This document shows positions 1-64,000 of a DNA stretch of 64,000 bases, in pieces. The notes below the pieces were generated by a model. That model was not told the DNA's origin. It did not search any database and saw nothing but the letters and a program-made list of their open reading frames with translations. The stretch covers positions 248,001 through 312,000 of the forward strand of contig JALEFZ010000055.1 in NCBI GenBank assembly GCA_022760475.1, in the 5' to 3' direction. A program made the translations under genes and the position numbers. Every line of letters begins with the position of its first letter. Within the stretch, counting starts at the first letter, position 1. Source of the DNA: Bacteroidia bacterium (GTDB taxonomy: Bacteria; Bacteroidota; Bacteroidia; J057).

Positions 1-2
1 TC

Positions 3-1001
3 AATCCTGACTTTACAGAGGTAGTTTATTCCAGGGGGCTATTCCAACTTTTTCGAGTAATATATGATTTTAGCCTGGGCTGGTTGCCCATTCCGATGCT
101 ATACCTGGCAAGCCTTGGACTGTTGTTGTTTCTGTTTTGGAAGAGCTACAAATACCTGAGAAAGGAAGCCAGCCTATTAGCTAGGCTTGGTAGGGCGTTT
201 GTCAACTTTCTTTCCTTTGTATCTGCAGTCTACTTTTTGTTCCACTTGATGTGGGGCTTTAATTATTTTAGGGTTCCGGTTGAAGAGCAGATGGGGCTGG
301 AAAAAGTACAAGGGGATACCACCCAATTGATCCAGGAATTTGAATTCATGACCCGTCAACTCATTGAAGCAAGGGAAGTTTTTGACGATACCAATGCCTT
401 GCGGTTAGACATGCTAAGCACTTCTATTGAAAGTGAAGTGCGATCCAAACTGGAAGAAGCACTCAGCGAGTATGGTTTTCCGGTGGTAGGAAGGGTTCGA
501 GGACGAAGATTATATCCTGAAGGGTTTTTGATAAATATGGGGGCAACAGGGATCTACATTCCCTTTGTATTGGAAGGGCATTTGGATGGAGCCCTACCCG
601 CTGCCGCAGTTCCTTCTACCCTCGCCCATGAAATGGCTCATGGTTATGGCTTTGGAGATGAAGGAAGTTGTAATTTTTGGGCATACCTCGCTTGTGAACG
701 GAGTGAGGATCCCGTTGTTAAATATTCAGGAAGATTTGAGTATTGGATTTATGTAGCCCGGCAATACAGGAAAGTCTTTCCTGAAAGGTACAGGGCAAGG
801 AGAAAACTTTTACCCAAAGGAGTCTTGAATGACATTCGTTTGTTGAATGAAACTTATCGCAAGTATCCTGGTTTTTTTCCAAAGACATCTGATTATGTCT
901 ACAATGAATACCTAAAGAGTCAGGGAATAAAGGAAGGAACCCTGAATTATAGCCGTGTAGTCCAGTTGGTGATAAGTTGGAGAATGAAAGAAGGGCAATA
1001 G
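3..1001 (+). CDS. DUF3810 family membrane metalloprotease-like protein (5' end missing)
   Basis: The frame is open from base 3, and the residues before the first ATG (84) already read like the family (YSRGL, then a hydrophobic stretch). The true start therefore lies upstream of the window and the ATG at 84 is probably internal. A hydrophobic segment near the ATG and another around residues 35-55 from it look like membrane helices. The core carries the zincin-like motif HEMAH (bases 628-642), followed by a Gly/Glu-rich segment and NFWAYLAC, which is typical of DUF3810. The family is common in Bacteroidota; its substrate is unknown. The zinc-protease role is inferred from HExxH only. It converges with the GreA-like gene, whose end is 12 bases away. 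Confidence 0.85.
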   Translation, partial: NPDFTEVVYSRGLFQLFRVIYDFSLGWLPIPMLYLASLGLLLFLFWKSYKYLRKEASLLARLGRAFVNFLSFVSAVYFLFHLMWGFNYFRVPVEEQMGLEKVQGDTTQLIQEFEFMTRQLIEAREVFDDTNALRLDMLSTSIESEVRSKLEEALSEYGFPVVGRVRGRRLYPEGFLINMGATGIYIPFVLEGHLDGALPAAAVPSTLAHEMAHGYGFGDEGSCNFWAYLACERSEDPVVKYSGRFEYWIYVARQYRKVFPERYRARRKLLPKGVLNDIRLLNETYRKYPGFFPKTSDYVYNEYLKSQGIKEGTLNYSRVVQLVISWRMKEGQ

Positions 1002-1013
1002 GCATTATTAAAA

Positions 1014-1472
1014 TCAGACCACTTTCTCAATTAGAATCTTCCTGCCTCTGAAATTGATCTCTTCTCCTTCGGTTTTATTCAGCATTTCCTTTCCCAAGGG
1101 AGAAGCCAATGACAACACATACACCTTTGATTTTTCTATTTTGACTTGGCCTAAAGAAACAGAGAAATGATACCAGCCCTCATTGGTTTTAATCAAACTA
1201 CCCAAAGAAACCTTATCTGAAGGAGTGTCTGGTTTAAGTTTCACTAGAATTTCTTCCATCTTTTCATAAATGGCTAACTGCTGGGAAGCCTTGTTGATTT
1301 CCTGCTTCATCATTTCCCTTGATGTTTCATATTTGTCTCCAGCGCTGCTTTTGGTGTCTTCGGAGGCAGCAGTTTGAGCATCTGAAATTTGCTTATTCAG
1401 AATCGCCTTTTTTTGTTGGAGTTGATCAAGGCAGGCTTGGTGGATGGACTTTTTGAAGGAAATCTCAGACAT
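1014..1472 (-). CDS. GreA/GreB-like transcription elongation factor family protein
   Basis: This 152-residue protein has an N-terminal helical hairpin (about residues 5-75) containing the acidic tip-like stretch SEDTKSSAGDKYETSREM. A small C-terminal beta domain (about 90-150) contains LASPLGKEML and GEEINF, as in the FKBP-like half of GreA/GreB. Bacteroidota carry such short Gre-like proteins, often mislabelled in databases as 3-oxoacyl-ACP synthase. The likely role is binding in the RNA polymerase secondary channel to influence transcript cleavage or pausing; this is inferred from family resemblance. It lies downstream of pntB on the same strand, and the pnt terminator hairpin sits immediately before its start codon. 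Confidence 0.7.
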   Translation of the reverse strand: MSEISFKKSIHQACLDQLQQKKAILNKQISDAQTAASEDTKSSAGDKYETSREMMKQEINKASQQLAIYEKMEEILVKLKPDTPSDKVSLGSLIKTNEGWYHFSVSLGQVKIEKSKVYVLSLASPLGKEMLNKTEGEEINFRGRKILIEKVV

Positions 1473-1512
1473 AAAAAATACCTTGCTGAATGTGAATCCA
1501 ACAAGGTATTAA
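1473..1512 (-). terminator. Intrinsic terminator of the pnt operon, abutting the next start codon
   Basis: On the minus strand a 9-bp stem (AATACCTTG, arms at 1502-1510 and 1477-1485) is followed by a run of T. The stem may extend inward by two more pairs past a mismatch. It lies about 25 bases after the pntB stop. The T run ends at the ATG of the GreA-like gene (1472), so the hairpin also occupies the place where that gene's ribosome-binding region would be. Confidence 0.75.
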
Positions 1513-1533
1513 TTTATCAAAACAAACTGAATC

Positions 1534-2952
1534 CTAGCCTAGGGTTTTTACCTCGCTTACTAGCTTTTCAAGGGAGGCTTTGGCATCTCCGAAGAGCATC
1601 CTGTTCTTTTCGTGGAAGAAGAGCGGGTTTTGAATTCCTGCGTATCCAGGCTTCATGGATCTTTTCAAAACGATGGTATTCGTTGCATCAAGTACATCCA
1701 GGATAGGCATTCCGTAGATTGGGCTACCTGGATCATCCTTTGCAGAGGGGTTCACTACGTCATTGGCACCTACGATGATGACGACGTCCGTATCCTTCAA
1801 GGTAGAGTTGGAGTCATCCAGGTCCATGAGTTTGTCGTAGGATACATCTGCCTCTGCGAGGAGTACGTTCATGTGTCCAGGCATACGACCTGCAACCGGG
1901 TGGATGGCATATTTTACACTCACACCATTTTCTTCCAATACCTTTTCAAGCTCGTGGGCAACTTTCTGCGCCTGTGCCACGGCCATACCATAACCTGGAA
2001 CCATGACTACCTGGGTAGCATAGCGCATCAGAATGGCGGCATCGTTGGCTGTGATTTCTCTGGCAACCTGGTCTCCATCTCCCTTGGCTCCTGAGGAACT
2101 GGCTCCTCCAAATCCACCGACAATTACATTCCAAAGGGATCGGTTCATGGCCTCACACATCTGAACGGTCAGAATCGTACCTGAAGCACCTACCAGGATA
2201 CCACCTACCAACATTACATTGTTGTCATAGACAATACCTGCAAGGGCAGCAGCCACACCTGTAAATGCATTTAATAAGGAAATCACAACTGGCATGTCAG
2301 CACCTCCAATCGGAATTACGAAGGTAACTCCGTAGATCAATGCAATTCCCATGATGATCAACACCCAGAAGAATGGATTGGAAGGAAATACGAGTTTATA
2401 GACAATACCTGCAATGATGAGCAAGAGCAGGGTCATGTTGACGAAGGTCGGTGCAGGGATTTTTACTTTTCTGTCGTTGATCAAACCTTGAAGTTTGCCA
2501 TAGGCCAATAAACTTCCTGTAAAAGCAACTGCTCCTACGAACATAGCCAAAAGGGTAGTTGCGTGAACTCCCATTCCAGCTGCGTTTTCACTCCCTGCTT
2601 CAAAGGCTGTTTGGTAGCCGTTTAATTCCATCATAGAAATGACGACGGCACAAGCTCCACCCAATCCATTGAAGATGGAGACCATCTGTGGCATGTCTGT
2701 CATGGCTACTCTTTGGGCCGCGAGAAGGCCGATTCCCGCTCCGACAGCAAGTCCAATCAGGATAAACAGGTAGTTGTTGTCTCCCTTTTCAAGAGGAAGA
2801 ATCAGGGTAACAATGATACCAATACCCATACCTACTGCGGCAAGGATATTTCCTCCACGTGCAGTTTTGGGGGTACTGAGTCGTTTCAGGCCGAGGATAA
2901 ACAAGATCACCCCAACCAAATATCCGAGATCTACTAGTGGTTTTAAGTCCAT
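1534..2952 (-). CDS. pntB: NAD(P)(+) transhydrogenase subunit beta
   Basis: This is the beta subunit of the proton-translocating transhydrogenase, which uses the proton-motive force to drive hydride transfer from NADH to NADP+ and so supplies NADPH. At 472 residues it has the usual family length. The N-terminal half is a set of membrane helices (about residues 1-260). The C-terminal NADP(H)-binding domain III contains VPGYGMAVAQAQ, the HPVAGRMPGHMNVLLAEA stretch and GANDVVNPSA, all diagnostic. It is the last gene of a three-gene operon (pntAA, pntAB, pntB) on the minus strand, 24 bases after pntAB. Confidence 0.97.
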   Translation of the reverse strand: MDLKPLVDLGYLVGVILFILGLKRLSTPKTARGGNILAAVGMGIGIIVTLILPLEKGDNNYLFILIGLAVGAGIGLLAAQRVAMTDMPQMVSIFNGLGGACAVVISMMELNGYQTAFEAGSENAAGMGVHATTLLAMFVGAVAFTGSLLAYGKLQGLINDRKVKIPAPTFVNMTLLLLIIAGIVYKLVFPSNPFFWVLIIMGIALIYGVTFVIPIGGADMPVVISLLNAFTGVAAALAGIVYDNNVMLVGGILVGASGTILTVQMCEAMNRSLWNVIVGGFGGASSSGAKGDGDQVAREITANDAAILMRYATQVVMVPGYGMAVAQAQKVAHELEKVLEENGVSVKYAIHPVAGRMPGHMNVLLAEADVSYDKLMDLDDSNSTLKDTDVVIIVGANDVVNPSAKDDPGSPIYGMPILDVLDATNTIVLKRSMKPGYAGIQNPLFFHEKNRMLFGDAKASLEKLVSEVKTLG

Positions 2953-2976
2953 GTGTATTCTTTAATTTGAATTGGG

Positions 2977-3282
2977 TTATTTTTTCTTGAACATTTCCAG
3001 CATGCGATTGGTAACCGCGTGCCCTCCAACGACGTTGATGGTTCCCAGGATTATTCCAAGGGTTCCTAGCCCAAGAGCCAGGTAATCGGTAGACTCAGCT
3101 TGTCTGATAAGCAGAATCGCTCCAATAATTACTACTCCACTGATGGCGTTTGCACCGGACATCAAAGGTGTGTGAAGAACAGTTGGGACATTGGCAATCA
3201 ATTCGAATCCCAGGTATATAGCCAAGACCAGGACATAAATCATGGTCAGGTTTTCTGTAAAAAAAGAAACTAAGGCTTCCAT
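2977..3282 (-). CDS. pntAB: NAD(P) transhydrogenase alpha subunit, membrane part (domain II)
   Basis: This 101-residue, almost entirely hydrophobic protein holds three to four membrane helices and the conserved segment TPLMSGANAISGVV found in transhydrogenase domain II. As in Rhodospirillum-type enzymes, the alpha subunit is split into a soluble NAD(H)-binding part (pntAA) and this membrane part. It joins the membrane half of PntB to form the proton channel. It lies between pntAA (30 bases upstream) and pntB (24 bases downstream). Confidence 0.95.
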   Translation of the reverse strand: MEALVSFFTENLTMIYVLVLAIYLGFELIANVPTVLHTPLMSGANAISGVVIIGAILLIRQAESTDYLALGLGTLGIILGTINVVGGHAVTNRMLEMFKKK

Positions 3283-3312
3283 TTATTTATTTTTTCGATT
3301 TCAGTTGAAGAA

Positions 3313-4422
3313 TTATTCAGCAGTTGACATAGCAGGAAGGGCTTTTCCGATATGAGTGCCACCGACAATCTCATTTTCAGGATCTACCTTTTCCATTCCG
3401 TTTCCGAAAACATACTTGATGAAATTGAAGTAGTTGTTTGCGAGCAATGTACTTGCATCGCGTTGCATTTCACCTGGAAGGTTGGAATTTCCAATGATGG
3501 TGACACCATGCTTTTCAACAACTTTGTCATTTTCGGTCAGTTCACAATTGCCGCCTGTTGCAGCAGCCAGGTCAATGATAACGGAACCGCTTTTCATGCC
3601 CTCTACTGTTTCTGCTTTGATCAGAATAGGAGCTTTACGGCCTGGAATGTTAGCAGTTGTAATGATCACATCTGCTTTGAGAGCCTTCTCATGAATGAGT
3701 TGGGCCTGCTTTTGGCGGTATTCTTCGGTTTGCTGGACGGCATAGCCACCTGCAGATTTGTCCTCAGTAGCACCTTCCACCTCAACGAATTTCGCTCCAA
3801 GCGATTGAACTTCTTCCTTTACTGCAGAGCGAACATCGAATGCTTCGACTGTAGCTCCCAGTCTTCTGGAAGTGGCAATTGCTTGTAGACCCGCTACCCC
3901 TGCGCCTAACACCAACATTTTTGCTGGAGGAATGGTACCTGCAGCAGTCATTAGCATAGGGAAATAGGAAGGAAGATAATTGGCAGCTGTTAATACAGCT
4001 TTGTAGCCAGCTAGTGAGGCCATAGAAGACAGAATGTCCATGGACTGTGCAATACTGGTTCGTGGAATGTTGTCCATGCTAAAGGCACTTACGCCTTTGG
4101 ATTCCAAGGTGTTGGAAATATCAGGATTAGCCCTGGGGCTAAACTGCGCCAGTACATGGGCGCCCTCCTTCATTTCAGCCATCTCTTGGTCAGATGGTGG
4201 TGTGATACTCAGGACGAGATCAGAATTCTTCAACAAGTCGCTTCGGTCGGTAATTTTGGCTCCCGCAGCTTCATAATCGGCATCATAAAAAAAGGAGGCC
4301 TCTCCAGCCCCTTTCTCAACAATGACCTCGAAACCAGCTCCTGCCATTTTTTTTACCACAGCAGGGACCATTACCACACGCTTGTCCTGGGCTTCTTTTA
4401 GAATGCCTGCAATCATGTTCAT
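3313..4422 (-). CDS. pntAA: NAD(P) transhydrogenase alpha subunit, NAD(H)-binding part (domain I)
   Basis: This 369-residue soluble domain I of transhydrogenase is related to alanine dehydrogenase. The N-terminal AlaDH/PNT fold starts with the expected ILKE and VVMVPAVV stretches. A Rossmann motif follows (LVLGAGVAGLQAIATSRRLGA) and then the mobile-loop region around GGYAVQQTEEYR. It binds NADH and passes hydride to the NADP+ held by PntB. It is the first gene of the operon; no gene lies between it and 4614, so the operon promoter should be in 4423-4553. No clean promoter was found there. Confidence 0.96.
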   Translation of the reverse strand: MNMIAGILKEAQDKRVVMVPAVVKKMAGAGFEVIVEKGAGEASFFYDADYEAAGAKITDRSDLLKNSDLVLSITPPSDQEMAEMKEGAHVLAQFSPRANPDISNTLESKGVSAFSMDNIPRTSIAQSMDILSSMASLAGYKAVLTAANYLPSYFPMLMTAAGTIPPAKMLVLGAGVAGLQAIATSRRLGATVEAFDVRSAVKEEVQSLGAKFVEVEGATEDKSAGGYAVQQTEEYRQKQAQLIHEKALKADVIITTANIPGRKAPILIKAETVEGMKSGSVIIDLAAATGGNCELTENDKVVEKHGVTIIGNSNLPGEMQRDASTLLANNYFNFIKYVFGNGMEKVDPENEIVGGTHIGKALPAMSTAE

Positions 4423-4553
4423 AGGTAGTTAGGAATGTCTCAATGTCAATTTAGAAAGTAAATACCACAATCCAATAAGCCGTAAGTTCTGATTTTCTGC
4501 AAATTAAAGAAATTAAGATGGTTTATTGTCTATTTTACACAAAAGAATTTATC

Positions 4554-4585
4554 ATAAAAAAAGTCCCGAGCCATGCCCAGGACTT
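4554..4585 (-). terminator. Intrinsic terminator after the SprB-repeat T9SS gene
   Basis: Read on the minus strand, an 11-bp stem with two G-T pairs (outer arm AAGTCC at 4580-4585, closing arm GGACTT at 4561-4566) encloses a 3-base loop and is followed by a T run to about 4555. It lies 28 bases beyond the stop of the 4614-7643 gene and would also insulate that gene from the pnt operon. Confidence 0.8.
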
Positions 4586-4613
4586 CATGTTTGATAAAAA
4601 TATGCTGTTTACA

Positions 4614-7600
4614 TTATCTATAAAGGATTTTCTCCCTCCAGGAAATTTTTTCTCCTTTCAGTTGGATGATATAAATTCCTTTATTGATGCGTTCGGGGAA
4701 GGTCATTTTGTGGGGCAGTTGCTTTACCTTCTCTTTCAATAATACCCTTCCATCCAAGTCCATTAGGAATAGGGTCATCTCTTCTGAAGCTCTTTTTCCT
4801 TTTATGAATATGGTACCTGAGGTTGGATTAGGGTACGCAGCGAAAGAATATTTTTCCCTGTTTTCCTCAAGTGAGGTTGAGACTGAATCCAAGCCTCGTA
4901 CCTGAACCTGTGCATATGCCGTATCTGTACCACATGGATTATAAAGTATCTGGGTAATGGTATAGTCTCCATTGGTGGTGTAGCTGTAGGTAAATGAAGA
5001 GTCTGATACCACTATTTCTCCATTTCCCATCAGATAAACTAAGCTGTCTGCTCCAATAGAACTGTCCCGAACCTGGATGTTAGCCGTAATTGAATCCAGA
5101 TAATCAATTTCAAATCCTGCTGCAAATTCATATTCACTGCTTTGAATTTCTACTACTCCCAGAGAGATGTTACAAGCAAAGGAGTCCTCCACAAATATTT
5201 CATATGTGCCAATTGGGAGTTCATTACCCTTAAATATTTCCAAAGAATCGTTTTGTGCAATCAGGGTGTAAGGAGCCATTCCTCCACGGATATCGACTTT
5301 TACTTCTCCATCTGAGGAAAGGTCGCAGGTCGCATCCAGGGTATCAAGAATAATAGCTTCGATGGGTTCTGGCTCGAATATGGCCACAGTTTCTCTCAAG
5401 ATACAACCCAGACTATCCGAAAGGCTGATTTCATAGAGTCCTGCCTTCAAGTCCGTTCTTAGTTGGCTACTATCTCCATTTTCCCAGGCATAAGTGTAGG
5501 GACCAACTCCGCCAAATCCTGAAACCTGTATGCTACCGCTGCTATCTCCATGGCAATAGATATCTTCGATCTCACTTATGACTCCAAGTGAGTCATTTTG
5601 TGTAAGCACGATATTTTCCAGGCTGGTTTGGCAACCGTTCAAGTCAAATATGGTAACATGGTAAATTCCGGCTTCAATTTCTGTCAGATTTTGTTCCCCT
5701 GTTGGAACGTTCCAATCAAACCCATAAGGTGCTGTTCCTTTTTCGACATTCAAGCTGATAGAACCTGTGCTTGTTCCGAAGCAATCTACATGTTCAATCG
5801 AGGCTACGGATGCAGTTATCCTTGGAGCTACTGAAAAATGAAGGGTATCCCGTCTTTCAAGTCCAAGGGAATCAGTTATAGTCAAAGTAAGCATAGAGTC
5901 GATGATGCTGATGTTGTTTACACTTTCGATGACGATAAATTCCTGAGATGAGCCCTGGCTCCATTGGTAAGAGCCTAGGTTTTGACCCACTCTTAATGTA
6001 TCTCCTTCACAGAAAAATCTGTTTTGACCCAGTTCAAATTGGGGCGGCGTACCGATGGTAAAATCGTCCATGGCGATGCCTCGATATTGATTGGCAGAAT
6101 TTGACGCAAATGCAAGACGGAATCGGACGTGGTCTTCTCCTAAGAGGATGGCAGGGAGCTTGGTAAATACCTTTTTCCAGCCTTCAGATCCCTTACCTGA
6201 TTGTGGGGTTCCATTCCAGCCCTGACCTACTCCACCTGGCAAAGTTGGTATAAAGTCATCATTGAACCATGTAACTGGACCATAACTTCCGACTTGTATC
6301 CAACTCTGTCCACCATCTATGGAAGCTGTCAAAGATGCGCCATCCCAGATGTCTTCCGTTTCCCACCAGAGTTGGAAACTAACCCATGTCTCTGAATTTA
6401 CATTGGCAAGGTTGAAGCAAGGGCTTTCTACCCATGAGCTTTCAAAAGCATTGTATTTTCCTGTTAGGTTGGTTCCCCATGCTTTGATTCCGGATACAGC
6501 TCCCATGATGACACTGTCGGCAGGAGTTCCCCATTCCCATGAACTATTTGTCCCACCTGATGTCCATCCGTGATTAGCTGATTCAAAATCTTCTTGAAAT
6601 GGAAAATCGTTAATTTCTCTTAGATGGATAATGTTTTGGTGTATGCTGTCATTGGCGGTATTCCCGTCCGAAGGACTGCTCACGACCACGCTAATTTCAT
6701 ATTCTCCAGGTGTGGAAAAATCAAAAGCTTGAGAAAAGGTATGTACCAATGAATCTCCAGGCTGGAGGCTTTGAAATTCATTGTCCATAAGAATGAGGTT
6801 GCCATTTACAAAGAGCTTGGCTACATAGGAATTGGCGGCTTGCTGGCCTTGATTTTTAATAGATACCGAAATAGTTTCCTGATCCAGTCCACAATTTTGG
6901 CTTTCAGGGCCTATGATGGTCATGGGTCTTAGGTCTTCCGGAGGAATCTGATATGGGGTGTAGGTATAATAATGGTTGTCCAGGAAATGAAAACCTACCT
7001 GCTCAAGGGAAATGTTGTTTCCAGACATCACAGCAGTTTGACTATTCTTTTGTACCCCTACTGTTGAGCTAATGGAAGCGGCTGTTACAGGACTAGAATA
7101 CTGGTCTACCATGTAGATTCTATTGGTACCTTCTTCGAGTACAATGGCAATGTTTGCAAAACTGGAGGGGCCCCATTGGTAAGATGACCACTTTAGCCAG
7201 AACTGTCTGTTTGGAGCTGTTCCAAAGGTTTTGCTGATTACTTTGTCATTGGTGAGGACAGGAGGGTTTTGTGCAAATTCTTCCCAGAAAGCCGCAATGC
7301 TATAATCGGGAAGTGTGCTGGTAGGTAAGGCTTCGTTGTTGCCTGGCAGTGAAGTATTAGAAGCAGTAAATGCCATGATTCCATTGGCACTTACCCTTGC
7401 AGAGACAAAACTCTGGCCATAGAAGTCAAAAGAAAAGGGGAGGGATATGACATTCGACCATTGATTGGTGATGAATCCTCCGGGCATGATGGTCGCCCAT
7501 CCGGAAGTGTCGTCATCCATTTGGGTGTTGAGGCCACCTGGATTTCCAGCTTGTGCTGAATAACTTGTCTCATAGGAAATTTGCGCGAGGCTAATAGCCA

Positions 7601-7643
7601 GGAGACCCAAGAATAATAAGCTTAGTGTAAAGAGCCTTCTCAT
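4614..7643 (-). CDS. Secreted T9SS surface protein with CARDB/MAM-like and SprB-like repeats
   Basis: This 1009-residue protein starts with a clear signal peptide (MRRLFTLSLLFLGLLAISLAQ). An unassigned N-terminal beta-rich region (about 22-230) is followed by a CARDB-like domain (about 235-340) and a MAM/jelly-roll-like module (about 345-530) opening with FQEDFES and containing WGTP, the GGQSW turn and MDDFTIG. Three SprB-like repeats follow (about 620-830; each has a C..DSSGSI-type strand, then GG.APY and GC). A T9SS type A sorting domain ends it (YPNPTSG...). It is probably exported through T9SS and anchored or released at the cell surface, in adhesion or gliding; the substrate is unknown. 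It appears monocistronic, with its own promoter-like motif and terminator. Confidence 0.88.
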   Translation of the reverse strand: MRRLFTLSLLFLGLLAISLAQISYETSYSAQAGNPGGLNTQMDDDTSGWATIMPGGFITNQWSNVISLPFSFDFYGQSFVSARVSANGIMAFTASNTSLPGNNEALPTSTLPDYSIAAFWEEFAQNPPVLTNDKVISKTFGTAPNRQFWLKWSSYQWGPSSFANIAIVLEEGTNRIYMVDQYSSPVTAASISSTVGVQKNSQTAVMSGNNISLEQVGFHFLDNHYYTYTPYQIPPEDLRPMTIIGPESQNCGLDQETISVSIKNQGQQAANSYVAKLFVNGNLILMDNEFQSLQPGDSLVHTFSQAFDFSTPGEYEISVVVSSPSDGNTANDSIHQNIIHLREINDFPFQEDFESANHGWTSGGTNSSWEWGTPADSVIMGAVSGIKAWGTNLTGKYNAFESSWVESPCFNLANVNSETWVSFQLWWETEDIWDGASLTASIDGGQSWIQVGSYGPVTWFNDDFIPTLPGGVGQGWNGTPQSGKGSEGWKKVFTKLPAILLGEDHVRFRLAFASNSANQYRGIAMDDFTIGTPPQFELGQNRFFCEGDTLRVGQNLGSYQWSQGSSQEFIVIESVNNISIIDSMLTLTITDSLGLERRDTLHFSVAPRITASVASIEHVDCFGTSTGSISLNVEKGTAPYGFDWNVPTGEQNLTEIEAGIYHVTIFDLNGCQTSLENIVLTQNDSLGVISEIEDIYCHGDSSGSIQVSGFGGVGPYTYAWENGDSSQLRTDLKAGLYEISLSDSLGCILRETVAIFEPEPIEAIILDTLDATCDLSSDGEVKVDIRGGMAPYTLIAQNDSLEIFKGNELPIGTYEIFVEDSFACNISLGVVEIQSSEYEFAAGFEIDYLDSITANIQVRDSSIGADSLVYLMGNGEIVVSDSSFTYSYTTNGDYTITQILYNPCGTDTAYAQVQVRGLDSVSTSLEENREKYSFAAYPNPTSGTIFIKGKRASEEMTLFLMDLDGRVLLKEKVKQLPHKMTFPERINKGIYIIQLKGEKISWREKILYR

Positions 7644-7664
7644 GGAAAATGATTTTATTTATAC

Positions 7665-7695
7665 CAAAAATCGAAATATTCAATTTTTCAACAAA
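7665..7695 (-). promoter_or_regulatory. Bacteroidota-type promoter for the SprB-repeat gene
   Basis: On the minus strand TTTG (7695-7692), a 19-base spacer and GATTTTTG (7672-7665) match the Bacteroidota sigma consensus TTTG...TAnnTTTG at all but one position. The predicted transcript start is about 15 bases before the ATG. Confidence 0.5.
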
Positions 7696-7720
7696 ATCAC
7701 TTTCTCATAAAGTCTTGCAT

Positions 7721-7751
7721 AAAAAATCGGAATGTCTTTCGACATCCCGAT
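7721..7751 (-). terminator. Intrinsic terminator of glutamate dehydrogenase
   Basis: Read on the minus strand, an 11-bp stem (one G-T pair) closes on a GAAA tetraloop and is followed by TTTTTT. It sits 43 bases after the gdh stop codon. Confidence 0.88.
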
Positions 7752-7794
7752 CTGTATTTTTAGAGTTTGAAGGTATTTTGATGAAGATTAGAGG

Positions 7795-9069
7795 CTAGAA
7801 GTTTCCTTCCAGGTCAATTCCTGTGGCCAATCTTTCAATGGCTTCGATGTAAGCAGCCAGTCTCATGGTACATCCGTGTTTTTCTCTTTTGTCCCATACC
7901 CTGTCAAATGCATCAGACATGATAGGAGCAGCTTTTTCACGAATTTCTTCTTCGGAATAGTAGTGTCCTCTTCTATTTTGTACCCATTCGAAGTAAGAAA
8001 CGGTTACCCCGCCTGCATTGGCAAGGATATCAGGGATAATCAAAATGCCTTTTTCCTGGATGATGCTGTCCGCCTCAGAAGAGATCGGTCCATTTGCCCC
8101 TTCGACTATGAGCTTGGCTTTTACATCATTGGCGTTGGAAGGATTGATTACGTTCTCAATCGCAGCCGGGATGAGGATGTCGAGGTCCATGGTCAACAGT
8201 TCTGCATTGGTGATAGAGCTTGCATTGCTGTATCCTGCCAATGATCCGTTACCCTTTACATAGCGTACCAATTCCCTTACATTCAGGCCTTCATCAGAAT
8301 AAACCCCTCCTGTGTGGTCAGATACAGCTACAACTTTTACTCCTTGGTCCTGGAGCAATTTTGCAGCCCAACTACCTACATTACCAAATCCTTGTACTGC
8401 AACGCGGAGTTCGCTCGGCTTCCATCCCAATCGCTCGATGGCTTTCATGGTGGTAAGCATGACGCCCCAGCCTGTCGCAGGGACACGGCCTTTAGATCCT
8501 CCCAAGTGCAGGGGTTTCCCGGTTACTACGCCAGGTGTATATCCGAAGATCCTGGAATACTCGTGGAAGATCCATGCCATTACGCGGTTGTTGGTTCCCA
8601 TATCGGGAGCCGGAATGTCGGAGTCTTCACCAAAGACATCTTTCAATGCTCGGGTATATGCCCTTGTGATACGTTCAAGTTCATCTTCGCTCCTGACTTT
8701 TGGGTTCAGTGTGATTCCCCCTTTCGCACCGCCATAAGGTAAGCCTACCAAGGCACACTTAAAGGTCATCCAACCTGCTAGTGCTTTTACCTCGTCCAGG
8801 TCCACAAAAGGGGCGAATCTGATCCCTCCTTTTGAAGGCCCCATGACGGTAGAATGGATTACACGGTAACCCTCGAAAACGCGGGTTGTTCCGTCGTCAA
8901 GTTTCACGGGAAGATTAACAATCATGGTTCTTTCAGGAGCACTAAGTACATCCCTAAACCTTTGGTCCAAGTTGATAATGTCAGCTGCAGCATGGAAGCG
9001 AGCCAGCATCGATTCAAATGGAGAATGCTTTTGGTCTTTGGAAGACATCGGTGTCTTAACTTCTGCCAT
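7795..9069 (-). CDS. gdhA: Glutamate dehydrogenase (Glu/Leu/Phe/Val dehydrogenase family)
   Basis: This enzyme interconverts glutamate with 2-oxoglutarate and ammonium using NAD(P)(H), linking nitrogen assimilation or amino-acid breakdown to the TCA cycle. At 424 residues it fits the small hexameric RocG/GudB-like class. Visible motifs are KGGIR, the catalytic-lysine segment PYGGAKGGI, PAPDMGT, and a Rossmann motif QGFGNVGSWAAKLL that starts the cofactor domain. Coenzyme preference cannot be settled by eye. It has its own promoter-like motif and a strong terminator, so it is probably a single-gene unit. Confidence 0.96.
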   Translation of the reverse strand: MAEVKTPMSSKDQKHSPFESMLARFHAAADIINLDQRFRDVLSAPERTMIVNLPVKLDDGTTRVFEGYRVIHSTVMGPSKGGIRFAPFVDLDEVKALAGWMTFKCALVGLPYGGAKGGITLNPKVRSEDELERITRAYTRALKDVFGEDSDIPAPDMGTNNRVMAWIFHEYSRIFGYTPGVVTGKPLHLGGSKGRVPATGWGVMLTTMKAIERLGWKPSELRVAVQGFGNVGSWAAKLLQDQGVKVVAVSDHTGGVYSDEGLNVRELVRYVKGNGSLAGYSNASSITNAELLTMDLDILIPAAIENVINPSNANDVKAKLIVEGANGPISSEADSIIQEKGILIIPDILANAGGVTVSYFEWVQNRRGHYYSEEEIREKAAPIMSDAFDRVWDKREKHGCTMRLAAYIEAIERLATGIDLEGNF

Positions 9070-9120
9070 GTGGTCTTTATGATTTTTTTAATTCTAACTT
9101 TCCTAACAATGACCCCATCG

Positions 9121-9151
9121 CGAATGTAAGTAAGCCTCAGCAGTTTTCAAA
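9121..9151 (-). promoter_or_regulatory. Bacteroidota-type promoter for glutamate dehydrogenase
   Basis: On the minus strand TTTG (9151-9148), a 19-base spacer and TACATTCG (9128-9121) match TTTG...TAnnTTTG with one mismatch. This predicts a leader of about 45 bases before the ATG at 9069. Confidence 0.5.
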
Positions 9152-9214
9152 CGCTGAAAATCAATTAATTAAACTTGAAAAAACTGATGGGGTTTTATTG
9201 AAAATATTGCAAAA

Positions 9215-10045
9215 TTATAAGCATGTTACGTATAAATATATAACCGGCAATGAGATCAGCATGCCATCAAAACGGTCTAACATCCCTCCATGACCCGGCA
9301 GAATCTTTCCCGAATCTTTCAACTTTACGCTTCGCTTAAACATTGACTCCACCAAATCTCCCAACTGGCTGAATATTGAGATGATAAGGGAAATTATTGT
9401 CCATGAAAATTCCTGAGGAAAAAAGTAGTCCATCAGCAATCCCATTCCAATACAAAAAATAACTCCTCCAATGGAGCCTTCCCAAGTTTTTTTGGGGCTA
9501 ACTCTTGGGAAAAGGGGGTGTTTGCCCATGATTCTGCCAAATGTATAGGCCATTACATCCAAAGTCCAGGTCAAGTAGAGTGTGCCTATGGGTATAGCAA
9601 AATTGTAGCTTTCGATTCCTTTCGGTACAGATATTTTATAAAATAAAAATAAGGGCAAAACCACATAAACGTAACCCAAAATAATAGTACCTAAAGTTTC
9701 TACGGGTCTTTCTTCTTCCTTGTTGAATAAAGCTACAATTGCCAATACTGGGAGTAGGGATAAAATGATGGTTTGGTAACTTTGGGAAGTTATTTCCAAA
9801 CCTCCAACCTTAAATAAATCCAGCAGTAGTAGAATCCAAACTGACATGCCTCCAACCAGCGCTGTCCAGAGGTATCTACCCTTTTCTATCAGCATACCTT
9901 TCATGAACTCCCAAAAACTAACAAGGGAGACAATGACGCAGAATAACCAAATTCCAAAAGGAGACAGTACAATGGCAGGGATTGCGATGGATACCGCGAC
10001 TACACCGGTAATGGCACGGGTTAGTAACTCATTCTTCTTTTTCAT
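9215..10045 (-). CDS. cdsA: Phosphatidate cytidylyltransferase
   Basis: CdsA makes CDP-diacylglycerol from phosphatidic acid and CTP, the branch point for membrane phospholipids. The 276-residue protein has about seven to eight membrane helices. It carries the family signature towards the C-terminus: SPKKTWEGSIGG, then GDLVESMFKR, and SGKILPGHGGMLDRFDG with the metal-binding Asp residues. The start codon lies inside the end of the upstream CPBP gene (17-base overlap), so the two are probably translationally coupled. Confidence 0.96.
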   Translation of the reverse strand: MKKKNELLTRAITGVVAVSIAIPAIVLSPFGIWLFCVIVSLVSFWEFMKGMLIEKGRYLWTALVGGMSVWILLLLDLFKVGGLEITSQSYQTIILSLLPVLAIVALFNKEEERPVETLGTIILGYVYVVLPLFLFYKISVPKGIESYNFAIPIGTLYLTWTLDVMAYTFGRIMGKHPLFPRVSPKKTWEGSIGGVIFCIGMGLLMDYFFPQEFSWTIISLIISIFSQLGDLVESMFKRSVKLKDSGKILPGHGGMLDRFDGMLISLPVIYLYVTCL

Positions 10046-10976
10046 GAGTGTTTGTCCTGGTTGAGATCAGGTGGAACAAGTATAGGGAGGCAGCAGAAAA
10101 TGCAATTGCCAGAATGGTAAGATACCAAGGTAGATTCATACTTTCTGTCTTTTCTAAAACCCAATTATTTTGTTTGAGGGAATAATAGGCTCCTAGTAAG
10201 CTGACAGCGTTGAATACGAAGTGCCCAATCATGGATGGGTAAATGCTCTTACTCCTCCAAAACATCCAGCCGAGCATTGCGCCGAGGGCAAGCCTCCCAA
10301 AAAATCCATGAAATTGGAGATGGATAAAGCTGAAAATAAATGCTCCTATGGCAATTCCAATTGCTGGTCCTGCAAGCCTGACGAGTTGCTGTTGTAAAAA
10401 GGACCTGAAGAAAAGCTCTTCACATACAGCAGGTAGTACGGCCATGACAAAAATAATTGGAATCAAACCTAGAGGACTTTCGACCTTCAGCAAGGCCATG
10501 ATCAGTTTTCTGCTCCTTAGTTCGACTTGCTGTGCGGAGCTTTCCCATTCAGAAAATATTTCAGGCAGGTAGGTCTGCTCAGGATTAAAATTCAGGACCT
10601 GCCCCCATACAATAGCTCCAAGCATGGCCATGGCTGCCAAAAGGTAAGCATTCACATTTGAAGTAGACTTAAATCCCTTTTCTTGAAGACTCAAACCCAA
10701 CAAATTCATCAGGAGCCAACTGCTTATCCCATAAGAAAAAACCATATGCATGCCCTGGTAGACGAAGAAAAATAATTTGGAGTGCGGACTTGCATCCAGG
10801 TTTCCAGCGAGAATTTCTTTTTGAGTGGCCAGGTCAAGCTCCAGAAATGAAGCCAGCGTCTGACCAAAAAGCCCTACCAGGAAAATTCCTGCCAACAGAT
10901 AGACAAAAAATCCCAGCACGATGGCAAAGAGGGGATTTTGGTCTGCCCTATCAGAAAATATGTCATATAGCTTCAA
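10029..10976 (-). CDS. CPBP family intramembrane glutamic endopeptidase-like protein
   Basis: This 315-residue multi-pass membrane protein carries the three CPBP (Rce1/Abi) motifs: EELFFR (about residue 185), FSFIH followed by a second His-containing stretch, and HFVFN near the C-terminus. The family includes CAAX-type prenyl endopeptidases and bacteriocin-immunity proteins; the substrate here is unknown. It overlaps cdsA by 17 bases and is the first gene of that unit. A promoter-like motif lies at 11027-11060. Confidence 0.88.
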   Translation of the reverse strand: MKLYDIFSDRADQNPLFAIVLGFFVYLLAGIFLVGLFGQTLASFLELDLATQKEILAGNLDASPHSKLFFFVYQGMHMVFSYGISSWLLMNLLGLSLQEKGFKSTSNVNAYLLAAMAMLGAIVWGQVLNFNPEQTYLPEIFSEWESSAQQVELRSRKLIMALLKVESPLGLIPIIFVMAVLPAVCEELFFRSFLQQQLVRLAGPAIGIAIGAFIFSFIHLQFHGFFGRLALGAMLGWMFWRSKSIYPSMIGHFVFNAVSLLGAYYSLKQNNWVLEKTESMNLPWYLTILAIAFSAASLYLFHLISTRTNTHEKEE

Positions 10977-11026
10977 AATCCGTTGTTTTTTATGGGTCCG
11001 AAGGCGAAGTTAAGGTCTTTGAGATC

Positions 11027-11060
11027 CAAACTAAGAACTTTTTAAAAAGAATTTTGTCAA
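11027..11060 (-). promoter_or_regulatory. Possible promoter of the CPBP-cdsA operon
   Basis: Minus strand TTG (11060-11058), 23 bases, then TTAGTTTG (11034-11027), one mismatch to TAnnTTTG. The spacer is long, so the call is weak. The leader would be about 45 bases. Confidence 0.3.
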
Positions 11061-11117
11061 TCATTTATGGAAAATTGTATTCCTTTTAATCTCCTACATA
11101 TAATAGACGGAGATTTA

Positions 11118-11151
11118 TTTGTAATTTTGATCTGATCATGGAGTATTTTTT
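11118..11151 (+). promoter_or_regulatory. Possible promoter of dusB
   Basis: TTTG at 11118-11121, a 22-base spacer and TATTTTTT at 11144-11151 (one mismatch to TAnnTTTG). The predicted transcript start is near 11158, shortly before either candidate TTG start of dusB. Confidence 0.38.
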
Positions 11152-11173
11152 TCCTGATTAACTCATTTAAGTA

Positions 11174-12334
11174 TTGGATAAAACAGACCTGGGTTTGGTT
11201 AAGATTGCGGACATAGAATTGGGAGAGTATCCTTTGCTGCTGGCACCTATGGAGGATGTCAGTGATCCTCCTTTCAGGGTATTGTGTAAGGAATTCGGTG
11301 CTGATGTAGTTTATACAGAATTTATCAGCTCTGAAGGTTTGATTCGTTTGGCAGATAAAAGCGTTCAGAAATTGGACATTTATGATGCCGAACGTCCAGT
11401 TGGGATACAGATTTTTGGTCATGACTTGGATTCCATGCGCATGACTGCAAGGATTGTAGAGGAGGCAGAGCCGGAGATACTGGATATCAACTACGGTTGC
11501 CCGGTCAAAAAGGTAACTTGTAAGGGTGCTGGTGCAGGAATTTTGCGTGATATCGACAAGATGGAGCGTCTGACCAGAGAGATTGTGAATGCAACTCATC
11601 TACCTGTTACAGTAAAAACAAGATTGGGCTGGGATGACCATACCATAAAGATCCAGGAAGTTGCCCTCAGGTTACAAGATACGGGCATCAAAGCTCTTTC
11701 TATACATGGAAGAACCCGAAAGCAGATGTACAAGGGTTTTGCCAATTGGGACTACATACAAGAGGTGGCGGCACATCCGGATATTGAAATACCTATTTTT
11801 GGAAATGGGGATGTCGATTCTCCTGAAAAGGCTGCAGAAATGCGCGAAAAATATCCCGATGTTTCAGGCATTATGATTGGAAGGGGTTCAATCGGGAATC
11901 CATGGATCTTTCAACAAATCAAGCATTACCTTGAGACTGGTGAGAAATTGCCTCTCCCAAGCATAAAAGAAATCGTTGAGGTCTGTAGGAGACATTTGTT
12001 GATGTCAGTAGACTGGAAGACGGAAATTGGGGCCATTCGCGAAATGCGAAGACACTATACCGCCTATTTCAAAGGCCTTCCTCATTTCAAAGAAATGAGA
12101 TTGAAACTTGTTACTTCGGATGATTTAAGCGAAATTCTCGATACGCTTGACTACATCGAAGAAAATTATAAAAGGCCTGAATTGCTTGGTGAGAAGCCAG
12201 TAATCACAAGGAAAAAGAAAACTCTTCCCAAACTTAAAACAGTTCGGAACAAAGAAGAGATAAAAAATAAATTGAAGTTGGAGGAAAAAAATCTGGGCAT
12301 TAAAAGTAATGCAAAGCCGCCAGTGGTATGTTAG
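11174..12334 (+). CDS. dusB: tRNA-dihydrouridine synthase (DusB type)
   Basis: This FMN enzyme reduces uridine to dihydrouridine in tRNA. The TIM barrel opens with LLLAPMEDVSDPPFR and shows the family motifs INYGCPVKKVTCKGAGAGIL (with the catalytic Cys), VTVKTRLGW, IHGRTRKQMYKG and MIGRGSIGNPW. A Lys-rich C-terminal tail (about residues 345-380) would suit RNA binding. There is no ATG: the reading frame begins at TTG 11174, or at TTG 11195, which gives the LVKIADIELGE start seen in relatives. The in-frame stop at 11168 excludes a start further upstream. Confidence 0.95.
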   Translation: MDKTDLGLVKIADIELGEYPLLLAPMEDVSDPPFRVLCKEFGADVVYTEFISSEGLIRLADKSVQKLDIYDAERPVGIQIFGHDLDSMRMTARIVEEAEPEILDINYGCPVKKVTCKGAGAGILRDIDKMERLTREIVNATHLPVTVKTRLGWDDHTIKIQEVALRLQDTGIKALSIHGRTRKQMYKGFANWDYIQEVAAHPDIEIPIFGNGDVDSPEKAAEMREKYPDVSGIMIGRGSIGNPWIFQQIKHYLETGEKLPLPSIKEIVEVCRRHLLMSVDWKTEIGAIREMRRHYTAYFKGLPHFKEMRLKLVTSDDLSEILDTLDYIEENYKRPELLGEKPVITRKKKTLPKLKTVRNKEEIKNKLKLEEKNLGIKSNAKPPVVC

Positions 12335-12488
12335 GTATTGGTGGCTAATGTAAAAAAATGCCTTATTTTTGATAGATTTCTTTCCGACTTCGCTAAATAA
12401 CAGTTCATCTGCTATCATTGTAGTCAGATTTTAGTTAAATTTCGATCACTTTCGTTCGACGTAAGAATTCTACACTAATCTTATCATT

Positions 12489-14723
12489 ATGAGACGGCAT
12501 TTTTTGATTCTCGTTCTCCTAATAGGTGCATGCTTCATAGCTAAAGCCCAGGAAGAATTTGATGTTACCAAACATATTGCTGACACCAAGGCTTTCACCT
12601 TTGATGACAACAAGAATACTGTACAGGGATACCTTTCTGTACAACTCACTGAAAAAACCAAATGTTGTGGCAAAGACCGCATCTACCTGGAAGTAAAGAT
12701 TGATCCTTCTGGGAATGTCCTTCATGCTAAAGCGATTACTGGTACCAATGAGTGTATCAGAAGATCTGCTGAAGACATTGTAAAAAATGTTAAATGGGAT
12801 GCCGCCGAATTTAGAGGCCCTACCTCTAAGTATTTGGAAATTCGTCCAGACATTGAGTGTACCGACTCAAGGGATAATTCTTACACCAAAATCGAAACAT
12901 TCAACAACGACCTACTGGATTCTGACGGAAACCCACGCAGAGAGGGCAGCGCGCCAGTAGTGAAAAAGGAAGAGCCTAAAGTAACCACTCCTGTAGTGAA
13001 GGCTGAACCGGTGAAAAAAGACCCTGTCAAGGAGACCAAAGTTGAGGAGAAGAAAGAAACTTCAATCAAGGAGGTTGCCACAAAAGCCAAGGATGACATG
13101 AAAGAGGTTGTCGCTACCAATGACGATAAAATGACCAGCGACAGCGATGAGGAGAAGCCTGCAAATGCAGATGAGTCTGTAGAAAAAGAAACCAAGGATG
13201 CTACCCGTCAAGCTCAAGAAGAGGAGGTAATTGCCCTTCGTGAGCAGTTGGCTGAAATGAGACGAAAAGAAATTGCCAAGCGTAGAAAGCAAGCTGCAAT
13301 TGCGAAGAAAAAGGCCGCTTACGAAGAGCGCAAAAGACGAGCTCGTGAGAAGAAGGAAGAGAATAGTTTTGCTAATAATAGCTCCAGCCTTTATGACGAA
13401 GATCCATATGCAGATAATGGCGATGGTACTGGTGAAGGGTTTGGTAGCCTGAATGGAGAAGTTCCAAAAGATGAAGCCATCGAAGAAGAAATCGCAAGAT
13501 TGAAGGAGCAGATTGCAGAGCTGAATGCTGCCAATGAAGAAAGAGATGCTGCAGTAAGGGCCAGCCTGGAAGAAGCAAAAACTACCAATCAGGAAATTCT
13601 AAGAATTGAAGAAGAGATTGTAGCCAAAGAAGAAGAAAAAGAGCGTTATCGCGAGGATCAGGAGCTTGCCAAGCTGGAGGAAGAAAAAGCACAAGCTGAA
13701 GAAGCTCGCCGCGCAGAGGAAGAGGCTTACGCCAGGATGATGGAAGAAATCAAGCGCCTTCAGGAAGAAGCTGATGCCAAGATCGCAGAGCTGGAAGCCA
13801 AGAAGAAGGAAGTTGATAAGATGGCCAAGCTGAAGATTGCGAGAGAGCAAGAGATTGCTTTAACCAGGTCTTTAAGAGATAAAGAGGCTCAAGCTAGGCT
13901 AGCTCAGGTTAGGTTCAACTTGCAATCACAAGGAACGCCAGTTGCCAGAATCGGAGATGAAGCCTCCGCCAATGAAAACTTGATGGATTTGCTTCCTGAC
14001 TTGACTACTGAGGTTGATAGCGAGAAATTGGCTAAGTTGATCCAGACCATCTCTGCCATGCAAGGTGAGATCGATCGCTTAAGAGGCCTTATCTCTTCTA
14101 TGGAATCAGGAGGTACTACTCCTAAGAACGGCACAGCTCCAAGTCGCATCGCCGGCGTAACAAGAAATAATCCTCCTGCAAAAACTAAAAAAGGTGGATT
14201 CAAAAATGCTGCTGAAACTGATGACTGGAAAGGATTTGATTACAAGCAGCCAGGACTGGAAGATTCTCCTATCTATACATCTGTGAACAATGAACAACCA
14301 CCTACAAATGGTAGCACCCCACAGAAGAATCCTACCGTAAAGAATACAGGAGAAGATACCAAGACCGGAAATCACGAAAACAGCACTGGACCTAAGTTCC
14401 AGCCTCGTGAGTACGTAGGTGGAAAATCTGCCATGAAGGATTTGATCAAGAGCAAACTGAAGGATGGAGGCGTTTGTGGCCTTGCTCAGTCAGTATTTTC
14501 CGTTACCTTGAACTCTTCAGGAAGGGTAATCAGGTCTGAAGTTCTAGCTGCAAACTCTCCCAAGGTGAAAGTTGAGCTTGAGCCAGTAATCAAAGGACTT
14601 AAGTTTAATGAAGTAAGCACCAGAATTCCACAGACTATTTACTTGGAATTTAAAGCTGAAATCCTTTGTGAAGGTGCTGAGAAAGTTAACCTGAAAGAAG
14701 TTCAGGATATCATCAAGAAATAA
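12489..14723 (+). CDS. Secreted coiled-coil protein with a TonB-C-like domain at each end
   Basis: This 744-residue protein has a signal peptide (MRRHFLILVLLIGACFIAKAQ). Residues about 45-120 form a small domain with Cys pairs and the IDPSGNVLHAKAITGT turn, resembling the C-terminal domain of TonB. A Lys/Glu/Pro-rich linker leads into a long, highly charged coiled coil (about 225-490). The last 100 residues (about 640-735) repeat the N-terminal domain pattern (VCGLAQS, LNSSGRVIRSEV, a closing YLEFKAEILC). A periplasmic or envelope role is likely from the signal peptide; the function is not recognised. A strong terminator follows, so the gene is probably a single unit. Confidence 0.8.
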   Translation: MRRHFLILVLLIGACFIAKAQEEFDVTKHIADTKAFTFDDNKNTVQGYLSVQLTEKTKCCGKDRIYLEVKIDPSGNVLHAKAITGTNECIRRSAEDIVKNVKWDAAEFRGPTSKYLEIRPDIECTDSRDNSYTKIETFNNDLLDSDGNPRREGSAPVVKKEEPKVTTPVVKAEPVKKDPVKETKVEEKKETSIKEVATKAKDDMKEVVATNDDKMTSDSDEEKPANADESVEKETKDATRQAQEEEVIALREQLAEMRRKEIAKRRKQAAIAKKKAAYEERKRRAREKKEENSFANNSSSLYDEDPYADNGDGTGEGFGSLNGEVPKDEAIEEEIARLKEQIAELNAANEERDAAVRASLEEAKTTNQEILRIEEEIVAKEEEKERYREDQELAKLEEEKAQAEEARRAEEEAYARMMEEIKRLQEEADAKIAELEAKKKEVDKMAKLKIAREQEIALTRSLRDKEAQARLAQVRFNLQSQGTPVARIGDEASANENLMDLLPDLTTEVDSEKLAKLIQTISAMQGEIDRLRGLISSMESGGTTPKNGTAPSRIAGVTRNNPPAKTKKGGFKNAAETDDWKGFDYKQPGLEDSPIYTSVNNEQPPTNGSTPQKNPTVKNTGEDTKTGNHENSTGPKFQPREYVGGKSAMKDLIKSKLKDGGVCGLAQSVFSVTLNSSGRVIRSEVLAANSPKVKVELEPVIKGLKFNEVSTRIPQTIYLEFKAEILCEGAEKVNLKEVQDIIKK

Positions 14724-14745
14724 TTCCCCTCATTAATGATAATTC

Positions 14746-14776
14746 AAGGCCGACGATTTTCGTCGGCCTTTTTTTA
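14746..14776 (+). terminator. Strong intrinsic terminator
   Basis: A perfect 11-bp stem (AAGGCCGACGA, closing arm at 14760-14770) with a 3-base loop is followed by a T run. It lies 22 bases after the stop of the coiled-coil gene. Confidence 0.93.
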
Positions 14777-14789
14777 TGATCTACCAAAG

Positions 14790-14845
14790 GCTATCCACAT
14801 ATCCACATTGTCCATTGTTGATAACAAATTCTGAAGGTGGATAGC
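14790..14845. promoter_or_regulatory. Cluster of DnaA-box-like 9-mers within an inverted repeat
   Basis: Four 9-mers resemble the DnaA box TTATCCACA: CTATCCACA (14791-14799, plus), ATATCCACA (14799-14807, plus), TTATCAACA (14816-14824, minus) and CTATCCACC (14836-14844, minus). The outer ones form a perfect 9-bp inverted repeat (GCTATCCAC at 14790-14798, GTGGATAGC at 14837-14845). The cluster lies between a terminator and the GHKL ATPase gene. It could be DnaA-controlled regulation, an origin, or a palindromic operator of another factor. Confidence 0.4.
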
Positions 14846-14926
14846 TAATGCCTCATCTGAGTTATCTTTGTAGTCCTCTCAAAATTTTCCGGTATGGTCC
14901 GGAAACACTAAATCTTATTAAGCCTC

Positions 14927-16660
14927 ATGAACGCTACTTTCAAGGTAGACCCTCGCCTGGCCTCCCTCCTAGGGGAGAATTATCGCTCCACCGAGCTGGC
15001 CATCAAGGAACTCGTTGACAACGCTTTCGATGCTGATGCAGAGAATGTCTGGGTTGAATTACCTTCTCCGCTATCCACAGAGCCCCTCATCATCAAAGAT
15101 GATGGAACGGGCATGACTGAAAGCGAGATCAGGAATGAATACCTCAACATCGCTTCAAGCAGGGTTTCCAGAAAGGGGGAGCGTACCCGTCTTAAGAATC
15201 GTTTGGTAAAGGGAAGGAAAGGGATCGGAAAGTTCGCAGGGCTTATGGTCGCTTCCTTGATGGAAGTTTCATCTGACTGCCGTGGGAAGCAAACTATCCT
15301 TAGCATTTGGAGGGATGAACTCATGAAGGCTAAGCAAGATTTGGAACAAGTTTCCCTTCCCATCAGAGTAAAGGAGGTGGCTAAGGAATCCCATGGTACC
15401 ACCATTTCTTTAATGGGCATCAATCAAAATTTTACCTTCCCAAATCCAAACAGGCTAAAAAGGCTTTTGGTGTTGGAATATGGGAGACAAACTGATTTTC
15501 ACATTTATGTAAATGGAGAGTTGGTTGATTTAACGGACATTCCTGGAGAGACTTTTGAAGAGGCGTTCGCATTGAGCAATGGAGAACTTGCTACCTTGAG
15601 GTTTACCATTGCCCATCATAAGCACAGCTTGAAGCAGTCAGGAATTGCATTCAGGGTGGGAGGAAAAATCGTAGGCAGCCCTAAATATTTTGGGATGGAT
15701 GAGGAAGAGAGGTTTCCAGCGAGAATGCTGAAGCGCCTTTATGGGGAGATTGAAGCCAACAGCCTTGAAAAAGATGTAACGGCTGACTGGGGTTCGGTTA
15801 TTGATAATAGCCTGCTTTTAAATGAGATCAAACTGAAAATCAGGCCTGCACTTGTGAAGGCATTTGATAAAATCTTCCAGGCCGAGATGGAAATGGCCAA
15901 GGCAAGATTAAGAAAGAGGATGAATGGAAGTATTTCTCATTTACCCGAGTCCAAAAAGGGATTAGCCAACAATGTTCTGGATAAGGTATTGAGAAAGTTT
16001 TACGGAGAAAGCGAAAGTCGAATGGCATCTGTCGTTTCCTTGATTTTAGAAGCCGTAGAGCAAAATTCAAACCCCATGTTGACCCTGGATCTGAATCTCG
16101 AAAGGAGGGAAGCCTATGCTGAGTTTGGTTTACAGGACGTCGCCATGATTGCCCAGCAGTCCAGCCGTAGGCTGATGATTCTTGAGCAATTATCAGAGGT
16201 ATTGCTTTCGGCAGATACTCCTCCTGAGAAAATCAGGGAAGCAATTTCTACGAACCTTTGGCTTTTGGGAAGCAACTATACGCTTGTATCTACCAACAAC
16301 CAATTGGTTGAAGTAGCCAGGATGTATGTAGGCCATAAATGGAACAATGGTCATGCACATGAAGCTCCTAACTTGCTCTTACTTCAGGACTTTAACAAAG
16401 GATTCCTTGTCCTCGACTTAAAGCCTGCAGACCATACCGTAGAACTCCTTGACCGAAGGAAAGCCAAAGAATACCAATCTGACCTGAAGGTCTACCTACC
16501 TGGAAGGGACATTGAAGTTATTGTGATTGGTGGAGCCTTGTCGCCCAATCTTGTAGGGCAGAAGGCCAATGCCAGTATAAAGTTCCTGTCTTATAAGGGA
16601 ATGATTACCGATGCTAAGGTTCAGCTAAACTGGTTAGCAGGAGAGTTACAAAGACGATAG
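14927..16660 (+). CDS. MORC-like GHKL ATPase with possible degenerate PD-(D/E)XK-like C-terminus
   Basis: The N-terminal Bergerat-fold ATPase is clear: the N box has E28 and N32 in KELVDNAFDADA, the G1 box is DDGTG (58-62), and the Gly-rich G2 segment GRKGIGK covers 96-102. An S5/transducer-like domain follows to about residue 330, with HHKHSLKQSGI. The C-terminal 135 residues start with NLWLLGSNY (about 443) and show P481-N482, then D497-L-K499 and KAKEYQ. This could be a PD-(D/E)XK-like nuclease core of the kind found at the end of Shedu-type and MORC-like proteins; that part is inference. GHKL/MORC-like proteins in bacteria are often linked to restriction or defence. It probably forms an operon with the membrane protein 30 bases downstream. 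Confidence 0.75.
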   Translation: MNATFKVDPRLASLLGENYRSTELAIKELVDNAFDADAENVWVELPSPLSTEPLIIKDDGTGMTESEIRNEYLNIASSRVSRKGERTRLKNRLVKGRKGIGKFAGLMVASLMEVSSDCRGKQTILSIWRDELMKAKQDLEQVSLPIRVKEVAKESHGTTISLMGINQNFTFPNPNRLKRLLVLEYGRQTDFHIYVNGELVDLTDIPGETFEEAFALSNGELATLRFTIAHHKHSLKQSGIAFRVGGKIVGSPKYFGMDEEERFPARMLKRLYGEIEANSLEKDVTADWGSVIDNSLLLNEIKLKIRPALVKAFDKIFQAEMEMAKARLRKRMNGSISHLPESKKGLANNVLDKVLRKFYGESESRMASVVSLILEAVEQNSNPMLTLDLNLERREAYAEFGLQDVAMIAQQSSRRLMILEQLSEVLLSADTPPEKIREAISTNLWLLGSNYTLVSTNNQLVEVARMYVGHKWNNGHAHEAPNLLLLQDFNKGFLVLDLKPADHTVELLDRRKAKEYQSDLKVYLPGRDIEVIVIGGALSPNLVGQKANASIKFLSYKGMITDAKVQLNWLAGELQRR

Positions 16661-16690
16661 CATAGGGTACTAATACCCAAAGAAAGGACA

Positions 16691-17161
16691 ATGAAAATTC
16701 TCTTTATTCTTCTCGCTTTTGGTGCACTTACCCTAGGAGTTATATTGGCGAAGGACTATCTGAGCAACAAAAATTTTAAAAAGGAAGACCTCAGTTGGAG
16801 AAATGGTAAACTCTCTTCAAATCCACGCTTCAGCAAGGATGAGGACGGGATTATTGTGAGTGTGAAGCTAAGACTTGAGAATGAGTCCAAGCCCTTGGTC
16901 ATTCCCGGTAAACTTCTTAGAACATTGGATTTTGGTCTAGACAGACTTTCCGAAGGTGATGAGATTAGCTTTGCAGTTGTTGAAAAGGAATCTTATAAAC
17001 CTGTAAAAAGCCTCTATTCCCTTGAAGATAAAAACGGCTCGATCCTTAATTTGGATCAAGCCACTCATTTTTATGAAAAAAACAATTACGTCTTTTTATT
17101 GCTCGCTACTTTTGCTTTTGGAGTTGGGGCTACACTGATTTTTTATTCAAATAAAGTGTAG
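16691..17161 (+). CDS. Small two-helix membrane protein, unknown function
   Basis: This 156-residue protein has one hydrophobic helix at the N-terminus (about 2-20), a central soluble beta-rich region (about 45-120) with alternating hydrophobic and charged residues, and a second helix at the C-terminus (about 130-150). Both ends are in the membrane with the middle exposed on one side. No family was recognised. It starts 30 bases after the GHKL ATPase on the same strand with no terminator between, so co-transcription is likely. It ends 18 bases before the converging dacB. Confidence 0.7.
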   Translation: MKILFILLAFGALTLGVILAKDYLSNKNFKKEDLSWRNGKLSSNPRFSKDEDGIIVSVKLRLENESKPLVIPGKLLRTLDFGLDRLSEGDEISFAVVEKESYKPVKSLYSLEDKNGSILNLDQATHFYEKNNYVFLLLATFAFGVGATLIFYSNKV

Positions 17162-17179
17162 GTGAAAAATTAAACTCTC

Positions 17180-18670
17180 CTACTGTCCATTTGCCACTCC
17201 CACCATTATCTTTTCAAGTTTTCTTCTCATTTGACCTGCAGAGCAAGCATAATTATTTGAGATGACTACAAATATCAGATCTTTGCCACTTTTGGCCTTC
17301 ACAAAACCTGCGTAAGACCTCACACCTGAAATGTAACCACTCTTGGCTCTTAGCCTTCCTTCTGCGGGGGTACCTCTGAGCATGGATTTCAAAGAACCTG
17401 ATTTTCCAGCTACTGGTAGGGAGGCTTCTAAGTCCATGTAGTATGAAGATTTTCTGGCTTTGTACATGATACTGGCAAGCTGGAAGCTTGTTAGGGAGTT
17501 GTTGGGTGATAGACCTGCACCATCGCGTAGGTACATCCCTTTCACATCGACTCCTTTGTTTTTCCAGTAATCTGAAATGGCCTCCATCGCCTCATCGGTG
17601 CTTCCTTCATAGCCGAGTTTTACTGCCAATCTTTTTGCGAGCGACTCCGCATAGACATTGATGCTCTTCATGTTGGTTGCTTTGACGATTTTTCTGAGTG
17701 GGACAGAATAATAGGTATAGAAAATCTTTCTGTTTTTAGCGATTTTTTCGCCTCTCATGCGCATGACTCGGTCGGTGGTTACCAAGCCATTTAACTTAAC
17801 TCCACAGCCATTTAACTCTTCATAAAGTCTCCAGGCACAATAGAAGGCAGGATCTGAAATGGAACCTTTTATTGAGAAAGAAGATGGACCAAGCGGAATG
17901 GTTCCACGAAGAAACCTTGCGCTGGTATAGGGGGCGCCAAAAATATAGCCATTGTCTCCACTGCCAGCCCTTCCGGTTGTGATCTCATTGATGAAGTTGA
18001 GGTCTAACATGGCTGGAACCGTTCTTAGAACTTCAGTTGCAGCCCCTACGGATTTTCCTGGTCTGAGATCTAGCCTGTAATAGTTTTCATGGATATTCAG
18101 TCCAGACGAACCAGCTCCATAATAATTTCCCATGTCTTCCCATGGCCATTTACTCGGAGTCATTTGGGAGGAGAATATCCCTGCATCTCCAATAATATTT
18201 CCCTTAATTTCTTTAATCCCTGCTTCCTGAATATTCTGACTCCAGTTGGCGAGCATGGCATCCAGATCTCGGTTTATGCCCATGCGATCACTTCCCAAAG
18301 TAGGATCACCATCTCCGATGATATAAAGGTCTCCTGAGAGGATTCCATCGGCGTCGAGATTTCCTGTATATGCCAACTTGGTTTCAAATCGAAAATTGGG
18401 TCCTAGGACCGCTAGTGCTGTGATGGTTGTCAACATCTTCATGGTTGATGCTGTTGCAACGGCTTTTTTATGGTTGTGTAGCAATAAAGGATTTCCGCTT
18501 GCAGCATCAAGAACAGTCAGGCTCCATGTTGCAGGTTCCATCGCAGGATCTGAATCCAGGGTTTTGACTGCTTTGACTAGTTCAGGTAACTGTTGGGCTT
18601 GCAGCATTGGAGGAATAAAAAAGAATAGAATAAGGAGTAGCTTATGAGTTAAGAGGGTATCCTGCTTCAT
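17180..18670 (-). CDS. dacB: D-alanyl-D-alanine carboxypeptidase/endopeptidase (PBP4)
   Basis: This periplasmic penicillin-binding protein of the S13 peptidase family trims or cleaves peptidoglycan cross-links. The 496-residue protein starts with a signal peptide. The active-site motif S75-T-M-K78 (ASTMK), the second motif SIN in SINVYAESLAK, and the third motif KSG in AKSGYISGVRSYAG are all present. The long insert between the first two motifs (about residues 95-330) is normal for PBP4. No operon partner is evident. Confidence 0.95.
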   Translation of the reverse strand: MKQDTLLTHKLLLILFFFIPPMLQAQQLPELVKAVKTLDSDPAMEPATWSLTVLDAASGNPLLLHNHKKAVATASTMKMLTTITALAVLGPNFRFETKLAYTGNLDADGILSGDLYIIGDGDPTLGSDRMGINRDLDAMLANWSQNIQEAGIKEIKGNIIGDAGIFSSQMTPSKWPWEDMGNYYGAGSSGLNIHENYYRLDLRPGKSVGAATEVLRTVPAMLDLNFINEITTGRAGSGDNGYIFGAPYTSARFLRGTIPLGPSSFSIKGSISDPAFYCAWRLYEELNGCGVKLNGLVTTDRVMRMRGEKIAKNRKIFYTYYSVPLRKIVKATNMKSINVYAESLAKRLAVKLGYEGSTDEAMEAISDYWKNKGVDVKGMYLRDGAGLSPNNSLTSFQLASIMYKARKSSYYMDLEASLPVAGKSGSLKSMLRGTPAEGRLRAKSGYISGVRSYAGFVKAKSGKDLIFVVISNNYACSAGQMRRKLEKIMVGVANGQ

Positions 18671-19403
18671 AGAATAGAGAATCAGTGTTCATATTGATAT
18701 AAGTAAATATCCACCTAATTTATCAAGATTCCCACCCTCCTTTTGTCAATTGAGGATATAATTATGACAGTTTTGATAGTTAATCTTCTGAATTGTCGAT
18801 ATTTCTATTTAGCCTAAATCTGCTACGGCTATTTTTTAATAGGTGCTGCATTTTATATTTCTTTATTTTAATAATTCATTTTCGGCAAATTGTTTTCCTT
18901 TGCCATAATAAGGATTAATTAAATTTTTTCAAATCAGGGATAGTTGAAAATATAAGGCTCTAAATGTTTGACTGTTAGGGTTTTGTTTTATCATTATCAA
19001 GCCGGGTTTTTACCGCTGGTACATTTACTTGATTTAGAATGTAGGTATAAATACCCTAGTTAAATTCTATGGAATAATGCTTCTTGAGTATATATATTTT
19101 GATGTATTATAAAATTAATTTGAATGTAGTATGTGGATCTCGCATAATTAACTCAAGTTGCTGCTTTAAGGCATTCAAAGGGTAAATTAAGAAAATGATT
19201 AAGGCATTTGGTGAGGAGTCTGAATAAAGTGCCAAACAACAGAAATGCCTATCCCCAAGGCATTTGATAAATAAAGCTTGATGATCCTTCATTTGCATAT
19301 CCCATGTCAAAGTGAGGTCTCTGCTCAACAATAAAACATAAGCAACTCCAAGAAAACAGCCAGAAATTTTTCCAAGACAATTTATGTCCCAATAAAATCC
19401 CTT
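18671..19403. other. 733-bp intergenic region, AT-rich, no supported gene
   Basis: No open reading frame here has gene-like composition. The only notable structure is a repeated word AAGGCATT at about 19170, 19201 and 19258. The last copy forms a perfect 8-bp inverted repeat (AAATGCCT 19243-19250, AGGCATTT 19258-19265). It must contain the promoter of the following lipoprotein gene, but no clear TTG...TAnnTTTG pair was found. Confidence 0.6.
19243..19265. repeat. 8-bp inverted repeat upstream of the cytochrome-lipoprotein genes
   Basis: AAATGCCT and AGGCATTT are separated by 7 bases and lie about 140 bases before the first lipoprotein gene. There is no T run after it on either strand, so a terminator is unlikely; an operator is possible. 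The half-site word AAGGCATT recurs twice just upstream. Confidence 0.4.
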
Positions 19404-20870
19404 ATGAAAAACTACTTAATTACCATTGTAGGTGTTACCCTTTTCCTTTTTGGGTTTCAGGCCTGCGTAAATTCCTCTAAAACAGCAAAAAAACCTGCTG
19501 AAGTCAACAGAGCTACTGTTTTCAAAGCAGTAGAAATGCCTTCAACACTTGCGAATGGAGATGCTTTCCCTACAGATTCTACGATTATTGATGAATGGGT
19601 AGGGAAGAGAACCGTTGAAAATGGAGTTGAGACCAATCCTGATGTAATTGGTCATGCGTGGGGCCTTTGGAAAGCATTGACCGATTATACCGATCAGACA
19701 TTCGACGGGAGAAAACTAAGACGCTATGAAACCTGGTACACCCCTCAAGATGTCATGCGTGCTGCTCAGCAGAATGTAGGACTAGAAGGGCTTAGCAGAA
19801 CTGATGGGCCCTTGCAGTTTCGTAAAAAATTCAAGTTTGGCCATGAGAAAGAGCTTGATCCAGTGGCTGGTGATATTTCGGGTAAGGTAAAATACAATCC
19901 TGCGATGGCCAAGCAGACTCTAGCTGGAGATTACTTTAACCAAAGTGTACTGGAAAACAAGATCGAGGATGGGAAAATTAATAGTTTGTCCTTCCTTCCC
20001 AATGCGGTAATGCTTAAGCCAATTTACAGGGTGCTCACTGATAAAAATAAGGTCGAAGGAACTGACAACACCTATTACTTCAACATTTGGAGTGGAAAAC
20101 AGGATGGTGGAAAAGACATTAAGGATTTTGCAAAAAAAATCAAGGTGACCACCGATCTGAATAATCCTGCCATTGACAATGAGACAACCTATGGCATTGA
20201 TCAGTTTATCTACCACAACATGTCTGCGGCCGAGGCCTATACCTACAATCATTCTTCAAAAGAAGGTCAGGAGTTTGATGATACAGCCAAAGTTGGTGAT
20301 CCAGTCATTTTGCTAGGGAGCCATGTATCTACCCGAGAGTCTCGCCGCTGGACATGGCAAACTTTCTATTGGACTCCGAATCCAGACAATCCGGTTTTTC
20401 CAAGCTCAAACAAAGTAGCAGAAATAAGAAATGGCATTTCATTTACTGCACCTGCCAAGCATTATGCCGCTTCAATTGCTTATAGCATGATGTCCCCGGC
20501 ATTGCCTTTTACAGGACCTCCAGTAGATATTAAAAAGGCTGATGTAGAACCTGTCTATGGTTTAAATCCCTACATAGAAGGAACCTTTACTCCTGATGTA
20601 TTCCCGGATCAGGATAAGTTTTATTCAGGAGCATACAAGAAGCAATTCTACGAAGGCAACATCACAGGAATCACTTCAAATTGTATGAGCTGCCACTCTC
20701 AAGCTTATTTCAAGAAAGGGCTTTCCATTCCCGTGGCGGTAAAGAATTTCCTTTCTGACCAATACGTAAATCGCAATGCTCCATGGTTCGAAAGTTCGAT
20801 CCAACTGGATTTTGCATGGAGCCTTTTCCCAGGTTTTGAACCCAAGCCTTCACAGGTAACCAAGCCTTGA
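19404..20870 (+). CDS. Lipoprotein with a C-terminal monohaem cytochrome c motif (paralogue 1)
   Basis: A lipoprotein signal is visible (lipobox FQAC, Cys21), so the protein is probably anchored in the envelope. Most of its 488 residues are not recognised. The haem c attachment motif C427-M-S-C-H431 sits near the C-terminus. An electron-transfer or redox-enzyme role follows from the motif, but substrate and partners are unknown. The next gene, 123 bases downstream, encodes a related protein of similar size and plan (497 residues, lipobox, single CxxCH near the end), indicating a tandem duplication or a two-component pair. Confidence 0.72.
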   Translation: MKNYLITIVGVTLFLFGFQACVNSSKTAKKPAEVNRATVFKAVEMPSTLANGDAFPTDSTIIDEWVGKRTVENGVETNPDVIGHAWGLWKALTDYTDQTFDGRKLRRYETWYTPQDVMRAAQQNVGLEGLSRTDGPLQFRKKFKFGHEKELDPVAGDISGKVKYNPAMAKQTLAGDYFNQSVLENKIEDGKINSLSFLPNAVMLKPIYRVLTDKNKVEGTDNTYYFNIWSGKQDGGKDIKDFAKKIKVTTDLNNPAIDNETTYGIDQFIYHNMSAAEAYTYNHSSKEGQEFDDTAKVGDPVILLGSHVSTRESRRWTWQTFYWTPNPDNPVFPSSNKVAEIRNGISFTAPAKHYAASIAYSMMSPALPFTGPPVDIKKADVEPVYGLNPYIEGTFTPDVFPDQDKFYSGAYKKQFYEGNITGITSNCMSCHSQAYFKKGLSIPVAVKNFLSDQYVNRNAPWFESSIQLDFAWSLFPGFEPKPSQVTKP

Positions 20871-20993
20871 TTTTGAAGCATACACATCTGGATTCCCTAG
20901 AAAGTGTGGAATTCCTCATTGTGCTATTTTTCCTTTTCACCAGCTGTCTGCTTTTCTAATGTTATTCTAGTCATATCATAAACTAACCCACTA

Positions 20994-22487
20994 ATGACAC
21001 GATTGCTTTCAAACCAAAAAATCCTGATTGTAACTGTCCTCGCGTCTCTACTGATGTTTACTATGTATTCATGTAGCAAGGAGGGAAAAGAAGATTCTGT
21101 CCTTGATGATGCATTGGTTGATGTTACAGCCAAACCTACTTTGACTTTTTCTCCGAATGTTCCTGGAGATTTGCCATCTGGTGCTTCGATGGAAGATCTT
21201 GGAATTTTCGCATGGAATGAGTTCATCGCTCTCAACTGGCAGTCTTCCTGGCCTAAAGACCAGAAAAGAGACAATCCAGATAAGTCCTGGTCTCCTGCGG
21301 ATGGTGATCCCTCACTAACTGTTTGGGAAACCTATATCCACAGAACAGAAATTCGCCCAGCAGATGGAAAGCGTACCAAGGATCTATCTACAGGAAAGCC
21401 TGTATATTCTTTTATCAAGGCAGATTCCATCAAGTCCAATGGTGTGGAAATGGATAACTACTTCGTAAATCTGGATGAGGATAATGAGATTGGCTCCTGT
21501 GTAGTGTTTGCTTATGATACTACTTTTGAAGTATTGTATATGGCCAAGAGCAATCTTGTAGAATACAATTATGTAAAGAAAAAGTTCCCTACTGATAAGT
21601 TGTTGAAAGAGGCTGGAAATATTATAATTAATGATACTTCGCATTCAATCCTAAAAAGCAGAACTGCTAATGGTCAGTCCTGTAGTACCAACCCTGCGGA
21701 CAGTATCATCTGCCTGCCCTGTGGTGGTGCTTCAGGTCAAGGAGCCATTGAAATCAAATCAGCATGGCGCTTTTTAGATGCATCCAAGGGGGATAAGATA
21801 GAGACCTTCATTACCAGGGAAGCTGTTTATTATTTAAAAGATAAGGACGGTTTTATCTCTACTGAAAAAGGTACTTTTGGCTTGATTGGCCTTCACATTA
21901 TCCACAAGACAGAAAACTATCCTGACTTCATTTTTGCATCTTGGGAGCATCAGGATGTAAGAAAGGCTGATATGAAATTTGTAGGTTTGCCACCTACAAA
22001 TAAAAGAGCTAATCCGAAGGAGTTGACTCCGATAGTAGATAGAGATATTCCTGCAACTTTACAGAATGTAAACAAGACTGTACACACTGCCATCTTGGAG
22101 AAAAACAGCAAGTCAATCTGGCAATATTATGATTTGATTGGAGTGCAGGCTACCCCTATCCAATACGAAGACAGTGCTAGTGATCCCAATTACTTTATGG
22201 CAAACTATGTCATTGAGTCTGATAGCGGACTGACACGTTTTCATGGTTCATTTGCCAAGCCCTTTACTTCTCAGACAAATCTGATTTGGAAAGGTCAAGA
22301 GTATGTAATGGGTGGATGCCAGGGCTGCCACGGACAGGCCCAGGCGAAATTTGGAACTGACTTCAGCTTCTTGCTAGACTTTGGGGCTGGAAAACCCGTA
22401 CCATTTCCTGATGTATACCAGAGCTATAGCATGTATAATCCCGATCCTTCGCAGATTAAGCAATTGATAGAAGCAAGCAATAAGTAA
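20994..22487 (+). CDS. Lipoprotein with a C-terminal monohaem cytochrome c motif (paralogue 2)
   Basis: The lipobox MYSC puts the lipid anchor at Cys27. An early segment FAWNEFIALNWQ followed by VWETYIHRTE parallels HAWGLWKAL and RYETWYTPQ in the preceding protein, supporting distant paralogy. The haem motif C442-Q-G-C-H446 lies 51 residues from the end. A Cys-rich segment (CSTNPADSIICLPCGG, about 225-245) is absent from the partner and could carry a disulphide or metal. Function unknown. A terminator follows, closing the two-gene unit. Confidence 0.72.
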   Translation: MTRLLSNQKILIVTVLASLLMFTMYSCSKEGKEDSVLDDALVDVTAKPTLTFSPNVPGDLPSGASMEDLGIFAWNEFIALNWQSSWPKDQKRDNPDKSWSPADGDPSLTVWETYIHRTEIRPADGKRTKDLSTGKPVYSFIKADSIKSNGVEMDNYFVNLDEDNEIGSCVVFAYDTTFEVLYMAKSNLVEYNYVKKKFPTDKLLKEAGNIIINDTSHSILKSRTANGQSCSTNPADSIICLPCGGASGQGAIEIKSAWRFLDASKGDKIETFITREAVYYLKDKDGFISTEKGTFGLIGLHIIHKTENYPDFIFASWEHQDVRKADMKFVGLPPTNKRANPKELTPIVDRDIPATLQNVNKTVHTAILEKNSKSIWQYYDLIGVQATPIQYEDSASDPNYFMANYVIESDSGLTRFHGSFAKPFTSQTNLIWKGQEYVMGGCQGCHGQAQAKFGTDFSFLLDFGAGKPVPFPDVYQSYSMYNPDPSQIKQLIEASNK

Positions 22488-22502
22488 TATTTCAAATGCC
22501 AG

Positions 22503-22544
22503 ACCGCTGAACTGCTTTCCAAAGTATTTCAGCGGTATTTTTTT
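22503..22544 (+). terminator. Intrinsic terminator after the cytochrome-lipoprotein pair
   Basis: A 9-bp stem (ACCGCTGAA, closing arm TTCAGCGGT ending at 22536) is followed by ATTTTTTT. It lies 15 bases past the stop of the second lipoprotein gene and ends just before the converging 22547 gene. Confidence 0.85.
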
Positions 22545-22546
22545 GC

Positions 22547-23494
22547 CTAATTCTTTTTTAGAATCATTAGGTACATAGGATAATTTTGAAGTCCAGCCCT
22601 ATCTTCTCCATAAATAAATCTTCCATTCTGGTAGTATTTGATGGTTTCTCTATGGACTTGAAAACTGATATCGGAATAATTCATGACACTAATTCCCATG
22701 TTGTAACTGATGCTGCGGCTCACACTCTTAACTACTTTCCCATTTTTTAGGTAGGATTCATATTGATGTTCCTCGACAAAAGCTCCACCTTCGTCAGCCA
22801 TATGACTGGATTTTTGTATAAGGATTTCACCATTTGCACCTTTGAACTCACTTGATTTATCCGAGGAAACAGCATCTCCTCCTTCTTCTTCGGAAGCACT
22901 GAAATCTTCCAGGTAGATGATTTCTTCTTCCAGTTTTTGCCTGGTCAAGCTGTCTACATATTGATCAATTTGCTTGATGTAGCGATTATATTTTGGATAG
23001 GACGATCGTTTTCTTTGTTCGGATATCCATATTTCGTTGAAGGCAGACAATATAAGGCTGGCAACCTCCTTGTTTTTCTCAAAATAAGCTTCGCTTTCAG
23101 GATCATGGTATACCTTGCCTTTGCCTAGCCACCTAATCAGTTCAGGAAACATCAAGTCATGCTTCATGTGCTTAAAATAGAAGCGGTCTTCCTGCTCCCC
23201 TTTTTTTATGTAGGCAAAATTCAGTTTGTGTGGATGGCCTTCAAATGTAGCTTCGATCCTTGCGCCGTCATGGTAGAAGACAATTTCCTGAATTTCATTG
23301 TGGCGATACCACACCTTGGTCTGCCCGAAGTTCCTGACTTGATAATCTCCTGGGGTATGGGCTATGGCATAGTAATGTTTCCTAATGTGCTCGATGAGCT
23401 TGGGATCAGCATTATCTTGAGAAAAAATGCTTTTTGCTCCCAGCAATAGGGTAACAAAAAGCATTATTTTGATATTTGGTAAAATGAATTTCAT
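22547..23494 (-). CDS. Secreted protein of unknown family (tandem paralogue A)
   Basis: A 315-residue protein with a signal peptide (ends SIFSQ). After it comes DNADPKLIEHIRKHYY, then short strands with G.TKVWYR and IEATFEGHPHKLNF. The middle is helical and charged (Glu-rich, about 180-225). The C-terminal part has repeated Tyr-rich strands. No domain was recognised. The neighbouring gene (23567-24514) encodes a protein of exactly the same length with matching motifs at the same positions, so the two are tandem duplicates. Confidence 0.65.
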   Translation of the reverse strand: MKFILPNIKIMLFVTLLLGAKSIFSQDNADPKLIEHIRKHYYAIAHTPGDYQVRNFGQTKVWYRHNEIQEIVFYHDGARIEATFEGHPHKLNFAYIKKGEQEDRFYFKHMKHDLMFPELIRWLGKGKVYHDPESEAYFEKNKEVASLILSAFNEIWISEQRKRSSYPKYNRYIKQIDQYVDSLTRQKLEEEIIYLEDFSASEEEGGDAVSSDKSSEFKGANGEILIQKSSHMADEGGAFVEEHQYESYLKNGKVVKSVSRSISYNMGISVMNYSDISFQVHRETIKYYQNGRFIYGEDRAGLQNYPMYLMILKKN

Positions 23495-23566
23495 AAAGGG
23501 AAATGATTAGGTTCTGCCTTTATGAGACGGGAGCATTTGATTTAGCTAAACAAGAAAATTGGGCAA

Positions 23567-24514
23567 TTACTTGAACTGTTTATTTCCTTCGAGTCTGATG
23601 TCCCAATAAGTGGAATAACCATTGATGAAATGCTGATTCAAGCTAAAGAAAGCCTTGCCATCCCTGAAATACCTGCGTTGCTTATTCATTACCTTAAAGT
23701 CTTTTCTTTCTTCATAGAATTTAAGCGCTATCCAGTAATAGGAAGCTTGGTTGACAACTTCCAGCTTGACTTTTTCTCCTTGTTCAAAATATGTGTTTGA
23801 GTAATTGTTTGTCCCACCATTTCCTTCAAAGGAAGATGAAACTGTCTTGATGACAAGACTTCCTGCTCGGTTATATCTTTCTATGGAGACCTCTCTGCTC
23901 GTCCCACTTCCATCACCCTCATCAAAATACTCGCTTATGATGGTTTTCTTTTCTTTGTTCAGGTCACTTTCGATGTTTCTACCGTATGAATCAATGCTTC
24001 GTATTTGATTTTTATTCCCCAGGTATGCTTCGTCCTTCTCAATAAATAATTCTCCCAAAATGTCATAGTAGAGCTTGAGACATCTGCTAGAGAACTGAAG
24101 ATTCATGTCAAAGTACTCCTTTTCTGTGGGTTGAATGTAGTTGCCATTTTCGACGTAACGTTCCATCGTAGGAAAGGGATATGGATTGTCAAAGTGGCGG
24201 AAATAACACCTTATTTCCTGGCTTTCATTCTTGAGATAGTAGAAATTTAGTTTTTCGGCGCTTCCTTCAAAGCAGATTTCTTCTTTCGAATTGCCTTTTT
24301 CCAGTTCGATCTTGTGGATCTTTCCATCCTTCAACCAGACCTTGGTCTTTCCTAAATCCTGTAGTTCGTATTTGTCGGGATTGTTGGCGATGTCATAATA
24401 GTGCTTTCTTATAGATTCAATCAGCTCAGGATTGGCCTTGTCCTGTCCTAGTGAAAAATTAATGCTGAGAATAACCAGGAAAGCAAGGAGAGAATATTTT
24501 CTAAGTCGGGACAT
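23567..24514 (-). CDS. Secreted protein of unknown family (tandem paralogue B)
   Basis: A 315-residue protein with a signal peptide (ends FSLGQ). It shares ANPELIESIRKHYYDIA, GKTKVWLKDGKI, CFEGSAEKLNFYYLK, REVSIERYNRAGS and a final Tyr/Phe-rich strand region with paralogue A, at similar positions. No known domain was recognised; a role in the periplasm or outer surface is suggested only by the signal peptide. It lies 72 bases upstream of paralogue A on the same strand with no terminator between. Confidence 0.65.
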   Translation of the reverse strand: MSRLRKYSLLAFLVILSINFSLGQDKANPELIESIRKHYYDIANNPDKYELQDLGKTKVWLKDGKIHKIELEKGNSKEEICFEGSAEKLNFYYLKNESQEIRCYFRHFDNPYPFPTMERYVENGNYIQPTEKEYFDMNLQFSSRCLKLYYDILGELFIEKDEAYLGNKNQIRSIDSYGRNIESDLNKEKKTIISEYFDEGDGSGTSREVSIERYNRAGSLVIKTVSSSFEGNGGTNNYSNTYFEQGEKVKLEVVNQASYYWIALKFYEERKDFKVMNKQRRYFRDGKAFFSLNQHFINGYSTYWDIRLEGNKQFK

Positions 24515-24681
24515 TAAAGTTTTTTATCGAAAGTACAGATATACGCTGCTTTTGCATATTCTAATTTGTGAAATTTCCTTCATCTAGGATTATTGAGAAA
24601 GATTTTATGGAATACTTATCTCCATTTACTCTTTACAACGAAGGCTGGATACAAACTCCCCTTTAGGTAAATAACAGCTAC

Positions 24682-25389
24682 ATGGAAAAGGGCAAAAAAT
24701 CAAGGATTGGGATATTGGAATTGTTAGCGACCTTCATTTTTGTGGGGTTCATGCTAGGGCCTTATATGTGGAGAATTGCCCTTGAACCTAGAACTGAGGC
24801 TATATGTTCATTTCCTGAGGGGAAAACAGTTCGAAAATGCCACCAGCTTTCTGTTGTAACTGGTAGGGTGGAAGATTTCTTTAATCCTAAATTTATCTGT
24901 GGTACAAAAACACCACCACCAACTTTGCCTATAGAGAATAAGGAAGCTCTGGTAGAAAAACCTCTTGGAGCGATAAAAGAAATTGAGGAATTGCCTTTGC
25001 TTCTCACGGAAGAGGAAGATGAATACATTGTACATCCTGATTCTTTGGAAAATGGCTATGACCTGATAAAAAAATCCATATCAGAACCCATTAGATATCC
25101 AATCCTGGACCAGACCCCTGTTCCTATCAACATGGATGAGGTCATCAAGCAAATTAAATATCCAGAATTGGCAAAAGAAGCTGGCATACAGGGAACCTTC
25201 GCTTGTAGGGTTTTGATTGATAAAAAAGGAGGGTATCTGAGGCACATATGGATCAGTGATGTGCATGCAGTTTGGAAAAAGGAACTTGAAAACCATATTC
25301 CCAAACTTCGATTTTTACCTGCGATACAAGATGGTGTGCCTGTAAAACTGTGGGTTAATATTCCTTTGCACGTTTGTCCAATAAGATAA
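24682..25389 (+). CDS. TonB-family protein 1 of 3
   Basis: A 235-residue protein with a short cytoplasmic start and one membrane helix (about 10-28) ending in the motif GPYMW. A Pro/Glu-rich stretch leads to a C-terminal TonB-like domain with YPELAKEAGIQG, LIDKKGGYLRH and LPAIQDGVPVKLWVNIPL. TonB proteins pass energy from the ExbB/D motor to outer-membrane receptors, but no exbB or exbD is in the window. Unlike the third copy it lacks the GYGAYELR motif before the helix. It overlaps the next gene by 16 bases. Confidence 0.8.
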   Translation: MEKGKKSRIGILELLATFIFVGFMLGPYMWRIALEPRTEAICSFPEGKTVRKCHQLSVVTGRVEDFFNPKFICGTKTPPPTLPIENKEALVEKPLGAIKEIEELPLLLTEEEDEYIVHPDSLENGYDLIKKSISEPIRYPILDQTPVPINMDEVIKQIKYPELAKEAGIQGTFACRVLIDKKGGYLRHIWISDVHAVWKKELENHIPKLRFLPAIQDGVPVKLWVNIPLHVCPIR

Positions 25390-26189
25390 TTCGAAAAGCC
25401 ATGAAACACTCTTCTCGTTCAGCAGCCTTCGATCAGGATAGCTTTGATTTTCGGAGGAAAATCAAGGCCATTGATTATCAGTTATTGATATTCTGTCTGT
25501 TATGTTTTTCTGCTGGCCCGTATTTGTGGTGCAAATTGTTGATGGGATTATATCCAGAGCAAAGGGATGAAGCCAGGTTTGGATGCCGTCTCTTCTTGCC
25601 AGGCATTCATGATTTCATTCCGCCCTGGGAACTACCCTTAGCTGATACAAGTATTTCAACAAAAACACAGCTCACATTCCGCCTGCCCAGGCCTACCCCA
25701 GATGAAATAAAGGCAATAGAGCGAGGTGAAAATCCTGGCAGGATAAATATAGTCTTGATTGACTCAATGCTACTAATTGAAAATATAGAAATACCCGAAC
25801 CGGTTGAACTTGAGGAAATGGGGGAGTTAGATGCAAATTTTGTGAGTTTTGAAGAGGAATATATCTGCGAATTAACTCCTGACGCAAGTTTTATGGGGTA
25901 TTCATTTGACCAGGAACCCATTGCCATAAATATTGAGGATGTAAAAGAACAGGTTCAATTTCCTTTCAGGAGAAAAAGCAACATACCAAAGGGAACTTTA
26001 GTTGTCAGGATTTTGATTGACAAAAGGGGGAATTATAAGAAACATCAAATCTTGAAACCTCTTCATCCCATCTGTGTCAGGTCTGTCGAGAAGCATGTCC
26101 ACTTGATAAGGTTTACTCCTGCGATCCAGGGAGGAAGGCCAATAGAGACCTGGATAATTGTCCCTTTTCACTTTAGTGAGTTGGATTGA
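25374..26189 (+). CDS. TonB-family protein 2 of 3
   Basis: A 271-residue protein with one membrane helix (about 35-52) followed by GPYLW. A long Glu/Pro-rich periplasmic spacer leads to a TonB-C-like domain in which the AGIQG turn of its paralogues is replaced by SNIPKG. The LIDKRGNYKKH and TPAIQGGRPIETWIIVPF segments are intact. The start ATG overlaps the end of copy 1 by 16 bases; an in-frame ATG at 25401 is an alternative start. It is the most divergent of the three copies. Function beyond a TonB-like role is unknown. Confidence 0.75.
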   Translation: MSNKIIRKAMKHSSRSAAFDQDSFDFRRKIKAIDYQLLIFCLLCFSAGPYLWCKLLMGLYPEQRDEARFGCRLFLPGIHDFIPPWELPLADTSISTKTQLTFRLPRPTPDEIKAIERGENPGRINIVLIDSMLLIENIEIPEPVELEEMGELDANFVSFEEEYICELTPDASFMGYSFDQEPIAINIEDVKEQVQFPFRRKSNIPKGTLVVRILIDKRGNYKKHQILKPLHPICVRSVEKHVHLIRFTPAIQGGRPIETWIIVPFHFSELD

Positions 26190-26334
26190 TTTTTTTGATA
26201 AAGGGTCAGAAAACTGATAGATAAATTTGTGGAAAATGAATACTACTTTCCTCTTATAAGTGAATACAATGTTTGCGTTAAGTCCTGGTTATTAGGGGAT
26301 TGATATGTAAATATCAGATTTTCCTGATTACACC

Positions 26335-26364
26335 ACCCTGTCAGGGTTATAACCCTGACAGGGT
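26335..26364. repeat. Perfect 30-bp palindrome (REP-like)
   Basis: The 30 bases are identical to their own reverse complement: arm ACCCTGTCAGGGTTA at 26335-26349, mirrored at 26350-26364. Each arm itself holds the CCCTGTCAGGG mini-palindrome. It lies between TonB-like genes 2 and 3. There is no T run, so it is unlikely to be a terminator. CCTGTCAGGG-type palindromes occur as interspersed repeats in Bacteroidota; copy number elsewhere in this genome is unknown. Confidence 0.75.
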
Positions 26365-26400
26365 TAGGGCTAGCTATGTTCCATTTCTAACTAACAAATC

Positions 26401-27207
26401 ATGAAACAAAAGACTTTTGCAGATTGGGATGAAATGCTTTTTGAAGGCAAGGAAAAAGGCTATGGCGCCTACGAATTAAGGAGTAAGTACCAAAAAAGGC
26501 TTTCAATCGCCCTGGGAATTGCCATTCTCTTTTTTCTATCATCTACACTTGGACCCTATCTGTGGATGAAGGCCTATGGGATGGATAGTGTGTCCAGGCC
26601 GACAAGGCCAAGAGCTGTACCTGTCAACCTGCCTCCCCCCGTTGAAAAGCCAAAAGAAGAGGTTGAGTTGCCCCCTCCGGCCAAACCAAAGGTGAAAAAA
26701 CTGAAAACCTTGAGTTTCAACATTCCCAAGCCTGATCCTGAGGCAGATGATAGCACGAGCATCCGCTCGATTGACAGCCTTTCGCTAGCCAAGAATCTGG
26801 GCGTCCATGAGGTAGAGGGAGAGGATGAGTATGCGCTATTTACTGACTCCATGGATATTGATGGAGAGGATTACAATTATGTCGCTCCTCCGAGTATCCC
26901 CGATCCTGATGTGTTTTTGATGCCTGATCAGCAGCCTGTTCCTCTGAATATCAATGATATCAAATCATTGATAGGCTATCCTGCCATGGCGAGAGAAGCA
27001 GGTATCCAAGGAAATGTAGTTTTGAGGGTATTGGTGGACAAAAAAGGGAAGTACCAAAAGCATCTTGTAATCCAAAATGGACATCCATTGCTTACCCGAG
27101 CAGTAGAGGATAAGATCAATCTTTTGACCTTTACCCCAGCAATCCAGGGTAAAAAGCCCATATATTTTTGGGTGAATATCCCGTTCAACTTTGTGTTACA
27201 GGACTAA
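26401..27207 (+). CDS. TonB-family energy-transducer-like protein 3 of 3
   Basis: This is the most typical TonB of the three (268 residues). The Bacteroidota motif KGYGAYELRSKY (about 20-31) precedes the membrane helix (about 35-53), which ends in GPYLW. A Pro-rich spacer (PVNLPPPVEKPKEE...) spans the periplasm and the C-terminal domain has YPAMAREAGIQG, LVDKKGKYQKH, TPAIQGKKPIYFWVNIPF. The expected role is transferring energy to TonB-dependent receptors; motor partners are not in view. It follows copies 1 and 2 on the same strand after the 30-bp palindrome. Confidence 0.87.
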   Translation: MKQKTFADWDEMLFEGKEKGYGAYELRSKYQKRLSIALGIAILFFLSSTLGPYLWMKAYGMDSVSRPTRPRAVPVNLPPPVEKPKEEVELPPPAKPKVKKLKTLSFNIPKPDPEADDSTSIRSIDSLSLAKNLGVHEVEGEDEYALFTDSMDIDGEDYNYVAPPSIPDPDVFLMPDQQPVPLNINDIKSLIGYPAMAREAGIQGNVVLRVLVDKKGKYQKHLVIQNGHPLLTRAVEDKINLLTFTPAIQGKKPIYFWVNIPFNFVLQD

Positions 27208-27215
27208 AAGAATAT

Positions 27216-27251
27216 AGCCGTTGCAGAATCTGCTATCTCTCTGCAACGGCT
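27216..27251. terminator. Hairpin between converging genes, possible bidirectional terminator
   Basis: A perfect 12-bp stem (AGCCGTTGCAGA, closing arm at 27240-27251) with a 12-base loop lies between the ends of the third TonB gene and uvrB. T runs are weak on both sides, so termination efficiency is uncertain. Confidence 0.55.
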
Positions 27252-27258
27252 GCTTCCA

Positions 27259-29283
27259 TCAAACACGTTTCATTTTTAGTTGTGCCTGATAGGCATACAT
27301 TTCGTCCCTTAAGCGGGCAGCCTCGATGAAGTCTAATTCCTTGGCTGCCTTTTCCATTTCCTTGCGGATATTGGCAATCTTCTTCTTGATTTCATCTTCG
27401 TTCATGTACTCAGCGGCTTGCTCTGCTGCAATGCTCACCTTCTCCTCGAATTCTTCGAAAGTCTTGGCTCTGCTGCCCAGTGCCTGTTCGAATACATCCT
27501 TATTTTCCCGCTTGATGGTCCTTGGGACTATGCCATGTTCCTCATTGTAGGCCATTTGTTTTTTCCTGCGGTATTCGGTTTCCTCTAGCAATTGCTTAAT
27601 GGAATTTGTGATTCTATCGGCATACAGCACTACTCGTCCCTTTTCATGACGGGCCGCACGACCTGCGGTCTGGATCAAGGATTGACTGGATCGGAGAAAA
27701 CCTTCCTTGTCTGCATCCAGTATGCCCACAAGGGATACTTCTGGCAGGTCCAGACCTTCTCTCAGCAGGTTTACCCCAACCAATACATCGAATTTGCCTT
27801 GTCTCAAGTCTCTGAGAATGTCCACCCTGTCCAGGGCATCAATGTCTGAGTGAATGTATCGCGCTTTGATGTCCAACTCCCCCAGGTAACGGGTCAATTC
27901 CTCAGACATACGCTTGGTAAGGGTAGTAACCAGGACCCTGTTCCCCTTTTTGACCTCATTGTCAATTTCGTCCAGCAGGTCATCGACCTGGTTTTCCAAG
28001 GGACGCACGTCCACCGGAGGGTCTAGAAGACCGGTTGGCCTTACGATCTGCTCCACGATAACCCCTTCGCTGATTTCAAGTTCATATTCGGATGGAGTCG
28101 CAGAAAGGTAAATCGTCTGATTGATCAGTGAATTGAATTCTTCGAACTTCTGAGGACGGTTGTCCAGGGCAGAAGGTAGGCGGAAGCCATGCTCTACCAG
28201 GGTGAATTTTCTGCTTCGGTCGCCATGGTACATCCCCCTGACCTGCGGAACCGTTACGTGGCTCTCGTCAATGACCAGAAGGAAATCATCAGGAAAATAA
28301 TCCAGCAGGCAATATGGCCTTGATCCTGGCTGCCTCCTGGACAGGTAGCGAGAATAGTTCTCTATTCCAGAGCAATAACCCAACTCCCGCATCATTTCCA
28401 GGTCATATTCAGTCCGTTCTTTCAGGCGATTGGCTTCCAGATACATGCCCTGAGCTTCGAAATATTCTACCTGCTTGACCAGGTCAGCCTGAATTTCCTC
28501 TATGGCAATATTCAATGATTCTCGCCTTGTAACAAAGAGGTTGGCAGGATACATGGTGTAGTCTCTTAGTTCCTCTACCTTCCTTCCCGTTTCTACCTCA
28601 AAGCGTTGAATTCTTTCTATTTCGTCTCCAAAAAACATGAAGCGAATACCATAGTCATCGTAGGCAGGGTACACGTCAATGGTATCGCCTTTTACCCTGA
28701 ATTTCCCAGGTTCCAAAGCCGTCTGGGTTCTTGAGTAAAATAGCCTGACCAATTTATCCAGGAATACATTCTGGGAAATCACCTGCCCAACATTTGCATA
28801 ATAAACATTGGCCTCAAAATCCTCAGGCTTACCAATACCATAGATACAAGATACTGACGCTACAACTATAACATCTCTCCTCCCTGAAATTAAGCCGGTA
28901 GTAGCCCTCAACCTCAATTTTTCAATGTCCTGGTTAATGGAAAGGTCTTTTTCGATATAGGTATTGGAAGCTGGAATAAAGGCTTCCGGCTGATAATAGT
29001 CGTAGTATGAAATGAAATATTCCACCAGATTATCCGGGAAGAATTCTTTAAACTCCCCGTAGAGCTGTGCTGCCAGGGTTTTGTTATGGCTAATGATCAA
29101 TGTTGGTCGATTCAATTCAGCAATCACATTGGCAACTGTGAAAGTTTTACCTGAACCTGTAACACCTAGCAGCACCTGATGTCTCTCTTCGTTTTCAATG
29201 CCTTCAACCAATTGTCGAATGGCTTCAGGCTGGTCTCCAGAGGGTTTGAAAGGGGCTTGGAGGTGGAATTTATGTTCGTTCAT
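27259..29283 (-). CDS. uvrB: Excinuclease ABC subunit B
   Basis: UvrB verifies and nicks around bulky DNA lesions with UvrA and UvrC in nucleotide excision repair. At 674 residues it is full length. Motifs: Walker A GVTGSGKT (40-47), the damage-sensing hairpin YYDYYQPEAFIP, DESH of the Walker B region, helicase motifs YIHSD and GVNLLREGLDLPEVSLV, and QTAGRAAR. The C-terminal UvrC-binding UVR motif (KELDFIEAARLRDEM) is present. No SOS-type operator was identified. Confidence 0.98.
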   Translation of the reverse strand: MNEHKFHLQAPFKPSGDQPEAIRQLVEGIENEERHQVLLGVTGSGKTFTVANVIAELNRPTLIISHNKTLAAQLYGEFKEFFPDNLVEYFISYYDYYQPEAFIPASNTYIEKDLSINQDIEKLRLRATTGLISGRRDVIVVASVSCIYGIGKPEDFEANVYYANVGQVISQNVFLDKLVRLFYSRTQTALEPGKFRVKGDTIDVYPAYDDYGIRFMFFGDEIERIQRFEVETGRKVEELRDYTMYPANLFVTRRESLNIAIEEIQADLVKQVEYFEAQGMYLEANRLKERTEYDLEMMRELGYCSGIENYSRYLSRRQPGSRPYCLLDYFPDDFLLVIDESHVTVPQVRGMYHGDRSRKFTLVEHGFRLPSALDNRPQKFEEFNSLINQTIYLSATPSEYELEISEGVIVEQIVRPTGLLDPPVDVRPLENQVDDLLDEIDNEVKKGNRVLVTTLTKRMSEELTRYLGELDIKARYIHSDIDALDRVDILRDLRQGKFDVLVGVNLLREGLDLPEVSLVGILDADKEGFLRSSQSLIQTAGRAARHEKGRVVLYADRITNSIKQLLEETEYRRKKQMAYNEEHGIVPRTIKRENKDVFEQALGSRAKTFEEFEEKVSIAAEQAAEYMNEDEIKKKIANIRKEMEKAAKELDFIEAARLRDEMYAYQAQLKMKRV

Positions 29284-29347
29284 AATCTTTTGGCAATGAC
29301 CTATTATTTACGAAAATTTTTAGTATAAGATTAGGTCAAAAAGAAAT

Positions 29348-29380
29348 TTTGATGAAAAAGATAGCGCAACCTTAATTTTT
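29348..29380 (+). promoter_or_regulatory. Possible promoter of the glycosyltransferase gene
   Basis: TTTG at 29348-29351, a 21-base spacer, and TAATTTTT at 29373-29380 (one mismatch to TAnnTTTG), giving a leader of about 40 bases to the ATG at 29427. Confidence 0.4.
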
Positions 29381-29426
29381 TCGGTCTTTTATTCAAACTC
29401 TCCCAAAAAGGGCTAATATTTGAAGC

Positions 29427-30590
29427 ATGAAGCCAACAGACACAGGTGAAGGCCTTTCTATCGCCTTCGATGCTAAAAGGGTGTTTTACAATTTTACAGG
29501 TCTGGGAAATTTCAGCAGGACCCTGCTTCAACATCTTCATCAATATTTTCCTGAAGCCAATTTCCACCTGTTCACACCAGAAGCGAAAAAAAATGCCCGA
29601 AGCATCCCTTTTTTGGCAGAGCCTGGATTTCAGATCCATGAAGCAAATTTTAGTCCCAGGAGTGTTTGGAGGAGTTTGGGTATCGGTCGAGAATTACATA
29701 AAAAAGGTATTCCCATCTATCATGGCCTTAGCCAAGAGCTCCCTTACCGTTATTCGTCTTCGAGCTACAAACAAATTGTCAGCGTTCATGACCTTATTTT
29801 TTACCATCACCCCAACCAATACAAGTTCATTGACCGTCACATCTATAGGAGGAAACTTCAATATGCTTGTAAAGTGGCTGACCAGGTGATAGCCATCAGC
29901 GAAGCAACTCGAAAGGACTTGCTGGATATTTATGAGCTTGATCCAAAAAAAGTCAAGGTGATACCCCAAACCTGCGCGGATATTTTCTGGAAGCGAAAAA
30001 GCCAGAAGAAAAATCTCGCAATTTTGACCAAGTACAAGCTGCCACCAGATTTTATTCTATCTGTAGGCAGCATCATTAAACGAAAGAACCTAATCCAGGT
30101 CATAGAAGGGATGGCACTTTTGCCAGATTCTGTAAGGCCTCTGTTGCTAGTAGTAGGAAAGGGAAGCATGGGAGACCAGTATTACAGGAGCTTCAGAGAG
30201 AGGGCTAGAGAATTGAAAATGGAAAAATTCATTAGAGAGCTTCCTGAAATTCATTTTGAAGATTTGCCTGCACTTTATCAAATGGCCAGGTTTTCAGTTT
30301 ATGCTTCGAATTATGAAGGTTTTGGTTTGCCGATATTAGAGTCGATAGTCTCAGGGACCCCAGTCTTGACTGCAAGGAAAAGTTCATTGCCGGAGGTAGC
30401 AGGTCGAGCTGGGCATTACCTCAAGGAGGATCATCCTGTGGTCATGGCCGAAGGGCTGGAAAAGATGCTGACGGACAACTCCTACCTGGATGAATTGCGC
30501 GGAGAAGGAATTCTTCAGGCAAGGAAATTTGAAAGTGCAAAGATTGCCGCTCAATGGGTCGACTTATATAGAAAGACGCTCGATAGCTGA
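29427..30590 (+). CDS. Glycosyltransferase (GT4-like, GT-B fold)
   Basis: A 387-residue GT-B enzyme. The N-terminal half has SVHDLIFYHHP and the linker VIAISEATRKDL. The C-terminal half has LSVGSIIKRKNL and the nucleotide-sugar-binding stretch ASNYEGFGLPILESIVSGTPVLTARKSSLPEVAG with the E(x7)E pattern of GT4. It probably adds a sugar to a surface polysaccharide or glycolipid; donor and acceptor cannot be read from sequence. It stands alone, without other polysaccharide genes, and ends 8 bases from the converging polyprenyl synthase gene. Confidence 0.9.
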   Translation: MKPTDTGEGLSIAFDAKRVFYNFTGLGNFSRTLLQHLHQYFPEANFHLFTPEAKKNARSIPFLAEPGFQIHEANFSPRSVWRSLGIGRELHKKGIPIYHGLSQELPYRYSSSSYKQIVSVHDLIFYHHPNQYKFIDRHIYRRKLQYACKVADQVIAISEATRKDLLDIYELDPKKVKVIPQTCADIFWKRKSQKKNLAILTKYKLPPDFILSVGSIIKRKNLIQVIEGMALLPDSVRPLLLVVGKGSMGDQYYRSFRERARELKMEKFIRELPEIHFEDLPALYQMARFSVYASNYEGFGLPILESIVSGTPVLTARKSSLPEVAGRAGHYLKEDHPVVMAEGLEKMLTDNSYLDELRGEGILQARKFESAKIAAQWVDLYRKTLDS

Positions 30591-30598
30591 GGGTAAAC

Positions 30599-31573
30599 CT
30601 ATTTTTTCCGGTTTATAGCAAAATGCATCAATTCGGAAAGGGACTTCCTGGACGGTGAATCAGGGAAGCCGTTAAGGATTTCGTCAGCTTCATCCACATA
30701 CTGGTTCATTATTCTGGTGGAGTAATCTATTCCGCCATTTTCATAAACATAGTCAATGAGGTACTGTACTTTTTTGGGATCTGTGTTGTGCCTCCTGACA
30801 ATATTTATAAGTTTTCTCCTTTCTCCCCAACTGGCCTGGTTCAGGACATTGATCAGGGGAAGGGTCAATTTTCGTTCTTTGATATCTATGGCCCGGGGCT
30901 TTCCGACGTCATCTGTTCCATAATCGAACAGGTCATCTTTTATTTGGAAAGCGATTCCGACTTTTTCTCCGAACAACCTCATGGTTTCTATGATCTCAGG
31001 ATCATCTGTTGCGGATGCGGCGCCCATCTCGCAGCAAGAAGCAAATAAGGAGGCTGTTTTGGCAGTAATGATGTCCAGGTACAAGGCCTCATCAATGTTC
31101 AACTTTCTGGCTTTCTCCATTTGGAGCAACTCTCCCTCTGAAATGAGTTTTACGGCCTTGGAACCAATTTTTAACATAAGAAAATCATCATGTTCAAGTG
31201 CCATCAAGAGGCCCCTTGAAAGAAGGAAATCACCTACCAAGACTGCGATCTTATTTTTCCAAAGGGCATTAATAGAGAAAAAGCCCCTCCGCTGGTCAGA
31301 GTCGTCCACCACATCATCATGGATAAGAGAAGCTGTGTGAAGCAGTTCCATCAAGGCAGCACCCCTGTAAGTGGATGGAGTAATGCCACCCAACAGATCA
31401 GCTGAAAACAAGACCAGCATGGGCCGCATTTGCTTTCCTTTTCGCTTAAGCAGGTACCTGGTGATTTTGTCCAGGAGTGCAACATCACTGCGCATGGCAG
31501 AGCGAAAATATTTTTCAAAGTATATCAATTCCTCAGCGATGGGGGCCTGAATTTCTTGAAGTGAGGTACTCAT
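30599..31573 (-). CDS. Trans-isoprenyl (polyprenyl) diphosphate synthase
   Basis: This enzyme condenses isopentenyl diphosphate onto allylic diphosphates; in Bacteroidota this family usually makes the menaquinone side chain. The 324 residues contain the first Asp-rich motif (IHDDVVDDSDQRRG, DDxxD), KGKQMRPML near the N-terminus, GDFLLSRG, and the second Asp-rich motif FQIKDDLFDY. Product length cannot be set confidently by eye, though small residues before the first motif suggest a long-chain product. Confidence 0.93.
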   Translation of the reverse strand: MSTSLQEIQAPIAEELIYFEKYFRSAMRSDVALLDKITRYLLKRKGKQMRPMLVLFSADLLGGITPSTYRGAALMELLHTASLIHDDVVDDSDQRRGFFSINALWKNKIAVLVGDFLLSRGLLMALEHDDFLMLKIGSKAVKLISEGELLQMEKARKLNIDEALYLDIITAKTASLFASCCEMGAASATDDPEIIETMRLFGEKVGIAFQIKDDLFDYGTDDVGKPRAIDIKERKLTLPLINVLNQASWGERRKLINIVRRHNTDPKKVQYLIDYVYENGGIDYSTRIMNQYVDEADEILNGFPDSPSRKSLSELMHFAINRKK

Positions 31574-31926
31574 AAGATGGTGGATGAAAGAATGATTCTG
31601 TTCAGTTCACTTGCTTTTACGGAACTTCCACAGAAAAATCCCTGATTTTCGCTGGTAATTTTATTCAAATTGGATAAAAAATCACCTTAAAATTCCCAAC
31701 TGTTAATCAGAATACATATTAAATACGTGGATAATTTCTTAATTTCACTTTACAAGCAACTACATATTTCTTTATAGGGTTTAAAAAAACTAGCAGTTGT
31801 CCAAAAGGAGTCGTCTGAAAGTAAACAAAATTGCTTTCCCTAGGTCATAAATTAAACCCACTTATTGAGGTGCCTATGCTTTAATGTTTACCCTTACTTT
31901 ACTACAAACCCGAAATATTGCCAACG
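31574..31926. other. 353-bp intergenic region between divergent genes
   Basis: This AT-rich region separates the polyprenyl synthase (minus) from the giant surface protein (plus). It must hold both promoters. No convincing TTG...TAnnTTTG pair, hairpin or small gene was seen. Confidence 0.6.
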
Positions 31927-34900
31927 ATGAAGCGACTGATAACGCTAATATTCCTGTTAGTTTTTTCTATTTCATGGGGATCAAAGGCATTTGCAACACA
32001 TATTGTTGGAGCTGAGCTTTTCTATGAATGTGTAGATGAACCTAGTAATAAATACTTGGTCACCCTGAAATTATATAGAGACTGTCTAAATGGGCAGGCT
32101 CCTTTTGATGCATTGATTACCCTCTTCGTATTTCAAGCAAATACCGGGAATGCTGTTCAATGGGTACCTATTACTGCACCAAGTCGAACTCCACAAATTG
32201 ACCCAAATTCCTACGGACCTTGCGTCGCGACGGTACCCAGTATTTGTGTACAGGAAGGAATTTATCAAGATACACTTATCCTCCCTCCTGTTCCTGGAGG
32301 ATATGACATTGGCTGGGCACGTTGTTGTAGAAACGTCGCCATTGACAACCTCGTAAATCCGCTGGGTGAAGGGATTACATTTTTAGCCCATGTTCCCAGC
32401 AAAGATGAAGTTGGTGGCTGTAACTCGATGCCGACCTTTGATCAGGTCCCTCCGATTTTCCTTTGTGCCAATGAGACTTTTACATTTGACCACAGTGCAA
32501 CAGATTTGGATGGTGATTCCCTGGTTTATGCATTGACCAATCCATATACCGGCTTGAACACCATCTTTCAAGGTGCAGGAAATCCTCAGCAGGGTGGAAA
32601 TGATCCCACCGTAGATCGTTTCAACAATCCCATGGGACCTCCGCCGTATAGGAATGTGGTTTTTGCGAATGGTTTCAGCTTTTTAGATCCCTTTGGATCA
32701 GGTAACTTTTCTCTTGACTCACTCACCGGCTTTATCAATGTAACCCCGAATCAGCCGGGGATCTATGTTTTTTCGGTATCGGTATTTGAGTATCGGAATG
32801 GGGTTTTGTTGAGTGAAAACAGGCGCGATTTTCAGATTCACGTGATACCCTGTTTGACTCCTGAAAAACCTCCGATCATTCAGCATACCTTTGCGCCCAA
32901 CCAAAATACCAATGGCGATACCATCATTGTAAATGGAGGGGAAGCATTCTGCTATGATGTAGTCCTGTTTGACTCGATTCCTTCAGATTCGGTCCGAACC
33001 TTTACGGTAAGTTCCCAATTTGGAAATGGTTCATTCTTTCCTCCAGCTGCAACATGGAATTTCCAATATGACAGCGCCAGTGGGATCAGTGGACAGGTTT
33101 GTTGGGATCCAGCCTGTCAATACAGTGGTCAGACGATTTCGTTGATTGTGGGGGGACGAGATCCCGCTGACTGTATCACAATCGCTGATGTCTTTGATAC
33201 AGTCTGGGTACGAATCCTTCCTGATATAAACCAACCCCCAGCCATTGCTGCATCTCGGGCAGGCCAGAATATTCAAAACGATACCATAGTCGTCAATGCC
33301 AATGACAATTTGTGTTATGATTTAGTAGTCAATGACCCTGACATACAGGATAACCTTTCATTGGTGGGGATAAGTCCCATTTTCTCTTCAGCAAATCCCC
33401 CCTTGATTACCCAATCTGGAACCAACCCCATCAATGCACAGCTATGCTGGACGCCTGGTTGTGATCTGGAAGGTCAAGTGGTGGAACTAAGAGTCAGGGC
33501 GGAAGATATAGCGGAATGTAAAGATTCAGATTTAGCCTTTAGTTCGACCTTTATTAGAATTGAAGTGCCACCGAATAACCCTCCTGCCTTGAATACGAAT
33601 CTGGTAGGGACCGTCTTTAGCAATGACACCATTTTTGTAAATGCCGAAGATAATTTCTGCTTTAACTTCACATCCATTGATCCCAATACCGGAGACACAC
33701 TGAGTTTTGTTCCGGTAAGTCCAATATTCAATTCACCAGGAGGCCCTACTACCAACACCACAGGAATCAATCCCCTAAATGGGCAGGTATGTTGGACACC
33801 GGGTTGTAACTTTGAAAATCAGGTGATCCCATTGATTTTTGGTGCAGAAGACCAGGGGCAGTGCTCTAATCAACTGGATGTGTTTGATACAGTCTATGTT
33901 TCTGTTCAGGTGCCACCCAATAATGCGCCCAGCATTGCTTCCAACTTGACGAATTTGGTCACAAATGGAGATACCATCATCATAGATGCCAATCAGAACT
34001 TTTGTTACAACTATGTGGCAGATGATCCCAATTTGCAGGACATATTGAGTGTGTCTACCATTAGTGCAATTTTTAACCAGCCTAATGGACCTACTTTCAA
34101 TACATCTGGAACCAATCCTGTTGCAGGCCAGATTTGTTGGACTCCATCTTGTGATTTCACAGGTCAGGTAATCCCCTTGGTACTAAGGGTAGATGATGAT
34201 GCAGCCTGTTCAGCACAGGCATCTGATTTTGATACCGTATTTGTTCGAGTAGATGTTCCGCCAAATGCTCCCCCAGTTGCAGCGCATTTCCTTCCTCCAT
34301 CGCAGAGCAATGGAGATACCATCATTGTGGATGCACAGGAGCCATTCTGCTATGACGTCAATTTCCAGGATCCCAATGTCGGGGATTCGCTTACCGCGTT
34401 TACAGTTAGTCCCATATTTACGGGACCCAATGCACCTGTATTTACTCCTTCAGGAATCAACCCTGTCGTAGGACAAATATGCTGGACACCTAGTTGTGAT
34501 GATGAAGGGCAATTGTTTCAGTTAATTGTAGGAGTTGAGGATAATGGACAATGTAACAACACCTTTGAGGCCTTTGATACCACATATGTCAGGATTCGCC
34601 AGCCGATTACCCTGCCGCCTGTTGTGGGACACAATATCTCTGAAAACAGAGAGGTCAGAAACGATACCATATTCATCGAAGTTGGAGACTCCGCTTGTTA
34701 TGATTTCTTTGTTGCGGACAGGACTTCAGCCAGGGGAGTGAATTACGACTTTACTTTTGAAGACCAGTTTGGAAATAACTTACCCATTACTGCCTTTAAT
34801 GTTGAGCAGCGAAACGATTCCATTCTAGGGCGTATTTGCTTCTTCGCGAACTGTACCCGTGGGGGTACTACTTTCAGGAGCATCATTACTGGTGTGGATG

Positions 34901-37248
34901 ATGCCATATGTCCTCCATTCAAACAGGCATCTGATACAATTTATATAAGGGTATTTACTGACTTCAAATCATTTGCCGGACGTGATACCTTCTTCTGTGA
35001 AGGCACAGGTGGCTTGAACCTGGGAGTTACGCCTATAGGTGGAGATGCTCCTTATTTCTACCAGTGGTACTGTGATGATCCGGGCAATTGTGGCTTCTTC
35101 CCTAATGGGAACCAGCCTAACCCTAATGTAAATCCAAATGGAACTACTACTTATTCGGTACAGCTTACCGATGCTAATGGCTGTACCAGTGAATTTGATG
35201 ATATCGAGGTAAATGTAGCGCCTTTGCCAATCGTAGATGCAGGACCTGATGTTGCCATATGTGAAGTTGGACTTGGAACCAGACTAAACGGAAGGGTCTT
35301 GAATGATTCGGTCTCTAAAGGGCCCTATACGTACAATTGGTTCCCCTCTTCAGGATTGAGTTTGGCCAGTACCAATGACCCATTTGCAAGGCCTGATACC
35401 ACCACAATCTATACCCTGGTTGTAACAGATGCACTTGGATGCTCGAGCTTCAGTTCTACGGTAGACCCACTAAGTACAGTAACCGTAGGGGTGAAACCTG
35501 CGCCTGTGGTTGAAGCAGGTCCTGACCTTGATCTCTGTCTGGGTGATACCTTGACTTTGACGGGATTTGCTGACAATGCAGGTCCTAATTACGATTACAT
35601 TTGGACTCCCTCCTTTGGACTAAATGATTCATCCTCGCAGAGTACACAAGCAAATCCAGATAGAACTACGACCTACTTCCTTATTGCCTTTTCCAATGGA
35701 TGTAGATCTGTGGCAGACTCTGCTACGGTTGTAGTTCATACCAAGCCTACCGTGGCTGATGTAGGCCCATTTGAAATATGTGCCCTTGATACCGTTCAGC
35801 TCAAAGCCTTGGCAGGAGGTGATCCGGATGCTTCGGAATATTCCTTTGCGTGGAGTCCAGGCCTATCTTTGGATGATTCTACCATAGCTAATCCTAAAGC
35901 CAGCCCGAATTTCTCTACCAATTATCAGTTGACTGCCACCTCCAACTTCGGATGTGGAAGTGGCTTCCTGGATGTGCCAGTTACTGTGAGGTCAACACCG
36001 GTGATAGATTTGAGATCCGACACCTCTATTTGTGAGGGAGATGTGCTCACGCTTAACAATATCGAGACCCGTTTTGGAGGAGCTACGACTGAGCCAACCT
36101 TCTACACATGGACACCGACCACAGGTCTGGATGATCCATTGATTCGGGAACCCAATGCAGCCCCAACGATCAATACTCAATACATCATCACTGCCAGAAC
36201 GGGAGCATGTGCCACCCAGGATACCATTTTTGTAGAGGTATTTCCAAAGGTTGAAGCCATTGCCTTCGCAGATACCACGCGTTTATGTTCCAATGACTCC
36301 ATTCAGCTAAGCTCTAGCGGAGGCAGGGGAGCTGCCACTTATGAGTGGAGCCCGGCAGTGGGATTGAGCAATCCTAATATTCCAAATCCGATGGCTTCGC
36401 CTGACACATCCATTACCTACACAGTAACGGTAACTGAAGGAGCTTGTAATGCTACGATTGACATTCCACTGAATGTGATTCCTTCACCGATCCTGGATTT
36501 CAGGACCTCAGATGCTACTTCATGTGATGAGGTAACAGTTTTCTTCCAGGCTTTGGCTGAGAATACTATTTCGTACGTTTGGGATTTCGGTGATGGTAGC
36601 CCCATTAGCAATGAAGTAAACCCCAACCATACTTACAGCGATTCTGGTGATTACGTGGTTACCCTTGTCGGTACTGGAACAGCAGGCTGTCAAACCATCG
36701 TACAGAAAACGGCTATAAGCATTAACCCTCCAGGCCAAGCAGACTTTGTAACCGACCCTCCTTTGAATGCAAATTTGCAACTTCCAGAAGCAAATATTTC
36801 CTTTATCAATACATCCGAAAAAGGTGTTGATTTCTACTGGGAATTTGGAGATGGAGGAACATCTTCCGAAGAAAACCCCTCTCATACCTACAAAGAGCCT
36901 GGAACCTACACCGTAAGGTTGGTCATCGTAGATGAAAGTGGCTGTATCAGCGAAGTTCTAAAGGGGACTGTTACCGTAGAACTTCCCAAAATCTTTATCC
37001 CCAATGTATTCTCACCCAATGCGGATGGAGTGAATGATACTTACCGAGTAACCTACACCGGTGCAGAACCATTTGTCATGGAAATTTTTGATCGTTGGGG
37101 ACGCGCTGTAGTAGATCAAATACAAAACCCGGGAGAGGGGTGGAATGGGATTACACGTGATGGTACAGAAGCAAGTGAGGGTGTTTACTATTATGTGGTA
37201 AGGATCGGAGATAGATTTTATAAAGGAAACCTGACTTTATTAAGATAA
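31927..37248 (+). CDS. Giant gliding-motility-associated surface protein with T9SS type B sorting domain
   Basis: The ATG at 31927 gives a clean signal peptide (MKRLITLIFLLVFSISWGSKAFA); a TTG at 31918 is a worse choice. The 1773-residue protein starts with the family opening THIVGAELFYECV. Six repeats of about 110 residues (about 310-1010) follow, each with DTIxV, FCYD, SPIF and QxCWTPxC signatures and FDTVxVR. About five Ig/PKD-like modules with xPVVxAGPD and GLxDP patterns come next, then two PKD domains (YVWDFGDGS, FYWEFGDGG). A gliding-motility C-terminal domain (IPNVFSPNADGVNDTY, WNG, GVYYYVVR) ends it. The likely role is T9SS-exported surface adhesion or motility. Confidence 0.93.
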   Translation: MKRLITLIFLLVFSISWGSKAFATHIVGAELFYECVDEPSNKYLVTLKLYRDCLNGQAPFDALITLFVFQANTGNAVQWVPITAPSRTPQIDPNSYGPCVATVPSICVQEGIYQDTLILPPVPGGYDIGWARCCRNVAIDNLVNPLGEGITFLAHVPSKDEVGGCNSMPTFDQVPPIFLCANETFTFDHSATDLDGDSLVYALTNPYTGLNTIFQGAGNPQQGGNDPTVDRFNNPMGPPPYRNVVFANGFSFLDPFGSGNFSLDSLTGFINVTPNQPGIYVFSVSVFEYRNGVLLSENRRDFQIHVIPCLTPEKPPIIQHTFAPNQNTNGDTIIVNGGEAFCYDVVLFDSIPSDSVRTFTVSSQFGNGSFFPPAATWNFQYDSASGISGQVCWDPACQYSGQTISLIVGGRDPADCITIADVFDTVWVRILPDINQPPAIAASRAGQNIQNDTIVVNANDNLCYDLVVNDPDIQDNLSLVGISPIFSSANPPLITQSGTNPINAQLCWTPGCDLEGQVVELRVRAEDIAECKDSDLAFSSTFIRIEVPPNNPPALNTNLVGTVFSNDTIFVNAEDNFCFNFTSIDPNTGDTLSFVPVSPIFNSPGGPTTNTTGINPLNGQVCWTPGCNFENQVIPLIFGAEDQGQCSNQLDVFDTVYVSVQVPPNNAPSIASNLTNLVTNGDTIIIDANQNFCYNYVADDPNLQDILSVSTISAIFNQPNGPTFNTSGTNPVAGQICWTPSCDFTGQVIPLVLRVDDDAACSAQASDFDTVFVRVDVPPNAPPVAAHFLPPSQSNGDTIIVDAQEPFCYDVNFQDPNVGDSLTAFTVSPIFTGPNAPVFTPSGINPVVGQICWTPSCDDEGQLFQLIVGVEDNGQCNNTFEAFDTTYVRIRQPITLPPVVGHNISENREVRNDTIFIEVGDSACYDFFVADRTSARGVNYDFTFEDQFGNNLPITAFNVEQRNDSILGRICFFANCTRGGTTFRSIITGVDDAICPPFKQASDTIYIRVFTDFKSFAGRDTFFCEGTGGLNLGVTPIGGDAPYFYQWYCDDPGNCGFFPNGNQPNPNVNPNGTTTYSVQLTDANGCTSEFDDIEVNVAPLPIVDAGPDVAICEVGLGTRLNGRVLNDSVSKGPYTYNWFPSSGLSLASTNDPFARPDTTTIYTLVVTDALGCSSFSSTVDPLSTVTVGVKPAPVVEAGPDLDLCLGDTLTLTGFADNAGPNYDYIWTPSFGLNDSSSQSTQANPDRTTTYFLIAFSNGCRSVADSATVVVHTKPTVADVGPFEICALDTVQLKALAGGDPDASEYSFAWSPGLSLDDSTIANPKASPNFSTNYQLTATSNFGCGSGFLDVPVTVRSTPVIDLRSDTSICEGDVLTLNNIETRFGGATTEPTFYTWTPTTGLDDPLIREPNAAPTINTQYIITARTGACATQDTIFVEVFPKVEAIAFADTTRLCSNDSIQLSSSGGRGAATYEWSPAVGLSNPNIPNPMASPDTSITYTVTVTEGACNATIDIPLNVIPSPILDFRTSDATSCDEVTVFFQALAENTISYVWDFGDGSPISNEVNPNHTYSDSGDYVVTLVGTGTAGCQTIVQKTAISINPPGQADFVTDPPLNANLQLPEANISFINTSEKGVDFYWEFGDGGTSSEENPSHTYKEPGTYTVRLVIVDESGCISEVLKGTVTVELPKIFIPNVFSPNADGVNDTYRVTYTGAEPFVMEIFDRWGRAVVDQIQNPGEGWNGITRDGTEASEGVYYYVVRIGDRFYKGNLTLLR

Positions 37249-37539
37249 ATGGAGATTACAGATAAACTGATTGATAAATTGGCTGCCCTATCAAAACTGA
37301 GTTTTGAGGCAGATGAAAAGGAAAAAATCAGGTTAGACCTTCAAAAAATGTTGGATTTTGTAGACCAATTGAAGGAAATAGATGTAGAAGGTGTGGAACC
37401 ACTCATCCATATGATGGATGAAGAAGTGGAACTTCGCTTGGATGAAGCTGAACCAGCCCTCGAGCCTGATGAGGTAGTGAAAAATGCTCCCGAAAAGGAA
37501 GGCTATTTTTTCAGGGTGCCTAAAGTTGTCAAAAAATGA
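37249..37539 (+). CDS. gatC: Asp-tRNA(Asn)/Glu-tRNA(Gln) amidotransferase subunit C
   Basis: GatC stabilises the GatAB amidotransferase that converts mischarged Glu-tRNA(Gln) or Asp-tRNA(Asn) to the correct amides. The 96 residues show the family pattern: LAALSKLSFEADEKEKIRLDLQKMLDFVDQL, then EGVEPLIHM, LRLDEAEP and KNAPEKEGYFFRVPKVV. The ATG directly follows the TAA of the giant surface gene with no gap, suggesting translational coupling; gatA and gatB are not in the window. A terminator-like hairpin lies about 60 bases downstream. Confidence 0.96.
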   Translation: MEITDKLIDKLAALSKLSFEADEKEKIRLDLQKMLDFVDQLKEIDVEGVEPLIHMMDEEVELRLDEAEPALEPDEVVKNAPEKEGYFFRVPKVVKK

Positions 37540-37601
37540 ACATTAGCCTGAGAAGGAAGATTTTTCTGTAACTTTTTGGGTGATAATACCTTATTATGTA
37601 G

Positions 37602-37634
37602 AAGCCGGACCATAGAATGTGCTCCGGCTTTTAT
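37602..37634 (+). terminator. Terminator-like hairpin after gatC
   Basis: An 8-bp stem (AAGCCGGA, closing arm TCCGGCTT at 37623-37630) is followed by a short T-rich tail. It overlaps the GTG at 37619, which argues that the next gene begins at ATG 37646. Confidence 0.6.
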
Positions 37635-37645
37635 ATGTTTGTAAT

Positions 37646-40600
37646 ATGGACTTGAAGAGACTTCCCTTTTTACCTATACAGTATTTTTATCATCAGTTTT
37701 CAAGGGTAGAAAAAGTTACTTTTCTTTTTTCTCTCGCCCTGATCCTTGTTTCAGGGGGCTTTTTAACTGTGAGCTATATCAATCCCACTCAATGGGCGCT
37801 TGACACCTATGTCCTTCAGTCCACCGTAGGAGAAACAGCTCAAGTAGACAAGTTTGAATCCAATTACAGAGAGTTTGATGTAAACTTTCCTGTCTATTGG
37901 CAAAAAATGATACATGCTGCGGGGCCTATTTTACCCAAATCCTTTCCCTTTCTGCTTTTCGTTGCCCTCCAAGTATTGGCGTGGACATTGGTAATAAGTG
38001 TTACCACCAACATAAAATCTAGGTGGATTTATCTTTTTTACTTCCTCTTTCTGCTTTTTATTCACTTTTCTGGGATACATCAGCTTTGGTTTGAGGAAGA
38101 AAGTCTTACTGGACGTCTGGTAGAGTTCGGAATAATATGTTCCTACCTGATCCCAACATACCTGTTTCAGGTAAGGATTCTCAACTGGTCCTTTGGTATT
38201 CGTCTTTTAATTTTCTCTGCACTTTCTCTGCTTTGGTTTGGGGTCCCACTAATGGGCGGAGATGTATTGGATGCTCATGGCATCATGCAAAACGCCTTTT
38301 ACTTCAACATTTTCTTATTTATCCCCTTTGCAATTTTTGCCGCAAAAGATTTGGTTAATCTGGTTGTATTGGTTGGGAATAACCGCCCACAGAAAGAGAG
38401 CCGATGGTCGATGGGAATCATCTTCTCCATCATTGGACTATTATTGATCATCGAACTCTCATGGATGCATGAATTTTTTAATTGGAACTTTTTGGGAGAG
38501 GATTTTCGCTTGGGACTGAGGCCAAGTTATCTCTTGATTGTGGTGGCCTTTTTTACTCCATTTACTTCCCAAAATCTATATCATCAGGTCAGGTCATTCT
38601 TAAATAGTCAATTTGTCTTTGTCATTTTCCTCGCTTCATGGGGAGTTCTCGCCATGTCTTTTGCCGCAGTATGTCTGGCCACGGGAGATATGCTGTTCAA
38701 TTACGCCCTTGACAGGATGTTAGCCATATTTTTCTTAAGTGTGACCCTTTTTTACTCCTTTTTCATATTGGCGAATCATGCGGGCTATCTCAGACGAAAA
38801 ATTAACTTTTACTACCTGATGACCCAAGCCACTGATTTCAGTTTTTTTGTAGTCTGGTTGCTTTCATTGGGAGGTATTGTAGTCATTGAGGGAATGGAGA
38901 AATGGAAAAGCCTGACTTTGATTTCTCATACTTATACCATGAATATCGGTGATGAGGCATGGTATAAAAATGAATTCGACAGGGCAGAAAAAGCCTATTC
39001 CCTTGCCGCAGCGAATGTAGCCTCCAGTGTGAAAGCAAACTATAACCTGGCCAATCTATACTTACTAAAGCCAAAATCAGAAGGAATTGCCATCGAGGCC
39101 TATAAGCAGTCTGTCAAGGTATTTGATTTTGAATATGGCTGGCTGAATGCTGCCCAGCTTTTAAATGAAACAGGGAATAAGGAGCAGGCAACTGTGTTGT
39201 TGAATGTGGCGCGCGAGAGAATGCCCCTTGATTCCAAAATTGCCAACAACCTCGCACTTAACTTTTGGGAAGGATCAAGCATCCGAAGTTATCAGGCAGA
39301 TTCGGCGATTTCTATAATTAAAAAGGCTTTGCTCAATAAACCTGAAGATGAAATTCTCTTGTCCCATCTGGGCATAATTTACCATCAGAATGAATTGTCC
39401 AAGGAAGCAGAATCTTTTTTCAAAGCCTCTATCGAAAGCGATCCCGCTCAAAAGGGAGTTTGGACAAATTACCTGGTCTGGAACCTTCAGAATGGCAATA
39501 AATTTAGCCCTTACTCAGATGAATACAGTGCTTTGGTGAATAAGGATTTTTGGCTGACCTATCACCATTTCCTCATGCAAAAAGAATTGGGTTCTGATAC
39601 CCTGGGTTTACAACTATTGAAGCAGACTGCCAATAAAGCAAGCACTCCAGAAGCTATTCTCCTGGATGGTTGGCGTTTGCTAAAGCAAGATTCCATGGAA
39701 CTCGGTGAAAGCCGCCTGACTTTCCTGGCCAATACAAATCGCCAATTTGCTCCTGCTGCAAACCAACTGCTTGGATATTATTTTCTGGAGCATGATATGC
39801 CAGCCAAAGCCAGATTCTACTTCAAGAAACAAGGTGAGGCAGGGGATGCCAAAGGAAAGCTGTATGCGACCTTCATGAACCTGGATATGGGCTTTCTCGA
39901 GGCTGGAAACAAGGAGCTTACCCTCTTAAGGGGCCAAGAACCTGAGCTGTTCCCTGAAATTTCGAGGGAATTGGCCATCCTTTTGAAGGCATATGGCCAG
40001 GAGATTTTTGCCCAGACAGAATGGGATCTTTCTACCCTGAACCTGAATGAGAGGATGCGAGCTGGAATTTATTCCGATAGCATAGGCCAGTATGCTTTTG
40101 CCTTGGAAAACTTCAGGCAAGTCATTGATTATGATTCCATGACGATTGCTCCCTATCTAGAGTTAGGTAGAATTTACAACAAATATAGAGATACCTTATC
40201 CGTTACGAACCTGACATTTGGCCTGGAAAAGGATCCTGATAATAAAGAAATGCTCAGGGAAATGGCCTTGGGATACATCTATCAAAAGCGGTTTGACGAG
40301 GCCTTGAGCCGCATGGATACCAGCTCGACCGAAACAACAGATCGCCTGGTATATGGAGAGTGGCTATTTCAAAAAGACCAGATTGAAAATGCTGAAATGG
40401 TATGGGATTCAGCATTTAAAATGGATCAAACCTATCGCCCATTAATCTTGAGAATGGCGAGGCATTATGCTGAAAATAATGAAATCGGAAAAGCTTATGA
40501 CCTGATTTCTAAGGCATTGTACTTAAACGATCAAAATCCGGATTATTGGTACTACCTCGCCTTGTTTGCGGAGGGATATGGAGAGCTGGGGGAAGCAAAA

Positions 40601-40690
40601 CTGGGAAGAGAAAAAGTTGAAGAATTATATCCGGAAGGTAAGAGGAAAGAAATAATCAAAAAAAGCCTACAAAAGCCACTCAGACCTTAA
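37646..40690 (+). CDS. Multi-pass membrane protein with periplasmic or cytoplasmic TPR domain
   Basis: The ATG at 37646 (MDLKRLPFLP) is preferred over the GTG at 37619, which lies inside the upstream terminator stem. The N-terminal 410 residues contain about 11 hydrophobic helices. The remaining 600 residues are helical repeats of TPR type, e.g. AEKAYSLAAANVASSVKANYNLANLYL, AESFFKASIESDP and the region GKAYDLISKALYLNDQNPDYWYYLA. No enzymatic motif was found. Such TPR membrane proteins act as scaffolds; the partner is unknown. It is separate from ppk1, which begins 73 bases later. Confidence 0.85.
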   Translation: MDLKRLPFLPIQYFYHQFSRVEKVTFLFSLALILVSGGFLTVSYINPTQWALDTYVLQSTVGETAQVDKFESNYREFDVNFPVYWQKMIHAAGPILPKSFPFLLFVALQVLAWTLVISVTTNIKSRWIYLFYFLFLLFIHFSGIHQLWFEEESLTGRLVEFGIICSYLIPTYLFQVRILNWSFGIRLLIFSALSLLWFGVPLMGGDVLDAHGIMQNAFYFNIFLFIPFAIFAAKDLVNLVVLVGNNRPQKESRWSMGIIFSIIGLLLIIELSWMHEFFNWNFLGEDFRLGLRPSYLLIVVAFFTPFTSQNLYHQVRSFLNSQFVFVIFLASWGVLAMSFAAVCLATGDMLFNYALDRMLAIFFLSVTLFYSFFILANHAGYLRRKINFYYLMTQATDFSFFVVWLLSLGGIVVIEGMEKWKSLTLISHTYTMNIGDEAWYKNEFDRAEKAYSLAAANVASSVKANYNLANLYLLKPKSEGIAIEAYKQSVKVFDFEYGWLNAAQLLNETGNKEQATVLLNVARERMPLDSKIANNLALNFWEGSSIRSYQADSAISIIKKALLNKPEDEILLSHLGIIYHQNELSKEAESFFKASIESDPAQKGVWTNYLVWNLQNGNKFSPYSDEYSALVNKDFWLTYHHFLMQKELGSDTLGLQLLKQTANKASTPEAILLDGWRLLKQDSMELGESRLTFLANTNRQFAPAANQLLGYYFLEHDMPAKARFYFKKQGEAGDAKGKLYATFMNLDMGFLEAGNKELTLLRGQEPELFPEISRELAILLKAYGQEIFAQTEWDLSTLNLNERMRAGIYSDSIGQYAFALENFRQVIDYDSMTIAPYLELGRIYNKYRDTLSVTNLTFGLEKDPDNKEMLREMALGYIYQKRFDEALSRMDTSSTETTDRLVYGEWLFQKDQIENAEMVWDSAFKMDQTYRPLILRMARHYAENNEIGKAYDLISKALYLNDQNPDYWYYLALFAEGYGELGEAKLGREKVEELYPEGKRKEIIKKSLQKPLRP

Positions 40691-40763
40691 CAAAGGCCTA
40701 ATCATTGAGACTTGGTGGGGTATTGATTTAACCCTAAATTGCAGCAAATCAAGTCCTGACAAC

Positions 40764-42869
40764 ATGCTTAGCAAAGAGAGGTTTTTCCCAAGGGATTTAA
40801 GTTGGCTTTCCTTCAATTACCGAGTACTTCTGGAAGCTGCAGACGAGGACCTACCCTTGTATGAACGGATCAAGTTTTTGGCCATTTATTCCTCCAACAT
40901 GGGGGAATTCTACAGGGTGCGGGTAGCTGCCATTCAAGGTCTGATCAAATACCAGAAAAACACTCCTAATCAAATTTCCGGACTTAGCCCGGAATTGCTC
41001 CTTGAGCAGATCAAGGCTGAAGTTTATCGTCAACAGGAAGTTTTTGGCCAAATATTTCATGGCCAGATTCTCCCCGACTTGAAAAATGAAGGCATTAATT
41101 TGCTTTTGAATCCACCCGAATTTGAGGTTCATCAGGAATTCATCCGAAACTTCTTCAAAGGAGAACTCCAGGCATTTCTACATACAGAGGTGCTTCGCAA
41201 AAATAAAATCCTTCACTTTCTAAGGGAGGGAGCACTTTACCTTTGCATCAAACTGAGAAACAGGCCCAGGAATTATGCCAAATTAGATATTGATGATTTG
41301 GCAAAAAAATCTGAATCTAAAAGAATCCGATACGCATTGATTCAGATACCAACGCATTATTTCCCAAGATTCATTGAGCTTCCACAGGTAGATGGAGGAC
41401 ATTACTATATGTTCCTGGATGACATCATTCGTTTCAATCTGAAACAGATTTTTCATGGATATGACATACTTGCCTCTCATAGCATCAAACTGAACCGTAA
41501 TGCAGACCTGCTCATTGAAGATGAGTTTGATGGAAATTTGGTAGATAAGATAAAGTCAAGCCTTAAGAGGAGAAAGGTTGGCTACCCTTCGAGGTTCCTT
41601 TATGACCAAGCAATGCCTCCAAGCATGTTGAAGTATCTGCGAGATACATTCGATCTGAAAAAGAGGGAACTGGTTCCAGGAGGGAAGTACCATAGCTATT
41701 CTGACTTTTTTGGCTTCCCGAATCCCTATTCACCCAGGCTGGAAAAGGAGCCAATGCCACCTATGCCCAAATCAGAGTTCAAGTTGTATGCAAATATGTT
41801 TGCGGCGATTCAGTTAAAAAACTGGTTGCTCCATTTCCCATATCATAGCTATGATCCAGTCTTGAGCTTTTTGAATCAGGCTGCAACAGATCCTGCTGTT
41901 ACAAAAATTTATGCGACCCAATACCGTGTTGCCTCCAACTCTCAGATTGTCAACGCCTTGATCAGGGCTGCCCAAAACAACAAAGAGGTCAACGTCTTTG
42001 TAGAGATCAAAGCACGCTTTGATGAAGCTTCCAACCTCAAGTCAGCCGAAGCCATGCGTGAAGCAGGGGTAAATATTGTTTACAGCATGCCTGGCTTGAA
42101 GGTCCATGCCAAGGTAGCAATGGTTATCAGGATGGAGAATGAGCAGGAAAAAGGATATGCTTTCTTAAGTACAGGGAATTTTAATGAAAAAACTGCGGCC
42201 ATTTATACTGATCAAGGATTCTTTACTTCCAATGAGTTGATTATTAATGAGCTAGGGGAATTGTTCAAGCATCTTACCGACTGGAATTATAAGCCTCAGC
42301 CATTTGAAAGGCTCCTGGTTGCACAATTTGGGATGAAGGAAAAGTTCCTTGACTTCATTCAACATGAAATTGATCAGGCCAAAGTAGGAAGACCTGCAGG
42401 GATCAGCATCAAGCTAAACAACCTGGAAGATCCTGTCATGATTGAGAAGCTTTATGAAGCGAGTCAGGCAGGTGTGAAGATTAGACTGATTGTAAGGGGA
42501 ATCTGTGCCCTAAGACCCGGTTTGCCTGACCTCAGTGAAAATATTACCATCAGACGTATAGTTGACCAGTTCTTGGAGCATACCAGGTTATTCATTTTCC
42601 ATCACTCAGGAGAGGAAAAGATGTACCTGGGCTCAGCGGATTGGATGAAAAGAAACCTCAACAGGAGGATTGAGGTAGCTTTTCCAATCATGGAAAAGCA
42701 GTTGAAAAAAGAACTGAAGAACATTTTTGAGATCCAGTGGAAGGATAATGTGAAGGCTACACAGATTGATCATGACCTTCAGAATCAGAAGTTCTACAAC
42801 GATGAGGAACCGACGAGAGCACAATGGGAGATCTACAAGCGCATTAAAAGTGGAAAATTGCATGAATAG
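40764..42869 (+). CDS. ppk1: Polyphosphate kinase 1
   Basis: PPK1 reversibly polymerises the gamma phosphate of ATP into polyphosphate. The 701 residues cover all domains: the N domain begins FFPRDLSWLSFNYRVLLEAAD, the H domain has YSSNMGEFYRVRVAA, and the C1 domain has YRVASNSQIVNALI, VEIKARFDEASN and the catalytic His448 in GLKVHAKVAMV. The C2 domain has RGICALRPG and YLGSADWMKRNLNRRIEV. The gene is followed after only 2 bases by an unknown ORF, suggesting coupled expression. Confidence 0.97.
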   Translation: MLSKERFFPRDLSWLSFNYRVLLEAADEDLPLYERIKFLAIYSSNMGEFYRVRVAAIQGLIKYQKNTPNQISGLSPELLLEQIKAEVYRQQEVFGQIFHGQILPDLKNEGINLLLNPPEFEVHQEFIRNFFKGELQAFLHTEVLRKNKILHFLREGALYLCIKLRNRPRNYAKLDIDDLAKKSESKRIRYALIQIPTHYFPRFIELPQVDGGHYYMFLDDIIRFNLKQIFHGYDILASHSIKLNRNADLLIEDEFDGNLVDKIKSSLKRRKVGYPSRFLYDQAMPPSMLKYLRDTFDLKKRELVPGGKYHSYSDFFGFPNPYSPRLEKEPMPPMPKSEFKLYANMFAAIQLKNWLLHFPYHSYDPVLSFLNQAATDPAVTKIYATQYRVASNSQIVNALIRAAQNNKEVNVFVEIKARFDEASNLKSAEAMREAGVNIVYSMPGLKVHAKVAMVIRMENEQEKGYAFLSTGNFNEKTAAIYTDQGFFTSNELIINELGELFKHLTDWNYKPQPFERLLVAQFGMKEKFLDFIQHEIDQAKVGRPAGISIKLNNLEDPVMIEKLYEASQAGVKIRLIVRGICALRPGLPDLSENITIRRIVDQFLEHTRLFIFHHSGEEKMYLGSADWMKRNLNRRIEVAFPIMEKQLKKELKNIFEIQWKDNVKATQIDHDLQNQKFYNDEEPTRAQWEIYKRIKSGKLHE

Positions 42870-42871
42870 AA

Positions 42872-43948
42872 ATGAGAGCTGAAGGAGGACAAATAGAAAG
42901 CTTATTAACAATTATCTCTCAATCGCGAAGGCTGCTTGTAGAACTCTATGATTCGTATTTCTCAGGTAGACCACTCCCTTATAAGGATGCCCTCCTACTC
43001 TTATCGGATGATAATCAGCGTTTTCAAGCATTGTTGAGTCATGGGCTTCTTGAAATCGGCTCGGAAGGCGTTCGCCTAAATCCTGACTGGAAACTTTTTC
43101 TAAAAAAGACCTGTGAGGGAAAATCAATCTTTGATTTCGACAGCTTGGAAAAAAAATTGAATGAGATAGAAGAGGCTTTATCACAAGAGGCCAATGCTGT
43201 ACCCATTGAAGAAATCATCCTGAAATTGCGAATTATCCATGAAGAATGGTTCAATCTTTTTAAGCCAGAACAAAGGGGAGAAAATTTAGAAAATAAAAAA
43301 ATTAAAGAGCTTCAAGGGCGTTGGGAACATATAGTTTGGCTCGATTTGAAGAAGTTTTGGGGTTTACGTGAGAGTTGGGATTCCTTTATCATCGATATCT
43401 GGGAAGAGGCAAATTTTTTAAAGTCCAAATTTCAAGAATTTTATAGCAATGATCTGAATAATAAAAATAGGCTACCAGATTTTATTAGGAATCTACTTGA
43501 AAAGAGATCCGAATCGGAAGAAAAATTAAAACAAAATATCTATCAGGTACTCGAAGAAGAACAAACGTTATTTTGGCATCCTTCAGTGAGTAGAACAACA
43601 CGGATTTTGCCTGCTTATTTTGAGGGAGGAGAAGGAAAACTAAGCGCAAAAAGAATTAAGGGCAGAAAAAAGATAAATCTTAAAAAGCAGAAAAAACCTC
43701 AAATAGACTTGGAAATTATCTCTGATGACTATGCCCAAGCTGATCTTTCGGAGATCATGGAGTCATTTTGGGGAGGTGATCATGACTTGGCAGACCATAT
43801 TGCAAAACATCCTAAAACAAAAAATCTTGATGGAGGAAGGCAGCGAGATCTCTTTTTCAAATGTCTTTTCAGGTATAGGGATCGCTTAATTAGGCTTTCT
43901 ACTAAAAAGAAAAAAAATCAAGAACTCTGGGTAGAAAAGAAGGACTGA
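42872..43948 (+). CDS. Unknown 358-residue protein coupled to ppk1
   Basis: The ATG lies 2 bases after the ppk1 stop, so the two genes are probably translated from one message. The N-terminal 75 residues look like a winged-helix-type domain (helices, then LLSHGLLEIGSEGVRLNP as wing and strand). Residues 90-240 are helical and charged, probably a helical bundle with coiled-coil character. A Lys-rich linker (about 260-285) leads to a C-terminal helical part. No signal peptide, membrane helix or catalytic motif was seen and no family was recognised. A regulatory or DNA-binding role is only a guess from the N-terminal pattern. Confidence 0.72.
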   Translation: MRAEGGQIESLLTIISQSRRLLVELYDSYFSGRPLPYKDALLLLSDDNQRFQALLSHGLLEIGSEGVRLNPDWKLFLKKTCEGKSIFDFDSLEKKLNEIEEALSQEANAVPIEEIILKLRIIHEEWFNLFKPEQRGENLENKKIKELQGRWEHIVWLDLKKFWGLRESWDSFIIDIWEEANFLKSKFQEFYSNDLNNKNRLPDFIRNLLEKRSESEEKLKQNIYQVLEEEQTLFWHPSVSRTTRILPAYFEGGEGKLSAKRIKGRKKINLKKQKKPQIDLEIISDDYAQADLSEIMESFWGGDHDLADHIAKHPKTKNLDGGRQRDLFFKCLFRYRDRLIRLSTKKKKNQELWVEKKD

Positions 43949-43992
43949 AAGCTCGAAATTGAGAATTTATCTGCTAAAAACAGGACTTCTTA

Positions 43993-44022
43993 TTGAAACT
44001 AAAGGATAAATGCCTAACTTTT
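43993..44022 (+). promoter_or_regulatory. Promoter of the ECF sigma gene
   Basis: TTG at 43993-43995, a 19-base spacer and TAACTTTT at 44015-44022 (one mismatch to TAnnTTTG). The leader would be about 85 bases. Confidence 0.45.
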
Positions 44023-44113
44023 ATTCTTACAATAGAAAGCAATAAACTAAATAAGTAGAGGATACTAGATAAATAGCTAAAAGTAGAAATCCCCAATAAT
44101 AGTAGTGTTTTTT

Positions 44114-44671
44114 ATGAAAGAAAATTATATCCTAGAACAACAAACACAGGCAGTAAAAGATCCAATGAATTCGGAAAATCAAACAGAGGCGGCAGCTTTT
44201 AAAAATCTTTTTGACAAATATTACCAGGCAATAAGGAATTTTCTTTATTACAAGTCTGGTAACATTGAATTGGCGGAAGATTTGACGCAGGAGGCTTTTC
44301 TTATTTTATGGCGTAAGCGGGAAAACATCGATCCAGATAAGGTGAAGAGTTACCTATACACCATTGCGCACAACTTGTTCTTGAATGAAGTCAAGCATCA
44401 GAAGGTTGTAATGAAATATAACCAACAACCTGTAACTACTACCTCTAATGAGACACCACAATACTTGATGGAGGAAGAAGAATTCAGAGCAAAACTCGAA
44501 AATGCAATTTCTTCTCTGCCAGAGAAAAATAGAATTGTGTTTTTGATGAACAGAATTGAAAAATTGACGTATCGAGAGATTGCAGAGCGTCTTGATTTAA
44601 GCATAAAAGCAGTCGAGAAGCGCATGCATAAAGCCCTGATTCAGCTAAGAGAATTGTACCCCAAAATTTGA
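44114..44671 (+). CDS. RNA polymerase ECF sigma factor (sigma-70 family, Bacteroidota type)
   Basis: A 185-residue ECF sigma factor from the ATG at 44114 (a GTG at 44105 and an internal ATG at 44165 are alternatives). Region 2 reads FDKYYQAIRNFLYYKSGNIELAEDLTQEAFLILW, with the -10 recognition helix, followed by YLYTIAHNLFLNEVK. Region 4 reads LPEKNRIVFLMNRIEKLTYREIAERLDLSIKAVEKRMHKAL, the -35-like recognition helix. It is followed by a FecR anti-sigma gene and a TonB-dependent receptor, the standard surface-signalling arrangement. It probably controls the receptor and perhaps the metalloprotease beyond it. Confidence 0.94.
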   Translation: MKENYILEQQTQAVKDPMNSENQTEAAAFKNLFDKYYQAIRNFLYYKSGNIELAEDLTQEAFLILWRKRENIDPDKVKSYLYTIAHNLFLNEVKHQKVVMKYNQQPVTTTSNETPQYLMEEEEFRAKLENAISSLPEKNRIVFLMNRIEKLTYREIAERLDLSIKAVEKRMHKALIQLRELYPKI

Positions 44672-44683
44672 AATATAAATTTG
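44654..44683 (+). promoter_or_regulatory. Perfect Bacteroidota promoter before fecR
   Basis: TTG at 44654-44656, exactly 19 bases, then TAAATTTG at 44676-44683, a full match to TTG...TAnnTTTG. It overlaps the last codons of the sigma gene, so fecR can be transcribed separately with a leader of about 150 bases. Confidence 0.6.
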
Positions 44684-44730
44684 GGTTTATCTTAAGTTCA
44701 TACCATTCTCACACGGGATTAGGCCGTTCA

Positions 44731-44798
44731 TTCACAAGGAGATACCCTTAATTCACAAAATAAAATATTATGTGATTGATGTGTAGGGTATTGGTGAA
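44731..44798 (+). promoter_or_regulatory. Long inverted repeat in the fecR leader
   Basis: Nested arms can pair: TTCAC (44731-44735) with GTGAA (44794-44798), and ATACCCT (44742-44748) with AGGGTAT (44785-44791). An inner AATTCAC/GTGATT may extend the helix. It sits between the perfect promoter and the fecR start (44839), without a terminator T run. It could be a structured leader or an operator. Confidence 0.45.
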
Positions 44799-44838
44799 GG
44801 GAATTGTATACTAGATAGGAATTGGAAAAATATCATAT

Positions 44839-45771
44839 ATGAGTGAAGATTTACCACATATTGAAATCCTTGCTCGCTACCTAAATCGTGAAATTACCGA
44901 AGACCAGTTGCTGAATGAGAGCGAAGGTTTGGAAGAATTGGTAAGGATAGCGAAGCTGTCGGAGTCTCTTGAAGTTCCGAATGCAACTGCTATGTCCGCA
45001 GCCTGGACCAAATTTTCCAGTAGGATAGCAGAGGAAGAAAAGGCAAAGCCTGCGGTTGTAAAAAGCATGAAAAGGGCCTTCCCATGGACCCGAGTCATGT
45101 CTATTGCTGCTGCGATTGGAGCAATACTCATTGCTACTTATTTGATATTGCCGAAAGAAACTACCATTGAGACTTCATATGGCGAGAGCAACCTTGTATC
45201 TCTTCCAGATGGATCTGAGGTCAATATATTTGCAGCCTCCGAAATGAGTTTCAATAAAGGCAAATGGGAAAAAAGCAGAGAGCTCGACCTCAGTGGAGAA
45301 GCTTATTTCAAGGTTAAGAAAGGAAAATCCTTTACCGTGCATACCCCTAACGGAGACGTCAGGGTATTGGGGACTTCCTTCAATGTCTACCAGAGAAATG
45401 ACAATTTTGAAGTTGTTTGTTTCACAGGTAAGGTTGAGGTAAGCAGTAATGGACAAAAGACTATACTTACCCCCGGTGAAAAAGCAATTCTCTCTGGAAG
45501 TGCCCTTGACAAAAGCTCTTTAGACCCATCTCAAAAGGAACCAGCTTGGATTTCTGGAAAAGTGAGATTTGAAAACGCCTCATTGTCAGAAATTTCTGAG
45601 ATGTTTGAAAGGTATTATGGTTACAAGCTAACTTTTGATGCCGAAGTTGAAAGTAAGATGTCAGGGATTTTCCTAACCCAGGATTTGGAAAACGCCATAA
45701 AAGTTATTTGTGATCCCATCGAATTAAATTATATATTTGAGAACAATAGGACTATCCATCTCTCCAGGTAA
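44839..45771 (+). CDS. FecR family anti-sigma factor
   Basis: A 310-residue single-pass protein. The cytoplasmic N-terminal part (about 1-85) would hold the sigma factor. One membrane helix follows (about 90-108). The periplasmic FecR domain is marked by VSLPDGSEVNIFAASEMSFN, ELDLSGEAYFKV and FTVHTPNGDVRVLGTSFNVY; the DUF4974 domain at the end (VRFENASLSEISEMFERYYGYKLTFD) resembles the STN fold. It is expected to relay a receptor signal to the ECF sigma factor. It lies 35 bases before the receptor gene and has its own promoter and structured leader. Confidence 0.95.
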   Translation: MSEDLPHIEILARYLNREITEDQLLNESEGLEELVRIAKLSESLEVPNATAMSAAWTKFSSRIAEEEKAKPAVVKSMKRAFPWTRVMSIAAAIGAILIATYLILPKETTIETSYGESNLVSLPDGSEVNIFAASEMSFNKGKWEKSRELDLSGEAYFKVKKGKSFTVHTPNGDVRVLGTSFNVYQRNDNFEVVCFTGKVEVSSNGQKTILTPGEKAILSGSALDKSSLDPSQKEPAWISGKVRFENASLSEISEMFERYYGYKLTFDAEVESKMSGIFLTQDLENAIKVICDPIELNYIFENNRTIHLSR

Positions 45772-45806
45772 GCAACCTTCCTATGTCTTCAAATGTATAA
45801 TTAAGC

Positions 45807-48530
45807 ATGACGTCAGCCAGGCTTCACGGACTTGTATCCCTACTTTTAGTCTTTTCTCTAGGTGCGCTAGGGCAAAATACGGGAGTATGGATTGAAGAGT
45901 CCTTCGAAAATAAGCCACTGAAAGAAGTTTTCGAATTGCTTGGCGAAAAGTACGATGTAGATTTTACCTACGGACATAAGCAGGTAGAGCCTTATAGAAT
46001 CACAGCAAAAGTTACCAAACAATCGGTACCCGAGATGCTCGAAAAGATCCTCTCAGGTACCGATCTTGATTTTTATGAGGCTGGAAAAAACTCCTACGTC
46101 ATTCAACCTAATGACAACAACATTGAGATAAAAGGAATAATCCTAAGTCAGAAAACAGGCCGCCCAATTCAAGGAGCGGCTATCGCGTCTCTAAGAAATA
46201 GAAAAATAGGGATGTGGGTAGGAAAGGATGGAAGGTTCAGCCTCCTGCTCAAAAAAGCCTCGCACAGAGGAGACACCCTTGTCGCTTATGATTTTCAGCA
46301 TCACGCCAAATATATTTACCTCGACGAAGTTCTGGCCGCGGGGGGGAAATTTATTTATGTCCAGTTGAGCCCGATGGAATACAAACTGGACTCTGTAAAT
46401 ATCAAGGCAGATTCCAAAGGTCGATCAGTAGGAGTGAACGGTGTAAGTGAAGAACCTCAATCAATCACCATGGAAGGTTCTGCTGGTGATTTTGAATTAG
46501 ATCCCAGTAAACTCGGTTTTTTGGTTGGACTTGGTGGGGCGGATATTCTTCGAACAGTCCAAACCTTGCCTGGGGTATCTAGCCTAAACGAAGATGCAGG
46601 AAACTTCAACATTCGAGGAAGTGCTTCAGAAGAAAACCAGGTTCTTTTCGACGGGATCACCATATACAATGGAAGCCGATTCATGGGGCTTATTGGGTCT
46701 GTGAACCAGGAGGCTGTCCAGAAAGTATCCCTTCACAATAGTGGATATGATGCCAGATTCGGTGGCAGAACCGGGGGAGTCATAGAAATGGAGGGCAAAC
46801 CCCTAAAGAGCATTGCCAAAAGCAAGTCTGTCAAGACAGGTGCGAATGTCCTCAACCTTTCTGGCTTTCTTGAAGCTCCTATTAAGGGAAGCAGAGCCTC
46901 CATCATGCTGGCAGGAAGGAGTTCCTACCCTGAGATAATTCAGAGCCTTGCTTATCAAAGGATCATTGACTCTCGCCTTAATCAAGGAGTCGTTTATGCT
47001 GACAGACAGGATCCTGCCAATTTTTCCAATGCTACTGATCCGACTTACTCATTTTACGACATCAATGGAAAGATTAACTGGCTGGTAGATGACAAGAAAA
47101 ACATCCTTTCCTTGAGTTTTATCAAATCTCAAGACCAGTTTTTTTATAAAAATAACCTCCTGGAAACAAACCTGAATCAGGAAGCAAGGCATACCTTAAG
47201 ACAAAAATCTCTAGGAGCAAGCCTTAACTGGAAGTACTACTGGAACAGGAAAAAAGATCACTGGAGCAACACGCGTCTAGTATATTCTGGAATAAATAAT
47301 CAGTACAAATATTTTGGAAAGGACGAGACAGATGAGTCTACACAAAGGCGATCGGTTTTCCAGGATAAGGTACTTAACGATTGGTCGTTTCAACATCATA
47401 CAGTATGGAATCTAGACAAATTTCATAGGTTGGAAACTGGATTAAATATTCAGAGACTGGCTGTAAATTTTTCTGATTCAAGGTTCATAGAGGACACTAT
47501 CCAGACTAAAAACCTGCTCCGTAATGAGTCTGGCCTTGTTACAGCTGCCTATGCCCAGGATGAATGGACACCAAATAGCAAGTTTTCAATAAAATATGGT
47601 GGGCGCTATTCATATTTCCTTGATCAAAACAGGCATATGCTCGCCCCAAGGGTATCGTTGAAATACAACTTCAAGCCATTTTGGAGATTGGTTGCACAAG
47701 GTGGTAGGTATTTTCAGTACCTCAGGCAAAGCAATGACATCAACGATCTTGGTTACAGTGAGAACTTTTGGCGCTTAAGCGGAAGTGATTCATTGCCAAT
47801 TCTGGTATCTGATCATGTTCAAACCGGAATTGCCTATCTGAATAAACACTGGACAGTGGGCTTGGAAGCTTATGCCAAAAGGATAGATGGTATCAATAAC
47901 TTTTCTGAAGTCTTGTTTGATGTATTGAATTACAGATATTACGCCCGTCAAAGAGACCTTCAAAAAGGTGGTAGTGGAACCACTTTAGGGATCGACCTTT
48001 ACACAAAGTATGAGAAGGACTTTTACACAGGTTGGCTTTCCTACTCAATTTCCAAGACCCAATACCAATTCAACGAAATTAATGAGGGTAAGCCTTTTCT
48101 TGCAGATCAGGATAGAAGGCATTTGATAAAATTTGTAAATATTCTTAAATGGGATCGCTTTAAATTTTCTGCAGTATTTACCTGGATGTCCGGCAATCCC
48201 ATCACTTCTATTACCAGTGTAGATGATATAATAGATTTCGAGACGAATGAAATAATATACCGGATTCCTAATCTTTCTCCTACTAAAAACGATGCTAAAC
48301 TGCCTGATTATCATCGACTTGACATCACTTCTTCCTGGGTGCTTTTCAAGAGGAATGATTTGTTGGGGAGGATGGGCTTTTCTATATTTAATGTATACAA
48401 CCGACAGAACATCAGAGACTGGGTTCCAACTCTTCCTTCTGCTAATACCCCAAATACCTCTGCAAATTCTCTGGAAGCACGCAATCTCTTGGGTATTAGT
48501 CCCAATCTTTTTATTAATTTAGAGTTCTAG
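45807..48530 (+). CDS. TonB-dependent outer-membrane receptor with STN signalling domain
   Basis: A 907-residue receptor. After a signal peptide (ends LGALGQ) comes an STN domain (about 30-95; FENKPLKEVFELLGEKYDVDFTY) that can contact FecR. A carboxypeptidase-regulatory-like domain (about 105-190) and a plug domain follow (about 230-330; RTVQTLPGVSSLNEDAGNFNIRGSASEENQVLFDGITIYN, then the RFGGRTGGVIEM strand). The remainder is a beta-barrel ending in the aromatic residue of ISPNLFINLEF. The STN domain plus the ECF/FecR neighbours mark a self-regulating transducer. No SusD-like gene follows, so the substrate need not be a glycan; it is unknown. Confidence 0.95.
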   Translation: MTSARLHGLVSLLLVFSLGALGQNTGVWIEESFENKPLKEVFELLGEKYDVDFTYGHKQVEPYRITAKVTKQSVPEMLEKILSGTDLDFYEAGKNSYVIQPNDNNIEIKGIILSQKTGRPIQGAAIASLRNRKIGMWVGKDGRFSLLLKKASHRGDTLVAYDFQHHAKYIYLDEVLAAGGKFIYVQLSPMEYKLDSVNIKADSKGRSVGVNGVSEEPQSITMEGSAGDFELDPSKLGFLVGLGGADILRTVQTLPGVSSLNEDAGNFNIRGSASEENQVLFDGITIYNGSRFMGLIGSVNQEAVQKVSLHNSGYDARFGGRTGGVIEMEGKPLKSIAKSKSVKTGANVLNLSGFLEAPIKGSRASIMLAGRSSYPEIIQSLAYQRIIDSRLNQGVVYADRQDPANFSNATDPTYSFYDINGKINWLVDDKKNILSLSFIKSQDQFFYKNNLLETNLNQEARHTLRQKSLGASLNWKYYWNRKKDHWSNTRLVYSGINNQYKYFGKDETDESTQRRSVFQDKVLNDWSFQHHTVWNLDKFHRLETGLNIQRLAVNFSDSRFIEDTIQTKNLLRNESGLVTAAYAQDEWTPNSKFSIKYGGRYSYFLDQNRHMLAPRVSLKYNFKPFWRLVAQGGRYFQYLRQSNDINDLGYSENFWRLSGSDSLPILVSDHVQTGIAYLNKHWTVGLEAYAKRIDGINNFSEVLFDVLNYRYYARQRDLQKGGSGTTLGIDLYTKYEKDFYTGWLSYSISKTQYQFNEINEGKPFLADQDRRHLIKFVNILKWDRFKFSAVFTWMSGNPITSITSVDDIIDFETNEIIYRIPNLSPTKNDAKLPDYHRLDITSSWVLFKRNDLLGRMGFSIFNVYNRQNIRDWVPTLPSANTPNTSANSLEARNLLGISPNLFINLEF

Positions 48531-48657
48531 CAAAAACAAGGTTCATTTTAATTGATCATGGTTAGTTCTATTCTCCTGATTTGTCAAGTCAGGGGCATAG
48601 TTTCCGACAGATTATAATTATCCTTATTGTTCGTCTTACCTTACAACACTTAAATCA

Positions 48658-51600
48658 ATGAAGAGAATTTTCCTTTTGGTTTGTTTGCTGATAGGCTTAG
48701 GAAGCTTAATGGCACAAACAGGTCAGGAGTTTTGGGGAAAACTTAGCCCGACTTCTGTGTTTGATTTGAACAGGCAGAAACCAATGCCTACAGCTTTCAA
48801 AAGCTACACCCTGAATTTGGATCAGCTAAAGACATTAATGGCGCAGGCTCCTGAAGAAGGAAACGCCCAAGGCAATAGCCTTACCATTACCCTTCCAGGT
48901 CCTGATAATAACTGGATAGATTTTGAAATTGTGCAAACTATGGTGATGCCTTCACCATTGGCTGCTAAATTTCCTGAAATAAAGACTTTTTTAGGTTGGG
49001 CAAAGAATGACCCCTATACCTTTGTGAGACTAGACTACACATATCAGGGCTTCCATGCTAAAATTCGCTCAACTGAATATACATGGTGGATTGAGCCTGT
49101 ATCATTGAGTACTACTACTTCTTACCTGGCATTCTACCAGAAAGACTCCAACGATCCTGGTTTTGCAGAAGGAACTTCTTGTGGAACTGAAGACGATGAT
49201 CATGTACATGAGAACAGACCTGGTACAGGAGCAAGGAATGGCTCGGGAGAGACGCTTAGAACTTATACCGCTGCATTTGCTTCTGATGAAACCTGGACTG
49301 CATTGAATGGTGGGATCAATGGTGCCATGTCAGCCATTACTACTACTACCAACTTCCTAAACGATATTCTTGAAAGAGACTTTGCTATTCGTTTCATTTT
49401 GGCAGCAAATAATGATACCATCGTATTCGATAGCAATACTGACCCATACACTTCGAATAATCCTCCATTGAATGGTAGCTACTTGTTTGCTATGATCAAT
49501 GAGAATACTGGGGTTTTGAATAACTATATTGGATCTGCCAATTACGACATCGGACACGTATTTAACGAATTGGGACCAGGTGGTGCTGCGGGGGTTGCCT
49601 TCCTGAGAGGTTTGTGTAATGGAAGTAACAAAGGTGGTGGAGCTTCTACTGCATCCGGACCTGCAGGTACGGGTTTTTGGTTGGTATTCTCGCACGAAAT
49701 TGGGCACCAGTTAGGTGCCAATCATACCTTTCACTCAGAATTATTTGAGTGTAGTGGCGGAAACAGAAGTGCTTCAAGTGCTTACGAACCTGGAAACGGT
49801 TCTACCATCATGGGATATCCAAGATGTGAGCCTGTTGGAGGAAGAGATTTTTACTTCCACGTTCATAGTTTCCAAGAAGGATTTGCGCACACAAACAATG
49901 GTGGTGGTAATACTTGTGCAACAAGAACTGCAACTGGAAATCTTCCTCCGATAGTCGAAGCTGGTGAAGGAGGATGGGTTATTCCTATCAGTACTCCATT
50001 TAGACTGGTTGGTTCTGCTTCTGACCCAGATGGAGATCCTATTACCTACTGCTGGCAGCAATACAACCGTGGTGCACCTAGTGTCTTAACTAATCCAGTG
50101 GGAAATGTTCCAATTTTTAGGGTTTTCCCGCCTACTACTGATTCCGCAAGGGTATTTCCTCGTATTCAAGACATTGTTTCCGGTGTAGGTTCACCTGGCG
50201 AAAGGCTTCCAACCTACTCTCGTAACTTGACCTTCCGTCTGGATGTAAGAGATAACAATACTCCTGGTGGGGGAAGGGCTTATGATGAGGTTTCTTTTAC
50301 CGCTTCGGATCAGGCTGGACCATTTGAGGTAATTTACCCCGGTGCCAGCAGCCCGACCATTACTGTGGGAGATCCTCTCGCAATCGAGTGGGATGTTGCT
50401 AATACAGATCAAGCTCCTGTGAATTGCCAGAAAGTCGATATTCTTCTTTCCAGAGATGGTGGATTTACTTACGACATTGTCCTGGCCGAAGATATTCCTA
50501 ACAATGGTACCTTCACGCTTTGTACGCCTAATTTCCCTGGTACCCTTAACCGAATTCAAGTAAGAGCAGCTGATAATATTTTCTTTAATATTTCACCTGC
50601 CAACTTTACGATTGCTTCTTCAGGATCTGCTGGGTTCTCTTTCTTCAGTAACACTGATAGCCTTTCTCTTTGTAAAGAAGGTACTAGTGGGGCGAACCTT
50701 ACTTCATGTGAGGTAGGAAACTCAAATGAAAAGTTTGGACTTAGAGCTATTGGTCTTCCTCCAGGAGTAACTTTCAGAGCAATCCCTGATAGTGTATCAC
50801 CTGGGCAGCCATTTGATATTGTCCTTGAAGCAGGTAGCATCACTCCTGTTGGAACGTATGCATTCTCAGTTGCAGGTAGCTCTCCTTCAGGCGCAAGCTC
50901 TTTGGAGTTCTTCGACCTAGAAGTATTTGCCGCATTTGTTGATTTCCCGACCGCTACTGGTGGTGCAAACATCAACGATGCTTCTGCTAACCCTACTCTT
51001 TCATGGAGTGCTGTCGCAGGTGCAAATGGATACTACTATGAGTTGGCCAGCGATCCAAACTTTACCAATATCCTTTCCAGTGGAAATGTAAGCGGTACCT
51101 CTGTAAGTATCAGCAACAACTTGACGAGCCTTACCAGCTACTATTGGAGGGTTGCAGCTGTAGTTGAATGTGGAAATGGACCATTCTCTCAGATCAATTC
51201 CTTCCGTACAGGTTCTTGTAACAGAGTGTCGAGTACAGATGTCCCCAAGACCATTGATGCTTTTGGTTCGTTGCCAATTACAGCCCTATCGACCCTTTCT
51301 TATACAGGGCCAAATCCTACGGATGTCAATGTATTCGTAGAAGGAACCCATGACAATGTAAAAGACTTGAGCGTTTCTGTGATCTCTCCAGCAGGTATTG
51401 AACTATCTCTGTTTACTTCGATCTGTAATGTAGGAGATAAAGACTTCAACCTGGTATTCGACTCAGAAGCATCAATCTCTAATGCTAATATTCCTTGTCC
51501 TCCAACCACAGGAGATCCTGTAAGGCCACTTCAAAGCTTTAACTTCTTCTATGGACAAAATCCAACAGGAACATGGACACTAAGGGTGAGAGACTTCGAA

Positions 51601-52260
51601 GCCTTCAATGGTGGAGAAATTACTTCATGGGGTATTGAATTCTGTCAGCCTGTAAACTCTGATCTTCAGTTGATCAACAACAATACGCTTGGAGCTCTGA
51701 TCGGAGCAAGCTCTACCATCCCTTCAGCGAACCTGAGATCTCAAGCAAGCAATACTCCTGATACCGATGTAGTTTACACCCTTGTAACTCTGCCATCTAC
51801 TGGAGACATTACCTTGAATGGCAATGTGCTGAATGCTGGAGATTCATTTACGCAGGATGATGTAGAAAATGGAAGAGTAGGATTTGCTCAGAATGGAACC
51901 AATGCTGCTGGTGATACATTCGACTTTATCGTTGAAGACCAGAGTGGTGGATGGATTGGGGTTAACCAGTTCACAATTGCCCTTGGAACCAGCATCGATC
52001 CTCTAAATAACTTCCAGGTGATTGCACGTCCTAATCCAACTAAAGATCTATTATTTGTAGATCTGTTGGACATCAACGCTCCCGAGGCCGCTCTGAAATT
52101 GGTAGACCTGAGAGGAAAAACCATCAGCAGCAAGTCTGTACAGGTAGCAAATGGAAATGCAAATGCCAGCTTCGACCTATCTTCCCTTCCATCAGGAATT
52201 TATCTGCTTGAGGTACAATCCAATGGAAGCAAAAGGGTAAGTAAGATTGTCAAGAACTAA
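48658..52260 (+). CDS. Secreted reprolysin-like metalloprotease with P domain and T9SS type A sorting domain
   Basis: A 1200-residue exported zinc protease. Signal peptide (ends SLMAQ), a propeptide-like region to about 190, then an M12-type catalytic domain (about 200-430) with the extended zinc motif HEIGHQLGANH (His346, Glu347, His350, His356) and a downstream STIMGYPRC Met-turn. Ig/fibronectin-like domains fill about 430-860. A proprotein-convertase P domain follows (about 860-1005; starts CNRV, ends SWGIEFCQP), then a cadherin-like repeat and a T9SS domain (RPNPTKDLLF...LRGKT...LPSGIYLLEV). It should cleave proteins outside the cell. Its position right after the receptor may mean shared control. 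Confidence 0.94.
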   Translation: MKRIFLLVCLLIGLGSLMAQTGQEFWGKLSPTSVFDLNRQKPMPTAFKSYTLNLDQLKTLMAQAPEEGNAQGNSLTITLPGPDNNWIDFEIVQTMVMPSPLAAKFPEIKTFLGWAKNDPYTFVRLDYTYQGFHAKIRSTEYTWWIEPVSLSTTTSYLAFYQKDSNDPGFAEGTSCGTEDDDHVHENRPGTGARNGSGETLRTYTAAFASDETWTALNGGINGAMSAITTTTNFLNDILERDFAIRFILAANNDTIVFDSNTDPYTSNNPPLNGSYLFAMINENTGVLNNYIGSANYDIGHVFNELGPGGAAGVAFLRGLCNGSNKGGGASTASGPAGTGFWLVFSHEIGHQLGANHTFHSELFECSGGNRSASSAYEPGNGSTIMGYPRCEPVGGRDFYFHVHSFQEGFAHTNNGGGNTCATRTATGNLPPIVEAGEGGWVIPISTPFRLVGSASDPDGDPITYCWQQYNRGAPSVLTNPVGNVPIFRVFPPTTDSARVFPRIQDIVSGVGSPGERLPTYSRNLTFRLDVRDNNTPGGGRAYDEVSFTASDQAGPFEVIYPGASSPTITVGDPLAIEWDVANTDQAPVNCQKVDILLSRDGGFTYDIVLAEDIPNNGTFTLCTPNFPGTLNRIQVRAADNIFFNISPANFTIASSGSAGFSFFSNTDSLSLCKEGTSGANLTSCEVGNSNEKFGLRAIGLPPGVTFRAIPDSVSPGQPFDIVLEAGSITPVGTYAFSVAGSSPSGASSLEFFDLEVFAAFVDFPTATGGANINDASANPTLSWSAVAGANGYYYELASDPNFTNILSSGNVSGTSVSISNNLTSLTSYYWRVAAVVECGNGPFSQINSFRTGSCNRVSSTDVPKTIDAFGSLPITALSTLSYTGPNPTDVNVFVEGTHDNVKDLSVSVISPAGIELSLFTSICNVGDKDFNLVFDSEASISNANIPCPPTTGDPVRPLQSFNFFYGQNPTGTWTLRVRDFEAFNGGEITSWGIEFCQPVNSDLQLINNNTLGALIGASSTIPSANLRSQASNTPDTDVVYTLVTLPSTGDITLNGNVLNAGDSFTQDDVENGRVGFAQNGTNAAGDTFDFIVEDQSGGWIGVNQFTIALGTSIDPLNNFQVIARPNPTKDLLFVDLLDINAPEAALKLVDLRGKTISSKSVQVANGNANASFDLSSLPSGIYLLEVQSNGSKRVSKIVKN

Positions 52261-52279
52261 TCAAGACAATAGGATAATA

Positions 52280-52317
52280 AAAACCCGGTAGGCCATGCTC
52301 ACCGGGTTTATTTTTTA
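52280..52317 (+). terminator. Intrinsic terminator after the metalloprotease
   Basis: A 9-bp stem (AAACCCGGT, closing arm ending about 52309) is followed by a T-rich run. It lies about 20 bases after the stop. Confidence 0.88.
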
Positions 52318-52388
52318 GATGGATTAAGTTTTCGGCTCAGTTTCTTACAGGAGGAGGCAATCCGAAAAGATAAAGCCAAAGTGGTCTC

Positions 52389-53075
52389 TTAGAATAGAAT
52401 GAATCCCAAGCCAACGCTTATATTCAAAAGAGAAAAATTCCTTAATCGAGAAGTAGCTAACGCCTTCACTTCAGTGGCTTCAAGGGTACTTTGATTAGGA
52501 AAGAAATTTAGTAACCAGCCACCCTGAATATTGAAATAGTAGACCAGAGATGGATGAATGATTCTTTGGTCTCCGATCCCATATAAAATAATCATGTCTC
52601 TAAAGGAACCGAGGTTTTCATTTCCTGGAGAAAAATTCCCATCAAGGTCTTTGACAGCGTATGGGATGAAAGAAAGTCCCACCTGATGGTGAAATCCCAT
52701 TGGAGCGATGTTGCCTCGTCTTTGTAGGCTATATAGCCTAACCCCTACTTCAATGCTCTTCGCTGATATTTCTGCGGTTCCAGTGACAGAGTCCCTGCTA
52801 TAATCAGCTGTGGTTTGTAAAAATGAAAACTGGGTATAGACACTCTGGCTTCTGCTGGTGACGAATTCCGCATGAAGGGAAGGCCGAAAATTCAGCTTTA
52901 GCTCTGCAAGTCTATTGGCCCTTGCCAGTGCAGGGAAAGTGTGTATGTTGACGGTGGTGAGGAATCTTTTTCCGAGGTAGCCCGGAACCTCAGACTGCCT
53001 TTTTTGGCAGAAGGAGGGTACAGATAGGACTGTCCACGCAAGTAGCAACAGCCCTATTCTGAGGATATTTTTCAT
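52389..53075 (-). CDS. Predicted outer-membrane beta-barrel protein
   Basis: A 228-residue protein with a signal peptide (ends VPSFCQ). The rest alternates polar and hydrophobic residues (e.g. AELKLNFRPSLHAEFVT, SVYTQFSFLQTTADYS, FHHQVGLSFIPYAV) and ends in a hydrophobic strand closing with Phe, as in small outer-membrane barrels. No specific family was recognised. It is the last gene of a minus-strand group that includes a small secreted protein and two DUF4178 proteins. That grouping may mean a shared envelope role, but this is inference. Confidence 0.7.
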   Translation of the reverse strand: MKNILRIGLLLLAWTVLSVPSFCQKRQSEVPGYLGKRFLTTVNIHTFPALARANRLAELKLNFRPSLHAEFVTSRSQSVYTQFSFLQTTADYSRDSVTGTAEISAKSIEVGVRLYSLQRRGNIAPMGFHHQVGLSFIPYAVKDLDGNFSPGNENLGSFRDMIILYGIGDQRIIHPSLVYYFNIQGGWLLNFFPNQSTLEATEVKALATSRLRNFSLLNISVGLGFILF

Positions 53076-53083
53076 GTAGGTTT

Positions 53084-53326
53084 TTATTTACCGGAACCAA
53101 AACCACCTCCTGAAATGCTTCTGATGAGGAAATAGCTCCTGAATGTTCTTCCAAGGCAACGACCATCTTTATTTTGGTAATAGTCAGGGCAGTTGTTCTG
53201 GATGGTGGTCATGGTCTGCTGGTTTCTCAAGGGTTGCATTCCAAGGCCAAAGGTAGAGGCTGCGTAGGCACTTAAGCCCATTCCACATAATAGCCCTACT
53301 GCGATAAGTTTTCTGTATTTTTTCAT
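53084..53326 (-). CDS. Small secreted protein, unknown function
   Basis: An 80-residue protein with an N-terminal signal peptide (MKKYRKLIAVGLLCGMGLSAYAA) and a short mature part with two Cys residues (NCPDYYQNKDGRCLG) that could form a disulphide, ending in a Gly/Ser-rich tail (SGGGFGSGK). It lies 8 bases before the barrel gene and 9 bases after the DUF4178 gene on the same strand, so it is very likely co-transcribed. No family was recognised. Confidence 0.72.
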   Translation of the reverse strand: MKKYRKLIAVGLLCGMGLSAYAASTFGLGMQPLRNQQTMTTIQNNCPDYYQNKDGRCLGRTFRSYFLIRSISGGGFGSGK

Positions 53327-53335
53327 GATTATTTT

Positions 53336-54610
53336 TTATTCAAATTTTCCCTTGGACACTGCCGCAACAATACCGAAGATGATCAAAGCTATAAGAAAAT
53401 AGCGTCCCATCATTCCTCCCTGTCTTAAAAATACCTTCAATGAACCTTGTTGACTAGCTGCATCGGCGCTATGAAACTGTACATAGTATTCTCCTGGCTC
53501 ATTGGCCCGGAATCTGAGTTTCGATTCAAATTCTTTTTCTGACCAATAACCATCGTCATAGCCGGTATAGTATCCAAAACTACCCTCAATGTTGTTGATT
53601 GCTGCCTGATCTTTGTCAAGGATATATCCCATGATATAGGCTTCTGAATTAGGCTGGAGGTCAAAAACCTTCATTTCCATGCGGTATTGACCTTTTTTGG
53701 GGATTTCAAATGGGCCGACCAATTTACCTTCATCGCCCTGCAAAGCAGCAAATGGGACGTCTTCTGAGTAGATGATTTTTCCTTTTGAGGACATGGATGC
53801 AATCCCCATCACCAACATCAACAGGACACCTACAAGTGAACCCCTATATACAAACTTCCAGAATGCTTCATCCTCTTGTAATTCAGTTACCTGCTCGTTG
53901 GTTCCAAACCACTCAATGATTTTTCTTCTTGATACGGGAATTTCCTGAAAGAACTCAATCTCCTTGATTTCTTCCCCATTCTCCATTCTCCATTCAGAAG
54001 TGTAGTTGATCCCTCTGTCAATGTAGGTAGAGTAGCGTATTTCATCCCCCTTCTTAATGGTATAGTTGGATTCTCCTTCGAAGAAAACAACTTCTGCAGA
54101 TCCATATTCCTGTACACGTTTTTGCGCTTCGCCACGGAAAAACTGCATCTTCAGGCTGTTGTCCAGCAACATAGGAGTTTCCGGGATGATTTCTTCAGAT
54201 ACGAAGTATCCATCCTTGTCTTCTATGAGGTAAAAATAGGTTCTATTCTCATCGATCATCAGCCACTCATCGTAGATCCAATGCTCATTAGAATAGCCTG
54301 ACTGTCCTTCCTCATACCAAAACTCTTTGTGCTTGGTTCTCCAGCGGGTCCTGGCAATAAGTTGGTAGGTTTTCCCATTTATCTTCCCAATCATCCCCAA
54401 TTCGAGAAAGGAGAATGGTTTGTGTTTTTCGGGCTTTCCGATGGTTTCGAGGATTTGGTGTTCCTCGGAGTTCAGATCAAGGACAGAACCACAATATTGA
54501 CAACATATGTACTTGGCTCTTGGATTGATGATGCTAAGGGCATTTCCACAGCCTGTACAGTTGAGTTGATTTACCGTAGCGAGTTTGGTTTGTGTAAGTA
54601 TTTCACTCAT
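53336..54610 (-). CDS. DUF4178 protein with zinc ribbon and membrane helices
   Basis: A 424-residue protein. It begins with a zinc ribbon (CTGCGNAL and CCQYCGSVL, four Cys in two CxxC pairs), then a DUF4178 domain (about 65-240; LGMIGKINGKTYQLIARTRWR, WYEEGQSG, YDEWLMIDENRTYFYLIE). A membrane helix (about 255-275), a beta-rich part and a second helix at the C-terminus follow. DUF4178 genes in other bacteria are often near DUF350 and spermidine-synthase-like genes; none are here. Function unknown. A shorter DUF4178 protein is encoded 18 bases upstream. Confidence 0.85.
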   Translation of the reverse strand: MSEILTQTKLATVNQLNCTGCGNALSIINPRAKYICCQYCGSVLDLNSEEHQILETIGKPEKHKPFSFLELGMIGKINGKTYQLIARTRWRTKHKEFWYEEGQSGYSNEHWIYDEWLMIDENRTYFYLIEDKDGYFVSEEIIPETPMLLDNSLKMQFFRGEAQKRVQEYGSAEVVFFEGESNYTIKKGDEIRYSTYIDRGINYTSEWRMENGEEIKEIEFFQEIPVSRRKIIEWFGTNEQVTELQEDEAFWKFVYRGSLVGVLLMLVMGIASMSSKGKIIYSEDVPFAALQGDEGKLVGPFEIPKKGQYRMEMKVFDLQPNSEAYIMGYILDKDQAAINNIEGSFGYYTGYDDGYWSEKEFESKLRFRANEPGEYYVQFHSADAASQQGSLKVFLRQGGMMGRYFLIALIIFGIVAAVSKGKFE

Positions 54611-54628
54611 GGATGAACTATTGGGGAT

Positions 54629-55243
54629 TTATATACCTAGGGAAGCTAATTCAAAAGGACGGCCCATAAAAATAGCCGAATCGTCAGGGAGTGTTTCTAC
54701 GCTGATTACTTTTCCGTCAAGGATACCATCGAAAAAATCCGCAGGATCACCTGGGATTACTTTGAAAGGAAGTTCACCTTCACCACCGTTTACCTGAGCT
54801 TTTGCCTTGGATGTGATGAATACATAATCAGGCAACATGCCGACCCTCATACTTTGACCTACAGTTACCTGGTTAAGGTCAATGTTTTGGTCGGGTTCTC
54901 CAATCTTGGAAAACAGTGTGAAACTGCCGTCATCCTCCTGTATCCATGCAGGATCATTGTTGTCGGTAAAGTTAATATACCATTCATCCCAGAAGCCATC
55001 TTCATAATCAATTCTAATTCTTCCCAGGACCATGAACTCTCTCCCATCAAATGTATGGACATCACCTATTTGAAGCACTGATCCATAGTCAATCAGCATG
55101 TGCTTTTCTCCTGCTGCTTCCAGGGAATTAGCGTTCAGGTGGCTGGTCTGGCCACAATAAGAACATACAAGGGTCCTCGCTCCAGGTGTCTTTTTTACTA
55201 TAGAGCCTCCGCAGGAGGGACATTCAAAAGATTGTGATAACAT
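54629..55243 (-). CDS. DUF4178 protein with zinc ribbon, short form
   Basis: A 204-residue protein: zinc ribbon (CPSCGGSI and CSYCGQTS), then a DUF4178 domain (LQIGDVHTFDGREFMVLGRIRIDYEDGFWDEWYINF, then WIQEDDGSFTLF). No membrane helices. It seems to be a soluble relative of the neighbouring larger protein, possibly its partner. It is the first gene of a four-gene minus-strand run, separated from ispF by about 100 bases. Confidence 0.85.
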   Translation of the reverse strand: MLSQSFECPSCGGSIVKKTPGARTLVCSYCGQTSHLNANSLEAAGEKHMLIDYGSVLQIGDVHTFDGREFMVLGRIRIDYEDGFWDEWYINFTDNNDPAWIQEDDGSFTLFSKIGEPDQNIDLNQVTVGQSMRVGMLPDYVFITSKAKAQVNGGEGELPFKVIPGDPADFFDGILDGKVISVETLPDDSAIFMGRPFELASLGI

Positions 55244-55346
55244 GTGTCGGCGTAATAATGGCTACTTATTATATACGGGAATTATTTACTTGGTTTGATC
55301 AATTTAATGGTATTGAAAGAAATTCAAAAACCCATCTTTGTATTTC

Positions 55347-55829
55347 TTATTTCTTGAAGAGGAGGACAACCGCATGGGCAATCATACTTTCTTCCCTTCC
55401 AACGGCATCTGTCTTTTCATGCGTTGTGGCTTTGATGGAAATGTTGTCGATGGAAGTGTGGAGAATCCTGGCAATTTCCTCCTGCATGGAAGGAATATGC
55501 GGATTGATTTTAGGTTTCTCTGCTATAATGGTTGCATCCATGTTCCCCAGTTCGTACCCTTTTTCAGAAATTAACTTATAGGCATCTTCAAGGAAAATAC
55601 GGCTATCAGCATTTTTATACCTTGGATCGGTATCGGGAAAATGAAATCCAATGTCCCTTAGATTTAACGCTCCCAACATGGCATCACAGATGGCATGCAA
55701 TAAGACATCTGCATCAGAATGTCCCAACAAGCCTTTGTGATGGGGAAGTTCAATGCCTCCGAGGATTAATTTTCTCCCTTCTATGAGCTTATGTGTGTCG
55801 TATCCAAAACCGATTCTGAATGGATTCAT
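55347..55829 (-). CDS. ispF: 2-C-methyl-D-erythritol 2,4-cyclodiphosphate synthase
   Basis: IspF closes the cyclic diphosphate in the MEP isoprenoid pathway. The 160-residue length and motifs match: RIGFGYDTH (metal-binding Asp and His), [47 protein letters not shown], and the end [23 protein letters not shown]. It is 4 bases after a HAD phosphatase and in a pfkB-HAD-ispF run on the minus strand, probably one operon. The isoprenoids made could feed the polyprenyl synthase at 30.6 kb. Confidence 0.97.
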
Positions 55830-55833
55830 GGAA

Positions 55834-56442
55834 TTACTTTTCTGAAAATGTTCTATAAAAAGGAAAGTCAGCCATCTTTAGCATCTCTTTGTCCCCGCTG
55901 CTATCACCATAGGCATAGATGGCCTCTACATTTTTCCCTTTAAAATAGGTCTGAAGGTTTTTTTCTTTACCAGGGCCCCAATTATTTATACCATCCACTT
56001 CACCCGTAAAAATGCCTTTCTGATCAAAGCGGGATTTGGTTGCAATCAATGTAAGGCCTTGCGTTTCTGCCCACGCCTTTGTCCATATATCCATGGATGC
56101 TGTCACCATGAGACAAAGGTGTCCTTGATCCTTATGCCATTGTAGCCTTTCCATAGCAACTTTCTTTTCCATGGCAGGCAAGACTTTTTCACTGAATTCC
56201 AGGCCTGCTTGAAAAAGTTCCTTCGAGCTTTTTCCCGCCAGAAATTCCTTCAGTACAGATTCTTTCATGGACTGCCTGTCTAGCCTACCGGACAAAAAGC
56301 GAATTACCTTTGGGGAGAGTTTATTCATTCCCCAGAAAAACCTCCAATAACCTACATAATACCTGAAAAAAGCCATCATGCTATCACCCTTGAGTAAGGT
56401 ATGATCAAAATCAAAGGCAGCAACGGTTATGGCTTTTTCCAT
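55834..56442 (-). CDS. HAD-superfamily phosphatase (subfamily IB, SerB-like)
   Basis: A 202-residue HAD hydrolase with the nucleophile motif [12 protein letters not shown] (DxDxT) at the N-terminus, a four-helix cap region, motif II VTASMD, and the [10 protein letters not shown] motif IV near the end. IB-type enzymes include phosphoserine phosphatase-like and lipid phosphatase-like members; the substrate is not readable from sequence. It starts 3 bases after the PfkB kinase gene ends. Confidence 0.9.
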
Positions 56443-56445
56443 CGA

Positions 56446-57399
56446 TTAAGCACTCTGGTCAAGGGCGTCACTGATGTCTTGGGAAAGCATGTCAAAATCT
56501 GCAAGGTTCACAAACTGACGTACCCTGTTTTCAACCTCTCCCAGAGTCAAGCCTTCTAATCTCTCCGTCCCGAATTTTTCTACACAAAAACTCGCCAAGG
56601 CTGACCCATAAATTACAGCGCGCTTCATGTTTGTGAAGGAAATGTCGTTGGACTTGGCTAGGTGTCCGATGAAGCCGCCGGCGAAGGTATCTCCTGCACC
56701 TGTGGGATCGTAAACTTCTTCCAATGGAAGACCAGGGGCTGAGAAAATTTCATTCTTATGAAAAAGGAGGGCACCATGCTCACCTTTTTTGATAACCAGG
56801 TACTCGGGACCCATTTTCATGATGGTTTGGGCAGCTACTTTGAGAGAGTAATCCCCTGAAAGTTGGCGAGCCTCTTCATCATTGATGATTAGGACGTCTA
56901 TCATGGTCAGGGTTTCCTTTAGGCTATCCAGGGTATTGTCGATCCAGAAGTTCATGGTATCCAAGGCAATTAGCTTTGGACGCTTCTTCATTTGGTTTAT
57001 GACGCTTCTCTGAATGTCTGGAGTGAGGTTGCCCAGCATCAGAAATTCACAATCCTGATAGCTTTCAGGCACCTTGGGGTCGAAATTGGCGAGTACGTTA
57101 AGCTCTGTAACCAGGGTATCCCTTGAGTTCATGTCGTTGTGATAACGGCCAGACCAGAAAAAGGATTTCTGATCCGAAATTAGTTCCACTCCATCCAGGT
57201 CAATCCCCTTTGAACGCATCATTTCCAGGTACTTCTCATCGAAGTCATATCCAATAACAGAAATGGCATTCACTTTTTCCATGAAGTATGAAGCAGCAAT
57301 TGAGATGAAAGTGGCTGCACCCCCAAGGATTTTATCTGTTTTTCCGAATGGAGTTTCAATTGCATCGTAGGCCATGCTACCTACCACAACTAGGCTCAT
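56446..57399 (-). CDS. PfkB-family carbohydrate/nucleoside kinase
   Basis: A 317-residue ribokinase-superfamily kinase. Motifs: the N-terminal Gly-Gly pair in ILGGAATFISIAASYF, LALDTMNFWID, LIINDEEARQL (SxNxxE-like), LVIKKGEHGALLF, and the anion hole/catalytic DPTGAGDTFAGGFIG. Substrate could be a sugar or nucleoside. It is first in an apparent operon with the HAD phosphatase and ispF. A TATCTTTG -7-like box lies on the minus strand at 57436-57429, giving a leader of about 22 bases, but no good upstream element was found. Confidence 0.92.
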   Translation of the reverse strand: MSLVVVGSMAYDAIETPFGKTDKILGGAATFISIAASYFMEKVNAISVIGYDFDEKYLEMMRSKGIDLDGVELISDQKSFFWSGRYHNDMNSRDTLVTELNVLANFDPKVPESYQDCEFLMLGNLTPDIQRSVINQMKKRPKLIALDTMNFWIDNTLDSLKETLTMIDVLIINDEEARQLSGDYSLKVAAQTIMKMGPEYLVIKKGEHGALLFHKNEIFSAPGLPLEEVYDPTGAGDTFAGGFIGHLAKSNDISFTNMKRAVIYGSALASFCVEKFGTERLEGLTLGEVENRVRQFVNLADFDMLSQDISDALDQSA

Positions 57400-57428
57400 A
57401 ATTTATTCCTTTTTTATCAATGATTTGG

Positions 57429-57436
57429 CAAAGATA
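57429..57436 (-). promoter_or_regulatory. TAnnTTTG -7-like element before the pfkB operon
   Basis: Minus strand TATCTTTG exactly matches the Bacteroidota -7 consensus about 30 bases before the PfkB start codon. The nearest TTG upstream is 26 bases away, further than usual, so the promoter call is weak. Confidence 0.3.
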
Positions 57437-57691
57437 GGGCTTTTGATGGAATGGCCTTCATGCAAGAGAAAAAGTCTCTCCCAGACTTATAAGTTTTAGA
57501 TTAATCTCCCAATATTTAACATTTACAGGAAAATCTTACCTATGACAAATAAAGAATTGTTAGTATTTCGAAATTGGTGTAAACAATATTAAATAAAAAT
57601 AGTATTTTCAGCATCTATATAAATTTTGATTTCCATGTCTTTTGGCCGGTGTTATATACAAAATCAAAATTAGCCCCCCCAACTGAAAAGA

Positions 57692-60175
57692 ATGAAAGGA
57701 CCTTACTTGTTAGATAGGATCAAGGAACCTGTTTTAGTTTTGCGACGGCCTTTGCTCAAAAGCGGGAGAAACATTCTGGATGTCAACGCCCATTTTTGTC
57801 AACTCCTTGCTTGTTCGAAAGACTCCTTTCTTGAATGTGTAGAAGTTGAATTAAACGGAGATATTCCAGGCACTATTTCTGAAAAATCCTCTATTCAACT
57901 TGATGGAGGTAGTTTATTCCCAGCCCTAGAAATCAGCATCGAAAGTTATGAAGATGTCTACATGGGTGAGGAATGCTGGATAGTGATTGGGACAACTGAA
58001 GAGCAATTCAAGAAAGATAACCCATTCGAGTCTCACCTACTGGATGAAACGGTGAGAAACTCCATTACTGATGCCATTATTATAACAGATCCTGACTTAA
58101 ATATTCAGACCTGGAACAAAGGTGCTGATAAATTGTATGAGGGTTTTGGCTGTGATACAAGAGGAAAATCATTTAGGGACGCCATACCCACCCGACATAT
58201 TCATCAACAACGTGAGCAGGTACTTGCCCAATTTACTGAAACAGGCTTTTGGGAGGGTGAGGTTATGCAACAAACCCAAGCAGGCAATTGGATTTATGTA
58301 CATGCGGTTGTGAATACGATCAAGGACAAACTGGGTAGTTCTCTGGGTGTAGTTGCTGTTATTCGAAATATCACAGAAAGAGTCGAAGCTCAGAAAGCCC
58401 TTGAAATCAATGAAAAACGTCTAAAATTAGCTGGAAAAGCTGCATATGACCTTCTCTATGAATGGGATCCTGCGCAGAACATCATCACCTGGTATGGAGA
58501 GGTTGATAAACTATTGGGCTACCCCAAAGGGACCATTTCGAATGACCTAAACGATTGGCTTTCTTTGATCCACCCAGATGATGTCAAGGAAATGGAGGAT
58601 GCAGTGGTACGCCACACAGAGAATACAGAACCCATTGAGTATGAATATCGGGTAAAAAATGGCGATGGAAAATACCTGATCTGGTGGGATCATGCATTGC
58701 CCATTTTGAATGAAGAAGGGAGACCTATAAAATGGGTTGGGGTTTGTTCAGACATTACAGAGCGCTCAAAAGCGAATAGGGATCTGCTAGAGCAAGAGAA
58801 GCTTCTTAGGATCATCGGGGAAAATTTTCCTAAGGCCTATTTATCAGTGATATATCCTGATTTTACTGTTGGCTATACGAATGGGCAGGAGTTTAAACTC
58901 AGGGGTATTGATCCTACTCAATTTGTGGGGATAAATACACGGGAGGTATTTTCTATATATGGCGAAGAGGTATTAAATAAGGTATTGGAGTCCTACAAAT
59001 TAAGTTTTGAGGGAGAGGCTCAGGCTTTTGAGCTGGAGATAGATGGCCAAATTCAACAGTACACAACGGTTCCAATTGAGAATGAGGAAGGGGAAATTTA
59101 CAGGATATTATCAGTGGTAAGAAATGTAACCGAAGAGCGAGTTGCGGAAAGGAAGTTGCGGGAAAGTGAAGAAAAGTTTTCCAAGGCCTTCTTTGATCAT
59201 CCTGTGCCAATGGAGATTATGGACCTGGATACTGGTTTCCGAGTCGAATCCAACGAAAGCTTTTCCCAACTGATGGGGGTAGGCGATGAAAAGAACTACT
59301 CAGTCTTTGATGAGCTTGACTTTTGTCTGGATAAAAAATGTAAGCAGGACATTATAGATCATATAAATGAACATGGCAGGGTATATGAATTTCCGATAGA
59401 ACTGGAGACCCTTGACGGGCAGTTGAAATATCTCTTGGTAAGCGGAGCGAAATTGGAGTTAGGGAAGGGCAATTTTGCCATCCTTTCTTTGGTAGATGTC
59501 AGCTTGAAGAGAGAGGCAGAAATCTCCTTGATTCGGAGTGAATCTCGTCTAAAGACACTGGTCGAAACCCTTCCTGATTTATTTTGGCTCAAAGATCCCG
59601 ATGGGGTCTATTTGGCATGTAATAAAAGGTTTACAGACCTTTATGGAGCTGAGGAAAATCAGATTTTGGGCAAAACAGATTGGGATTTTGTCTCGGATGA
59701 AATTGCTTCATTTTTCAGGGCAAATGATTTGGCGGCCATTGAAGCGGGAATACCCAGGAAAAATGAGGAGGTATTGACTTTCCTTGCCGATGGCCATGTT
59801 GAACATGTAGAGACCATCAAAGCTCCGGTTTTTGATGATGAAGGGCAATTGTTGGGTGTAATGGGTATTGCCAGGGATATATCTACACTTAAGGATCAAC
59901 TGGAAAAACTTGAAGTTCAGAACAAACTGCTAAGAAACATTGCATGGATGCAGAGTCATGAAGTCAGGGCTCCATTGTCCAACATCATGGGCCTTATTTC
60001 TTTGATGGAAGGAGATGAAAATGTTTCTCGAGAAGAATTAGAGTTCATTTACAAAAAAGTCCTTCAGGAGGCCCATTCCCTGGATAATATCATCAGAAAG
60101 ATCATCCTTCAAACAGAGAAGTATGAATCCGTATCGAAAAAGGTAGGTCTTTCTGAAGAAATAAGCATTGATTAA
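57692..60175 (+). CDS. Multi-PAS signalling protein with HisKA-like end and no HATPase domain
   Basis: An 827-residue cytoplasmic protein with no clear signal or membrane helix. About six PAS-type domains are visible, around residues 1-110, 115-235, 240-355, 365-490, 500-610 and 615-740 (e.g. DAIIITDPDLNIQTWNKGADKLYEGFG; IKWVGVCSDITER; LPDLFWLKDPDGVYLACNKRF). The last 90 residues form a HisKA-like segment with SHEVRAPLSNIMGLISLM (His756) and then stop. The next gene is unrelated, and no ATP-binding N, G1 or G2 box was found before it. So this may be a phospho-acceptor or sensor needing another kinase, or a degenerate kinase. Confidence 0.88.
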   Translation: MKGPYLLDRIKEPVLVLRRPLLKSGRNILDVNAHFCQLLACSKDSFLECVEVELNGDIPGTISEKSSIQLDGGSLFPALEISIESYEDVYMGEECWIVIGTTEEQFKKDNPFESHLLDETVRNSITDAIIITDPDLNIQTWNKGADKLYEGFGCDTRGKSFRDAIPTRHIHQQREQVLAQFTETGFWEGEVMQQTQAGNWIYVHAVVNTIKDKLGSSLGVVAVIRNITERVEAQKALEINEKRLKLAGKAAYDLLYEWDPAQNIITWYGEVDKLLGYPKGTISNDLNDWLSLIHPDDVKEMEDAVVRHTENTEPIEYEYRVKNGDGKYLIWWDHALPILNEEGRPIKWVGVCSDITERSKANRDLLEQEKLLRIIGENFPKAYLSVIYPDFTVGYTNGQEFKLRGIDPTQFVGINTREVFSIYGEEVLNKVLESYKLSFEGEAQAFELEIDGQIQQYTTVPIENEEGEIYRILSVVRNVTEERVAERKLRESEEKFSKAFFDHPVPMEIMDLDTGFRVESNESFSQLMGVGDEKNYSVFDELDFCLDKKCKQDIIDHINEHGRVYEFPIELETLDGQLKYLLVSGAKLELGKGNFAILSLVDVSLKREAEISLIRSESRLKTLVETLPDLFWLKDPDGVYLACNKRFTDLYGAEENQILGKTDWDFVSDEIASFFRANDLAAIEAGIPRKNEEVLTFLADGHVEHVETIKAPVFDDEGQLLGVMGIARDISTLKDQLEKLEVQNKLLRNIAWMQSHEVRAPLSNIMGLISLMEGDENVSREELEFIYKKVLQEAHSLDNIIRKIILQTEKYESVSKKVGLSEEISID

Positions 60176-60321
60176 CTTATTCCTGGACATCCTTCCTTTT
60201 TGTGTGGTACAAATTTTAACATCCTTTCGCTCCCCACTTTAAAGAGATCATTCCTTTAAAGCATGCTACGGCCTGTGGCTATCTACCTTATAGAATAATT
60301 GGCAAATCACCTCCTGTACAT

Positions 60322-60351
60322 AAGTCTTAGTGGGAATTCAGGACTTTTTTT
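60322..60351 (+). terminator. Possible terminator after the PAS gene
   Basis: A 7-bp stem with one G-T pair (AAGTCTT at 60322-60328 with AGGACTT at 60340-60346) is followed by TTTTT. It lies about 150 bases after the stop. Confidence 0.45.
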
Positions 60352-60364
60352 GTAATCTTCGAAG

Positions 60365-60388
60365 ATAGATATGTAAAAGCATATCTAT
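60365..60388. promoter_or_regulatory. 9-bp inverted repeat before the sugar transporter (possible operator)
   Basis: ATAGATATG (60365-60373) and CATATCTAT (60380-60388) are perfect inverted copies with a 6-base spacer. They lie 65 bases before the transporter ATG and have no T run, which suits an operator for a dimeric regulator. No regulator gene is adjacent. Confidence 0.45.
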
Positions 60389-60452
60389 TGCATGACTACT
60401 TGGGACTTCACATTTAATCTACAACTATTTCCCTATTCCATAAGCTACTACT

Positions 60453-61853
60453 ATGAACAGGAAACTCGGAACGCTAATTTTTGTGAGTACAGTTGCCTCA
60501 TTGGGAGGTTTTCTGTTTGGGTTTGATACTGGTGTTATCAATGGGACCCAGTTTTATTTCAGCAAATATTTTGAATTAGAGCCTGTCACCAAAGGATGGG
60601 TAGTTGGAAGTGCCTTGCTAGGCTGCTTTGTAGGGGCGATTGTGGCTGGGCCGATGAGTAAAAAATTGGGCAGAAAATACTCTATGATCATCTCAGCGAT
60701 CTTGTTTACCCTTTCTGCATGGGGTTCCGGTTTGCCTTCCATTTTTCCTGAAACGGTAAGTATGCTGGTGGTTTTTCGAATTATCGGAGGATTGGGTATC
60801 GGGATTGCTTCTATGAATGCACCGATGTACATCGCAGAACTAGCCCCCGCCAACATCCGGGGGAAGATGGTAACGCTCTACCAAATGGCCATTGTTTTGG
60901 GTTTTTTCCTTGTTTTTCTCACGACCTACTTTATCGGTTCTGGTCAAACTGAAGAATATAACCTTCAAACAGGTTGGCGATGGATGTTCTGGTCTGAGCT
61001 GATCCCATGTGGACTGTTTTTGATCTTACTCTTTCTTGTGCCCAAAAGTCCTAGATGGTTGGCCATCGCAGGTAAAGAAGAAGAGTCCAAAAAGGTATTG
61101 TCTGATTTACACGGTGCAGAACAGGCATTGAAAGAATACATGGAGATTGAGTCTTCCATCAAGGAAGAGAGCGGTTCCTTGGGCTTGGCTGATATTCTGA
61201 AGAAAAGTGTTTTGCCGATTATCCTAATTGGATGTGCCCTGTCCTTCCTCCAGCAATTTACAGGAATTAATGCGGTGCTTTACTACGGAGCAGATATCTT
61301 CGAAAAAGCCCTTGGATTTACCCAAGATGATGTCTTGGCGCAACAAATTCTGCTTGCTGGTACAAACGTAGTATTTACCATACTTGCCATGTTTACAGTT
61401 GACAATTGGGGGAGAAAACCCCTTGTTATTGTGGGTTCAATGGGAATGGTTGTAGGGTTTGGACTTCTTGGAGTTACCATAATGATAGATCAGGTAGGAA
61501 TTATCTCTCTTGTTGGAATTTTGGTCTTTATTGGATCCTTTGCGATGTCTATGGGACCGATGGTATGGGTTATCCTCTCCGAAATGTTTCCGAACTCTAT
61601 CCGTGCCATCGCGATGTCTACCGCAGTAGCGGTGCAGTGGGCTGCTAACTACATGGTATCTCAGAGCTTCCCGATAGTGGTCGAAAGTAGCGTGAATACC
61701 GAAGGCGTCTGGAACGGCGCATTGCCATATTTCATCTTCATGTTCTTTATTACGATTACCATATTCTTCACAATGAGGTATGTTCCTGAAACCAAGGGTA
61801 AAACTCTGGAAGAAATTGAACAGTTATGGGCTGAGAGGTATGGTAGGATTTAA
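60453..61853 (+). CDS. Sugar/H+ symporter (MFS sugar porter family)
   Basis: A 466-residue protein with twelve hydrophobic helices and the sugar-porter signatures: FLFGFDTGVING in helix 1, the GRKYSM loop after helix 2, PKSPRWLA at the end of helix 6, LQQFTGINAVLYYGADIF in helix 7, NWGRKPLV after helix 8, and PETKGKTLEEIEQLW at the C-terminus. It imports a monosaccharide with H+; xylose, galactose or glucose are all possible. The lactonase gene 94 bases downstream suggests a shared sugar pathway. Confidence 0.95.
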   Translation: MNRKLGTLIFVSTVASLGGFLFGFDTGVINGTQFYFSKYFELEPVTKGWVVGSALLGCFVGAIVAGPMSKKLGRKYSMIISAILFTLSAWGSGLPSIFPETVSMLVVFRIIGGLGIGIASMNAPMYIAELAPANIRGKMVTLYQMAIVLGFFLVFLTTYFIGSGQTEEYNLQTGWRWMFWSELIPCGLFLILLFLVPKSPRWLAIAGKEEESKKVLSDLHGAEQALKEYMEIESSIKEESGSLGLADILKKSVLPIILIGCALSFLQQFTGINAVLYYGADIFEKALGFTQDDVLAQQILLAGTNVVFTILAMFTVDNWGRKPLVIVGSMGMVVGFGLLGVTIMIDQVGIISLVGILVFIGSFAMSMGPMVWVILSEMFPNSIRAIAMSTAVAVQWAANYMVSQSFPIVVESSVNTEGVWNGALPYFIFMFFITITIFFTMRYVPETKGKTLEEIEQLWAERYGRI

Positions 61854-61871
61854 TAAATTGTAAAAGGTTCT

Positions 61872-61904
61872 CAGGGCCTTTTTGCTCCTGGCCCTGCATT
61901 TTGA
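61872..61904 (+). terminator. Weak hairpin after the sugar transporter gene
   Basis: CAGGGCC (61872-61878) and GGCCCTG (61890-61896) form a 7-bp stem with an 11-base loop, followed by a weak T-rich stretch. It overlaps the TTG at 61882, arguing against that codon as the start of the next gene. Confidence 0.35.
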
Positions 61905-61947
61905 TGAATGCTGGGTCAGGATTCTTTTTACAAGAACTCAAGTAAAC

Positions 61948-62835
61948 ATGACTAAGATTTCCCCTTACAAGGTAAATCCTCTTTTTGATGTGATCGCAGA
62001 GCATGGAGAAGGCCCCATTTGGGATGAACAAAAGCATCGTTTCCTTTGGGTAGACCTGCTCAAAGGGGAATTCTATGAAGGAAATCATTTGGATGGTAAG
62101 TTTAGGAAATATTCGATAGGTCAGGCACTTGGAGTCATGGGCAATCGAAAAGCCAGAGGAAAGGTAATGGCCGTTAGAGATGGTTTTGGCTTATTTGATG
62201 AAGAAGATGACCGTTTTGTATTGATATCCCCATCTCCCGAGCAAAACAACCCAGAAGTCCGTTTCAATGATGGTGTGATGTCTCCCAAAGGGCAGTTTTG
62301 GGCTGGAACCATGGAATGGGATGGAAAAAATAAGGTAGGGAAGTTGTTTCGCCTGAATAATGACCTGTCATTTAGTGTGCTGGAAGAAGGCTTGATCATC
62401 CCAAATGGGATGGGGTGGAACAGCAAGGAAGATACCTATTTTCTAACTGATACAGAACAGAATTGCATTTTTGCCTATGATTATGAGCTTGAGCATGATG
62501 CGATTTCCAATAGGAGGATTCATATCCAATTTGACGAGGATGTTTATCCAGATGGTATGGCAATAGATGCCAATGATCATTTCTGGATTGCCATTTGGAA
62601 TGGGGCTAAAATCCTTCACCTGGACCCTATTGGGAATTTTATAGAAGAAATCCCATTACCAGTTCCTTTTCCAACCAGTTGCTGTTTTGGAGGGGAAAAC
62701 ATGGACCTGCTCTTTGTGTCGAGTTCAAGGTATCCATTAGATGAAAAAGGGCTGAATGAGTATCCCTTGTCTGGAAGCTGTTTCCTTATTGAGACTGAAA
62801 GCAAGGGGAAGGTAGATAAGCGTTTTGACGGATAA
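61948..62835 (+). CDS. SMP-30/gluconolactonase family protein
   Basis: A 295-residue six-bladed beta-propeller lactonase. The ATG at 61948 (MTKISPYKV) is preferred to the TTG at 61882, because it leaves the hairpin at 61872-61904 untranslated and gives the usual family start. Metal-binding motifs are in place: GEGPIWDEQKHRFLWVDL (Glu ligand), RFNDGVMSPKGQFWAGTM (Asn-Asp), GLIIPNGMGW with LTDTEQN (Asn ligand), and DGMAIDANDHFWIAIWNG (Asp ligand). It opens sugar-acid lactones such as gluconolactone or xylonolactone. Together with the sugar symporter upstream it suggests an oxidative sugar pathway. Confidence 0.93.
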   Translation: MTKISPYKVNPLFDVIAEHGEGPIWDEQKHRFLWVDLLKGEFYEGNHLDGKFRKYSIGQALGVMGNRKARGKVMAVRDGFGLFDEEDDRFVLISPSPEQNNPEVRFNDGVMSPKGQFWAGTMEWDGKNKVGKLFRLNNDLSFSVLEEGLIIPNGMGWNSKEDTYFLTDTEQNCIFAYDYELEHDAISNRRIHIQFDEDVYPDGMAIDANDHFWIAIWNGAKILHLDPIGNFIEEIPLPVPFPTSCCFGGENMDLLFVSSSRYPLDEKGLNEYPLSGSCFLIETESKGKVDKRFDG

Positions 62836-63369
62836 TGGTTATATGGCAATTTCTTGATTTTATAGACTGAAAAGGTCTAATAGCCCTTTTGGTACAATTA
62901 GTTCGAAAATAATAGCATCATTTTAACAGGGGATTGGCAAGTGGCATTCCCCAGAATAGCATCTTTAGTCAGCTATTTACTGTTTTGTATTTCGTAATAT
63001 CTTTTCAAAATAAGGTTGGTATACTTACTACCGCTTTTCTACGCTGCTTTTGAGGATTTAATTTTAACCCCGAATATTTTTTTTGAGAATACATTTAAAA
63101 ATCGTCATATAAATTTGAGCTTTTTAGCAATTTTACTATATTCGATTTATTGTCGGTTTCATTCTCCCCCAGATAACAAAATAGACAGGTCTTAGACCTC
63201 ACAGCTTTTTTTTAATCAATTGAAAAAAGTTAGGTGGGAAAGTTATGTCCTTATGTCAACCAACATCAGTGAGCATTAATCATGAATAAGAAGATTTTTT
63301 AATTAAAGAGTATTTCGGTTTTTCGTTATTTCTTGCACATTCACATATTATTCTAAACAAAAAACGCTT
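62836..63369. other. 534-bp intergenic region, AT-rich
   Basis: No gene was found. Seen: a TAAATTTG -7-like box at 63110-63117 with a TTTG at 63082-63085 (24-base spacer, longer than usual), about 250 bases before the protease gene; a short palindrome AGGTCTTAGACCT near 63188; and a run of T near 63208. The leader of the protease gene is probably long. Confidence 0.5.
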
Positions 63370-64000
63370 ATGAAACTACACTACCTATGGTGGGTGCTGG
63401 TACTGGCTGTACTTGCGCCTGGACACACTATTGCCCAATCCAATTACTACTGGGCTGACGGACAGAAAATCAATTTGACAACAGATCATTCTGCCATGAT
63501 GATCCATTATCAAGAAGATCCGTCTCAGCTCATTTCCTCATTACAAAATTTAAAAGAACAAAGTACTGTAACAGAAGTCCAGGTATTCGCCCAAAAAGGC
63601 AGAATATTGGTAAAAATGAATGAGCAAGCCGGTGCTACTTTATCTTCTGAAGAGGCCGTTCTTCAAAGCCTTGGAATTCAAAGTTCAGAAATCAGGAGTG
63701 CGCACTTTGCATGGCGTCTAAATGATGGATTCCAGATTTTCCACACCCATGAAATTGCACTCCAAATGAAGAATGGAAACGAACTGAGTGCCTTACAGTC
63801 CATCCTGAATCAGTACGGAGCAAGTTATCTGAGAAATGACTTTGGGACTACCATTCTGGATGTTTCCAATATCGAGCAGGTTCTTCCATTGGCTAATGCG
63901 CTTCAGGAAAGTGGATTGGTTCGTTATGCTACTCCTGATCTCTATGCCAAACTGACTCACCATGCTGATCCCCTGTTCAGCGAGCAGTTCCAGATGCACA
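63370..64000 (+). CDS. Subtilisin-like (S8) protease, N-terminal part only
   Basis: The frame is open to the window edge (210 codons seen). It begins with a signal peptide (MKLHYLWWVLVLAVLAPGHTIAQ), then a propeptide-like region (about 24-205) ending in LVRYATPDLYAKL, HADPLFSEQFQMH. This is the typical junction in secreted S8 subtilases, where the propeptide ends with a YATPD-like phrase and the mature protease starts with NDPLFSEQW-like words. The catalytic Asp, His and Ser would lie beyond base 64000. It is probably a secreted protease; T9SS export is likely in this organism but cannot be seen. Confidence 0.82.
   Translation, partial: MKLHYLWWVLVLAVLAPGHTIAQSNYYWADGQKINLTTDHSAMMIHYQEDPSQLISSLQNLKEQSTVTEVQVFAQKGRILVKMNEQAGATLSSEEAVLQSLGIQSSEIRSAHFAWRLNDGFQIFHTHEIALQMKNGNELSALQSILNQYGASYLRNDFGTTILDVSNIEQVLPLANALQESGLVRYATPDLYAKLTHHADPLFSEQFQMH

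Follow-up and report, generated by a model that had tools for sequence, protein, structure and literature searches.

A MORC-like ATPase whose Shedu-fold domain has lost its nuclease active site across one Bacteroidota family

We analysed a GHKL-type ATPase gene in a 64,000-nt stretch of DNA, here called the window. The gene encodes 577 amino acids and is followed, 30 bases later on the same strand, by an open reading frame of 156 codons. Both reading frames lie where an earlier sequence-only reading had placed them, and each motif it had listed (E28, N32, DDGTG, GRKGIGK, P481-N482, D497-x-K499 and KAKEYQ) was found at its position. The features of the locus are:

12489-14723, plus strand: upstream neighbour, a 744-aa protein with a signal peptide, coiled-coil-like; conserved, marks the syntenic site
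14746-14770, plus strand: intrinsic terminator (11-pair stem, 7 G-C, T tract), lying after the 744-aa gene and before the GHKL gene
14927-16660, plus strand: gene of the finding, GHKL ATPase with a Shedu-fold pseudo-nuclease domain, 577 aa
14927-15526, plus strand: GHKL ATPase domain, residues 1-200 (HATPase_c_3 at 22-158)
15008-15010, plus strand: E28, catalytic Glu of ATPase motif I, invariant in 7/7 family homologues
15020-15022, plus strand: N32, ATPase domain residue listed with motif I
15098-15112, plus strand: DDGTG 58-62, motif II (D58, G60 and G62 invariant in the family)
15212-15232, plus strand: GRKGIGK 96-102, ATP lid, motif III, invariant in the family
15527-15916, plus strand: S5-like transducer, approximate residues 201-330, from the model alignment to MORC2
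16217-16657, plus strand: Shedu-fold pseudo-nuclease domain, residues 431-577 (separate model, structure matches, hhalign)
16223-16225, plus strand: P433 (E in 13/13 intact relatives)
16370-16372, plus strand: N482 (catalytic D in 13/13 intact relatives)
16415-16423, plus strand: D497-L-K499 (E-(F/L)-K in intact relatives)
16460-16477, plus strand: KAKEYQ 512-517 (QA..YR in intact relatives)
16691-17161, plus strand: orphan membrane protein, 156 aa, 30 bases after the GHKL gene

Rfam gave no match near the GHKL gene. Elsewhere in the window, we observed three adjacent homologous genes at 24682-27207, two of which were examined and bear TonB C-terminal domains, as well as two adjacent homologous minus-strand genes, each of 315 aa, at 22547-24514, the one examined having no Pfam match.

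The N-terminal part of the 577-aa protein matched HATPase_c_3 (1.8e-27), and its ATPase motifs were invariant across seven genera of the window's family. We modelled the whole protein with AlphaFold2 (mean pLDDT 78.6), the model alignments comprising only the window protein, L009 and five IMG/VR homologues. In a VIA-align comparison, the GHKL and S5 module of MORC2 matched residues 6-318 of this model (Z 17.7, rmsd 9.7, 283 aligned), with MORC3 reaching Z 17.0; the shared fold is what was compared here, at ∼16% identity. The proposal of a MORC-like ATPase was thus confirmed, with intact GHKL motifs and an S5-like transducer behind them, as in type I-D Shedu / paraMORC3 proteins. Unlike eukaryotic MORC2 and MORC3, which have no nuclease, the window protein carries a remnant of a Shedu fold in place of the MORC C-terminal parts. 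Two other assignments were rejected. The type II restriction enzymes of the BbrUII/HgiDII type (NF050001) share a related GHKL domain (2e-33, residues 15-204), but the window protein scored 115.8 bits where the cut-off is 550, and its best stretch lay in the ATPase part. Likewise, PADLOC offered no named defence system, as its REase_II models matched the GHKL part only.

Because the ATPase filled the Foldseek and VIA lists obtained with the whole model, the C-terminal domain (residues 431-577) was modelled and searched alone (pLDDT 86.7, pTM 0.84). With VIA-align, the closest match was the nuclease domain of Bacillus cereus Shedu, 8ti9 (Z 11.7, rmsd 3.0, 143 aligned). It was followed by E. coli SduA (8ps5, Z 9.9; 8ps4, Z 9.7), with which the repair nuclease EndoMS was tied (Z 9.7); Foldseek alone ranked EndoMS first. 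Structure prediction, which had been suggested for this region, therefore returned a Shedu nuclease fold. Sequence profiles agreed: hhalign aligned the window's C-terminal module to relatives with an intact core with a probability of 99.9, and a sequence search with a profile of these intact relatives retrieved the PDB entry 8ti8 of SduA (E 0.0018). The Pfam family SduA_C (PF14082) matched several intact relatives (best 6.1e-9) and did not match the window protein at E values up to 1. The resemblance to a Shedu-type PD-(D/E)XK core, noted from the sequence, is thus real, and the domain is the C-terminal one expected of type I-D Shedu / paraMORC3. The likeness to BcSduA and EcSduA (8ti8, 8ti9, 8ps4, 8ps5) is one of fold in this domain; in contrast to the window protein, these have no GHKL part, and their wild types have an intact active site.

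Homologues were present in 7 of the 13 genomes and 7 of the 10 genera of the window's family, counting the window's own genome. They are 58–63% identical and form a single clade with full support (100/100), the branches within it being weakly supported. We compared them with 13 full-length relatives from outside the family (three belonging to other Bacteroidota families, a further one to the class, four on proteobacterial plasmids and five on IMG/VR contigs), which are ∼36–45% identical where measured. All 13 keep the motif RPD...(I)E(F/L)K. In the seven family members, the position of the catalytic aspartate D482 reads N, N, N, T, N, N, N, so that the asparagine noticed at the PD motif of the window protein is part of a family-wide replacement by N or T. 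Position 497 reads D, D, N, D, E, D, Y and position 499 reads K, K, K, K, K, N, K, the lysine having been lost once. At position 512 (K, L, Q, R, Q, R, L), most members no longer have the glutamine of the QxxxY-like motif, which is kept in two of the seven, and E433, D482, E497, R480 and R517 are each either lost altogether or kept in at most one. Invariant D488 was considered as a migrated acid and discarded; it sits in the turn that joins the two core strands, and some intact relatives have it as well.

Of the columns invariant in the 13 outside relatives, all seven family members keep 46 of 47 in the GHKL part and only 6 of 24 in the C-terminal part (47/47 and 11/24 for the window protein alone), so it is the nuclease end specifically that has changed. 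When the E-D-(D/E)XK catalytic residues that define type I-D Shedu / paraMORC3 were tested in the window protein, only K499 was unchanged (E433P, D482N, E497D, Q512K), and for this reason we regard the protein as a derivative of type I-D Shedu that has lost the nuclease, and do not count it among the functional members. The novelty lies in the active site being lost clade-wide with the Shedu fold retained. The suggestion that the protein is a nuclease accordingly stands as a statement of descent, given the fold, and falls as one of present activity.

All seven family reading frames are open, with no stop codons. Within the family, the C-terminal domain (mean identity 58%, dN 0.37) has diverged about as much as the S5 region (59%, 0.36), and dN/dS was about 0.1–0.24 across regions, values that are rough since dS was saturated and few pairs gave a finite estimate. 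Purifying selection acts on the entire protein. Judging from these alignments, the C-terminal domain appears to be retained for something other than cutting.

In five genera, the GHKL gene sits at one chromosomal site, after the same 744-aa-type gene. Where the contig reaches, dusB and CAAX-protease-like, cytidylyltransferase and glutamate-dehydrogenase-type genes are further shared neighbours. In one family genome (G002) the gene lies at another site, and in a second (G012) the contig ends. In four family genomes without the GHKL gene, the 744-aa-type gene is present (as is dusB, where the contig reaches) and is followed by unrelated genes; we regard this upstream neighbour as a marker of the syntenic site that is outside the mechanism. 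One family genome (G007, contigs C136 and C147) has two copies of dusB, each with a match to the 744-aa-type gene next to it. The window's genome has a single copy of the GHKL gene, and a scan of genome contigs returned only one relative. No defence gene, helicase or conserved partner adjoins the family gene. The mobile or defence-island setting of type I-D Shedu / paraMORC3, which the sequence-only reading had proposed to look for, was therefore not observed; the position is housekeeping-like. As the gene is missing from 6 of the 13 family genomes, it is not essential family-wide.

The architecture itself has been described. ParaMORC3 proteins, found in Proteobacteria and Bacteroidota, combine a GHKL and S5 ATPase with one C-terminal domain of restriction-endonuclease fold, typified by E-D-ExK (Iyer, Abhiman and Aravind 2008, PMC2292703). 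In 2025, VcSduA was reported as an anti-phage 'type I-D Shedu' and equated with paraMORC3; its protection was abolished by mutation of either the ATPase glutamate (E27A) or the nuclease lysine (K557A) (PMC12137116). The window protein has the same architecture as paraMORC3 and, set beside VcSduA by its published description, the same domain order, so that its kind is already known; this is the described counterpart that the sequence-only reading had missed. It differs from paraMORC3 in having P, N and D for the E, D and second E, with further variation in the clade, and from VcSduA in that the clade is without the nuclease residues and has the gene at a fixed place in the chromosome, not in a genomic island.

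The outside relatives were found on plasmids beside a PDC-S28 helicase, with others in IMG/VR contigs, one of them beside a SIR2/AbiH-like gene. On Sinorhizobium and Agrobacterium plasmids (L025, 8994-13746; L026, 9016-13746), an intact relative is divergent from the PDC-S28 helicase (∼1107–1111 bits), which suggests a unit of helicase and GHKL-Shedu protein on these plasmids. On a plasmid of Rhizobium sp. B21/90 (NZ_CP072166.1; L030, 7914-11319), a GHKL ATPase without an SduA_C match and, 10 bases downstream, a stand-alone Shedu nuclease (SduA_C 3.4e-20) have genes of their own, type I-D Shedu thus being split into its two halves. In Rhizobium gallicum (L029, 9944-11500), the alignment stops at about residue 467, the nuclease domain is lost and the C-terminal end is unrelated; this is probably a truncated copy.

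The loss of the cutting residues, together with the intact ATP engine, suggests that the protein probably acts on DNA without cutting it. Our leading explanation, which we consider somewhat better than an even bet, is that it is a nuclease-dead descendant of paraMORC3 / type I-D Shedu, fixed in one Bacteroidota family and now a predicted non-cutting, ATP-driven DNA clamp. On binding ATP, a dimer would shut its GHKL heads around DNA in the manner of MORC, MutL and Hsp90-type clamps; the one-time nuclease domain would no longer cut and would serve as a docking module for DNA or protein; and the protein would hold, loop or mark DNA, most likely for genome maintenance, a role that we favour over non-cutting defence. 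The fuller version of this idea, that one family domesticated a bacterial immune nuclease, turning it into an ATP-driven clamp that does not cut DNA and has a role in chromosomal maintenance, in parallel to the nuclease-free eukaryotic MORC proteins, is put forward tentatively, as we rate it a little below even.

The alternative that survives best, though we think it rather unlikely, is that the protein still serves in defence: the ATPase would sense invading DNA and either act without cutting or activate a nuclease elsewhere, the dead domain being a DNA-end sensor. Shedu does bind DNA ends (PMC12904381), and VcSduA, the nearest characterised relative by architecture, is anti-phage; yet the protection it confers needs the nuclease lysine, K557A being inactive (PMC12137116). 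The outside relatives in IMG/VR (prophage-type) contigs, or beside the defence candidate PDC-S28 or the SIR2/AbiH-like gene, fit such a role, as does the patchy presence in 7 of 13 family genomes. Against this stand the fixed chromosomal site among housekeeping neighbours in five genera and the lack of an adjoining defence gene, helicase or conserved partner. As for a nuclease elsewhere, a search of the 13 family genomes turned up no second SduA_C protein, and was equally silent in its control genomes.

We find it improbable that the protein is still an ordinary, active type I-D Shedu nuclease, one in which metal-dependent cleavage can proceed with N482 and D497 in place. The fold is kept and D497-x-K499 is a legal (D/E)XK pair, so that weak cutting activity may remain in the window protein itself. 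However, in sister proteins the acid is replaced by Y or N and the lysine by N, and the other active-site residues are gone from nearly all of the clade, as listed above. D-to-N is, moreover, a standard inactivating change in the PD-(D/E)XK fold.

It is more doubtful still that the ATPase and the membrane protein form a two-gene system, as had been proposed. The two genes share a strand, are spaced by 30 bases and have no terminator that we could find between them, and the second is probably co-transcribed with the first here by proximity. Residues 1-19 and 133-151 of the 156-aa protein form its two hydrophobic segments; its codon usage is coding-like, as in the neighbouring genes, and it matched no family above any curated cut-off, in keeping with the initial impression of a protein of no known family. 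Relatives of it were absent from the other 12 of 13 family genomes, from the other 394 of 395 phylum genomes and from plasmids, leaving its own genome only, and when the genes downstream of 18 homologues were surveyed for co-occurrence, none (0/18) was a small one with hydrophobic segments at both ends. The membrane protein is an orphan whose pairing with the ATPase is specific to this genome, with no conserved role.

A decaying defence gene without present function would account for the lost active site and for the absence from some family members, but is scarcely credible given seven intact frames at ∼40% protein divergence with dS saturated, the low dN/dS in the few finite pairs and the 46 of 47 GHKL columns kept invariant.

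The non-cutting clamp remains our preferred reading, and it touches on an earlier idea. Iyer et al. speculated that a stand-alone subset of paraMORC3 may have acquired functions beyond restriction systems, and likened a possible recruitment to repair to the degeneration of the MutL nuclease; eukaryotic MORC proteins are themselves thought to derive from bacterial restriction-type ATPases (PMC2292703). The window clade is a concrete case for this idea of paraMORC3 gaining other functions. It is also a warning to annotation pipelines that a Shedu-like domain is not necessarily an active nuclease. If our explanation is true, the family offers a testable case of an immune enzyme that became a DNA-handling housekeeping protein by losing its cutter and keeping its engine; eukaryotic MORC proteins act on DNA without a nuclease, and a similar change would then have taken place here, inside a known bacterial defence family.
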